This document shows, one piece after another, positions 1 through 33,590 of a stretch of 33,590 nucleotides of DNA. The notes beneath the pieces are model-generated. The model was given only the letters and a program-made list of their open reading frames with translations, did no database searches and was not told the DNA's origin. The stretch lies in the IMG/VR virus record IMGVR_UViG_3300032224_000160, positions 1 to 33,590 of that record; one strand, given 5' to 3'. A program made the translations under genes and the position numbers. Each line of letters opens with the position of its first letter. The first letter of the stretch is position 1. The DNA is from a virus.

Positions 1-1
1 A

Positions 2-187
2 CTTATTGCAACTGAAAACAATAATGAAGATTTTAAATGTTATGTAGTAGTATCTTGCAGTAAAAATGAAGGATATTATTTTAATAATTCTTATGTATTT
101 AAAAATAGAATGGATGCTGAAAAGTATATTGAACAATTAGATAGTCAAGATACTTTTGATATAGTAGAATTAAACTTTATTGATTAA
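2..187 (+). CDS. hypothetical protein, 5'-truncated by window edge
   Basis: An open frame runs in from the window edge and stops at TAA 185-187, giving at least 61 residues. It is rich in Asn, Asp, Glu and Tyr, with normal codon use for this genome, and its C-terminus reads DTFDIVELNFID. The first in-frame ATG (position 110) would leave a very short product, so the true start lies outside the window. I recognise no domain. It is followed by a run of small genes of similar character, which suggests an accessory region of the phage. Confidence 0.6.
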   Translation, partial: LIATENNNEDFKCYVVVSCSKNEGYYFNNSYVFKNRMDAEKYIEQLDSQDTFDIVELNFID

Positions 188-215
188 AAACAAATAACTT
201 ATGAAAACAGCAATG
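187..215 (+). repeat. start-region repeat, copy 1
   Basis: These 29 bases, from AAAACAAATAAC through ATGAAAACAGCAATG, are identical to 471-499. They cover the upstream region and first five codons of two paralogous genes. Bases 1011-1023 (AAAACAAATAACC) repeat the upstream part before a third, unrelated gene, and a similar ACAAATAACTATG occurs at 24598-24610. The motif contains no Shine-Dalgarno sequence. Confidence 0.85.
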
Positions 216-416
216 ACAGAATGGTTTGATGAATTAAAAGCTAATTATCCTTATATGGCTAATGAAATATTTGATAAAGGATTTAATAAATATCTTGAAA
301 AAGAAAAAGAGCAGATACAAAAAGCTTTTTCTGATGGTCAAGAAATACCAATAAACCACCCCACTCTACCACATTATAGTAGAGATGAATATTATAATGA
401 TAACTATAATAATTAG
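201..416 (+). CDS. small phage protein, paralogue of the next gene
   Basis: This 71-residue acidic, tyrosine- and asparagine-rich protein has unknown function. Its start (MKTAM) and a central segment (YLEKEKEQI) recur in the gene at 485-823, and both proteins carry an E-YYN-YN motif near the end of the shared part. The two are therefore tandem paralogues of different length. The ATG at 201 follows the A-rich leader AAAACAAATAACTT with no Shine-Dalgarno. Small proteins with this LEKEKEQI segment are, from memory, common in Bacteroidetes phages. Confidence 0.75.
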   Translation: MKTAMTEWFDELKANYPYMANEIFDKGFNKYLEKEKEQIQKAFSDGQEIPINHPTLPHYSRDEYYNDNYNN

Positions 417-470
417 TATTTATACTTAATATTAATTAAATTAAATAAACCAATTTTACATTATTAAGCC

Positions 471-499
471 AAAACAAATAACTTATGAAAACAGCAATG
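471..499 (+). repeat. start-region repeat, copy 2
   Basis: This is the second perfect copy of the 29-base start-region repeat (see 187-215). It covers the leader and first five codons of the gene at 485. The two bases before it (CC) also precede the partial third copy at 1011. Confidence 0.85.
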
Positions 500-823
500 C
501 AAGAATTATTAGAAAAATTACAAAAATCATTTGACGAAAAAACTTATCCTATAAGTATTGATGGGACTTATTTTTTAGAAAAAGAAAAAGAGCAGATAAT
601 GAGAGATTTTAAAAATGGGTATAAATCTCATCCCGTTATGTGTGAAGAATACTACAACCAAACCTATAACCAAGATAGAGTAACAATAAATGAAACAAAA
701 AGGTCTATTGAAGAAATTGGGAAATTAATCTATTATAAAGATACTACAATTGGACTTTGGGCAACAGATAGATTGGATTTAATACCTGATGAAATTAAAC
801 ATTTATTTTTTAAACTTAAATAA
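485..823 (+). CDS. small phage protein, longer paralogue of the preceding gene
   Basis: This 112-residue protein has unknown function. Residues 1 to about 60 match the preceding 71-residue protein (MKTAM, FLEKEKEQI, EEYYNQTYNQ). The remaining 50 residues are extra and end in a charged, hydrophobic tail (IPDEIKHLFFKLK). The shared DNA reaches upstream into the leader, so duplication of the start region is likely. Function cannot be inferred from sequence. Confidence 0.75.
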   Translation: MKTAMQELLEKLQKSFDEKTYPISIDGTYFLEKEKEQIMRDFKNGYKSHPVMCEEYYNQTYNQDRVTINETKRSIEEIGKLIYYKDTTIGLWATDRLDLIPDEIKHLFFKLK

Positions 824-829
824 TAGAAT

Positions 830-1021
830 ATGGGATGGAAATCAACAGTTGATATAACAAGAGATGAAGCAATTAGACTTGCTATTAAATCAATATCTAA
901 TGTATATAATATGTCAGATATTGAATTAGAAGATTTTTTAGAGCAATTAGGTTATGGTGACACTCAAAGTATGGAATATTTTGGTTACAATTTTAGAATA
1001 ATTAATAACCAAAACAAATAA
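830..1021 (+). CDS. small conserved phage protein (MGWKSTVDITR type)
   Basis: This 63-residue protein begins MGWKSTVDITRDEAI and ends with a YFGYNFRI motif. I recall this pattern (MGWKS-DITR, LGYGD, YGYNF) as a recurrent small protein of Bacteroidetes phages with no known function. It starts 6 bases after the preceding stop. Its last codons lie inside a further copy of the AAAACAAATAAC leader, so the coding sequence doubles as the initiation region of the next gene. Confidence 0.75.
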   Translation: MGWKSTVDITRDEAIRLAIKSISNVYNMSDIELEDFLEQLGYGDTQSMEYFGYNFRIINNQNK

Positions 1022-1024
1022 CCT

Positions 1025-1141
1025 ATGAAAGAAACACTAGGAATGCTTAAATTCTTCTTTATTTCAGTACCTGTATTTTGTATAGTCTATTTAATTATGC
1101 TATCTTTATGCAAAATCAAAGACCTATGTGGGAAAAAATAA
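1025..1141 (+). CDS. 38-residue single-span membrane peptide
   Basis: The ATG at 1025 directly follows a copy of the leader AAAACAAATAACC and opens a 38-codon frame. Residues about 8-28 form one hydrophobic segment (FFFISVPVFCIVYLIMLSLC), and a short basic tail follows (KIKDLCGKK). It overlaps the start of the tail chaperone gene. The leader and the clean membrane-peptide composition support a real gene. Function is unknown. Confidence 0.55.
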   Translation: MKETLGMLKFFFISVPVFCIVYLIMLSLCKIKDLCGKK

Positions 1142-1797
1142 GTGTATGGCAATACCAACAGATTTATACTGCTCTTAATTCTAAAGAGAAGGATGCAACA
1201 GATTTAGACCTAGAAGTTAAATTAGTAGGCATAGTCAACAATATGACTGAAATGCAAATAGATAGCCTTCCTTTAAACGAATATAAAGAGTTGAGTAAAA
1301 CCATTACTTTTTTAAATGAGCCGATTAAAGGCACTCCTACGAAGCATATAGCCATATCTAGGAGTAGAAGGTACAGAATTAACTACGATATTAGCAAGAT
1401 GCCATTCGCAAGGTATATTGAAAGCAAGGTATTTAGTGAGGATTTATATGGCAACCTGCATAAGTTAGCAGCGACAATGGTAATACCACAAAAAAGAAAG
1501 CTAGGCTTTTGGGTTGACCAACCATATGATGCAAGTAAGCATCAGGAGTATTCTAATGATATGCTTGAAGCTAAGTTTGTAGATGTTTATCACTCGTTGG
1601 TTTTTTTTTATCAAGTATACAGAAATTGGATAGAAGTTTCACAGGATTATTTGGTGAACAAAATGAAGGAAGCAGGGATGCAGGAGGACAAAGCGAAAGA
1701 GGTGGCAGCAAATTTATGCAGTATTTTGGATGGCAGTATTCAGCCAAACTTATTGCCGAGTACGAAAATTGCACAGTTACGGAGGTCTATGATATGA
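1126..1797 (+). CDS. tail assembly chaperone, G-like product
   Basis: This 223-residue protein runs from ATG 1126 (MWEKISVWQYQQIY). An in-frame ATG (1108) and a TTG (1078) lie further upstream but overlap the preceding gene more. It is helix-rich and looks like the phage lambda G class of tail chaperones, which coat the tape measure during tail assembly. Codon use is typical up to about 1710 and then turns unusual (CCG, ACG, CGG), exactly where a second frame becomes natural coding sequence. That transition coincides with a -1 slippery heptamer. The last 27 residues are therefore probably present only in the unshifted product. The family assignment rests on position and overlap architecture. 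Confidence 0.65.
   Translation: MWEKISVWQYQQIYTALNSKEKDATDLDLEVKLVGIVNNMTEMQIDSLPLNEYKELSKTITFLNEPIKGTPTKHIAISRSRRYRINYDISKMPFARYIESKVFSEDLYGNLHKLAATMVIPQKRKLGFWVDQPYDASKHQEYSNDMLEAKFVDVYHSLVFFYQVYRNWIEVSQDYLVNKMKEAGMQEDKAKEVAANLCSILDGSIQPNLLPSTKIAQLRRSMI
1710..1716 (+). other. putative programmed -1 frameshift site (A AAT TTA)
   Basis: The bases A AAT TTA sit in the X XXY YYZ register of the upstream frame (codons GCA AAT TTA). Slippage by -1 makes ATG 1716-1718 the next codon, so the fusion would read ...VAANL-MQYFGWQ... and total 251 residues. A AAU UUA is the gag-pro shift site of Rous sarcoma virus. Shine-Dalgarno-like AGGAGG (1682-1687) and AGAGGTGG (1698-1705), rare in this genome, lie just upstream. 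A short TGGC/GCCA hairpin (1731-1746) lies downstream but looks weak. Confidence 0.7.
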
Positions 1798-1880
1798 GTA
1801 CAATAGAGTGCTTGAATAACTTATCATATCTAAAAGCAAAGACAGATTTTGATAATGAACAGATAAAGAAAATAAGATAG
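1716..1880 (+). CDS. tail assembly chaperone T domain (frameshift extension)
   Basis: This 54-codon frame begins with ATG 1716, which overlaps the slippery heptamer, and ends at TAG 1878-1880. Residues such as YSAKLIAEYENCTVTEVYDM use the genome's preferred codons, while the overlapping frame does not. By analogy with lambda G/GT it would be made mainly as a -1 fusion to the upstream protein. The T part would bind the major tail protein while the G part coats the tape measure. Independent initiation at ATG 1716 is possible but lacks the usual A-rich leader. Confidence 0.6.
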   Translation: MQYFGWQYSAKLIAEYENCTVTEVYDMSTIECLNNLSYLKAKTDFDNEQIKKIR

Positions 1881-1905
1881 TTTGCATAGTTTAGGTTTTG
1901 GTTTG

Positions 1906-1939
1906 ACTACCCCTGCTCTTAAAAAAGGTGGGGGTTAGT
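1906..1939 (+). terminator. hairpin after the chaperone genes, possible terminator
   Basis: ACTA-CCCC (1906-1913) pairs with GGGG-T-TAGT (1931-1939), with weaker inner pairs around an A-rich loop, followed by TATTTTAG. The CCCCTGC...AGGTGGGGG core resembles the better terminator at 10470. The downstream T tract is imperfect. Confidence 0.4.
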
Positions 1940-1968
1940 TATTTTAGGGCATTCTCCTATTTATTTGT

Positions 1969-2637
1969 ATGAGCATAAATAAAGCACAGGCAGAGTTTTT
2001 AGCAAGTGGAATCCTAAATACAATAGGAGAAAAACCTATTAAAGAAGGGGAACTTCCTGTTGTAGAAGCATTGCTTAGACAATTTGGTGGTGATTTTATA
2101 GTAACTGCTCAAAATAATCTAATAGCAAATAACAATATATCAAGTGGTGATATAAAAGATATTAAAATAAGTGTTGTCCAATATGGAACAACTTATACTT
2201 TGTCATTAGGTTATCCTAAAAACGAACCTGCATCTAAATATTGGAAATATGTAAACAAGGGTGTAAAGGGAACAAAAAATATAAAGGCAGATACCAAAAC
2301 ACCTTATAAATTTAACCCATCTAAAAAAAGCATTCCTATTGCAGTAGCACAAAGAATGATAGATTCAGGTAAAAAAAAGATAGCACAGGTAAAACCATAT
2401 AGAAAGTTAGGAGTAGAAACAAAAGCAATAGAAGATAAAAAGTCTTTAGCATTCCTTATTGCTAGGTCAATACATAGAAAAGGATTAAGTTCAACACATT
2501 ACTTTGATAATGCAGCAAAAGAAACATTTGGTCAAAACTTCTTTGATATAATGACTTTAGCATTAGGTAAAGATATTCAAATTAAAATTAGACAAATAGG
2601 TAAAGAAATAAACAATGGCAATAACAATACAAAGTAG
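1969..2637 (+). CDS. putative gp10-like tail-completion protein
   Basis: This 222-residue basic protein is probably structural. Seen: a central segment with ASKYWKYVNKGVKGT (around residue 88), a lysine-rich middle, and a late SIHRKGLSSTHYFDNA motif (around 168-183). The 'YW-YVNKGVKG' plus 'RSIHRKG' pattern is reminiscent of gp10-like (HK97 family) neck and tail-completion proteins of Bacteroidetes phages, but this is resemblance from memory. Its 3' end overlaps the next tail gene by 23 bases, supporting co-translation with the tail module. Confidence 0.5.
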   Translation: MSINKAQAEFLASGILNTIGEKPIKEGELPVVEALLRQFGGDFIVTAQNNLIANNNISSGDIKDIKISVVQYGTTYTLSLGYPKNEPASKYWKYVNKGVKGTKNIKADTKTPYKFNPSKKSIPIAVAQRMIDSGKKKIAQVKPYRKLGVETKAIEDKKSLAFLIARSIHRKGLSSTHYFDNAAKETFGQNFFDIMTLALGKDIQIKIRQIGKEINNGNNNTK

Positions 2638-3850
2638 TCCTGCACCATATTCAAGTATGCATGATAGTTTATGGTATGTATCAAGTTCAACTAATGCAAC
2701 TAATGTAAACTTAACTTCATTTAAGTTTGTATATGATGTTTATGTTAGTGGTTCTCAGGTTAGTAGAACTAAAATATTCCCTGCACCTTCAGCCGAAGGA
2801 AGCTATGGAGTATTTAATGCATCACCAATGATTAGGTCATATGCAACTAATTACTTTGAACCTTCAGGTAGTTCTATATTAGTAGCTTCAAATGATAAGA
2901 TAAAAGTAGATGCTACAATACAGATAGGAGAAGAGTATATAAGTGGTGGCAATCTATTGACTAATTTAAACCTAGCATCAAGTGCATTAAGTGCTTATAA
3001 TTACTACCAACCATTATTTGCAGATATACTATTAAGCAATGCAGAAACACCATTGGTACTATCTGATTACTATGATAACCTATTAATACAAAACTTTACA
3101 AATGATTGGCTAACTGAACGAGATGTAAATAATATTATAATTGAATATGGTGATATATTTTATGCTACATTTTTTAAAGTAAGTGCAGGTTCTTATTCAG
3201 CTAAAATAGATGTAGTAAACGAAGCAGGTTCTGTAATAGATACTGCAAGTGGTTCAATTACATTTAGTGGGCAAATGAATATATTTAATTTAAGTGCTGC
3301 TAGTATTAATACTTTCGCAGGTAGAACTTTAATTAATGCAAATACTTGGGGTTATAATGTATCTATCAAATTAGGTGCAGCAGAATCTAGGAAGTTAAAA
3401 TTTACTCAAAAGTGTTATCCTAAATATAAACAGTTCAATCTTAATTTCCTTAATCGTTTAGGGGGATGGGATACAATGAAATTTGCATTAGTTAATAAAA
3501 GGTCTAGCGAATATACTAGAAGCAACTATAAAAGAAGTGATTGGCAGTTATTAGGAAATCAAATGAGCAATGTAGATAATTATAATAAATATAATGAAAG
3601 TACAATAAGCTATTCTATTCAACATAAAGATATGTACCATTTAGTTTCGGATTGGGTAAGCCAACAAGACTATGAATGGTTGGCACAATTAGTTGCTAGT
3701 CCTATTGTATACATAGAAGTACAAGGTGCTTATTTCCCTGTAGTTATATCATCTAATAATTATCAATACAAATTAGAGGTTTCAGATAAGTTATTTAATT
3801 TTGAAATAGATATTGAAATTTCTAAATATTTAAATAGCCAATACAGATAA
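2615..3850 (+). CDS. tail structural protein (distal tail region)
   Basis: This 411-residue beta-rich protein begins MAITIQSSPAPYSSMHDSLW, a start I associate with a recurrent tail protein of Bacteroidetes siphoviruses. The middle is rich in Ser, Asn and Tyr. The last 90 residues carry aromatic-rich motifs (SDWVSQQDYEWLAQLVASP). It overlaps the preceding gene by 23 bases and the next by one base. Position between the gp10-like gene and the 701-residue tail protein suggests a distal-tail or hub role. No enzymatic motif is seen. Confidence 0.55.
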   Translation: MAITIQSSPAPYSSMHDSLWYVSSSTNATNVNLTSFKFVYDVYVSGSQVSRTKIFPAPSAEGSYGVFNASPMIRSYATNYFEPSGSSILVASNDKIKVDATIQIGEEYISGGNLLTNLNLASSALSAYNYYQPLFADILLSNAETPLVLSDYYDNLLIQNFTNDWLTERDVNNIIIEYGDIFYATFFKVSAGSYSAKIDVVNEAGSVIDTASGSITFSGQMNIFNLSAASINTFAGRTLINANTWGYNVSIKLGAAESRKLKFTQKCYPKYKQFNLNFLNRLGGWDTMKFALVNKRSSEYTRSNYKRSDWQLLGNQMSNVDNYNKYNESTISYSIQHKDMYHLVSDWVSQQDYEWLAQLVASPIVYIEVQGAYFPVVISSNNYQYKLEVSDKLFNFEIDIEISKYLNSQYR

Positions 3851-5955
3851 TGATTAGCACAGAAATTTATATAGAAGATTATAGATTAGACTTATTACAA
3901 AATATAAGTACAGAGTTTAATTATACTATTGATGATATTGTAGATTTTGGTTCTAGGAATACTTCTTTCTCAAAGACTATAAACATAGCAGGTAATTCTA
4001 CTAACAATAGAATCTTTGGTTTTGTATTTGACTTAGGTAATGCAAACTTTACGGATAATACTTTCCCAAATGTTAACTATAATTTTAATGCTAGTAAATC
4101 TGCTAAGTGTAGAATATTTATAGATAAGATACAAGTATTTAAAGGCACATTAAGAATATTAGAAATAGTTATTGATAATAATAAGATAGAATATCAATGT
4201 TCTGTCTTTGGTGAGTTAGGTGGTTTTATATCTGCATTAGGTAATAAAAGATTAACAGGTAATGAAAATTCAAAAGATGATTTAGATTTTAGCGCATATG
4301 ACCATACTTTTATACACGAGAATATAACCCCTAGTTGGGAAGTATCAGGTGCTAGAGGAACTAATAATAGTTCAGGATATGGTTCAGGTTATTATTATCC
4401 ATTGATTGACTATGGAACATATAGTTCAGATAAATTAGATTATGATGTAATGACATTTAGACCTGCATTATTTGTAAAAGAATATTTAGAAAAGATATTT
4501 GCAGGAAGTGGTTATACTTATGACTTTCCTTTATTAAATACAGACCCATTTAAGAGATTAATAATCCCACATAATCAAAAAGTATTAACAACGGTAAGCA
4601 ATACTCAATTACAATCTACTCCTAATGCTACAACTTATACAGGTTCAAGTACAACTATACCAATAGGTTTTACTAATACTACTTTAGGTAATTTTACATA
4701 TGGAAGCAATACATATATTTATACAGGTGCATCATCTAAGGTAATGAATTTAGATTTTAAATTAGTTGGTTTATATACTGCAGGTGGAATAGCTACACTT
4801 AATGTTAAAAAGGCAATGGTTACTATTGGAAGTTATTATATTGGTGCGCCATTTGCAGGACATTATTTTACTGCTAATATTAATCTAACAGGAATAACTT
4901 TTAATCCAAGTGATAGTTTGACTTTCTCTTTAGATTGGACAAGTAGTTCATCTAGTTATAGCTTACAAGTATTTTCAGGTGGCAGTTTAAATTTAAGTAC
5001 TACAAGTTCAGATGTAGTTCCTTTAAATTATAACGAAGCTATTAAAATAAACAATGCTATACCTAAAGGAATATTTCAAAAGGATTTCTTTTTAAGCATT
5101 TGTAAGATGTATAATCTATATGTCTATGATGATATATTTACAGAGAAAAAGATATTTATAAAACCATACATAGACTTTTATCCTACAACAAGTGATAATG
5201 CTTTAGATTGGTCTAATAAAATAGACAGGTCTAAGCCATTAAGTATAAAACCAATGAGTGAACTAAATGCAAGATACTACCAATTCAAATACAAAGATGA
5301 TAATGATTACTATAATGAAAGCTATAAAAAGAAATATAATGAGAACTATGGTGATAGGTTATTTGATACTCTATATGACTTTAGTAAAGATACAGAATCA
5401 CTTGAGGTAATATTTGCATCTAGCCCATTAATACAAGCAACAGGTAGAGATAAGAGAATAACACAAATATTAAAGTTATCTGATAGTAATACTAAAGAAC
5501 AACAAATGGATAGTGTTATAAGAATAATGCAAGTGCAAAAAATAATAGGTGTAACAAGTTGGCATATACACGCACAAAATAGTAGCGGTAATTTAGTAAC
5601 ATTAACAAGCTATGGTTATGCAGGTCATTTGCATTTTAATGGAAGTGGAATACCTGATGAAGATATAAACTTTGGTGCGCCTAAAGAAGTTTATATAACA
5701 ACAACATCATATCCTACTACTAATTTATTTAATGCCTATCATAGTGATTATATGGCAGAGATAACAAGTAAAGATAGTAAGCTATTAAGTTGTTATGCTT
5801 TACTAAATACTAATGATATTAATACATTAGACTTTAGTAAGTTTATATGGATAGATGGAGTATTATTTAGATTGAATAAAGTAGAAGGATTTAATCCTAT
5901 GGAATACAATACAACAAAATTAAGTTTATTAAAAGTAATTGAAACAACATACTAA
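3850..5955 (+). CDS. large tail protein, hub/baseplate-like
   Basis: This 701-residue protein begins MISTEIYIEDYRLDLLQ. Residues about 15-60 (DDIVDFGSRNTSFSKTINIA, NNRIFGFVF) match a recurrent N-terminal module of large Bacteroidetes-phage tail proteins. A Ser/Thr/Gly-rich stretch (about 240-395) looks like an inserted beta-sandwich. The C-terminal half is Tyr- and Asn-rich, with a YLYVYDDIFTEKKIFIKP-like strand region typical of baseplate hubs. It starts on the stop codon of the preceding gene and ends on the start of the tape measure. A hub role is inferred from size and neighbours. Confidence 0.5.
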   Translation: MISTEIYIEDYRLDLLQNISTEFNYTIDDIVDFGSRNTSFSKTINIAGNSTNNRIFGFVFDLGNANFTDNTFPNVNYNFNASKSAKCRIFIDKIQVFKGTLRILEIVIDNNKIEYQCSVFGELGGFISALGNKRLTGNENSKDDLDFSAYDHTFIHENITPSWEVSGARGTNNSSGYGSGYYYPLIDYGTYSSDKLDYDVMTFRPALFVKEYLEKIFAGSGYTYDFPLLNTDPFKRLIIPHNQKVLTTVSNTQLQSTPNATTYTGSSTTIPIGFTNTTLGNFTYGSNTYIYTGASSKVMNLDFKLVGLYTAGGIATLNVKKAMVTIGSYYIGAPFAGHYFTANINLTGITFNPSDSLTFSLDWTSSSSSYSLQVFSGGSLNLSTTSSDVVPLNYNEAIKINNAIPKGIFQKDFFLSICKMYNLYVYDDIFTEKKIFIKPYIDFYPTTSDNALDWSNKIDRSKPLSIKPMSELNARYYQFKYKDDNDYYNESYKKKYNENYGDRLFDTLYDFSKDTESLEVIFASSPLIQATGRDKRITQILKLSDSNTKEQQMDSVIRIMQVQKIIGVTSWHIHAQNSSGNLVTLTSYGYAGHLHFNGSGIPDEDINFGAPKEVYITTTSYPTTNLFNAYHSDYMAEITSKDSKLLSCYALLNTNDINTLDFSKFIWIDGVLFRLNKVEGFNPMEYNTTKLSLLKVIETTY

Positions 5956-7655
5956 TGGCAACAGAAAATTATGATTTAAATATTAATGTCAAAACCAATG
6001 CTGAAGGTTCAGTAGGTTCACTTAAAAAGCAACTTAGAGAAGCACAGGCAGAGGTTGCTTTATTATCTGATAAGTTTGGAGCAACATCACAACAAGCATC
6101 TTTAGCAGCAAAAAAAGCAGCCGAATTAAAAGATAGAATAGGTGATGCAAAAGCATTAACAGATGCCTTTAATCCTGATGCTAAGTTTAAATCTCTTACT
6201 GCTTCTTTATCAGGTGTTGCAGGTGGATTTGGTGCAGTACAAGGAGCAATGGCTTTATTTGGTGCTGAAAATGATAATGTCCAAAAGACATTATTAAAGG
6301 TTCAATCTGCAATGGCTTTATCACAAGGTTTACAGGCAGTTGGTGAAAGTATTGATAGTTTTAAAAACTTAGGTACAGTTATTAAAACACAAGTAGTATC
6401 TGCATTTAGTACTTTAAGAGGTGCTATTATAGCAACAGGAGTTGGTGCATTAGCAATTGGTATAGGTTTATTAGTTGCAAACTTTGAGAAGGTTAAAGAA
6501 ACTATTAATAATCTTTTTCCATCATTAGGTGAGTTTGCTGATAAAGTTAAAGGTATAGTTCAAACAGTTACAGATTGGGCAGGTATAACAAGTCAAGCTG
6601 CAAGAAATCAAGATGATTTAAAAAAAGCAACTGAAGCAAGTATATTTTCTTTAGACCAAAGTATTAAGATTCTTCAATCACAAGATGGAAAAGAAGCAAA
6701 AATTTATGATTTAAAAAAGCAAAGAATTAAAGCACAAATATCTTTATTAAAGGATGAAAAGGATGAAACAATAAGGAAAAGAGTAGAGTTAAATACCGAA
6801 TTAACTATACTTGATAATGAAGAGCAAAAAAGAAAAGATAAAAAAGCTGAGGAAGAAAGAAAGAAAGCACAAAAGTTAGAAGATGAAAAAAGAGCATTTA
6901 ATTTAAGAGCAAAATTACAAACACAACAAGATGATTTAGCATTAGCAGAAGATGGTAAAAAATTACAAGCAGAAGCAGATAAGGCAGATGCTGATGCAGC
7001 AAAAGCTGCAGAAGATGATAGAATTAGAGGTCTACAATATATAACTGATAGAACTATTGAGGTTAACAAAATTAGAAAAGATTCAGATGATAATGCTTTA
7101 GCAAATAAAAAAGCAAATGATGCTGCAGTATTAGAAGCACAATATCAATTAGAAGATGCTAAATTTGCTGCAGTTAGTGCAGGTTTAGGATTGTTAGAAT
7201 CATTAGCAGGTAAGAATGAAGCATTAGCAAATACAATATTCATTGTTGATAGAGCAATGGCAATAGCTAAAGTTGTAGTAGATACACAAAGAGAAATAGC
7301 AGGTTATTATGCAAATCCTTTATGGTCAGCATTTCCTGATGGTGGTTTAACTGTAAAAACTGCAGCAGCAACAGGTGCTAAAATTAGAGCAGGAGTTAGT
7401 ATAGCAACAATAGCAGCAACATCTATAGCTAAATTTAAAGGAGGTGGTTCTGCAGGAGCATCTGTAGGTGTACCTAGTATGTCTACTGCAGCACCAATTA
7501 CCCCACAATTACCAACTGCAACTACTACAAATATAAGTCAACAATCAATTAATGATATAGGCAACAATGCAGTAAGAGCATATGTAGTTGAAAGTGATGT
7601 AACAAGCAGTCAAGATAGAATAACTGCAATAAGACAAAGAGCAAGATTTAGTTAA
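5955..7655 (+). CDS. tape measure protein
   Basis: This 566-residue protein sets tail length in siphoviruses. Residues 15-70 are Ala/Lys/Glu-rich helix. Residues about 82-105 are Gly/Ala-rich. A strong hydrophobic segment (IIATGVGALAIGIGLLVANF) lies at about 158-177. A long charged coiled coil spans roughly 225-345, and a second Ala-rich hydrophobic stretch lies near 430-500. These are hallmark tape-measure features. At about 0.15 nm per residue, the family rule would predict a tail near 85 nm. It starts at the stop of the preceding gene. Its place upstream of the protease and capsid genes is unusual. Confidence 0.75.
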   Translation: MATENYDLNINVKTNAEGSVGSLKKQLREAQAEVALLSDKFGATSQQASLAAKKAAELKDRIGDAKALTDAFNPDAKFKSLTASLSGVAGGFGAVQGAMALFGAENDNVQKTLLKVQSAMALSQGLQAVGESIDSFKNLGTVIKTQVVSAFSTLRGAIIATGVGALAIGIGLLVANFEKVKETINNLFPSLGEFADKVKGIVQTVTDWAGITSQAARNQDDLKKATEASIFSLDQSIKILQSQDGKEAKIYDLKKQRIKAQISLLKDEKDETIRKRVELNTELTILDNEEQKRKDKKAEEERKKAQKLEDEKRAFNLRAKLQTQQDDLALAEDGKKLQAEADKADADAAKAAEDDRIRGLQYITDRTIEVNKIRKDSDDNALANKKANDAAVLEAQYQLEDAKFAAVSAGLGLLESLAGKNEALANTIFIVDRAMAIAKVVVDTQREIAGYYANPLWSAFPDGGLTVKTAAATGAKIRAGVSIATIAATSIAKFKGGGSAGASVGVPSMSTAAPITPQLPTATTTNISQQSINDIGNNAVRAYVVESDVTSSQDRITAIRQRARFS

Positions 7656-7675
7656 TATTTTAAAAAATACTATTT

Positions 7676-8269
7676 ATGAGTATGGAATTACCTTTATATA
7701 TGTTGGAAATATCAGATAATTTATTAGATGATGCAGAGGTGCAATTTGTATCATTAGTTGATAGACCTGCAATTCAAAAGAATTGGAATGCCTTTAAAAA
7801 TGAACAAAAGTTTCAAATCATTAGCGAAGATAAGCATATCATTAGTGGTTGCGCTATGTTGGCTGACACGCCTATTTTTAGAAGTGATGCTAGTTTCGGT
7901 GATTATTATGTGGCTTTTTCTAAAGATACTATTAGAAAAATTGTACAGAAATACTTTAAAAAAGGCTATCAAAACAATGTAAACCTAATGCACGACCCTA
8001 ATCAAATTGAAACAGGGGTAACTATGTTTGAAAGTTTTATTAGTGATAAGACTAGAGGCATATCACCAATGAAAGGTTTTGAAGATGCACCTGATGGTAG
8101 TTGGTTTTGTTCTATGTTGGTAGAAAATGATGCAGTATGGGAGCAAGTTAAAGCAGGTAAGATTAACGGATTCTCTATTGAGGGTATATTTAATTATACT
8201 CCTAAAGCCAATCAAGACCAAGTTAAGATGCAAAAGATAAAAGACATATTAGAACAGATTGAGTTCTAA
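7676..8269 (+). CDS. XkdF-like prohead protease (Peptidase_S78_2 type)
   Basis: This 197-residue head maturation protease matches the XkdF class: IISGCAMLADTPIFR (55-69), YYVAFSKDTIRKI (77-89), NLMHDPNQ with candidate catalytic His106, PDGSWFCSMLVENDAVWEQV (139-158), and GFSIEG with candidate nucleophile Ser167. It would cleave scaffold and possibly the capsid N-terminus inside the prohead. It sits directly before the scaffold and major capsid genes, the canonical order. An in-frame ATG two codons downstream (MELPLYM) is an alternative start. Confidence 0.85.
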   Translation: MSMELPLYMLEISDNLLDDAEVQFVSLVDRPAIQKNWNAFKNEQKFQIISEDKHIISGCAMLADTPIFRSDASFGDYYVAFSKDTIRKIVQKYFKKGYQNNVNLMHDPNQIETGVTMFESFISDKTRGISPMKGFEDAPDGSWFCSMLVENDAVWEQVKAGKINGFSIEGIFNYTPKANQDQVKMQKIKDILEQIEF

Positions 8270-8311
8270 GTGATAAACATTATAATTTATTAACATTTAA
8301 AGAAAAATAAA

Positions 8312-8908
8312 ATGAATCCAAAAGAAGCATTAAAACAAATACGAGCAATATTTGAAGATATGCCACAAGTAGTTGAGCCTGTTGCACCTGTTACTCCTGA
8401 AGTAACTAAAGTACAAATGGCTGAATACTCTTTAGCAGATGGAACTAAAGTTCAAATTTCTGAATTAAAGATTGGTGGTATGGTTCAAATGGCTGATGGT
8501 ACTCCTGCTCCAATGGGAGAATATCAATTAATGGATGGTACATCTATCCAAGTTGATGAAATGGGAGCAATCATAGAAATCGCATCTCCAAAAGAAGATG
8601 CAGTAGTAGAAGAGCCTGTTGCACCTGCTGCACCTGTAGCACCTGCACAAGATACTCAAGCTATGGCTGAAGCATTAAAGGCTGAATTTGCAGAGCAAAA
8701 AAGCCAATTAGAAATAAAGATTACTGAATTAGAGAGCAAAGTAAAACAAGGGTTTGCACAAGTAGCTGAATTAGTAGAAGCACTTTCAAATACTCCAACT
8801 GCAGAGCCTACTCAAAAGTCAGCAAATGCTTTTCAATCATATGTATCTAGCAACGATACAAAATATGAAAGATTACAAAAATATAGAAATGCAATTTTAA
8901 ACAAATAA
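8312..8908 (+). CDS. capsid scaffold protein
   Basis: This 198-residue acidic, low-complexity protein lies between protease and major capsid protein. Residues 1-15 form a helix, followed by a Pro/Val/Glu linker. Two or three degenerate short repeats follow (EYSLADGTKVQISE, EYQLMDGTSIQVDE). A second Ala/Pro linker (about 100-112) leads to a coiled coil (about 115-160). The C-terminus is basic and helical (YERLQKYRNAILNK), as expected for a scaffold that contacts capsid subunits. It would be degraded by the protease upstream. Assignment rests on composition and synteny. Confidence 0.75.
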   Translation: MNPKEALKQIRAIFEDMPQVVEPVAPVTPEVTKVQMAEYSLADGTKVQISELKIGGMVQMADGTPAPMGEYQLMDGTSIQVDEMGAIIEIASPKEDAVVEEPVAPAAPVAPAQDTQAMAEALKAEFAEQKSQLEIKITELESKVKQGFAQVAELVEALSNTPTAEPTQKSANAFQSYVSSNDTKYERLQKYRNAILNK

Positions 8909-8919
8909 ATTTATAAACA

Positions 8920-9870
8920 ATGTCATTTTCAATTAGTTCATTAACAAATTACACTAAAGAGAACGAAGCACAATTAGTTACTTCTTCTGTTTTAGGTGCA
9001 AAAACTGCTGCTCTTATTAAGAGTGCAGGTAATGTAATGGTTGGTGTTAAATCAGCACAAACTATCAACATTATGGATACAGATGCTTTCTTCCAAGCAG
9101 GTGGTACTTGCGGATGGAATGCAAGTGGTACAACTTCTTTTACTCAAAGAACTGTAACAGTAGGTAAAATCAAAGTACAAGAATCTTTATGTCCTAAGTC
9201 TTTAGAAGCTAAATACTTACAAAAGGCTTTACCAACAGGTTCAACTTATGATTCAATTCCTTTTGAGCAAGATTTCACAGATAGAAAAGCTAAAACTATT
9301 GCTGCTCAATTAGAAACTGCAATATGGCAAGGAGATACTGCTTCTGCTAATGGTAACTTAAACAAGTTTGATGGTTTAATCAAATTGATTGGTGCTGCAA
9401 GTGGTGTAGTTGATGCGAATGTATCAGGATTTATTTCAGGTGCGCCTTTGACTTCTATTACTGCAGCAAATGTAGTTTCATTATTTGATGGTGTCTATAA
9501 AGCAATTCCTGCTAAAGTAGTATCTGCTGATGATATGACTATTTTCTGTGGTGTTGATACTTTCAGAACTTACACTATTGCATTGAAGAATGCAAATATG
9601 TTCCAATATTCATTTGATGGTAAAGCTGATAGTGAATTCGTATTACCAGGGACTTCAATCAAAGTTGTAGCAGTTAATGGCTTAAATGCTACTAATGATG
9701 TTTACGCAATGCGTTTAAGCAACTTGTTCTTAGGTACAGATTTATTGAACGAAGAAGAGAAATTTGACATCTTCTTTGCAAAAGAGGCTGATGAAGTTCG
9801 TTTTGCAGCAGAATTCAAAATGGGTGTGAATATCGCATTCCCTGATGAAGTTGTAAAAGTGAATATCTAA
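8920..9870 (+). CDS. major capsid protein
   Basis: This 316-residue protein forms the capsid shell. It follows scaffold by 11 bases. Features fitting an HK97-fold capsid protein include a helical N-arm (SLTNYTKENEAQLVTSSVLG), a long helix around TDRKAKTIAAQLETAIWQGD (about 127-146), a spine region with LNKFDGLIKLIG, and a C-terminal beta segment (FDIFFAKEADEVRFAAEFKM). Codon use is the most host-like in the window, with more GCT, GGT and TTC, consistent with high expression. A strong hairpin terminator follows the stop. Confidence 0.85.
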   Translation: MSFSISSLTNYTKENEAQLVTSSVLGAKTAALIKSAGNVMVGVKSAQTINIMDTDAFFQAGGTCGWNASGTTSFTQRTVTVGKIKVQESLCPKSLEAKYLQKALPTGSTYDSIPFEQDFTDRKAKTIAAQLETAIWQGDTASANGNLNKFDGLIKLIGAASGVVDANVSGFISGAPLTSITAANVVSLFDGVYKAIPAKVVSADDMTIFCGVDTFRTYTIALKNANMFQYSFDGKADSEFVLPGTSIKVVAVNGLNATNDVYAMRLSNLFLGTDLLNEEEKFDIFFAKEADEVRFAAEFKMGVNIAFPDEVVKVNI

Positions 9871-9877
9871 ATAATAA

Positions 9878-9905
9878 GGGGAGTTGAAATATACTCCCCA
9901 TTTTT
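9878..9905 (+). terminator. intrinsic terminator after the capsid gene
   Basis: A perfect 7-bp stem GGGGAGT (9878-9884) / ACTCCCC (9893-9899) with an 8-base loop is followed by ATTTTTAAT. It lies 8 bases after the capsid stop. Partial termination here could set the capsid-to-tail-protein ratio. Confidence 0.8.
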
Positions 9906-9926
9906 AATATTATAAAATAAACAAAA

Positions 9927-10445
9927 ATGGCGTGTGCATTAACACAGGGATATACCCTAGATTGTCGTGATTCCTTAGGTGGAATTACTGAAGTTTATTT
10001 TATTGCAAGTTCAGATGTCGCATCTATTACCGAAGCAAGTGGAGTTATTAGTGCAATCACTAAATCTTCAGGTAAGAGATTCTATAAATACGAATTAGTT
10101 AAAGGTACTTCAATGTTTACTGAAACAGTAGCAGCGAATGTACAGAATGGTACTTTGTATTATACAACTGAATTAACAATAATTTTAAATAAGTTACAAG
10201 CAAATACAAGAAATGAAATTCTTTTATTAGCTCAAAATAGATTGAATGCTGTTGCAAAAGATAGCAATGGTAAATTTTGGTATCTTGGTAAAACAAGAAC
10301 TTTAGATTTAACAGGTGGTAGTGCTGCAACAGGAACTGCTGAAGGAGATAGAAATGGTTACACTTTAACTTTTAGTGGAGCAGAACCTGCTTTATGCCCT
10401 GAAGTAAGTAGTTCTATTATAACTTCTTTAACAACTGCAGGATAG
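9927..10445 (+). CDS. major tail (tube) protein
   Basis: This 172-residue beta-rich protein begins MACALTQGYTLDCRDSLGG. It contains a central helix segment (LNKLQANTRNEILLLAQNRL) and late strands (YTLTFSGAEPALCPEVSSS), a pattern I recognise in major tail proteins of Bacteroidetes siphoviruses. It follows the capsid gene, is preceded and followed by terminators, and is therefore a strongly expressed single-gene unit. The ATG at 9927 has the A-rich leader AATAAACAAAA. The tube would be built from hexamer rings of this protein around the tape measure. Confidence 0.75.
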   Translation: MACALTQGYTLDCRDSLGGITEVYFIASSDVASITEASGVISAITKSSGKRFYKYELVKGTSMFTETVAANVQNGTLYYTTELTIILNKLQANTRNEILLLAQNRLNAVAKDSNGKFWYLGKTRTLDLTGGSAATGTAEGDRNGYTLTFSGAEPALCPEVSSSIITSLTTAG

Positions 10446-10469
10446 TTTGTAGTTTTTTCATAGTTAGTT

Positions 10470-10503
10470 CCCCTGCCTAGTTCTCTAGGTGGGGGTTTTT
10501 TTT
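10470..10503 (+). terminator. intrinsic terminator after the major tail gene
   Basis: CCCC (10470-10473) and CCTAG (10476-10480) pair with CTAGG (10485-10489) and GGGG (10491-10494) around a TTCT loop, with a small internal loop. An eight-T tract (10496-10503) follows. It is the clearest terminator in the window. Confidence 0.85.
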
Positions 10504-10506
10504 ATC

Positions 10507-10528
10507 CGTATATATTCGTAGATATACG
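10507..10528 (+). repeat. inverted repeat CGTATAT/ATATACG
   Basis: Perfect 7-bp arms CGTATAT (10507-10513) and ATATACG (10522-10528) flank 8 bases. It lies just after the terminator in a 151-base gap between genes and may be a protein-binding site for the next transcription unit. The rest of the gap (10529-10596) is AT-rich with a TTTG at 10562 and TATATTTG at 10589, but their spacing (23) and closeness to the ATG make a promoter doubtful. Confidence 0.45.
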
Positions 10529-10596
10529 CATATAAGTCAAGTTATAACATTACTAACCTATTTTGAAAACATTCATATAATTGCTATTTATATTTG

Positions 10597-10971
10597 ATGA
10601 TACATTTAACTAAAGGCGAAACAAATATTATTGTAATGACATTAACTGAAAAGCAGTTATTGACTAACCCTAATTATTTATTTGTATTTACAAATAGAAG
10701 TAGTAATTGTGAGGTAAAGTTTATCAAATTAAATGCTACTGATACAAGTTTGTACAAGAATAGGTACAATGAATTTAGTATTGTAACAAATACATATTTT
10801 AAAAATCAATTAGAAGGGCAATACACCTATGAAGTTTACGAACAGGCTAGTAGTACCAATTTAGATATAACAGGCTTAAACAAGCTAGAAACAGGCATTA
10901 TGTGGCTTTCAGGTTCTACCTTGACATATAATACATATACAACAACAGACACTTATACAATTAGACAATGA
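10597..10971 (+). CDS. structural protein, BppU-N-terminal-like
   Basis: This 124-residue protein starts at ATG 10597 (MIHLTKGETNIIVMTLTEK); a TTG one codon upstream is less likely. Seen: NYLFVFTNRSSNCEVKFIKL in the middle, then YTYEVYEQASSTNLD and a late ETGIMWLSGSTLTYNTY. This beta-sandwich pattern recurs in Bacteroidetes phages next to portal or fibre genes and resembles the N-terminal domain of BppU-type baseplate proteins. Its stop overlaps the portal start by 4 bases, so the pair is translationally coupled. Confidence 0.55.
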   Translation: MIHLTKGETNIIVMTLTEKQLLTNPNYLFVFTNRSSNCEVKFIKLNATDTSLYKNRYNEFSIVTNTYFKNQLEGQYTYEVYEQASSTNLDITGLNKLETGIMWLSGSTLTYNTYTTTDTYTIRQ

Positions 10972-12950
10972 TAGATTTAAGAGTATTAACATTCGCAGAA
11001 GCTAGACAACCTGAATTCAAAGAGAAGAAAGGTATTGATGGTGGCTACATTAAATATGGGGAAAACAATGATTATCCTGAATACATAGTAGATTTATATA
11101 ATAAGTCATCTAAGCATAGTGCAATCATTAAAAGTAAGGTTCACTACATTACAGGTAATGGTTGGTCAGGTGAGCCTGATGCTCAATCTTTTATAGACAA
11201 AGCAAATAGGGTTGAATCTTTAAACGATTTAACTAGAAAAGTTTCTTTAGATGTAGAGATATTTGGTGGTGCTTATTTAGAAATCATTTGGGATTTAGCA
11301 GGCAATCTTGCAGAAATATGGCATTGTGATTATGTCAAGATTAGAACTAATAAAGATAATACGCAGTATTGGTATAAAGAGGATTGGAAAGATAATAAGG
11401 TTAAGCCTGAAGTAATTGCTGCATTTAATCCTAAACAACCAACAGGTAAGCAAATTCTGTACATAAAAGAGTACAGACCTAATATTGGTATTTATGGATT
11501 GCCTTCATATTTTGCTGCATTAAATTATATAGAATCAGATATTGAAGTATCTAAGCATATCTTAGGAAATGCACAAACAGGGTTTTCTGCTAGTAAACTT
11601 ATTACTTTACCAAATGGTGAACCTAATGATGAAGAGAAGCGCAATGTAGATAATAGATTAAGAAAGACTTATAGTGGTGCAGATGGTAAGAAATATATGA
11701 TTGCTTTTGTCAATGATATATCTAGGAAGCCTGTCGTAGATGATTTAGGTACAAGTGATTTAACTAAAGAAGATTTTGGTAGAGTAGATGAATTAATTCA
11801 AACTAATATCTTTAGTGGGCATCAAGTTACTACTCCTTCCATTATGGGTATTGCTGAAGCAGGTAAGTTAGGTAGCAGAACAGAGATGCGTGATGGTTAC
11901 GAGATATTTAAAAACACTTATGTAAATGCTAAACAAATGCATTTAGAAAGTGTATTTAATATGTTAGCTAAATTTAAAGGTGTTACAAGTGAAATTAAGA
12001 TTATACCTACAGAACCTGTTGGTATTGAATTCAGTGAGCAAACAATAGTTTCTGTTGCTCCTAAAGAATGGATATTAGAGAAGATTGGTATTGATATGAC
12101 AAAATATGCACCTGCTATTGATACTGCTGCACCTACACAGGGATTGTCTGTTAATGAGCATATAAAGGGATTAAAAGGTCGTGAATGGCAGAATATGCAG
12201 CGCATAATTCGTGAATTTACTAAAGGTAAAATTAATAGAGAACAGGCTTCTGCAATGCTTAAAACAGGATATGCTTTAAGTGATGAGGAAGTTAATACTT
12301 GGTTAGGTTCTGAAGAATTAGATGCACAATTTGCAGCACAAGATTTTAGTGTATTCTATGAGTTTGGTGAGAATAAAGATTCTTTTAATATTTGGAAAAC
12401 AAGTAAAAGATTTAGTGATGATGCGGACTATTATATGTTTGCAGATGTTAACCAATTGGAATCAGATATACTTGACCAAATTTCTAAACAAAAGGATATT
12501 ACTCCTGAAGTATTAGCAGATGTTTTAGATGAAAATGTTAATACAATCAATACTATTTTAAAGGATTTAGAAGATAGAAAAATTTTGAAGGTTAAAGAAA
12601 CTAAAATAGGAAAAGGGATAGATAGTAACATTGTTGTATCAAGAGAATTAACACAACCATTAAGTAAGACTGTTGGAGATGTAAAACCACAGACTACTGA
12701 AATTATGGTTCGTTTTTCTTATGAATGGATTGAAGGATTTAATGATACAGATAAAAAAACAAGCCGACCATTTTGTGTTGCTTTATTAGATGCAAAAAAG
12801 CTATATAGTAGAAGTGATATAGAAATGATGAGTGCTAGATTAGGCTATTCTGTATGGGATAGAAAAGGTGGTTGGTGGAATGATAATGGAACGATAAGTG
12901 AATCTTGTCGCCATCAATGGAAAACAAATATAGTTACAAGAAAAAAATAA
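10968..12950 (+). CDS. portal protein with C-terminal winged-helix and Cys/His extension
   Basis: This 660-residue protein combines three parts. Residues 1 to about 370 are portal-like: GYIKYGENNDYPEYIVDLY (27-45), SAIIKSKVHYITGNGW (51-66), DVEIFGGAYLEIIWD (95-109), and a long helix near 300-335. Residues about 380-475 resemble the extended C-terminal region of some portals. Residues about 496-545 look like a winged helix (ESDILDQISKQ...VNTINTILKDLEDRKILKV). Residues about 580-660 form a separate module with SRPFC (Cys603), YSRSDIEMMSARLGYSVWDR and CRHQW (Cys647, His649). That last module recurs, as I recall, in Bacteroidetes phage head proteins and could be a minor-head domain. The portal call is firm in class, less so in domain limits. 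Confidence 0.75.
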   Translation: MIDLRVLTFAEARQPEFKEKKGIDGGYIKYGENNDYPEYIVDLYNKSSKHSAIIKSKVHYITGNGWSGEPDAQSFIDKANRVESLNDLTRKVSLDVEIFGGAYLEIIWDLAGNLAEIWHCDYVKIRTNKDNTQYWYKEDWKDNKVKPEVIAAFNPKQPTGKQILYIKEYRPNIGIYGLPSYFAALNYIESDIEVSKHILGNAQTGFSASKLITLPNGEPNDEEKRNVDNRLRKTYSGADGKKYMIAFVNDISRKPVVDDLGTSDLTKEDFGRVDELIQTNIFSGHQVTTPSIMGIAEAGKLGSRTEMRDGYEIFKNTYVNAKQMHLESVFNMLAKFKGVTSEIKIIPTEPVGIEFSEQTIVSVAPKEWILEKIGIDMTKYAPAIDTAAPTQGLSVNEHIKGLKGREWQNMQRIIREFTKGKINREQASAMLKTGYALSDEEVNTWLGSEELDAQFAAQDFSVFYEFGENKDSFNIWKTSKRFSDDADYYMFADVNQLESDILDQISKQKDITPEVLADVLDENVNTINTILKDLEDRKILKVKETKIGKGIDSNIVVSRELTQPLSKTVGDVKPQTTEIMVRFSYEWIEGFNDTDKKTSRPFCVALLDAKKLYSRSDIEMMSARLGYSVWDRKGGWWNDNGTISESCRHQWKTNIVTRKK

Positions 12951-12953
12951 GAA

Positions 12954-13526
12954 ATGTCATTAAATACATTATTCATATCAGTACAAAGTATCAAAGATAG
13001 AACAGGTTTACACGCTAATGTAGATGAGAAATTAGTATTGCCTGAAATTAAGACTGCTCAAGATATGTATATATTACCTGCATTGGGTAGTACTTTATAT
13101 AATAGATTACAAGATGGTGTAAATAATTGCACCTTAAATATGGATGAACAGGCTTTACTAGATAACTATGTAGCTGATTGCCTTATTTATTATGTAATGA
13201 GTGAACTACCAATGGGGTTATCATATCAATTTTATAATAAAGGTTTATTAAGAAAGTCAGGTGATAATACAGAAAACCCATCAATGCAGGATATGATTGA
13301 TGTAGCAAATAGATATAGAACTAGAGCAGAGTTTTATAAACAAAGATTGATTAAATATCTAAGACAAAATAATACTACATTCCCTGAATATTTAAACTTT
13401 ACAAGTGGTATTGACACAATAGTACCTGACTTAGAAGGTTATACTTCATCACTATATTTAGAAGATGATAGTTGCTATGAGAATAAAAACTTAGAAAAAA
13501 AATATCAGGGTAAAATAGGATGTTAA
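12954..13526 (+). CDS. head-tail connector protein (DUF6712-like)
   Basis: This 190-residue helical protein has LHANVDEKLVLPEIKTAQDM (19-38), then YILPALGSTLYNRLQ, and later helices with FYKQRLIKYLRQNN. The 'NVD--LVLPEIKTAQ--YI-PALGS-LY--L' pattern is that of the DUF6712 group and gp6-type connectors that bind below the portal. It starts 3 bases after the portal stop. Context and pattern both support a neck role. Confidence 0.65.
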   Translation: MSLNTLFISVQSIKDRTGLHANVDEKLVLPEIKTAQDMYILPALGSTLYNRLQDGVNNCTLNMDEQALLDNYVADCLIYYVMSELPMGLSYQFYNKGLLRKSGDNTENPSMQDMIDVANRYRTRAEFYKQRLIKYLRQNNTTFPEYLNFTSGIDTIVPDLEGYTSSLYLEDDSCYENKNLEKKYQGKIGC

Positions 13527-13527
13527 C

Positions 13528-13656
13528 ATGAGTAAAGAAGCAAACATTAAAAATCAAAATAAGCTAAAAGTTTATTTAGAAAAAATAAAAAAGAATGACC
13601 TTAAACCAAATAGTAAAACAAATAACAACATTCGGAAACAATCACGAGCAAATTAA
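13528..13656 (+). CDS. possible 42-residue basic peptide
   Basis: ATG 13528, one base after the preceding stop, opens a 42-codon frame rich in Lys and Asn (MSKEANIKNQNKLKVYLEKI). It overlaps the first 62 bases of the next gene in another frame. It fills an otherwise empty 68-base gap, but composition alone could arise from AT-rich leader sequence. I keep it as a weak candidate. Confidence 0.3.
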   Translation: MSKEANIKNQNKLKVYLEKIKKNDLKPNSKTNNNIRKQSRAN

Positions 13657-14017
13657 GTTCGTGTATTTCGGTGATGTTTGGGAGAGATTAAGTAACGGAG
13701 AAGTTACTTATCCTGCTATGTTTTTTACTTTAATTGATGCACAAATACTAGCTAAACAAATCCAATATAATTTTTCTATCTATGTAATGGATAGGATGTT
13801 AATGGAAGAAACAAACGAAACAGATGTACTAAGTGATATGACTTTAATAGGTCAAGATATAGTGGCTAATCTTAGAAGTCCTGAATACAATTGGATAGCT
13901 AGTGATAATATGCCAATGTCATTTTATACGGAATCAGACCCTGATTATTTAGCAGGTGTTAAAATAGATATCTCATTAACATTATCTTCATTAAACGATA
14001 CTTGTCAAATACCTTAA
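13595..14017 (+). CDS. putative tail terminator / neck protein
   Basis: This 140-residue protein reads MTLNQIVKQITTFGNNHEQI, then YFGDVWERLSNGEVTYPAMF, then FSIYVMDRMLMEETNETDVL. It ends DTCQIP. This conserved pattern is familiar from neck-module genes of Bacteroidetes siphoviruses, in the position where the tail terminator or completion protein usually sits. It follows the connector and ends one base before the first fibre. Its precise role is inferred. Confidence 0.55.
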   Translation: MTLNQIVKQITTFGNNHEQIKFVYFGDVWERLSNGEVTYPAMFFTLIDAQILAKQIQYNFSIYVMDRMLMEETNETDVLSDMTLIGQDIVANLRSPEYNWIASDNMPMSFYTESDPDYLAGVKIDISLTLSSLNDTCQIP

Positions 14018-14018
14018 T

Positions 14019-16418
14019 ATGCAAAGTAAAAAAATAAATGAATTAGCAACTAATTTAACACCTTCAATTAATGATTTAACTGTAGTTGGTGATTCTACAA
14101 CAGGTCAATTAAAAAAGATTGCTTTATCACAAATTGCAGGATTGTTTGGCTCTTCAGGTACAGTTTCATCTATTGCAACTACTGCTCCATTAACAGGTGG
14201 AACTATTACAACAAGTGGTACATTAGGTATAACACAAGCTACAACATCTACTAATGGTTATTTAAGTTCAACGGATTGGAATATATTTAACGGAAAACAA
14301 GCTGCATTAAGTGGAACAGGATTTATAAAGATTAGTGGAACTACAATCAGTTATGATAATAGCTCTTATTATTTAGCATCTAATCCAAATTCTTTTATTA
14401 CTTTAAGTTCTTTAAGTGGCAATTCAGGAATAAGTTATAACAATACAACAGGTGTTATAACATCTACTATTACACAATATACAGATGCATTAGCTAGAGC
14501 ATCTTTAAGTTTTTTAGCAGGTAATGCATCATATAATTCTACAACAGGTGTTATAACTATTCCTACTAATAATACACAATTAACTAATGGTTCTAACTAT
14601 ATTGTTCTAAGTTCATTAAGTTTTGCTGCAGGTTCAGGAGCATATAATAATACCACAGGTGTTATAACAATACCCACAAATAATAATCAGATTACTAATG
14701 GTTCTAATTATATTACTTTAGGTTCTTTAAGTGCTACAAGTCCTATTTTTTACAATAGTACAACAGGAGTAATAAGTTCACAAGCAGCAAGTGCAAGTCA
14801 AAATGGTTATTTAACATCAACAGATTGGACTACATTTAATTCTAAAGGAAGTGGAAGTGTTACATCTGTTGCAATGTCAGTTCCAACAGGACTTTCAATT
14901 ACTGGTTCTCCAATTACAACAAGTGGAACTTTAGCAGTTACTTTTACTGCTGGTTATTCTATTCCAACAAATGCATCTCAAACAACTTGGGATACGGCTT
15001 ATACAAATAGAATTACAAGTTTAACAGTTACAGGTTCTTCAGGTTCAGCTACTTTAGTTTCTAATGTTTTAAATATACCTACTTATACTTTAGCAGGATT
15101 AGGTGGACAGCCTTTAGCTACTAATTTAACTTCTTTAGCAGGTTTAAGTTATGTTTCATCTTCTTTTGTTAAAATGACTGCTGCAGGAACTTTTGCTTTA
15201 GATACAAGCGTTTATTATTTAGCTTCTAATCCTAGCGGATTTACTTCTAATGTTGGTACTGTTACTTCGGTAACTGGAACTGCTCCTGTGGTATCTAGTG
15301 GAGGAACAACTCCTGCTATTTCAATGGCTGCTGCTAGTACATCAGTAAGTGGATATTTAAGTTCTACAGATTGGAATACTTTTAATAACAAACAAAATAC
15401 AATTTCTTTAACTGCTAGTAGGGCAGTTAATACAGGAACTAGTGGTCAATTAGTAGCAAATGTAACTACTGCAACAGAACTTGCATATTTAAGTGGTGTT
15501 ACTTCAAATGTTCAAACGCAATTAGATTCAAAATATTCTGCATCTAATCCTTCAGGATATATTACAGGTATTTCATCAGCTAATGTAACAAGTGCATTAG
15601 GTTATACTCCATATAATTCTTCAAATCCTGCAGGTTATATTACATCAGGTAGTTTAGGAGCATATTTACCTTTAAGTGGTGGAACAATTTCAGGTAATTT
15701 AACTGTAAATGGTTCTACTAATACACCGTTTAGAGTAACTTCTACAGAACCTGTTGTTCAAATAGTATCAAATGGTGCTACAAATGTTGCTATATTAGCA
15801 ATGTATCCATCAACAGGTTATGATGCTGCAATAGGTAATTTTAATGGAGGTGCTACAAATATAATGGCTAGTAGTGTAAGAGTAGGTCAATTTAGACTTA
15901 CAACAGTTGACTTTGGTGGGTCTAAAGATTTACAAATAGGTACTGCAGAAAATGCTGCAAATCAAGGTTCTATAAGTATGTATGGTTCTACATATGGAAA
16001 TGGTTATGAAGGAAGATTAATATGTCTAAATAGTGATGGTAATACTCACTTTTTACATAGAAATAATGCTACAAATTTTACAGATATTGGTTATTGGAAT
16101 AATAATGGAATATATATATCTTATTATGGTTCTTATTCTGATATTAGATTAAAAGATGTTATTGAAACTAATCCTGATATTAATTTAGATGGATTAGATT
16201 TAATTAAATATACTTTTAAAAACAATCCTTCATTAATAAGATATGGATATTCAGCACAACAAGTACAATCTATTTTACCTGATTTAGTTTCATTAAATAA
16301 ACAAATAGATGGTAATGATGAAGATACTACTTTAATGCTAAATTATAATGATTTATATGCTATAAAAATAGCTGCATTAGAAAAAAGAATTTTACAATTA
16401 GAAAATAAATTAAAATAA
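14019..16418 (+). CDS. tail fibre with C-terminal S74 intramolecular chaperone
   Basis: This 799-residue host-recognition fibre has an N-terminal attachment region (MQSKKINELATNLTPSINDL). A long Ser/Thr/Gly/Asn-rich shaft follows with repeated NGYLSSTDWNIFNGKQ-type units (about residue 79 and several more copies) and YNSTTGVITIPTNN units. The tip region starts near 560. The last 97 residues are a peptidase S74 chaperone: YSDIRLKDVI (Ser707, Asp708, Lys712), YGYSAQQVQSILPDLV and a final coiled coil (IKIAALEKRILQLENKLK). Such domains trimerise the fibre and then cleave themselves off at the Ser. Shaft units are shared with the second fibre downstream. Confidence 0.85.
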   Translation: MQSKKINELATNLTPSINDLTVVGDSTTGQLKKIALSQIAGLFGSSGTVSSIATTAPLTGGTITTSGTLGITQATTSTNGYLSSTDWNIFNGKQAALSGTGFIKISGTTISYDNSSYYLASNPNSFITLSSLSGNSGISYNNTTGVITSTITQYTDALARASLSFLAGNASYNSTTGVITIPTNNTQLTNGSNYIVLSSLSFAAGSGAYNNTTGVITIPTNNNQITNGSNYITLGSLSATSPIFYNSTTGVISSQAASASQNGYLTSTDWTTFNSKGSGSVTSVAMSVPTGLSITGSPITTSGTLAVTFTAGYSIPTNASQTTWDTAYTNRITSLTVTGSSGSATLVSNVLNIPTYTLAGLGGQPLATNLTSLAGLSYVSSSFVKMTAAGTFALDTSVYYLASNPSGFTSNVGTVTSVTGTAPVVSSGGTTPAISMAAASTSVSGYLSSTDWNTFNNKQNTISLTASRAVNTGTSGQLVANVTTATELAYLSGVTSNVQTQLDSKYSASNPSGYITGISSANVTSALGYTPYNSSNPAGYITSGSLGAYLPLSGGTISGNLTVNGSTNTPFRVTSTEPVVQIVSNGATNVAILAMYPSTGYDAAIGNFNGGATNIMASSVRVGQFRLTTVDFGGSKDLQIGTAENAANQGSISMYGSTYGNGYEGRLICLNSDGNTHFLHRNNATNFTDIGYWNNNGIYISYYGSYSDIRLKDVIETNPDINLDGLDLIKYTFKNNPSLIRYGYSAQQVQSILPDLVSLNKQIDGNDEDTTLMLNYNDLYAIKIAALEKRILQLENKLK

Positions 16419-16419
16419 T

Positions 16420-16788
16420 ATGTCTTGTTCAACAACAACTGCAGATTTAAGACCTGCGCAATATAATGTCCAAATATGGAGAAATGATACTTGGGCGCAG
16501 GTATTTGCTATAACTTCAAATAATATAGCAGTAAATTTATCAGGTAGTACAATTACTATTCAGGTAAGAAAGACTGCAAGTGCTACAAGTATTGATTTAA
16601 CTTTGTCAACTGCTGATAGTTCAATAAGCATTGGTGGTGCTAGTAACAATCAAATTACTTTAAACAAGAAGGTTACTATTGCTGCAGGAAGCTATTTATA
16701 TGATATGAACGTAGCTTTTCCTAGTGGGGAAGTAAAAACATATGTTTGGGGTACTTTTTTTGTTCAAGAAGATATAACTAAAATCTAA
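16420..16788 (+). CDS. fibre/baseplate accessory protein, BppU-N-like
   Basis: This 122-residue beta-rich protein contains NVQIWRNDTWAQVFAI, then VNLSGSTITIQVRKTA, then GSYLYDMNVAFPSGEVKTYV. It ends GTFFVQEDITKI. The 'W-R-DTW---F-I ... NLSGSTI-IQVRK ... YDM-V--PSGEV-TY--G-F-V--DIT' pattern matches the N-terminal domain of BppU-type baseplate and fibre-upper proteins. It lies between the two fibre genes and shares a base with the second. A role in attaching or spacing fibres is likely. Confidence 0.65.
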   Translation: MSCSTTTADLRPAQYNVQIWRNDTWAQVFAITSNNIAVNLSGSTITIQVRKTASATSIDLTLSTADSSISIGGASNNQITLNKKVTIAAGSYLYDMNVAFPSGEVKTYVWGTFFVQEDITKI

Positions 16789-19700
16789 TGGCAGATATTA
16801 ACGTAACACAGGAAATTATAGATATAAACGTAACTGAAGAAGTTGTAAATATTATAGCACCTTCTGGTGGTTATCCTTTGCCTAATACAATCAATTCTGT
16901 ATTTGGAAGGGTAGGTGCAATAGTAGCTACTGAAGGAGATTATAGTTTATCACAACTTTCTGATGTTACTTTAACAAGTCCTGCAAATGGGCAAGTGTTA
17001 AAATACAATGGAACGCAATGGGTAAATAATACTGATGCTGACACAGGTATAACTACTTTAAACACTTTAACTGCATTAACTCAATCTTTTGCAACAGGTA
17101 CAAGTGGCACTGATTTTAATATTTCAAGTGCATCAAGTACACATACTTTTAATTTTCCAAGTGCTTCAGCTACTAATAGAGGATTATTAACAAGTGCTGA
17201 TTGGAGTAATTTTAATTCTGCCTATAATGATAAAATCAATAGTGCAGCAGTTACAGGTACAACAACAAAAACTTTAACTTTAACACAACAAGATGGCGGT
17301 ACTGTTACTGCCTCTTGGAGTGATTTAAATACAGATGCAGTTACAAGCGTATTCGGTAGAACAGGTGCAATTGTAGCTACAAGTGGTGATTATACAACTA
17401 CTCAAGTAACTGAAGGGACAAATCTTTACTATACAGATGTTAGAGCAAGAGCATCATTAAGTTTTGTAGCAGGTAGTGGTGCGTATAATTCAACAACAGG
17501 AGTTATTACTATTCCTACAAACAACAATCAAATAACTAATGGTTCTGCATATATAACTCTAACAGGGTTAAGTGCTACATCTCCATTAAGTTATAATAAT
17601 ACAACAGGTGTATTTACAATAGCACAAGCAACTACTTCAACTGATGGTTATTTGTCAAGTACAGATTGGAATACATTTAATGGTAAACAAAATGCATTAA
17701 CTAATCCAGTAACAGGAACTGGTACAACAAATACCCTACCTAAATTTACAGGAACAAGTGCAATAGGCAATTCTAATATATCCGATAATGGTTCTTTAGT
17801 AACTATTGCGAGTGCATTGACTTTATCAGGTTCGGTTACAGGAGTTGGCAACCTATCTAACTATACAGTTACTGCGACTGCAGGTTCTGCTATATCAAAA
17901 AAGATTACATCTACATTGGTAGCAGCAGCAAACTCTGATGTATTAGTAGGATTAGATATTAACCCTACGTTTACTTTAGGAGCTTTTACAGGAACAACAA
18001 GTGCTGCTTTGAGAGTTGGTGGTTCTATTATTACAACTGCAAACCTTACTTATGATATTGGTACCGTAACTAATAACTTCAATACATTTTGGGGTACAAG
18101 CTTTAGAGGCGCGGGTAATGCTAGTTTATATTCAGGTGGAACAACATTAGTTCAAGGTCAAACAGCAATTATTGCGGGATTAACTTATGGAATTCAATTT
18201 AAAGCTGCATCATCTACTCAAAATGCTCAAGTATTTTCTAATGGTAACTGGCTTTTACAACAAGGAGGTACTTTTACAGATGCAGGATATAAATTAGATG
18301 TAACAGGAACAACTCGTTTAAACGGATTACAAACCTTTGTAGGAACTACTGCAAGTGATGGTGGACAATTAGGAGCTGAACTTTTAACTTCTTCAGGTTG
18401 GACTTCTACAGGTTGGACAGGCTCTTATCCTTCGTTTACACACACTACAGGTAATACTACAAACTTAACAAATACATTGGCTGCGGTTACAGGTGCTAGC
18501 TATGCAATTACTTATACGATTACAGGAAGAACTGCAGGTTTAATTGCAATAACTTTTGGTTCTGTTTCATCAGGTAACGTTACTGCTACAGGAACATCAT
18601 ATTATAAAGCATTAAATACTAATAGTATTGCAGTTGTACCTTCAACAGACTTTGATGGTACAGTTGTTATATCAGTTAAACAAATAACTGCAGGTTCGGC
18701 AACAACTACTTTTCAAAATAGTTCAGGTTCTGCAAACATTGAAGTAAGAGCAAGTGGAACTTCTCCAACTAACACATTTATAGGCTTAAATAGTGGTAGA
18801 TATAACGTAACAGGGGGAACTCAAAATACATCACTAGGAAGTGGTGCTTTAGCTTCTATATTAAATGCTACAAACAATACTGCAATAGGATATAATGCAG
18901 GAACTTTAATTACAACAGGTAACAGTAATACTTTAATAGGCTCAAACGCAGGTCAAAATATTACAGCGGCTGGTAATAGTACTATAATAGGAGTAAATGC
19001 AGGTCTAAATATTACAACAGCAAGTGGTACTACTATAGTAGGTTCAAACGCAGGTACAGTTATTACATCAAATTCTAATAATACATTAATAGGTCAAACT
19101 GCAGGGAATAATATAGCAGGTGCAAGTAATACAGCATTAGGTTTTCAAGCGTTGAATGGGACTGGTGGTTCTGGTAACAATAATATTGCAATTGGCGTTC
19201 AAGCAGGTTTAAGTATTTTTTCAGGATTTAACAATGTTTTAGTTGGTAATAATGCAGGTAATTATTTTACTACTGCAAGTAATAATATTGCAATTGGTAA
19301 TAGTGCTGCTGCTTTTGCAGGATTAGGTATTATAACAAATACAAATACTACTAACTCGCTTTATATAGGATATGGAGTTCGTGCATCTGCTTTAGGAGCA
19401 ACAAACGAAGCAGTTATTTCAGCTTATAATAACTTAGGAGGTCAAGTAGGTTATGGTTCTAATACCACAGTAATAGGTAACAACTTAACAACAAATACTG
19501 CTATTCAAGGAAACTTGAGTATAGGTTCTTTAAATCCTGTTTCAATCGGTACAACTGTGGCTACTCCTTCCACAACAGGTGGTACTTTAGCAGCAGGTAC
19601 ATATTATTATCAAATAGTAGCAGTAGATATTTACGGAAACACAACAACAGGCTCTCAGGAAGTTTCAGCGACTACAACAGGAACTACATCAAGTGTTGGT

Positions 19701-20108
19701 TTAACTTGGACTGCTGTTACAAACGCAGCGTCATATAGAATTTATAGAGGTACTGCAACAAATGCTCAAAACGTATATTACACATCAGCTACTAACTCAT
19801 TTACTGATATTAACGGAACATCAACGGCAGGAACTGTACCTACTTCTAATACAACTTATTTAACAAGATTAAATAGTGCAGGTTCATCAGTATTAGGTGG
19901 AACAGTTAATATAGGAACAAATACTTCAGTTGCAAGTGCTGCTTTACAAATAGCATCTACAACGCAAGGGTTCTTGCCACCAACAATGACAACAACTCAA
20001 AAGAACGCAATCAGCTCCCCAGCAACAGGATTAATAGTATTTGATATAACTCTTGGTAAGCTATGTGTTTACACAGGTGCAGCTTGGCAAACAATAACTT
20101 CAGTATAA
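16788..20108 (+). CDS. second tail fibre, with YadA-head-like repeats
   Basis: This 1106-residue protein is the largest in the window. Shaft units like those of the first fibre (TDGYLSSTDWNTFNGKQN) fill the first 300 residues. A jelly-roll-like region begins near 525 (GGQLGAELLTSSGWTSTGWT). About 664-847 hold many short repeats of NNTAIGYNAG type, matching the left-handed roll of YadA-family adhesin heads. About 924-1020 resemble a fibronectin-III domain (GTYYYQIVAVDIYGN, ASYRIYRGTA). The end carries QGFLPPTMTTTQKNA and a GKLCVYTGAAWQTI motif common at C-termini of Bacteroidetes surface proteins. No S74 domain is present, so folding may rely on other factors. Confidence 0.8.
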   Translation: MADINVTQEIIDINVTEEVVNIIAPSGGYPLPNTINSVFGRVGAIVATEGDYSLSQLSDVTLTSPANGQVLKYNGTQWVNNTDADTGITTLNTLTALTQSFATGTSGTDFNISSASSTHTFNFPSASATNRGLLTSADWSNFNSAYNDKINSAAVTGTTTKTLTLTQQDGGTVTASWSDLNTDAVTSVFGRTGAIVATSGDYTTTQVTEGTNLYYTDVRARASLSFVAGSGAYNSTTGVITIPTNNNQITNGSAYITLTGLSATSPLSYNNTTGVFTIAQATTSTDGYLSSTDWNTFNGKQNALTNPVTGTGTTNTLPKFTGTSAIGNSNISDNGSLVTIASALTLSGSVTGVGNLSNYTVTATAGSAISKKITSTLVAAANSDVLVGLDINPTFTLGAFTGTTSAALRVGGSIITTANLTYDIGTVTNNFNTFWGTSFRGAGNASLYSGGTTLVQGQTAIIAGLTYGIQFKAASSTQNAQVFSNGNWLLQQGGTFTDAGYKLDVTGTTRLNGLQTFVGTTASDGGQLGAELLTSSGWTSTGWTGSYPSFTHTTGNTTNLTNTLAAVTGASYAITYTITGRTAGLIAITFGSVSSGNVTATGTSYYKALNTNSIAVVPSTDFDGTVVISVKQITAGSATTTFQNSSGSANIEVRASGTSPTNTFIGLNSGRYNVTGGTQNTSLGSGALASILNATNNTAIGYNAGTLITTGNSNTLIGSNAGQNITAAGNSTIIGVNAGLNITTASGTTIVGSNAGTVITSNSNNTLIGQTAGNNIAGASNTALGFQALNGTGGSGNNNIAIGVQAGLSIFSGFNNVLVGNNAGNYFTTASNNIAIGNSAAAFAGLGIITNTNTTNSLYIGYGVRASALGATNEAVISAYNNLGGQVGYGSNTTVIGNNLTTNTAIQGNLSIGSLNPVSIGTTVATPSTTGGTLAAGTYYYQIVAVDIYGNTTTGSQEVSATTTGTTSSVGLTWTAVTNAASYRIYRGTATNAQNVYYTSATNSFTDINGTSTAGTVPTSNTTYLTRLNSAGSSVLGGTVNIGTNTSVASAALQIASTTQGFLPPTMTTTQKNAISSPATGLIVFDITLGKLCVYTGAAWQTITSV

Positions 20109-20121
20109 AAATAAAATAAAA

Positions 20122-20397
20122 ATGAAACAAATTCAACCAGTGGTATTCCCACTAAACTTAGGAACGGCAGTTATACTTAGTGTATATTGTATTAATGACA
20201 ATTTAAGCACATCAGCTACTTTTTATTACGCATTATTAAATGATACACAAGTACAATTATCTCAAGGTAATTTGACTATGACAAGTCAAGATTATGCAGA
20301 TTGGACTACAAATGACTATGCGTACAATTGGGTAGCAGAACAAATTGATGTCACAATTATTGGAGATTATGTGACAGAAAATACAGAAAATGGTTAG
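20122..20397 (+). CDS. small conserved phage protein
   Basis: This 91-residue protein follows the second fibre by 13 bases. Seen: MKQIQPVVFPLNLGTAVILS, then ATFYYALLNDTQVQLSQGNL and DYAYNWVAEQ. The pattern recurs beside fibre genes in Bacteroidetes phages and is beta-rich. Its role is unknown, perhaps virion-associated. An AGTTCC/GGAACT hairpin (20396-20412) overlaps the stop codon. Confidence 0.65.
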   Translation: MKQIQPVVFPLNLGTAVILSVYCINDNLSTSATFYYALLNDTQVQLSQGNLTMTSQDYADWTTNDYAYNWVAEQIDVTIIGDYVTENTENG

Positions 20398-20458
20398 TTC
20401 CAATATGGAACTTTGTAACAAGCATATAAAAATGTTACAAAAAATAAAAATTTAATCA

Positions 20459-20466
20459 TAGATTTG
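20459..20466 (+). promoter_or_regulatory. possible -7 element before the lysis genes
   Basis: TAGATTTG matches the Bacteroidetes -7 consensus TAnnTTTG and lies 16 bases before ATG 20482. No TTTG is present at the expected -33 spacing; the nearest upstream one is at 20412. I treat it as weak. Confidence 0.3.
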
Positions 20467-20481
20467 TAAAAAATATATATT

Positions 20482-20637
20482 ATGTTACAATTAAGCGAAA
20501 AAGACTTGAACGAACTTCAAGCATTCATTAACAAAATCCCAACTGAATTTGGGTTGCCATTGTTAAACTTCTTTGGTAAGTTATCAGAAGACCAAAAGCC
20601 GAAAGAGGCTAAGGTCGTAGATTTAAAAGAAGATTAA
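20482..20637 (+). CDS. 51-residue protein heading the lysis cassette
   Basis: ATG 20482 opens 51 codons. The product has an amphipathic start (MLQLSEKDLNELQAFINKIP), a short hydrophobic middle (FGLPLLNFFG) and a charged tail (KPKEAKVVDLKED). Its stop is one base before the next ATG, so it is part of the lysis unit. It has no predicted membrane span. Function is unknown. Confidence 0.6.
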   Translation: MLQLSEKDLNELQAFINKIPTEFGLPLLNFFGKLSEDQKPKEAKVVDLKED

Positions 20638-20638
20638 A

Positions 20639-20827
20639 ATGACACAAGATAGCAGTAATGCCTTAGTTAATACTGCAGTTTCAATGACTGCAGCTACTTT
20701 AACGCTAACACAAGTTCAACCTTTAATAACTTTTGTAGCAGGTATTACTGCTATTGTTTCAGGTATTTTTGCAATTCGTTATTATTATAACGCAACTAAA
20801 AAAGTAAAAGATGAAGTTTCTAAATAG
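20639..20827 (+). CDS. holin candidate, single transmembrane span
   Basis: This 62-residue protein has a polar N-terminus, a hydrophobic stretch from about residue 15 to 47 (including PLITFVAGITAIVSGIFAI), and a basic tail (YYYNATKKVKDEVSK). Length, topology and position before a second small membrane protein, a spanin-like lipoprotein and the endolysin suggest a holin. It overlaps the next gene by 17 bases. Confidence 0.55.
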   Translation: MTQDSSNALVNTAVSMTAATLTLTQVQPLITFVAGITAIVSGIFAIRYYYNATKKVKDEVSK

Positions 20828-20999
20828 TATTTATGGAAGTTATGTAAAAGTATTTCTATCAGCTATAATCACTATGGTAATAGCTAAAGGAGATATTTAT
20901 TTAGTAACATTAAAAGAATGTTTTAGTGCAGGAATAATCTCAATTTTGCCTATCATTATAAACTATCTAAATCCAAACGATACAAGGTATGGCAAATAA
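20811..20999 (+). CDS. holin-like membrane protein, two spans
   Basis: This 62-residue protein has two hydrophobic segments: about 12-30 (VKVFLSAIITMVIAKG) and about 36-53 (CFSAGIISILPIIINYL). A conserved end reads NYLNPNDTRYGK. I recall this 'GIISILP-IIN-LNP-D-RYG' pattern from Bacteroidetes phages next to lysis genes. It could be the holin, or the antiholin partner of the protein upstream. It overlaps both neighbours. Confidence 0.6.
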   Translation: MKFLNSIYGSYVKVFLSAIITMVIAKGDIYLVTLKECFSAGIISILPIIINYLNPNDTRYGK

Positions 21000-21480
21000 G
21001 ATATTATTTTTATTTTTAATATTATTACTTGGTTGCAATCCAATAAGAAAGGCAGAAAAAAGAATTTTAAACGATAAAGAAAGCAGCGAAAGAGTATTTA
21101 GGGAATTAGAAAAAACTAGACCATGCGCTAATGATACATCTATAATTACTAAATATGACACTACCTTACTTGTTGATACCATTACTAACTATAAAAGAGA
21201 TACAGTTACTATCAATGGGGTTGAATACATAACCATAAAAGAAGCACCTAAAACTATAGTTAAGACAGTTAAGGTTCACGAAATTCATACAGGGTATATA
21301 GTAGATACTAGAAGGATAGGCATTATAATGGATTCTGTGCGTTTTTACAAGGATTCTAGCGAAAGTAATAAAACTACTAGCAAAAAATGGAAGTGGCGAT
21401 TTTGGGGCTTATTTGGGTCTTTAATTGGATTTATCATAATTAAAAGATATTTATGGTCCTTAGCGAACATCTTACACTAG
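20989..21480 (+). CDS. unimolecular spanin candidate
   Basis: This 163-residue protein has a lipoprotein signal (ILFLFLILLLGC, lipid-anchored Cys16). A charged periplasmic region follows (about 20-135), partly helical (KAEKRILNDKESSERVFREL). The C-terminal transmembrane span is at about 138-152 (FWGLFGSLIGFIIIKRYL). An outer-membrane lipid anchor combined with an inner-membrane span in one chain is the layout of u-spanins (phage T1 gp11 type), which fuse inner and outer membranes at the end of lysis. It overlaps the holin-like gene upstream and the endolysin downstream, consistent with this role. Confidence 0.7.
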   Translation: MANKILFLFLILLLGCNPIRKAEKRILNDKESSERVFRELEKTRPCANDTSIITKYDTTLLVDTITNYKRDTVTINGVEYITIKEAPKTIVKTVKVHEIHTGYIVDTRRIGIIMDSVRFYKDSSESNKTTSKKWKWRFWGLFGSLIGFIIIKRYLWSLANILH

Positions 21481-21911
21481 CTGAATTAATTCGTAGTGAA
21501 TCAGCTAAAAGAAATGGTATATCAAATATGCCACCACCTGAACACATAGCTAATCTTAAATTATTAGCTGAAAACATCTTTGAGCCTATTAGAGCCAATT
21601 TTAGATGCCCTATTCTTATTTCAAGTGGATATAGGTCTAAGGAATTAAATGCCAAAATTGGGGGTGCTAATACATCACAACATTCATTTGGACAGGCTAT
21701 TGATATTGATATGGATGGCACTAGCTATGATGTTACCAACTCACAAATATTTCATTACATAAAAGACAAACTTCCATTTGACCAACTTATTTGGGAATTT
21801 GGCAATGATACAAACCCTGATTGGGTTCATTGTTCATATTCAGATAGGCACAGAAAAGAAGTTTTAATAGGATATAAACAAAATGGAACAACATACTACA
21901 AAAAAAACTAA
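21453..21911 (+). CDS. endolysin, peptidase M15 family
   Basis: This 152-residue zinc peptidase cuts peptide cross-links of peptidoglycan. It shows the M15 signature: SSGYRSKELNAKIGG (57-71), SQHSFGQAIDID with zinc ligands His77 and Asp84, catalytic Glu115 candidate in WEFG, and WVHCSY with His126. There is no signal peptide, so export depends on the holin. The start ATG 21453 lies inside the spanin-like gene. The stop overlaps the next start by one base. Confidence 0.85.
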   Translation: MVLSEHLTLAELIRSESAKRNGISNMPPPEHIANLKLLAENIFEPIRANFRCPILISSGYRSKELNAKIGGANTSQHSFGQAIDIDMDGTSYDVTNSQIFHYIKDKLPFDQLIWEFGNDTNPDWVHCSYSDRHRKEVLIGYKQNGTTYYKKN

Positions 21912-22651
21912 TGCTAAAAACCAAAAGGAGAAGATTATTCTTTGACATTGAAACAAGTCCTAACATTGGATTGTTTTGGGAAGCAGGTTACAAAAAAAAT
22001 ATTATAACAGATAACATAATAAAAGAACGAGCAATAATTTGCATCTGTTATAAATGGGAAGATGAAAAGGAAGTTTACTCATTAAATTGGGATAGTAAAC
22101 AAAATGATAAAACAATGCTTACTAAGTTTATATTAGTAGCAAATCAGGCAAATGAATTAGTAGGACATAATGGAGATAAGTTTGATTTAGCTTGGATTCG
22201 TACAAGATGTTTATTTCATCACATAGATATGTTCCCTAATTATGTTACCATTGATACTTTAAAAGTAGCTAGGTCTAAATTCAGATTTCAATCTAATAAG
22301 TTAAATTATATAGCAGAGTTCTTAGGCTTAGGAGGTAAGATTAAAACAGAATATAATCTATGGAAAGACATTCTTTTAAAGAATGATAAGGTCGCTATGG
22401 ACAAAATGATTAAGTATTGTAAGAAAGATGTAACATTACTTGAACAGGTATTCAAAGCATTAAGAGGACATATGATACCTAAAACACATTACGGAGTAAT
22501 ATTTGGTCAAGACAGAGGAAGTTGTCCTGAATGTGGCGCAGATGCAAAAGATTTAATTGTAAATAATAAAGTTACAACTGCAACAGGTTTAACTAGGATT
22601 CAGTACAAATGTAAGGTCTGCAATAAATATCATTCAAAAACTGACAAATGA
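21911..22651 (+). CDS. DnaQ-type 3'-5' exonuclease with zinc ribbon
   Basis: This 246-residue protein has three exonuclease motifs: FDIETSP (Asp12, Glu14), GHNGDKFDLAW (Asp92) and YCKKDVTLLEQV (Asp173). It belongs to the RNase-H-like DEDD superfamily, similar to YprB-type stand-alone exonucleases. The C-terminal 45 residues add a zinc ribbon (CPEC at 205-208, CKVC at 234-237), likely for nucleic-acid binding. It lies between endolysin and nucleotide-metabolism genes and may serve replication, recombination or host DNA breakdown. No polymerase domain is attached. Confidence 0.75.
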   Translation: MLKTKRRRLFFDIETSPNIGLFWEAGYKKNIITDNIIKERAIICICYKWEDEKEVYSLNWDSKQNDKTMLTKFILVANQANELVGHNGDKFDLAWIRTRCLFHHIDMFPNYVTIDTLKVARSKFRFQSNKLNYIAEFLGLGGKIKTEYNLWKDILLKNDKVAMDKMIKYCKKDVTLLEQVFKALRGHMIPKTHYGVIFGQDRGSCPECGADAKDLIVNNKVTTATGLTRIQYKCKVCNKYHSKTDK

Positions 22652-22851
22652 GTAAACTAATGTATTCAATAATAGATGATTTGCTATATAGAGAAGAGAA
22701 AGGCAAATTAGAGTATGGAACAACTATGGACAGGCAAGACCTATCAGAAGAGCAATGGTTGCAACATGCATATGAAGAAGCCTTAGATTTAGCCATCTAC
22801 TTAAAGAAAATAATAAAAACTAGACAAAATGAAAATGCCAAAAGGTTTTAA
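22648..22851 (+). CDS. MazG-like small protein
   Basis: This 67-residue helical protein contains KLEYGTTMDRQDLSEEQWLQ followed by HAYEEALDLAIYLKK. The 'YG--M-R-DL---EWLQHAYEEALDMAIYLK' pattern is typical of short phage proteins related to MazG and dATP/dGTP diphosphohydrolases, with an E-E-D metal-binding helix. A nucleotide pyrophosphohydrolase role is possible but the protein is shorter than catalytic MazG. Its start overlaps the exonuclease stop (ATGA). Confidence 0.55.
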   Translation: MSKLMYSIIDDLLYREEKGKLEYGTTMDRQDLSEEQWLQHAYEEALDLAIYLKKIIKTRQNENAKRF

Positions 22852-23014
22852 CAAAATGACAATACAAGAACAAGAAATTTGGTTAGTAAATGAGTTTACA
22901 AAAGTATGTGCATTGCAAAATGAAATAAGTAGAATGCTAGCCAAGATTAGAGGTGGTACTAAGATGGTAGTAAAAGAGATTGAAAGACCTGATGAACTTC
23001 TTTTAAAATCGTGA
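22829..23014 (+). CDS. small helical hypothetical protein
   Basis: This 61-residue protein begins MKMPKGFNKMTIQEQEIWLV. A long amphipathic helix (VNEFTKVCALQNEISRMLAK) leads into a short beta-like tail. It overlaps the MazG-like gene by 23 bases and the next gene by 4. No family is recognised. Context places it in the same co-translated unit. Confidence 0.6.
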   Translation: MKMPKGFNKMTIQEQEIWLVNEFTKVCALQNEISRMLAKIRGGTKMVVKEIERPDELLLKS

Positions 23015-23280
23015 AAATTAAAGTTATATATAGAAAACTTGGTAAGGAGCAGGCTTATGGAATTTCATCAAGTGATGGGGTAATAGAGATTGATGAAAGG
23101 CTGCGTGGAAAAAAGGCAATGGAAATTTTAATACACGAGCTGATGCATCTGACTAATCCTAAAGATTGTGAAAAAACTATAATTAAAAAAAGCATAATCT
23201 TAACTAAAATCCTTTGGCAAGAGGGATATAGAAAAATAGATGATACAATAGACCTTCCATTACAGGATGGCAGCATTTAA
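23011..23280 (+). CDS. small HExxH metallopeptidase-like protein
   Basis: This 89-residue protein starts at GTG 23011, which overlaps the preceding TGA (GTGA). A single zinc-protease motif, HELMH (His42, Glu43, His46), sits in a helix after a beta hairpin (GVIEIDERLRGKKAMEILI). The third ligand is not obvious. It resembles the minimal core of SprT/ImmA-type peptidases. It could act as a phage-encoded protease or be a non-catalytic remnant. It ends the transcription unit before the regulatory region. Confidence 0.6.
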   Translation: MKIKVIYRKLGKEQAYGISSSDGVIEIDERLRGKKAMEILIHELMHLTNPKDCEKTIIKKSIILTKILWQEGYRKIDDTIDLPLQDGSI

Positions 23281-23295
23281 CTAAATTCTTTAGTA

Positions 23296-23329
23296 TGTCC
23301 GGTTATCTGTCCGGACAAAATATCGGACA
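23296..23329 (+). promoter_or_regulatory. 34-bp dyad with TGTCCG half-sites, operator candidate
   Basis: TGTCCGG (23296-23302), the perfect palindrome TGTCCGGACA (23308-23317) and TCGGACA (23323-23329) form one symmetrical array centred at 23312.5. It can also be read as two overlapping 22-bp dyads offset by 12 bp. No T tract follows, so it is not a terminator. It lies about 60 bases upstream of the -33 element of the replication-module promoter. Confidence 0.6.
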
Positions 23330-23330
23330 A

Positions 23331-23363
23331 TTACCGTTTATCATTTATATTTACCGCTTATAA
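23331..23363 (+). repeat. pair of 20-bp-spaced TTACCG repeats
   Basis: TTACCGTTTATCA (23331) and TTACCGCTTATAA (23351) are direct repeats exactly 20 bp apart, about two helical turns. The same pair, differing only by transitions, lies at 33461-33493 before another promoter. Position well upstream of -33 suggests a regulator site. Confidence 0.65.
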
Positions 23364-23389
23364 AATTTCATAAAAAATTGGGTATAATT

Positions 23390-23421
23390 TTTGGATAATA
23401 CGAGGATAACATTTATTTTTG
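23390..23421 (+). promoter_or_regulatory. Bacteroidetes-type promoter for the replication module
   Basis: TTTG (23390-23393) and TATTTTTG (23414-23421) match the -33 TTTG and -7 TAnnTTTG consensus with a 20-base spacer. Transcription would start near 23428, leaving a leader of about 18 bases before ATG 23446. Confidence 0.8.
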
Positions 23422-23445
23422 CTTCATAAACAAACTAAAAAAATT

Positions 23446-23643
23446 ATGAAAAAAGTAGAATTTGTACAAGAAACAAAACAAAATGGAGGATGGACTTTTT
23501 ATTACACAACGATTGATTCTTTCTTTGTAAGTGAATCAGGAAGTTCTATTAAAGAGGAAGCCTACGAAAAGTTTATTATCCTTGCAAATGGTGGTAGCTT
23601 ATCACCGATTAAAACAATTTTAGAAACTAAAACTATTGACTAA
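23446..23643 (+). CDS. first gene of the replication operon, hypothetical
   Basis: This 65-residue protein starts at ATG 23446 (MKKVEFVQETKQNGGWTFYY). A TTG at 23419 extends the frame but lies inside the promoter -7 element, so I reject it. The product looks like a small beta-sheet protein followed by a helix (SIKEEAYEKFIILANGG). No family is recognised beyond its position as an early phage gene. It shares TAATG with the next gene. Confidence 0.65.
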   Translation: MKKVEFVQETKQNGGWTFYYTTIDSFFVSESGSSIKEEAYEKFIILANGGSLSPIKTILETKTID

Positions 23644-23876
23644 TGGACTATCAATTAATGAAATTAGGCGACAACCTAAACTATTGGAGATGGAAATATA
23701 AGAATTGCCACAAATTTTTTAAGGCAGAATATTATATAATGTACGAAAAAGCTAAGGAAGAATATAGCGAATATTACAAAGCTAAATATCCTGATGCTAA
23801 AATAGAACCAAAAATAGCAAGACCATTTATAAGATTAAGTGATACTACTGAAGTATTTGAAAACTATGAATATTAA
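23643..23876 (+). CDS. hypothetical early protein
   Basis: This 77-residue lysine- and tyrosine-rich, probably helical protein includes LNYWRWKYKNCHKFFKAEYY, then KAKEEYSEYYKAKYPDA. No family is recognised. It is coupled to the preceding gene by a TAATG overlap and followed by the ERF gene, suggesting a role in DNA metabolism. Confidence 0.6.
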   Translation: MDYQLMKLGDNLNYWRWKYKNCHKFFKAEYYIMYEKAKEEYSEYYKAKYPDAKIEPKIARPFIRLSDTTEVFENYEY

Positions 23877-23892
23877 ATTAAAAAAAACAACT

Positions 23893-24438
23893 ATGAACTT
23901 AGTAAAAATTCAAGCAGAATTAAAAGCACCGAAAGGTCAAACAAATAACTTTGGTAAATATAAATACCGAAGTGCAGAGGACATTATAGAGGCAGTAAAA
24001 CCAATATTAAATAAATATGGTACTGCATTAGTAGTAAGTGATGAAGTAGTACAGGTAGGTGATAGAATCTACATAAAGGCTACTGCAACCTTATTAGATG
24101 ATACAGATAATCATATCTCTGTTAATGGTTGGGCTAGAGAAGAAGAAGTAAAAAAAGGTATGGATGCAGCACAGATAACAGGTGCAGCTTCATCTTATGC
24201 ACGAAAGTATGCTCTTAATGGTTTATTTGCCATTGATGATACAAAGGATGCAGATGCTAATAATGAACATAAAGATGAAGTAGGCGAGGTTAAAAGAATG
24301 GAATTAATATCTTTACTAGAGAATACTACTTGGGATGAAGATATGAAATCAAAGGTAGGTATAAAGATAAGTGCTATTACTTCTTCAGAGCAGTATAACA
24401 AGGCTTTAAAATCTATTAATCAAAATCAAATTAAATAA
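23893..24438 (+). CDS. erf: ERF-family single-strand annealing protein
   Basis: This 181-residue recombinase starts at ATG 23893, after the leader AAAAAAACAACT; an in-frame extension to 23839 overlaps the preceding gene and is unlikely. Hallmarks are NNFGKYKYRSAEDIIEAVKP (18-37), DRIYIKATATLLDD (57-70) and GMDAAQITGAASSYARKYAL (89-108), the core of the Erf annealing fold. It anneals complementary single strands during phage recombination. The C-terminus (from about 125) is acidic and variable. The expected partner exonuclease could be the DnaQ-type gene at 21911 or the VRR-NUC-type gene at 27139. Confidence 0.85.
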   Translation: MNLVKIQAELKAPKGQTNNFGKYKYRSAEDIIEAVKPILNKYGTALVVSDEVVQVGDRIYIKATATLLDDTDNHISVNGWAREEEVKKGMDAAQITGAASSYARKYALNGLFAIDDTKDADANNEHKDEVGEVKRMELISLLENTTWDEDMKSKVGIKISAITSSEQYNKALKSINQNQIK

Positions 24439-24440
24439 TT

Positions 24441-24605
24441 ATGTCATACTCTACTTGTTGCGGCGCACATACTACTATGCCTGAAATGGGCATTTGTCCT
24501 GATTGCTTAGACCATTGTGATTGGGAAGAAGAAGAGGAGGAAGAACTTGAAAAGGATATAAAAATAGAAAACCAAATTGATGAAGAAAAATTAAAAGACA
24601 AATAA
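24441..24605 (+). CDS. small zinc-binding protein with acidic tail
   Basis: ATG 24441 opens 54 codons. The first 26 residues hold a zinc-finger-like pattern (STCCGAHT..., ICPDCLDHCDW: Cys6, Cys7, Cys19, Cys22, Cys26). The rest is a strongly acidic stretch (EEEEEEELEKD). I recall this CCGA...CPDC pattern from small proteins in Bacteroidetes phage replication regions. A DNA- or protein-binding adaptor role is inferred. It lies two bases after the ERF gene. Confidence 0.65.
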   Translation: MSYSTCCGAHTTMPEMGICPDCLDHCDWEEEEEEELEKDIKIENQIDEEKLKDK

Positions 24606-24607
24606 CT

Positions 24608-24787
24608 ATGGAAAATATTTGGGGAATTAAAATAAGCAAAATAGCTTTACCTGAAAAAAAATTAACATATAATGAATGGTCAAGGCAATTAAAAGTTTCT
24701 AGCAATTACCGTAGTAATACTAATAATAATTCACATTTTTTAAACCAACAATACAATTTTTCTAAAATTAAAAACAAACAAAAATGA
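24608..24787 (+). CDS. hypothetical 59-residue protein
   Basis: ATG 24608 follows an ACAAATAACT leader and opens 59 codons. The product is basic and Asn-rich (MENIWGIKISKIALPEKK, LTYNEWSRQLKVSSNYRSN). The stop overlaps the next ATG (ATGA). No family is recognised. The leader match supports a true gene. Confidence 0.5.
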   Translation: MENIWGIKISKIALPEKKLTYNEWSRQLKVSSNYRSNTNNNSHFLNQQYNFSKIKNKQK

Positions 24788-24996
24788 GTCAACAAACACA
24801 GGTGCTTAATCACCTAAAAAAAGAACCACTTACACCATTAGTGGCATTAAGAAAATATGGTACATTAAGATTAGCTGCAATAGTATTTAACCTTCGTGAT
24901 GAAGGACATAATATCAAAACAGATATTGTTAATGTAGGAAGTAAACGCAATACAAAATATGTTGCAAAGTATTCACTTTTAAAAAATAAAAACTAA
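24784..24996 (+). CDS. helix-turn-helix domain protein
   Basis: This 70-residue winged-helix protein contains VLNHLKKEPLTPLVALRKYG (7-26), then TLRLAAIVFNLRDEGHNIKT (27-46). This is the 'hlk--PLTPl-Al--yg--RLaA-I--LR--G--I-T' pattern of a small phage HTH family, often seen in replication regions. It may regulate early genes or aid the replisome. It is coupled to both neighbours by 4-base and 1-base overlaps. Confidence 0.75.
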   Translation: MSQQTQVLNHLKKEPLTPLVALRKYGTLRLAAIVFNLRDEGHNIKTDIVNVGSKRNTKYVAKYSLLKNKN

Positions 24997-25208
24997 TGTC
25001 AGAAGAAAAAAAGAAATATGGTGCATGGAAAAAAACCACATCAAAAGGAGAAGTAATTAACTTTACTATTGAAGGTAAAAAATATAATATGTGGGTCAAC
25101 ACATATAAAAAGGCTGATAATCAGCCTGACTTTCAAATTTATGAAGATAATTATGTAAAGCCTGAAACACAATCCAAATCAATAGTAAATGATGACTTAG
25201 AATTTTAA
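24996..25208 (+). CDS. small DNA-metabolism protein with SSB-like acidic end
   Basis: This 70-residue protein reads KYGAWKKTTSKGEVINFTIE, then KKYNMWVNTYKKADNQPDFQ, and ends NDDLEF. The body looks like a short beta-barrel strand set and the last residues resemble the acidic, Phe-terminated tail of SSB proteins (DDDIPF in E. coli). It sits between an HTH gene and a DnaA-like gene. A single-strand-binding or replisome-adaptor role is inferred and not proven. Confidence 0.55.
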   Translation: MSEEKKKYGAWKKTTSKGEVINFTIEGKKYNMWVNTYKKADNQPDFQIYEDNYVKPETQSKSIVNDDLEF

Positions 25209-25210
25209 TT

Positions 25211-25636
25211 ATGCAATCAATAGAAACAAATATTATAGATTATTATTTAGCACAAAAGAGTAACTTAAAAAAACTAAAAGATACTTTAGTGGCACATAAT
25301 CTAATAGAGAGGGATGACAGGACAAGGAATAACAATAGGGTAACTATGAAGAACTTAGTTGGACTAGTTGAAGATGTTTTTGATACAGATGTATTAGCTA
25401 AAAATAGAAAGCAGAATACAGTATTTGCTAGAAAGGCTGCAGCTTATATATTAAAAAAACATACTTCATTATCTTTAAATGAGATTGCTCCATACATAGG
25501 AGTAAAAGACCATACAACAGTTCTTTATAATGTTTCAACTGCTAAAGACTTGATGGTTACTGAAGATTGGTATAAAAATAAAATTAATGAAATAGAGAAT
25601 GAAATCAAAAAATATAATACCTTTGTACAGAATTAA
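25211..25636 (+). CDS. protein with DnaA domain IV (DNA-binding) but no AAA+ domain
   Basis: This 141-residue protein has an N-terminal helical part (about 1-50). Residues about 52-125 match DnaA domain IV: FARKAAAYILKKHTSLSLNE (72-91), IAPYIGVKDHTTVLYNVSTA (92-111), with the signature DHTTVLY. In DnaA this domain binds DnaA boxes. The ATPase domain is absent and the protein is complete, so it could bind phage or host origin DNA without opening it. It lies 2 bases after the preceding gene and just before a structured leader and the initiator gene. Confidence 0.75.
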   Translation: MQSIETNIIDYYLAQKSNLKKLKDTLVAHNLIERDDRTRNNNRVTMKNLVGLVEDVFDTDVLAKNRKQNTVFARKAAAYILKKHTSLSLNEIAPYIGVKDHTTVLYNVSTAKDLMVTEDWYKNKINEIENEIKKYNTFVQN

Positions 25637-25721
25637 GATTATTGCAGAATCTTAAAGATTAAACTTTATTGCCCGAAGATGCGTAGGTACTGCAATTACC
25701 TGCAATTCCGAGGGCTTTTTT
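25633..25721 (+). ncRNA. structured leader with two hairpins and kissing loops, attenuator-like
   Basis: Hairpin 1: TTAAGATT (25633-25640) / AATCTTAA (25648-25655), loop ATTGCAG. Hairpin 2: GTAGGT (25683-25688) / ACCTGC (25698-25703), loop ACTGCAATT, extended by GCCC (25671) / GGGC (25712), then T6 (25716-25721). Loop 1 is perfectly complementary to CTGCAAT in loop 2 (25690-25696) and to a second CTGCAAT at 25700-25706. The T-run ends 3 bases before ATG 25725. The layout resembles an intrinsic terminator that could attenuate the initiator gene. Transcript and function are inferred. Confidence 0.5.
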
Positions 25722-25724
25722 ATT

Positions 25725-26351
25725 ATGAATAGAGATTTTAAAGGTGTATGGATACCAAAAGAAATTTGGATAGATAAAGATATAACTTGGATGGAAAAGT
25801 TACTTTTAGTAGAAATTAATAGCTTAGACAATATAGAAGGTTGCTATGCTTCTAATCAATATTTCGGAGATTTTTTTAATTTAAGTTCATCTAGAATAAG
25901 TGAAATAGTTAATTCATTAGTAGAAAAAAAGTATATAACAAGTACTTTAATATATGAAGGATTACAGGTAAAAAAGAGAGTATTAAAAATTAATTTGGTA
26001 TTCGGAATACCGAAGGGGGGTATTCGGAATACCGAAGGGGGGTATTCGGAAAAGGCGAAGGATAATAATACAATTATTAATAATACACTTATATATATAA
26101 AGGAATTTGAAAATTTACTAATTCCATTTAAAGACTTACTTTTAGAAAACTATCAGGAATTTTTTGAATATTGGACTGAGGCAAATTCAAAAGGTAAATT
26201 AAGATATCAAAGTGAAAAGTTTTTTGATGTTAAACGCAGAATTAATACTTGGTTAAAAAATAAAAATAATTATGGAAATACAAAAACATTTAGCTCAACC
26301 GCTGCAAGTCAACAACGAATGGCAACCCTTAAAGAGTGGATACATAGTTGA
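25725..26351 (+). CDS. replication initiator-like protein with N-terminal winged helix
   Basis: This 208-residue protein begins KGVWIPKEIWIDKDITWMEK (6-25), then LDNIEGCYASNQYFGDFFNL and SSSRISEIVNSLVEKKYI: a winged-helix DNA-binding domain (about 15-90) as in phage replication initiators. A linker (about 92-115) is encoded by tandem repeats in the DNA. The C-terminal half is helical (EFFEYWTEANSKGKLRYQSE) and basic. By layout and context it resembles lambda O: DNA-binding domain, repeat-encoded linker, partner-binding end, followed by a P-like gene. This analogy is inferred. Confidence 0.7.
   Translation: MNRDFKGVWIPKEIWIDKDITWMEKLLLVEINSLDNIEGCYASNQYFGDFFNLSSSRISEIVNSLVEKKYITSTLIYEGLQVKKRVLKINLVFGIPKGGIRNTEGGYSEKAKDNNTIINNTLIYIKEFENLLIPFKDLLLENYQEFFEYWTEANSKGKLRYQSEKFFDVKRRINTWLKNKNNYGNTKTFSSTAASQQRMATLKEWIHS
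25997..26062 (+). repeat. 22-bp tandem repeats in the initiator gene, origin iteron candidates
   Basis: Two perfect copies (25997-26018, 26019-26040) and a degenerate third (26041-26062) of a 22-bp unit starting GGTATTCGGAATACC. Each perfect unit contains a 7-bp dyad (GGTATTC-G-GAATACC). The period is not a multiple of 3, so the repeats encode different residues in each copy, which argues that selection acts on the DNA. Spacing is about two helical turns. Confidence 0.75.
26061..26100 (+). other. AT-rich tract beside the repeats, possible unwinding element
   Basis: Only 4 of 40 bases are G or C. It contains the perfect palindrome ATTATTAATAAT (26073-26084) and ends in ATATATATAA. It directly follows the tandem repeats, as the unwinding element follows the iterons in lambda-type origins. 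Confidence 0.5.
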
Positions 26352-27012
26352 TAATGAGATTCTAAATTCTTTCAATGGTGATAAATTAAACCTTATTTCA
26401 CCAATAGTTTTAAAAGAAAATTTAGCATATATCTTTACTTTGTTAGGATTTAAAAATTATCCTGATAAAGAAGAGATGGTTATAATTGAAGATTTTATTA
26501 GAACTAGCTATCCACTATACACGATACAGGAATTTAGAATAGCTTTTAAAATGGCAGTACAAGGTAAGTTAGATTGCAGTACAGACCATTACGAAAAGTT
26601 TAGTCCAAAGTTTATAGGGCAAGTGATGGCTGCCTATACAAAAAAAGCCAATGAAGTACGAAAAATGGTAAAACCGATTGTAAACGAAATAGAGCCACCT
26701 AAATTGTCAGATGAGGATATAGTATCATTTACCCAAAAAGAGTGGCTAGAATCGGCTAAGAATGACTTTAACAAGGTATTTAACGCAGATAAGGTATTTG
26801 AAATTCTATTAAAGTCTGGAAAATTGTCTTTTGAACCTGAAGAAATGCTACAAATTATACAGGAAGTTAGACTAGATAATCAATACAAACTTAATAAAAT
26901 GTATGGACAAGATGCAAAAGAGTTTAGCAAATTAATAAAAGATGATAAATTTGTTGATACACAATGTAAAAAACTAGCTTTAAAAAAATACTTTGAAAGT
27001 TTACCAAGTTAA
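26272..27012 (+). CDS. putative helicase-loader-like replication protein
   Basis: This 246-residue helical protein overlaps the initiator by 80 bases; ATG 26272 has an A-rich context and no nearby in-frame alternative. Motifs include LAYIFTLLGFKNYPDKEEMV (about 51-70), EFRIAFKMAVQGKLDC, then DHYEKFSPKFIGQVMAAYTK. The 'AF-MAV-GKLD---HYE-FS---IG-VM-AY' pattern recurs beside initiator genes in Bacteroidetes phages. By analogy with lambda O-P it could load the host helicase. I see no ATPase motif. Function is inferred. Confidence 0.55.
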   Translation: MEIQKHLAQPLQVNNEWQPLKSGYIVDNEILNSFNGDKLNLISPIVLKENLAYIFTLLGFKNYPDKEEMVIIEDFIRTSYPLYTIQEFRIAFKMAVQGKLDCSTDHYEKFSPKFIGQVMAAYTKKANEVRKMVKPIVNEIEPPKLSDEDIVSFTQKEWLESAKNDFNKVFNADKVFEILLKSGKLSFEPEEMLQIIQEVRLDNQYKLNKMYGQDAKEFSKLIKDDKFVDTQCKKLALKKYFESLPS

Positions 27013-27187
27013 ATATTTAGAATATGGAACAAGAAAATGGTGCTATACAATAAATTTTATAGATTGTTTTTTTAGCAGAAATGAGGCGATTACAGGAATT
27101 AATCGGCTCAAATTTACAAAAGAATTTTATGACAAATTATGGACATATCAGCAAATGAACTTACCCAATGGGCAAAAACAAACTTAG
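26993..27187 (+). CDS. hypothetical 64-residue protein with TTG start
   Basis: The frame opens at TTG 26993, overlapping the preceding gene by 20 bases, and ends at TAG 27187. No earlier ATG exists in frame. Codon use and composition (VYQVKYLEYGTRKWCYTINF, then FTKEFYDKLWTYQQM) look like real coding sequence, and the region is otherwise empty. Its 3' end overlaps the nuclease gene by 49 bases. The start is uncertain. Confidence 0.5.
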   Translation: MKVYQVKYLEYGTRKWCYTINFIDCFFSRNEAITGINRLKFTKEFYDKLWTYQQMNLPNGQKQT

Positions 27188-27453
27188 GTTATATTGGAGT
27201 AAGATTAAATAGAGTTAATAATATTCCTTATGGTAGAAGAAAAGGAACGATAGAAAAAGGATGGGCAGACCTACAAGGATATGATTCTGAAGGAAGATAT
27301 GTTATGGTTGAAGTAAAAAAACTAGGTGATAAATTAAGTAAAGAGCAGATTGAAAGATTTACAGATTGTTGGAAATGTGGAAGTTTAGTCTATATTTGTA
27401 CTGAAGTAGATAATAAACCTGCTTTAGTTGAATGGACAAAAATAAAATTATAG
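27139..27453 (+). CDS. VRR-NUC-type PD-(D/E)XK nuclease
   Basis: This 104-residue nuclease shows KGWADLQGY (Asp44), YVMVEVKK (Glu58, Lys60) and KLSKEQIERF (Gln70): the D...ExK...Q arrangement of the VRR-NUC/PDDEXK fold. Single-domain versions occur widely in phages near replication or terminase genes and are thought to resolve or cut branched DNA. It overlaps the preceding and following genes. The minimal size (about 100 residues) matches the phage type. Confidence 0.75.
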   Translation: MDISANELTQWAKTNLGYIGVRLNRVNNIPYGRRKGTIEKGWADLQGYDSEGRYVMVEVKKLGDKLSKEQIERFTDCWKCGSLVYICTEVDNKPALVEWTKIKL

Positions 27454-27914
27454 AAGAATTTTGGTTAAATGATGAAGTAAATCAAGCATTTGCAAAGATG
27501 CAACCTGAAGAATTGCAGTATGATTTAAAAGCTGAAGTATTTTTAGTTTTGTTAGAAATGGATAAAGAGAAGCTAATTGGTCTATACGAAAGAAAAGAAA
27601 TTAGGTTTTATATTGTTCGCACTATGTTGAATATGATTAAATCAGATAGAAGTCAATTTTGGAAAAAATATAGGAACTATACTGAATATGAGGGTAATGA
27701 AAAGGTAGAGATAGAACAAAATAATATCATTGATATTATGGAAAATGGAATTGAAAACCTTCATTGGTATCAAAAAGAGATACTAAATTTATATACTTTT
27801 GATTTTAATAAGAATGCAAAGGAGTTAAGTAGAAAAACAGGAATACCTTATATGTCAATTATAAGAACACTAAAACAAACTAAAACTGAACTAAAAAAAC
27901 ACATACGGAAATGA
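27432..27914 (+). CDS. sigma-70-like transcription factor
   Basis: This 160-residue protein has a sigma-region-2-like N-terminal half (IIEEFWLNDEVNQAF, LKAEVFLVLLEMDKEKL, YIVRTMLNMIKSDRSQFWKK) and a region-4-like HTH at about 108-158 (EILNLYTFDFNKNAKELSRK, then TGIPYMSIIRTLKQTKTELK). This two-part layout is that of small ECF-like sigma factors found in Bacteroidetes phages. It may direct late transcription, yet the promoters visible here fit the host consensus. It overlaps neighbours by 22 and 4 bases. Confidence 0.65.
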   Translation: MDKNKIIEEFWLNDEVNQAFAKMQPEELQYDLKAEVFLVLLEMDKEKLIGLYERKEIRFYIVRTMLNMIKSDRSQFWKKYRNYTEYEGNEKVEIEQNNIIDIMENGIENLHWYQKEILNLYTFDFNKNAKELSRKTGIPYMSIIRTLKQTKTELKKHIRK

Positions 27915-28150
27915 TTCAAATAATTATAACAAGTGTCTGTACATCATTATTTTTTAATTCTATCCACAACCTTCACATCAAATGGAAAGTCAACTTCAAA
28001 CCTTTCAGTTGTGGAAGTTGTTTGGCTGCGTGGGTTGGGGTCGTATTATATTTCTCACCTAAACTAATAGTAGATATAGCAACTGTTTTATTTATTTCAG
28101 GTTATTTAGGTGCAATTACTGAAACATTAATGTATAAAATATGGAACTAG
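27911..28150 (+). CDS. small membrane protein with CGSC motif
   Basis: This 79-residue protein has a hydrophobic N-terminus (about 1-16), a CGSC motif in FKPFSCGSCLAAWVGVVLYF, and a second hydrophobic stretch (VDIATVLFISGYLGAITETL). The F-C--CL--W pattern occurs in small membrane proteins of phages and bacteria with unknown function. The ATG overlaps the sigma-like stop (ATGA). Confidence 0.6.
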   Translation: MIQIIITSVCTSLFFNSIHNLHIKWKVNFKPFSCGSCLAAWVGVVLYFSPKLIVDIATVLFISGYLGAITETLMYKIWN

Positions 28151-28434
28151 AACATAGAGCATTTTTAAAAGAACATTATATAAATTACGAAACTGCATTA
28201 AGTGGTTATGTAAGAAATCTAGATTTGCCTATATTAAAAATGTATGAGCATATATATAGAACTTATTTAAATCCTACATTTGTTTTAACGATATGGTGCG
28301 CAGGTTGTAGGATGGAAATGATTATGAGGTTATATAATTACTATGTAAGTTTACCAATAGAGAACAAAATTATTGAAGTGGTTGAACCTGAACAAGTTAT
28401 AATTAAAAAAAGAAAAAATAAAAAGAATGGCTAA
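28141..28434 (+). CDS. hypothetical protein with CAGC motif
   Basis: This 97-residue protein contains LPILKMYEHIYRTYLNPTF, then VLTIWCAGCRMEMIMRLYNY, and ends in a basic tail (IIKKRKNKKNG). The 'YRTYL-P-FVL--WC--C---M--RLY' pattern recurs in Bacteroidetes phages. The two cysteines may bind a metal. It overlaps both neighbours and sits before the sugar-modification genes. Function is unknown. Confidence 0.6.
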   Translation: MELEHRAFLKEHYINYETALSGYVRNLDLPILKMYEHIYRTYLNPTFVLTIWCAGCRMEMIMRLYNYYVSLPIENKIIEVVEPEQVIIKKRKNKKNG

Positions 28435-28909
28435 TTATATACATCCTACTGCAATCATTAGTGATAATGTTATACTAGGTGATAACAATTATATTGGTGC
28501 TTATTGTATTATTGGCGACCCTGCAGAACATAAAAAGTATTGGAGTTTACCTTCTGGTAAAGTTTTAATTGGAAATAATAATATAATCACAGGATTAGTT
28601 ACTATTGATGCAGGTACAGAACAAATAACATATATAGCTGATAATTGTTTTATTATGAAGCACGCACATATAGGACACGATTGTAAAATAAATGATAATG
28701 TTACGATAAGCTGTGGTGCAAAGATTGGCGGACATTCTATTATTGATAAAAATTCTAACATAGGTTTAAACGCAGTATTGCATCAATACGCACATATAAA
28801 AGAAGGATGTATGATTGGAGCAAGCGCATTCTTTAAAGGAGAATCAGAACCATATACAAAATATGCAGGAGTTCCTGCTAGAAAACTAGGAGAAAATAAA
28901 CCACGATGA
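28427..28909 (+). CDS. LpxA-like hexapeptide-repeat acyltransferase
   Basis: This 160-residue left-handed beta-helix protein begins YIHPTAIISDNVILGDNNYI (4-23) and carries further hexapeptide turns (VLIGNNNIITGLVTID, HIGHDCKINDNVTISCGAKI, GGHSIIDKNSNIGLNAVLHQ, CMIGASAFFKGESE). It ends YAGVPARKLGENK, typical of O- or N-acyltransferases of the LpxA class. Candidate catalytic histidines are in KHAHIGHD. It is shorter than LpxA itself and probably acetylates a sugar. It forms an overlapping set with the two glycosyltransferases after it. Confidence 0.75.
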   Translation: MANYIHPTAIISDNVILGDNNYIGAYCIIGDPAEHKKYWSLPSGKVLIGNNNIITGLVTIDAGTEQITYIADNCFIMKHAHIGHDCKINDNVTISCGAKIGGHSIIDKNSNIGLNAVLHQYAHIKEGCMIGASAFFKGESEPYTKYAGVPARKLGENKPR

Positions 28910-29493
28910 ACGCAATAATATTTTTAAACTTTCAGTCTGATGAATTTGATACATTAAAATATAATGTAAAAAATGCAGGATTAAAAATTGACTTTATTAC
29001 AACTGTTAATGAAGTTGGCATAGCTAATGCTATAAATACAGGGTTAAGAAGATTTAATTTAAAAGCAATAGACTATGTTACAATAATGGCTAATGATATA
29101 ATTGAACCTGATAATTGGTTGGCAATCAGAAATGAATTTATGCAAGATAAAACTATTGGAGTTTCTTCAATACAAGTAAAGGGATTTGATAATGATACAT
29201 TAGATTTAGTTGGCAACTTTACAATAAGCGCAGAAACACTTATAAAAGTTGGAGCATTTAATGAAGAACTTGACCCATACGGAGCAATAGACCTTGACTA
29301 TTGTTCACGAGTTAGGGCTGCAGGATTACATACAAAATTTATTACAAATGGAATGGCAACGCATATAGAACAAAATGGTGGCGACAAATATGGATATAGC
29401 AAATCAGATTTAGTCAAAGCTACTTGGTCACTTCATTCAAAAAATGTATCTAGTTATGCAGATGGAACTAAGTCATATTATATCCCACTATGA
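28906..29493 (+). CDS. GT2-like glycosyltransferase (GT-A fold)
   Basis: This 195-residue protein has VGIANAINTGLRRF (37-50), YVTIMANDIIEPDNW (57-71, Asp64 of the DxD-like site), VGAFNEELDPYGAIDLDYCS (115-134) and THIEQNGGD (152-160). These follow the order of GT2 transferases: nucleotide site, metal site, acceptor loop. It is compact, lacking membrane spans, so it probably acts in the cytoplasm. It overlaps the acyltransferase and the next transferase by 4 bases each. Confidence 0.7.
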   Translation: MNAIIFLNFQSDEFDTLKYNVKNAGLKIDFITTVNEVGIANAINTGLRRFNLKAIDYVTIMANDIIEPDNWLAIRNEFMQDKTIGVSSIQVKGFDNDTLDLVGNFTISAETLIKVGAFNEELDPYGAIDLDYCSRVRAAGLHTKFITNGMATHIEQNGGDKYGYSKSDLVKATWSLHSKNVSSYADGTKSYYIPL

Positions 29494-30494
29494 GAATACT
29501 AGCAATTACAACTAAATTTAGTGGGGTAGGTTATCATAGAATTATGATGCCATTAGTCAATATGAAGAAAGACTATTGTATGATTACTGATACAATTAAT
29601 GAAGCAGTATTTGATAATAACTATGACATAGTTTTATTTAATAGGTTTTTAGCTGCAACAGATGCTAAGTTATTAGTAAAGATGAAGTTGAAATATAACT
29701 TTAAACTAATTGTAGATAATGATGATTATTGGATATTACCACCTTCTCATGTCTTAGCACAGAGATACAGGGAAAGTAACATAGCTGAAATTATTACAGA
29801 GTATATGAGAGTGGCAGACCTTTGTACCTGTACGCACGAAAGACTAGCTGAAGAGATTTATAAATTTAATCCTAATGTAGAAATACTTCCTAATGCTTTA
29901 CCTTATGGTGAAGAGCAGTTCCAAGATAATAAACTAGAATCTGATATGGTTAGATTGTTTTGGTCAGGTAGTGGAACTCACGTTCCTGATTTAGATATAC
30001 TTCGTAACCCAATGAAGAAAATAAACTTTCCTGTTAGAACAGTAATAGCAGGATATAATCTAGGAGAAAAACATCTTTGGGATAGAATGATAGGAGTATT
30101 TACTAATGGCTTAAAGTTAAATCCAACTATCTATGACTATGCAGAGATAAGCAAATATATGGGTGCTTATGCAGATTCTGATATAAGTATAATCCCTTTA
30201 GTAGAGAATAAGTTTGGGTCAATGAAATCTAATCTAAAGGTTTTAGAAACTGCATCAAAGAAGAATCCTGCAATAGTTAGTAATGTGCATCCTTATAAAG
30301 ATATGCCTGTATGCTATGCAAATAACCAACAAGATTGGTACAAATGGATTAAGCTATTGACATTTGATAAGGCAGCTAGGATAGAATACGGACAGAAACT
30401 ATTTGATTATTGTAATACCAATTTTAACCTTCACACCATAAATAACAAAAGATTTGCTATTTATAATAAATTGATAGGCAATGCCAATATATAA
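29490..30494 (+). CDS. GT-B-fold glycosyltransferase
   Basis: This 334-residue protein has an N-terminal Rossmann half (MRILAITTKFSGVGYHRIMM; IVDNDDYWILPP) and a linker with PNALPYGEEQF. The C-terminal half has FWSGSGTHVPDLDIL and the GT4-type donor loop NKFGSMKSNLKVLETASKKN (240-259, Glu253). No membrane span is seen. It closes the sugar cassette and its last 14 bases overlap the next gene. Targets could be virion proteins, DNA or host glycans; the sequence does not decide. Confidence 0.7.
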   Translation: MRILAITTKFSGVGYHRIMMPLVNMKKDYCMITDTINEAVFDNNYDIVLFNRFLAATDAKLLVKMKLKYNFKLIVDNDDYWILPPSHVLAQRYRESNIAEIITEYMRVADLCTCTHERLAEEIYKFNPNVEILPNALPYGEEQFQDNKLESDMVRLFWSGSGTHVPDLDILRNPMKKINFPVRTVIAGYNLGEKHLWDRMIGVFTNGLKLNPTIYDYAEISKYMGAYADSDISIIPLVENKFGSMKSNLKVLETASKKNPAIVSNVHPYKDMPVCYANNQQDWYKWIKLLTFDKAARIEYGQKLFDYCNTNFNLHTINNKRFAIYNKLIGNANI

Positions 30495-31212
30495 ATGTAG
30501 CAACGGAAAATATAGAATAGGTACAGGTTCGTGTATTTACGACACACAAGATAAAGCTGCTGAAGTTTGGGCAGCTATTTTAGCTAGTGGTAAGATGGCA
30601 GGTAAAAAAGTTAGCTATGATTATGATGGGGTATTAAGCACAGATGCAGGTAAAGAAAAAGCTAAAAGAGATATAGCAGCAGGTAATTCAGTTTACATAA
30701 TATCAGCTAGACACGATAAATCAGGGATGCTAACTGTTGCAAGGGAATTACATATACCAAGTGATATGGTTTATGCCACAGGTTCAAATAGAGAAAAGGT
30801 TGCAAAGATAGATTCTTTAGGTATAGAAATTCATACGGATAATAATCCCGATGTTATAACACAGGTTAATTTATTACCAAAAGCAAGGGGAGTTAAATTT
30901 GAATTTGAACAAACTTATAATGACTATCCTGAATCTGCTACTAATAATGCAAAGAGAGCTTTAAAATGGGCAGATGAAAACGGATGGGGTGATTGTGGTA
31001 CTGCAGTTGGTAAGGCAAGGGCAAACCAATTAGCAAATAAAGAAAACATATCTAGAGATACTATTGCAAGAATGGCATCTTTTAAAAGACAACAACAAAA
31101 TAAAGATGTTCCATATACAGAGGGGTGTGGTGGTTTAATGTGGGATGCTTGGGGTGGTACTTCAGGCATTGAATGGGCTATTAATAAACTTAAACAAATA
31201 GATAAAAAATAA
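30481..31212 (+). CDS. HAD-like domain fused to a phage C-terminal module
   Basis: This 243-residue protein starts with MPIYKCSNGKYRIGTGSCIY. A HAD-like region follows (about 42-125): DYDGVLST (Asp47, Asp49), YIISARHDK and HTDNNPDV (Asp120). The C-terminal module (143-243) reads YNDYPESATNNAKRALKWAD, DCGTAVGKARANQLANKENI, then GCGGLMWDAWGGTSGIEWAI. I recall this last module as a recurrent phage domain, often attached to head-morphogenesis proteins. It lies between glycosyltransferases and terminase. A phosphatase activity is possible but unproven. Confidence 0.65.
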   Translation: MPIYKCSNGKYRIGTGSCIYDTQDKAAEVWAAILASGKMAGKKVSYDYDGVLSTDAGKEKAKRDIAAGNSVYIISARHDKSGMLTVARELHIPSDMVYATGSNREKVAKIDSLGIEIHTDNNPDVITQVNLLPKARGVKFEFEQTYNDYPESATNNAKRALKWADENGWGDCGTAVGKARANQLANKENISRDTIARMASFKRQQQNKDVPYTEGCGGLMWDAWGGTSGIEWAINKLKQIDKK

Positions 31213-31466
31213 AAAATCATACTAAAGTATATTGTTCCCATTTTGGTTACATCCTAGATGAGTTTATACCTTGTGAAGTATGTGGTGCTAGAGCAGTTGA
31301 CATACATCATATAGAGGCTAGAGGGATGGGGGGAACAAAGAAAGGTGATACAATAGATAATCTTATGGCATTATGCAGATATTGTCATATTGTTATGGGT
31401 GATACTAAAACACATATGGAATTTTTAAAAAAGAAACATAAAGATAAATTAGATGGCAAAAGGTAA
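31209..31466 (+). CDS. HNH endonuclease, apparent ATA start
   Basis: This frame encodes 85 residues with CEVC (Cys22, Cys25), VDIHHIEARGMGG (His33, His34), DNLMALC (Asn51) and CRYCH (Cys56, Cys59, His60): a zinc-containing HNH nuclease of the type placed next to terminases and needed for DNA packaging in some phages. No ATG, GTG or TTG precedes the conserved part. The family usually begins M-KNHTK, from memory, and here the codon before KNHTK is ATA (31209-31211), overlapping the previous stop (ATAA). It may be a real ATA start or a mutated ATG. Confidence 0.75.
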   Translation: MKNHTKVYCSHFGYILDEFIPCEVCGARAVDIHHIEARGMGGTKKGDTIDNLMALCRYCHIVMGDTKTHMEFLKKKHKDKLDGKR

Positions 31467-31575
31467 AAGTGATGCAACCAAAGTTTCATTTGGCAAAAGA
31501 AAAAGAGGTCAAGCAAAGAAATCTTATAACAAACATTCTCCAAAACCTAAACCAAGTAGAGGGCAAGGCAAATGA
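31453..31575 (+). CDS. 40-residue very basic protein
   Basis: ATG 31453 lies inside the HNH gene and opens 40 codons. The product (MAKGKSDATKVSFGKRKRGQ and onward to SRGQGK) is dominated by Lys, Arg, Gly and Ser and is probably unstructured and nucleic-acid binding. I recall similar small proteins upstream of terminase in Bacteroidetes phages. Its stop overlaps the next ATG (ATGA). Confidence 0.6.
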   Translation: MAKGKSDATKVSFGKRKRGQAKKSYNKHSPKPKPSRGQGK

Positions 31576-31925
31576 TAATACTACCTGCACAAATAGAAGG
31601 CTTAACTTCTAGAAAAGATAAAACTGTTAAAGTAACATTTGGTACGCAAGAATTAACACCTAATGATGCAGCACAGGTATTCCAACTGAACCAAAGATTC
31701 TGCTATATAGCTATCAAAGAAGAACCATTCCAACAAGATGAACTAGATAACATAGATACTATAAAAACAGACTTAGAAGTAAACAAGACCCCATCACAAA
31801 GATTAAGAGGTATTTTATATATAAACTATCAACAAGATAACGAAGGCTACAAAGATTTTATGACATATTATCTTGGTAAGATGGATAAACTTTGTGAACA
31901 TTTTAAGTCTAAATTAGATAAATAA
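31572..31925 (+). CDS. conserved phage protein next to terminase
   Basis: This 117-residue protein reads IILPAQIEGLTSRKDKTVKV, then TFGTQELTPNDAAQVFQLNQ, then NKTPSQRLRGILYINYQQDN. The 'ltsR-D-T-kVtF-T-ELtp' and 'K-PSQRLR-vLyi---Q' pattern is common upstream of terminase genes in Bacteroidetes phages and prophages. The fold appears to be beta hairpin plus helices. Its function is not known. Confidence 0.65.
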   Translation: MIILPAQIEGLTSRKDKTVKVTFGTQELTPNDAAQVFQLNQRFCYIAIKEEPFQQDELDNIDTIKTDLEVNKTPSQRLRGILYINYQQDNEGYKDFMTYYLGKMDKLCEHFKSKLDK

Positions 31926-31943
31926 TAGCACAATAATAGCACG

Positions 31944-32309
31944 ATGGCAGCACAAGATATAATACAACATCAGTTTAAAAAAGGCGAAGTAGCAAATCCA
32001 AATGGCAGACCTAAAAAGTTTGTTAGCTTATTAATTGAGCAGGGATATAAATTATCTGAAGTAAATGATACAATTCAAAATTTAATGGCTATGACTGAAG
32101 AACAACTAAAATCTATACAAGATGATGTGTTAGCAACTGCATTAGAAAGAACCATTTGCAAGGCTATTTTAAACTCAATGAACAAAGGCAGCCTGTATTC
32201 AATAGAAACTTTACTGACTAGAGTATATGGTAAGCCTAAAGAACAAATGGATATTAAATCAGATAATAAGATTGAAGTTATCTTTGTGAAAGGTAAAACA
32301 ATTCTCTAA
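31944..32309 (+). CDS. terminase small subunit candidate (DUF5681-type start)
   Basis: This 121-residue protein begins HQFKKGEVANPNGRPKKF (9-26), the basic DUF5681 signature found at the N-terminus of DNA-packaging proteins. A helical body follows (LIEQGYKLSEVNDTIQNLMA, LERTICKAILNSMNKGSLYS), then a beta-rich end (KIEVIFVKGKTIL). It overlaps TerL by one base (TAATG), the standard TerS-TerL arrangement. It would recognise phage DNA for packaging. Confidence 0.65.
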   Translation: MAAQDIIQHQFKKGEVANPNGRPKKFVSLLIEQGYKLSEVNDTIQNLMAMTEEQLKSIQDDVLATALERTICKAILNSMNKGSLYSIETLLTRVYGKPKEQMDIKSDNKIEVIFVKGKTIL

Positions 32310-33460
32310 TGCAAATATTTCTACCTGAAGCACACATAAACCAAGAGAAAATCCTAGAATGTGAAAAGAGATTTATCGTGGTTATGTGTGGTCGTAGATT
32401 TGGTAAATCAGAACTAGCACAGATACTTTCCGTTACAAATGCCGTTAAAGGGCTTTCAGTTGCTTATATAACCCCTACTTATGGATTAGCTAAGGTTTTC
32501 TTTGCTAAACTAACAGAGAGTTTAGAATTGCCTAAAAATAAGTCTGACCTTAAAATAGACTTTCCCAATGGTGGACAGATAGAGTTTTTCACAGGTGAAC
32601 GATTAGATAATCTTAGAGGCAGAAAGTTTCATTTGGTTATTGTAGATGAGGCTTCATTTATCCCTGATTTAGAATCAGGATGGCAAAATAGTATTAGACC
32701 AACCCTAACTGATTACAAAGGCAAAGCAATCTTCTTATCTACTCCTAGAGGTAAGAACTACTTTTATAGTTTGTTTATGAAGGCAGGTGAGAATGATTGG
32801 GCATCGTTTAAGTTTACTAGTTATGATAATCCTTATATTGACCCACAGGAAATAGATGAAGCTAGATTGCAATTACCTGAAGTTGTATTTGAGCAGGAGT
32901 ATATGGCTAACCCTGCTGAAAATAGTGCAAACCCATTCGGTAACAAGTTTATTGAAAATTGTATTAAGCCTATTAGCAGCAAACCAATAGTTGCATTTGG
33001 CATTGACCTTGCGAAGTCTGTTGACCATACAGTTATAATAGGTCTAGATAATGATGGCAATGTGGCTTATTTTGACAGGTTCCAAATGGATTGGCATAAC
33101 ACTAAGGAGAATATTAAAAGGCTGCCTAGATGCCCTATATTGATAGATAGCACAGGTGTAGGCGACCCTATCACAGAAGATTTAAAAAGGGAGGGGATAA
33201 TGGTAGAAGGTCTAAAGTTTACTAGCCAATCTAAGCAGCAGCTTATGGAGGGTCTAGCAACTACTATTCAACAGGCTAGGATAGGATTTCCCAATGGAGT
33301 AATAGTAAATGAACTAGAAGTCTTTGAATATCAGTTCACTGCAAATGGTGTAAGGTACTCTGCACCTAGCGGATTTCACGATGACTGCGTTATGGCATTG
33401 GCTTTGGCTTGGTCTAATTTCAGCATTAAAAGGGGTAATGGTAGGTATTCATTCGTATAA
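32309..33460 (+). CDS. terL: terminase large subunit
   Basis: This 383-residue packaging motor has an ATPase with Walker A GRRFGKS (28-34), Walker B HLVIVDEAS (Asp113, Glu114) and a coupling motif STPRGKNYFY (144-153). The nuclease domain has FGIDLAKSVDH (Asp233), LIDSTGVGD (Asp280) and FHDDCVMALALA (Asp358, Asp359). It is compact compared with typical TerL proteins of more than 450 residues, mainly because the N-terminus begins just 27 residues before Walker A. All key residues are present. Confidence 0.9.
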   Translation: MQIFLPEAHINQEKILECEKRFIVVMCGRRFGKSELAQILSVTNAVKGLSVAYITPTYGLAKVFFAKLTESLELPKNKSDLKIDFPNGGQIEFFTGERLDNLRGRKFHLVIVDEASFIPDLESGWQNSIRPTLTDYKGKAIFLSTPRGKNYFYSLFMKAGENDWASFKFTSYDNPYIDPQEIDEARLQLPEVVFEQEYMANPAENSANPFGNKFIENCIKPISSKPIVAFGIDLAKSVDHTVIIGLDNDGNVAYFDRFQMDWHNTKENIKRLPRCPILIDSTGVGDPITEDLKREGIMVEGLKFTSQSKQQLMEGLATTIQQARIGFPNGVIVNELEVFEYQFTANGVRYSAPSGFHDDCVMALALAWSNFSIKRGNGRYSFV

Positions 33461-33493
33461 TTGCCGTTCATCACTTATATTTGCCACTCATAA
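33461..33493 (+). repeat. pair of 20-bp-spaced TTGCC repeats
   Basis: TTGCCGTTCATCA (33461) and TTGCCACTCATAA (33481) are spaced 20 bp apart. Over these 33 bases, 27 match the region at 23331-23363, and all six differences are transitions. The repeats lie 40-60 bases upstream of a promoter, as in the other copy. Confidence 0.65.
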
Positions 33494-33520
33494 CAAAGTT
33501 TAAAAATAGTTGGCAAAATG

Positions 33521-33553
33521 TTTGGAATGTGTATATATCATACCCTATCTTTG
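33521..33553 (+). promoter_or_regulatory. Bacteroidetes-type promoter after terL
   Basis: TTTG (33521-33524) and TATCTTTG (33546-33553) match the -33/-7 consensus with a 21-base spacer. The start site would lie near 33560, about 16 bases before ATG 33576. It drives the gene that leaves the window. Confidence 0.8.
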
Positions 33554-33575
33554 ATTTATCAAAAACAAACCAACT

Positions 33576-33590
33576 ATGACAACTTTAACA
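33576..33590 (+). CDS. start of next gene, cut by window edge
   Basis: ATG 33576 follows the leader AAAACAAACCAACT, which matches the start context of other genes here (AAAACAAATAACTT). Only five codons (MTTLT) are visible, so no product can be named. Joining the window ends directly would put a stop after nine codons. Confidence 0.5.

Follow-up and report, generated by a model that had tools for sequence, protein, structure and literature searches.

Introduction

In phage lambda, the tail assembly chaperones gpG and gpGT have a common N-terminal part, and the longer product acquires its T domain via a −1 ribosomal shift (PMC5009743). Such chaperone frameshifts are well described in lambda-like phages, and we found none described for Bacteroidota phages in the open-access literature. 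The slip heptamer of lambda is G GGA AAG. At A/T runs transcribed in E. coli and Buchnera, insertions predominate and become exponentially more frequent as the run lengthens (PMC5574713), and a 9-T run that is conserved among homologs makes the use of transcriptional slippage very likely according to Baranov et al. (PMC1088944).

Here we describe a locus in a stretch of 33,590 bases from one virus record (the window, meaning the whole stretch analysed). Like lambda G/GT, it would encode a pair of proteins with a shared N-terminus, and its neighbours are tail genes, with the tape measure gene further downstream. It differs from lambda in that the candidate slip site is a homopolymer of nine T's (T9), where lambda has a mixed heptamer, and in that the shift would occur 62 codons before the G stop and a conserved tail specific to G is dual-coded with T. 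Also unlike lambda, it has no detectable similarity in sequence or in solved structures to known chaperones.

Results and Discussion

Layout of the Locus

An ATG at 1126 of the window starts a frame that closes at TGA 1795-1797, and the −1 frame stays open up to TAG 1878-1880. Both frames had been recognised in an earlier sequence-only reading of this DNA, which joined them by a −1 shift at the heptamer AAATTTA, and both are present. Normal decoding of 1126-1797 would give G (223 aa), and slippage on the nine T's at 1601-1609 would move a fraction of the product to the −1 frame to yield GT, which would have 251 aa whether the shift occurred at T9 or at AAATTTA. If G and GT are both made, 1602-1797 is read in both frames. 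The T9 run is the longest homopolymer in the window and lies about 100 nt upstream of AAATTTA; neither it nor the long overlap coded in two frames had been noticed in the sequence-only reading. The features are as follows.

1126..1797 (stop included), + strand: G, the zero-frame product, 223 aa; an ORF with a homologous G domain in hundreds of relatives
1126-1600, + strand: G N-domain, part of G
1601..1609, + strand: T9, the putative slip run, GTT TTT TTT TAT, with an in-register T TTT TTT at 1602-1608
1602..1880, + strand: −1 frame continuation, the C-terminal 92 residues of the predicted GT, FFLSSIQKLDRSFTGLFGEQ...KKIR, with stop TAG; open in every relative, with purifying selection
1126 to 1880, + strand: predicted GT, 251 aa in total
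1610-1794, + strand: G-specific C-terminal tail, with a pattern conserved in 36 diverse rows
1610..1797, + strand: two-frame overlap, frame 0 encoding the G tail and −1 the linker and the start of T
1660..1706, + strand: variable Gly/Ser/Glu-rich linker of the −1 frame, carrying AGGAGG and AGAGGTGG
1710..1716, + strand: AAATTTA heptamer, most likely Lys-Phe codons of the already shifted frame
1716..1877, + strand: T domain core, 54 residues from ATG 1716, with a GW motif and a YLK.K pattern in the alignment
5955..7655, + strand: probable tape measure protein, 566 aa, matched by a tape-measure PHROG (E=1.9e-10) and followed by the head protease gene
7676-8266: head protease gene, from protease PHROG matches

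Conservation of the T9 Run

Public virus contigs were scanned with the protein and with alignments, and hundreds of relatives were found. After removal of duplicates, 246 distinct contexts held both parts, and T was in the −1 frame in 240 of them. The run is kept in all 240 split relatives, as exactly T9 in 238 and as T10 in 2, where the longer run results from a substitution and not from an insertion, the preceding Val codon being now TTT. We consider, with a probability of about 0.9, that the real −1 shift site that would yield G and GT is the T9 run at 1601-1609 and not AAATTTA. The comparisons show conservation of the run, selection in both frames, and natural fusions; that slippage takes place, the machine that slips and the product ratio are what we infer. 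The expected junction is HSLVFF-LSSIQKLDR; the junction VAANL-MQYFG predicted earlier finds no support. The shifted-frame sequence after the run includes LSSIQK and LDRSFTGLFGEQ.

Selection in the Two Frames

Substitutions were counted over 34 distinct sequences joined in a spanning tree. In the zero frame, synonymous changes amounted to 7-9 per site over 1126-1600 and dropped to about 0 at the run. Over 1610-1660, the N/S ratio was 0.25 in the −1 frame versus 1.12 in frame 0, and over 1798-1880 it was 0.10 in the −1 frame; the other two frames gave ratios of 1.1-5.5 in these two stretches. The most variable stretch in both frames is 1660-1710, which corresponds to the Gly/Ser/Glu linker. The −1 frame is thus protein-constrained from the T9 run onward across relatives: it does not gain its coding character just after the AAATTTA heptamer, as had been proposed, but is constrained already from 1601-1609.

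In all 240 split relatives, the zero frame meets no stop until 43-84 codons past the run. When −1 synonymous codons were re-drawn for 77 sequences, a zero frame of the observed length was open in a median of 0 and at most 1.25% of the draws. The zero-frame tail also has a conserved pattern of its own, YQVYRNWI..S.DYL...M...GM....AE..V..LC.I.DG.I, in 36 diverse rows. Since the zero frame is kept open beyond chance and its tail is conserved, G is probably not merely a shortened GT but carries its own predicted helical tail.

Natural Fusions of the Two Parts

In six relatives (L050, L200, L201, L202, L203, and L204), G and T are encoded in one frame. Three of them (L050, L200, and L201, about 30% identical) are without any run and their junction reads straight through; the L050 junction was aligned across the T9 position. 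These three fusions are not assembly artefacts. In L202 (4001-4762), a T10 brings both parts in frame, and the other frame still codes the G tail. L203 (2197-3012) has a 58-nt duplication that includes the run, and in L204 (4001-4663) the run and the linker are both deleted. The latter three may be real variants or in part assembly artefacts. Together, the natural in-frame fusions, the selection in two frames, and synteny strongly support a −1 frameshift that joins the G-like and T-like parts. The proposal that the overlapping frames are joined by such a shift is thus upheld, but the site AAATTTA is most likely the wrong one.

Alternative Explanations for the T Part

A shift at A_AAT_TTA, helped by the Shine-Dalgarno-like runs, is the least probable of the explanations that we weighed. 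The heptamer is present at 1710-1716 in X XXY YYZ register, and so are the purine-rich runs AGGAGG (1682-1687) and AGAGGTGG (1698-1705), as the sequence-only reading had described. However, AAATTTA is kept in only 21 of the 240 split relatives, constraint on the protein of the −1 frame is already seen about 100 nt before it, and in the natural fusions the two parts meet at the T9 position. The corresponding position reads AAGTTTA, GGCTTTA, AACTTTA, GCTTTTA, and others elsewhere. In the shifted frame, many of these changes are silent or conservative (AAA/AAG, Lys), which suggests that this frame is already translated there. Any in-register XXXYYYZ at 30-150 nt past the T run was found in only 40/240 relatives. 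Separate frames in relatives without any slippery site had been named as an observation that would speak against the shift; the relatives are mostly without AAATTTA, and all keep another slippery run. The Shine-Dalgarno-like runs, which had been taken for stimulators as in dnaX, are variable linker codons about 70-100 nt downstream of T9, and AGGAGG is lost in many relatives. We rejected them as stimulators on the grounds that they vary and lie downstream of the likely real site.

It is very unlikely that there is no fusion and that T is a gene of its own, overlapping G and started from ATG 1716 or TTG 1626. The window does have an ATG at 1716, most relatives have a Met before the GW motif, and the TTG is kept in close relatives; this TTG, however, is forced by the zero-frame Asn-Trp. 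In the −1 frame of the window, neither ATG nor GTG occurs from its last stop (1572) up to 1716, and 24 of the 240 relatives are without ATG or GTG in the shifted frame ahead of the GW motif. Independent initiation as the sole source of T is disfavoured by these start-codon counts. The constraint on the shifted frame also reaches upstream of the product of the candidate starts, back to the run, a separate T gene would leave the conservation of T9 unexplained, and the six natural fusions also speak against it. An additional separate product of 54 residues may nevertheless be made from ATG 1716, most relatives keeping a Met nearby. Even less probable than a separate T gene is that T9 and T10 genomes coexist by phase variation at the DNA level or by assembly error, with no slippage during decoding. 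L202 would fit such a scheme, its T10 placing G and T in one frame while the alternative frame codes the G tail. Yet an inserted T is seen in only 1 of 246 distinct contexts, the split ones have exactly T9 in 238/240, and the zero-frame tail is itself conserved. A −1 shift at T9 remains the preferred reading.

P12024S and Prophages

Homologs of G were found in prophages of Bacteroidota genomes and in the cultured Nonlabens phage P12024S. The P12024S protein gp38 matched the G domain (E=7.5e-9) and is 32% identical to the prophage protein L495, and the L490/L491/L496/L485 group gave a G match with E=3.5e-12. A T9 run lies at the equivalent Phe-Phe position in P12024S and in seven prophages (L484, L485, L491, L493, L494, L495, and L496). 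These deep runs sit in codon phases 0, 1, and 2, and the GC content of the loci extends from 26 to 57%. The prophage L490 (G990:C23:390471-390950, GC 56%) has T7 in place of T9, and L500 (G919:C18:131606-132313, GC 67%) has T6G, which forms the canonical heptamer T TTT TTG; both are compatible with a ribosomal heptamer only. In L502, G and T appear to be fused in frame. The T domains have the GW motif in common, and the T profile matched prophage L493 with E=2.4e-11; its match was weak for L496 and for P12024S (E=0.007 for the latter). In prophage L482/L486 the G homolog is present and a T part was not found. A tblastn search of cultured phages with several G proteins matched only P12024S/L. 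Flavobacterium phage 6H (R9VW65) gave a weak fold match and was set aside because it is without T9.

P12024S gp38/gp39 (JQ823122) resembles the window in its homologous G domain, in the presence of CTT TTT TTT TAT at the same place, and in an SWY motif carried by the next ORF, which lies in the −1 frame. It differs by an identity of only about 24%, a shorter G tail, and the weak match of the T part. The shifted-frame sequence that follows ILFF in P12024S is LSFRERLRDLYPEL..., ahead of the annotated gp39 start. Over 23136-23830 of JQ823122 (L487), gp38 and gp39, which are annotated as two hypothetical proteins, look like the G and T half of one frameshifted chaperone joined by T9; the missing T half of P12024S would thus be filed at present as a separate hypothetical gene. 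The single extreme slip motif T9 is common to phages of freshwater metagenomes, to a marine phage in culture, and to prophages whose loci have 26-57% GC, and it offers annotators a simple rule for locating a missing T half.

Slippage by RNA Polymerase or by the Ribosome

Addition of one U by RNA polymerase would be equivalent to a −1 shift, and we lean slightly towards such slippage as the main or a contributing step. Codon shuffles of 784 other ORFs of these phages were used to obtain the expected number of runs. T9 was observed once against 13.6 expected, A9 10 times against 38.9, and A10 or longer 4 times against 24.7. A7 was not depleted, and T7 only mildly (62 observed vs 86.5 expected). 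Because other coding sequence avoids A/T runs of nine or more, RNA-polymerase slippage is modestly favoured over ribosomal −1 slippage on U_UUU_UUU, although the scarcity of long runs could instead reflect replication slippage or errors. The locus shares with the slippage of IS transposases and Thermus dnaX a length-conserved nine-base run that joins two ORFs in run-avoiding genomes (PMC1088944). It is unlike them in being a phage structural gene, in having a run of T and not of A, and in holding a ribosomal heptamer too. T9 is of conserved length in genomes that avoid such runs, and the two homologs with T7 and T6G are GC-rich.

A purely ribosomal −1 shift on U_UUU_UUU within T9, where two tRNA-Phe would slip back one base, is somewhat less probable and still a serious contender. 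The T's flanking the heptamer would then be owed solely to the encoded residues, V/L/I/F before and Y/C after. Consistent with this, the heptamer T TTT TTT at 1602-1608 fits the X XXY YYZ register, every run of the relatives contains an in-register T TTT TTN, the T7 of L490 and the T6G of L500 keep the heptamer only and seem short for polymerase slippage, and known tail chaperones shift on the ribosome (PMC5009743). But the exact length of nine is kept across three codon phases, and T7 in the heptamer register (32 observed vs 51.8 expected) is depleted no more than in another register (17 vs 25.7), while runs of at least nine are strongly avoided. Nor was a conserved stem detected downstream: 26 diverse sequences gave no consensus pseudoknot-free RNA structure to +60, and single-sequence folds downstream of the run had z values no stronger than −1.1 to −1.5. 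Likewise, no purine-rich consensus that could act as an upstream stimulator was seen in the last 24 nt up to the run end.

The odds seem about even that RNA-polymerase slippage on T9, under a run-length rule that is independent of codon register, determines the ratio of the two chaperones throughout a widespread lineage of Bacteroidota phages, and that the T7 and T6G relatives represent a switch between transcriptional and ribosomal slippage in one family. If polymerase slippage is true, transcription would be the level at which tail assembly is tuned, and with the T9, T7, and T6G relatives both slipping machines could be compared directly in one gene.

Probable Identity as a Tail Assembly Chaperone

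The locus is likely to encode a pair of tail assembly chaperones like lambda G and GT. We base this on its G/GT layout, on the tape measure gene that comes next in L050 and L500, and on a shared gene order. In L050 the tape measure gene directly follows the fused GT gene, and in L500 a tape-measure-like gene directly follows the GT gene. The window and prophage L484 share the order GT, three further genes, probable tape measure, protease, and major head protein, so that the pair lies among tail genes and upstream of the tape measure gene, as chaperone genes do. As expected of a chaperone of this kind, GT would bind the tape measure protein by its G part and the tail tube by its T part, and would be absent from the virion.

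No recognised chaperone family was found with Pfam and PHROGs, and searches of solved structures by sequence, Foldseek, and VIA-align gave no convincing relative; a small annotated tail assembly chaperone was matched over 55 residues by Foldseek (E=0.6). The predicted fold of G (pLDDT 83) resembles those of numerous uncharacterised proteins of phages, P12024S gp38 among them; the fold of the fused form, modelled for L202 (pLDDT 79), matches several proteins of similar length.

Other Features of the Window

A leader, AACAAATAAC(C/T)TATG, occurs three times exactly in the window, at 189-203, 473-487, and 1013-1027, each time ending in ATG. With up to two mismatches there are 7 matches versus 0.82 expected, and the leader may serve this phage as a start or promoter context. 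The neighbouring small ORFs 201-416 and 485-823 both begin with ATGAAAACAGCAATG and may share a duplicated start region.

Follow-up and report, generated by a model that had tools for sequence, protein, structure and literature searches.

A covarying kissing-loop leader before the replication initiation gene of uncultivated phages, proposed to be a transcription attenuator

A short RNA with two mutually complementary hairpin loops precedes the replication initiation gene in a widespread group of uncultivated phages, and it probably acts as a switch on this gene, halting its transcription or letting it proceed. Judged by sequence comparison, it is a real RNA, the matching loops being kept while their letters change in dozens of phages, and it has apparently not been described so far. 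The element was noticed in a 33,590-nucleotide stretch of viral DNA, referred to here as the window (positions 1 to 33,590 of IMG/VR record IMGVR_UViG_3300032224_000160), and was followed in more than 100 related viral contigs, found with the DnaA-C protein and the product of a conserved 246-aa gene as queries. Comparison of these contigs shows a plus-strand RNA structure, loop-loop pairing, a conserved U-tract, a promoter box and a fixed gene position. We infer termination at the U-tract, the direction in which the kiss acts, and its formation within one RNA or also between RNAs. On balance we favour a promoter-proximal attenuator, in which the initiator mRNA would contain an intrinsic terminator clamped by a kissing loop. 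Such a strongly covarying RNA, absent from Rfam, sits where phages set the amount of replication initiator that is made.

Structure and covariation of the leader

In the window, the leader (25633-25724, plus strand) consists of two hairpins directly 5' of the replication initiator ATG. Hairpin 1 (25633-25655) has an 8-bp stem with arms TTAAGATT (25633-25640) and AATCTTAA (25648-25655), which closes the 7-nt loop ATTGCAG (loop 1, 25641-25647). A single-stranded linker of 15 nt (25656-25670), variable in sequence among relatives, leads to hairpin 2 (25671-25715). From its base upwards, hairpin 2 is composed of GCCC (25671-25674) paired with GGGC (25712-25715), a 3x3 internal loop (GAA/CGA), GA/TC, a further 3x3 internal loop (TGC/AAT) and an upper stem of 7 bp (GTAGGTA, 25683-25689, with TACCTGC, 25697-25703). 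This stem carries CTGCAAT (loop 2, 25690-25696), the kissing partner of loop 1 by both sequence and covariation. Six T residues (25716-25721) abut the GC-rich base of hairpin 2 in the manner of an intrinsic terminator, and the bases ATT follow before the initiator ATG at 25725. An earlier note, made from the letters alone, had described the two hairpins with exactly complementary 7-base loops, the GCCC/GGGC closure and the T6 that ends 3 bases before the ATG, and each of these is found in the sequence as it was described.

The MFE fold of the leader is exactly hairpin 1 plus hairpin 2 (-21.5 kcal/mol, z -2.45), and 3 of 200 shuffled leaders were equally stable. By loop type, the mean MFE of hairpin 2 ranges from -18 to -23 kcal/mol. 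The note had also allowed for competing folds, which we reject, since the two-hairpin fold is 8-10 kcal/mol better than nesting loop 1 onto either copy of CTGCAAT. The second of these copies does lie in the 3' flank of loop 2, within the 3' arm of hairpin 2 (25700-25706), as had been reported, but it is absent or altered in relatives (TACCTTCAAATCC in L107, CTGCAAA in L013); it is probably incidental, and a role for it was discarded on this ground. A scan for kissing pairs required stems of 6 bp or more in both hairpins, loops of 7 nt with a spacing of 23-60 nt between their starts, and complementarity at 7/7 loop positions; it found one pair in the whole window and none in 60 dinucleotide shuffles. 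The heptamer ATTGCAG is itself over-represented in the window (19 copies, 7.3 expected), so that the evidence lies in arrangement and covariation while the word carries no weight.

The element is found directly 3' of dnaA-C, between it and the next gene, in almost all relatives with sufficient flank, and it is still present where DnaA-C identity drops to 32%. There are at least 73 distinct element sequences and 107 distinct combinations of element and upstream flank. Near-complete contigs carry it once per genome, the extra rows in this count being weaker minus-strand images of the same site or contig ends. Six loop pairs occur (GTCGCAT/ATGCGAC, GTCGTAT/ATACGAC, ATTGCAG/CTGCAAT, ATGCGAC/GTCGCAT, ATGGTAC/GTACCAT and ATGCAAC/GTTGCAT), the fourth being the first with its loops exchanged, and in the at least 73 distinct elements every pair is Watson-Crick at 7/7 positions. 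The detectors of loop pairs also took 6/7 matches; these were few, were located elsewhere and came without the rest of the element.

Covariation was assessed in a gap-free alignment of 39 elements from which the variable linker had been removed. Of the pair cells in this alignment, 96.8% hold standard pairs; shuffles reach 71.6%, and shifting the partners by 1-3 columns lowers the figure to 33-41%. Pairing in the kiss helix is 100%; five of its seven pairs show double-sided changes, and the other two are invariant as U-A and A-U. Double-sided changes are likewise seen at all six modelled pairs of hairpin 1 and in the upper stem of hairpin 2, which is also 100% paired. In the stems, 18 cells are G-U and none is A-C, and the structure is therefore best read as plus-strand RNA. 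All 273 kiss cells of the 39 sequences are Watson-Crick, which, set against the G-U pairs of the stems, places the kiss under the stricter constraint. Covariation in related phages was the check named beforehand in the note; it is present, with loops complementary throughout, and it bears out the kissing interaction that had been suggested.

Position 2 is U and position 6 is A in every loop, and the central pair is always G-C. In its letters, this layout (N-U-N-S-N-A-N) resembles an anticodon loop or U-turn. Compared with the YUNR motif, one loop of each pair reads U-N-G and so has the U-N-R core; position 1 of that loop is a purine in all six types, which departs from strict YUNR. U-turn loops occur in antisense RNAs selected for fast pairing. 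The 7-nt U2/A6 loops provide six natural kissing pairs that are mostly non-cross-reacting.

No known RNA family had been recognised in the leader from its letters, and Rfam is in agreement: the whole window matched no family of Rfam 15 at the curated threshold, the best permissive match of the window leader (E 0.96) was far below gathering, and neither the leader of L003 (up to E 2) nor nine relatives of different loop types gave a match. BLASTN of the leader against phages returned chance-level matches only. In 395 genomes of one class, a covariance model detected no copy, a weak search in which few candidates were scored per genome and no positive control was included. The DnaA-C query of cellular genome contigs gave two weak matches only, of which one or both were chromosomal dnaA genes.

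Promoter box, U-tract and proposed attenuation

The Bacteroidota -7 box has the consensus TAnnTTTG, which in Flavobacterium johnsoniae is TAHHTTTG at -12 to -5 (PMC6847099, PMC9723704). A consensus match on the plus strand of the window, TACCTTTG (25618-25625), is predicted to be such a promoter box (TAHHTTTG) and would place the transcript start at ~25630, about 3 nt before hairpin 1. Of the 60 distinct elements with flank, 56 have the same box, which precedes loop 1 by 23-35 nt; 0.0085 would be expected per 13-nt interval. Apart from this site, the 550 nt around the element (-200 to +350) have hardly any such box on the sense strand. It should be noted that the box overlaps coding sequence and that its conservation stems partly from shared ancestry. 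It occupies two different dnaA-C reading frames in different lineages, which argues for selection on the DNA rather than on the peptide. On the minus strand, a scan for the TAHHTTTG consensus, which is not a transcript map, found boxes scattered in 21 of 61 and none that is conserved, and an antisense-promoter reading was rejected accordingly.

The genes on either side fit the position proposed in the note, directly before a replication-initiation gene. Upstream, a dnaA-C-like gene (25211-25636, plus strand, 141 aa) encodes a DnaA C-terminal helix-turn-helix domain (Pfam Bac_DnaA_C, E 2e-14), and its stop codon falls within the 5' arm of hairpin 1. Downstream, a plus-strand gene of 208 aa (25725-26351) is assigned to replication initiation (replisome organiser) by PHROG matches (270, 19658, 2880 and 428, 'replication initiation protein') and a weak Pfam HTH_36 match; it is overlapped by the conserved 246-aa gene (26272-27012, plus strand), with which relatives were sought and from which the tree below was built. 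The N-terminal domain of the initiator is exchanged between several kinds, and its C-terminal part (phrog_19415), which overlaps the next gene, stays constant (window 25725-26351; L003 3521-4237; L025 3522-4133; L024 3522-4157).

The terminator-like hairpin with its U-tract, already pointed out in the note, is kept in all versions of the element. Hairpin 2 is followed by a run of 4 to 8 T in all 62 distinct elements (at least 5 in 59), and the sequence signature of an intrinsic terminator, a GC-rich hairpin and then at least four U, is found in 62 of 62. Such tracts are unusual in the window: among the 42 gene starts examined there, T5 or longer within 20 nt upstream is found only at the initiator start behind the leader and at none of the other 41. 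In every relative the next gene starts a few nt past the U-tract, with no other obvious promoter between.

A promoter, a structured leader, a terminator-like hairpin and a start codon thus follow one another in the order expected of an attenuator. We propose that transcription would begin at a promoter inside the 3' end of dnaA-C and yield a transcript with hairpin 1 as its first structure. RNA polymerase would then make hairpin 2, whose 7-nt loop would pair fully with loop 1, and would meet the U-tract right after the GC-rich base of this hairpin, where intrinsic termination would occur. Much of the transcription would end ~92 nt from its start, and the initiator would be expressed by read-through only. 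The kiss would set the frequency of termination, most likely by clamping hairpin 2 during its emergence. Possibly, on longer transcripts of the operon, the ribosome that completes dnaA-C would in addition cover hairpin 1, and this masking would distinguish operon transcripts from those of the local promoter. In nearly all elements, loop 1 follows the dnaA-C stop codon at a distance of 4-13 nt, which hints that a terminating ribosome might cover hairpin 1.

That the downstream product is a replication initiation protein, in several N-terminal versions, speaks for attenuation. Several observations speak against it. Hairpin 2 is unusual as a terminator, since 3x3 internal loops interrupt its 4-5-bp base, and the leader showed no alternative fold that could act as an antiterminator. 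In L047 the U-tract is interrupted. Three relatives (L037, L040 and L042) are without the element, their dnaA-C stop and initiator ATG being 2 bases apart, and in L014 the next gene is DNA methyltransferase-like (3484-4404), inserted between the element, which stays beside dnaA-C, and the initiator. The three relatives without the element retain the promoter box TATATTTG.

The distance from loop 1 to loop 2 is 46-49 nt throughout (62 distinct elements), which favours an intramolecular kiss. By a rough estimate, a straight rod of hairpin 1, kiss and hairpin 2 would comprise ~34 layers, near or beyond the reach of a linker of 12-15 nt, and a kiss within one RNA would therefore need a bend or flexible 3x3 internal loops. 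A bend is known in 7-nt kissing complexes. A kiss between two molecules may also form.

Exchange of loop types and alternative readings

On the tree of the 246-aa gene (62 rows; a quick tree in which many forks are weakly supported), loop type changes 21 times, compared with a minimum of 6. Two phages, L096 and L097, have flanks of 95-100% identity upstream and 92-98% downstream, yet they carry different loop types, and their elements, 75% identical, are among the lowest 9 of 288 comparison windows in 8.7 kb. Conversely, the window under study and L013 share an element that is 97% identical between upstream flanks of just 78-88% identity. Over all pairs, elements of the same type have mean identities of 0.83 to 0.98, even with upstream genes 50-70% alike, and elements of different types average ~0.7 even in near-identical phages, with a few extreme values that are alignment artefacts. 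Loop type is independent of the N-terminal or DNA-binding domain of the initiator, and we rejected on this basis the idea that the element is an operator of the initiator or of DnaA-C. Predicted cross-pairing between types is weak, except in two G-U-tolerant combinations.

This allele-like exchange suggests recognition between RNA copies, with the loop types as immunity or incompatibility types, comparable to P4 CI RNA and to pIP501 RNAIII. A possible reading, which we hold only tentatively, is that the terminated leader accumulates as a type-specific RNA acting in trans, whose loops would pair with their complements in other nascent leaders so that phages of the same type shut down or limit each other's initiator expression. 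It is compatible with the attenuator, to which it adds a trans step, and would make the loop types, again tentatively, immunity or incompatibility groups. The 21 type changes where 6 would do, the different types of near-identical phages and the common types of distant ones, the general lack of cross-pairing, the independence from the DNA-binding domain of the initiator and the U-turn-like N-U-N-S-N-A-N loops would all be in keeping with such a trans RNA. Ordinary phage mosaicism could also give frequent type changes, however, with mutation from one type to another blocked because single loop changes break pairing. The constant loop spacing of 46-49 nt suggests that geometry within one RNA matters, and of the window proteins searched, none was recognised as an integrase, a repressor or a plasmid-maintenance protein. 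We speculate, with a good deal of doubt, that discrete and mostly orthogonal kissing types are swapped as a ~90-bp cassette, the released leader being an RNA-only means of self-recognition that works without a protein or an antisense strand. If true, this self-recognition would serve copy-number control, incompatibility or superinfection immunity, and types that recognise one another between molecules would form a phage RNA immunity or incompatibility code of at least six types.

In Flavobacterium johnsoniae, translation is reduced by RNA structure close to the start codon (PMC6847099). With hairpin 2 ending ~9-12 nt before the start codon and hairpin 1 at the predicted 5' end, the leader could restrict translation of the initiator, but we think this unlikely to be its function, as such a role would not need the conserved T4-T8 right after the hairpin, which differs from the usual A-rich upstream regions of this phage. 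It is rather improbable that the element belongs to the upstream operon, as a terminator or RNA-stabilising structure of dnaA-C or as a free-standing small RNA, with no downstream role. Its constancy behind dnaA-C even where a methyltransferase gene comes next (L014), and the dnaA-C stop codon that overlaps or adjoins hairpin 1, agree with this; on the other side, the next gene begins only a few nt past the U-tract in every relative, and the promoter box immediately before hairpin 1 indicates that a transcript begins with the element instead of stopping there. A riboswitch that senses a metabolite or a tRNA, the latter perhaps in the manner of a T-box through loops that resemble anticodons, would account for the leader position, the tertiary loop-loop contact, the terminator and the anticodon-loop pattern N-U-NNN-A-N. 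We nonetheless regard it as very improbable: no invariant sequence resembles a ligand pocket, the internal loops differ between types, and no Rfam riboswitch matches. The tRNA or T-box version was rejected because some of the anticodons that the loop triplets would require, such as ACC, are to our knowledge absent from bacteria. A conserved upstream open reading frame was likewise discarded, an ATG being present in many loop-1 types and missing from L054-like elements (TAAGTCGCAT) and from the window. We attach next to no credence to a DNA-level element, that is, inverted protein-binding sites (operator or iterons) or a single-stranded origin structure. ATTGCAG and CTGCAAT do form inverted and 10-bp-spaced direct repeats beside replication genes, but the loop words change completely while the proteins remain closely related, the stems show G-U and no A-C, and the same loops accompany many initiator types.

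A better candidate for the replication origin than the leader lies inside the initiator gene, where three 22-nt repeats with the palindrome GGTATTCGGAATACC are found (25997-26062 of the window). The initiator versions of L003 and L025 have different repeats at a similar place. In some phages the origin is located inside the initiator gene.

Known systems and phage context

The nearest functional parallels appear to be the CI RNA of phage P4 and RNAIII of plasmid pIP501. By the tests made, the element is a member of neither, as it has no Rfam match and no conserved antisense promoter, though it would act as they do if the proposed termination occurs. In satellite phage P4, whose immunity operates by leader termination with seqA, seqB and seqC, the CI RNA pairs with sequences on the same transcript and causes termination ahead of the P4 replication genes (PMC4825925). 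Both systems have a short sense-strand leader RNA in a phage replication operon with complementary parts on the same transcript, and premature termination before the replication genes, the outcome in P4, is what we propose here. The CI RNA is processed, however, with separate sites upstream and downstream, and belongs to a temperate phage-plasmid, whereas the complementary parts of the present element are the 7-nt loops of two hairpins, separated by 46-49 nt within a single small leader, and the phage is of flavobacterial type; the two RNAs have no sequence or Rfam match. RNAIII of pIP501 attenuates the initiator (repR) mRNA, and a U-turn loop and a requirement for paired loops are cited for it (PMC4981023). 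The element shares with pIP501 and pT181 an initiator mRNA leader, loop-loop kissing and a terminator-like sequence before the initiator, and the layout of its loops is U-turn-like. In those plasmids inhibition comes from an antisense RNA of its own, encoded on the opposite strand (the pIP501 leader being 329 bp), whereas in the element the two loops share one strand and no antisense promoter box is conserved. The element looks like a one-strand version of the plasmid antisense attenuators.

Other kissing RNAs are more distant. The fully complementary 7-nt loops of ColE1 RNAI and RNAII kiss, and loop sequence defines incompatibility; ColE1, however, controls a replication primer with two opposite-strand RNAs, and the element is a leader with a terminator-like hairpin. 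Two mutually complementary loops can link molecules of phi29 pRNA hand in hand, but this RNA belongs to the packaging motor, and its structure and gene context differ. The Guanidine-II riboswitch (mini-ykkC) also has two short hairpins with pairing loops, conserved tetraloops that bind the ligand, unlike the 7-nt loops of variable sequence found here, which have no Rfam match. The C4 antisense RNA of P1/P7-like phages lies on the same transcript as its target. It is listed as family RF01695 (PMC2864571), which the element does not match at the gathering threshold.

The virus record has portal, protease, tail and terminase genes in the window. Gene starts are A-rich upstream and poor in Shine-Dalgarno sequences (3 of 42 SD-like), and the portal protein is closest to those of Nonlabens (Flavobacteriaceae) phages; together these make a Bacteroidota host likely, though not proven. 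Among isolated phages, Nonlabens phage P12024S (L237, NC_018271.1) is nearest by its portal protein, and it has no such element. At 10156-10290 of this genome, TATATTTG is followed by a strong terminator-like hairpin and T5 shortly before gp15, possibly another attenuated leader in a flavophage. Two of the relatives bear on genome form. The 63-kb contig IMGVR_UViG_3300043436_001856 (L157 and L176; L200 and L221) contains the region twice, ~31.6 kb apart, which suggests a genome concatemer or a circular genome assembled twice round. In IMGVR_UViG_3300034064_000098 (L013/L031), the 3' end of the contig carries the element, part of which recurs at position 1, consistent with a circular or circularly permuted genome.
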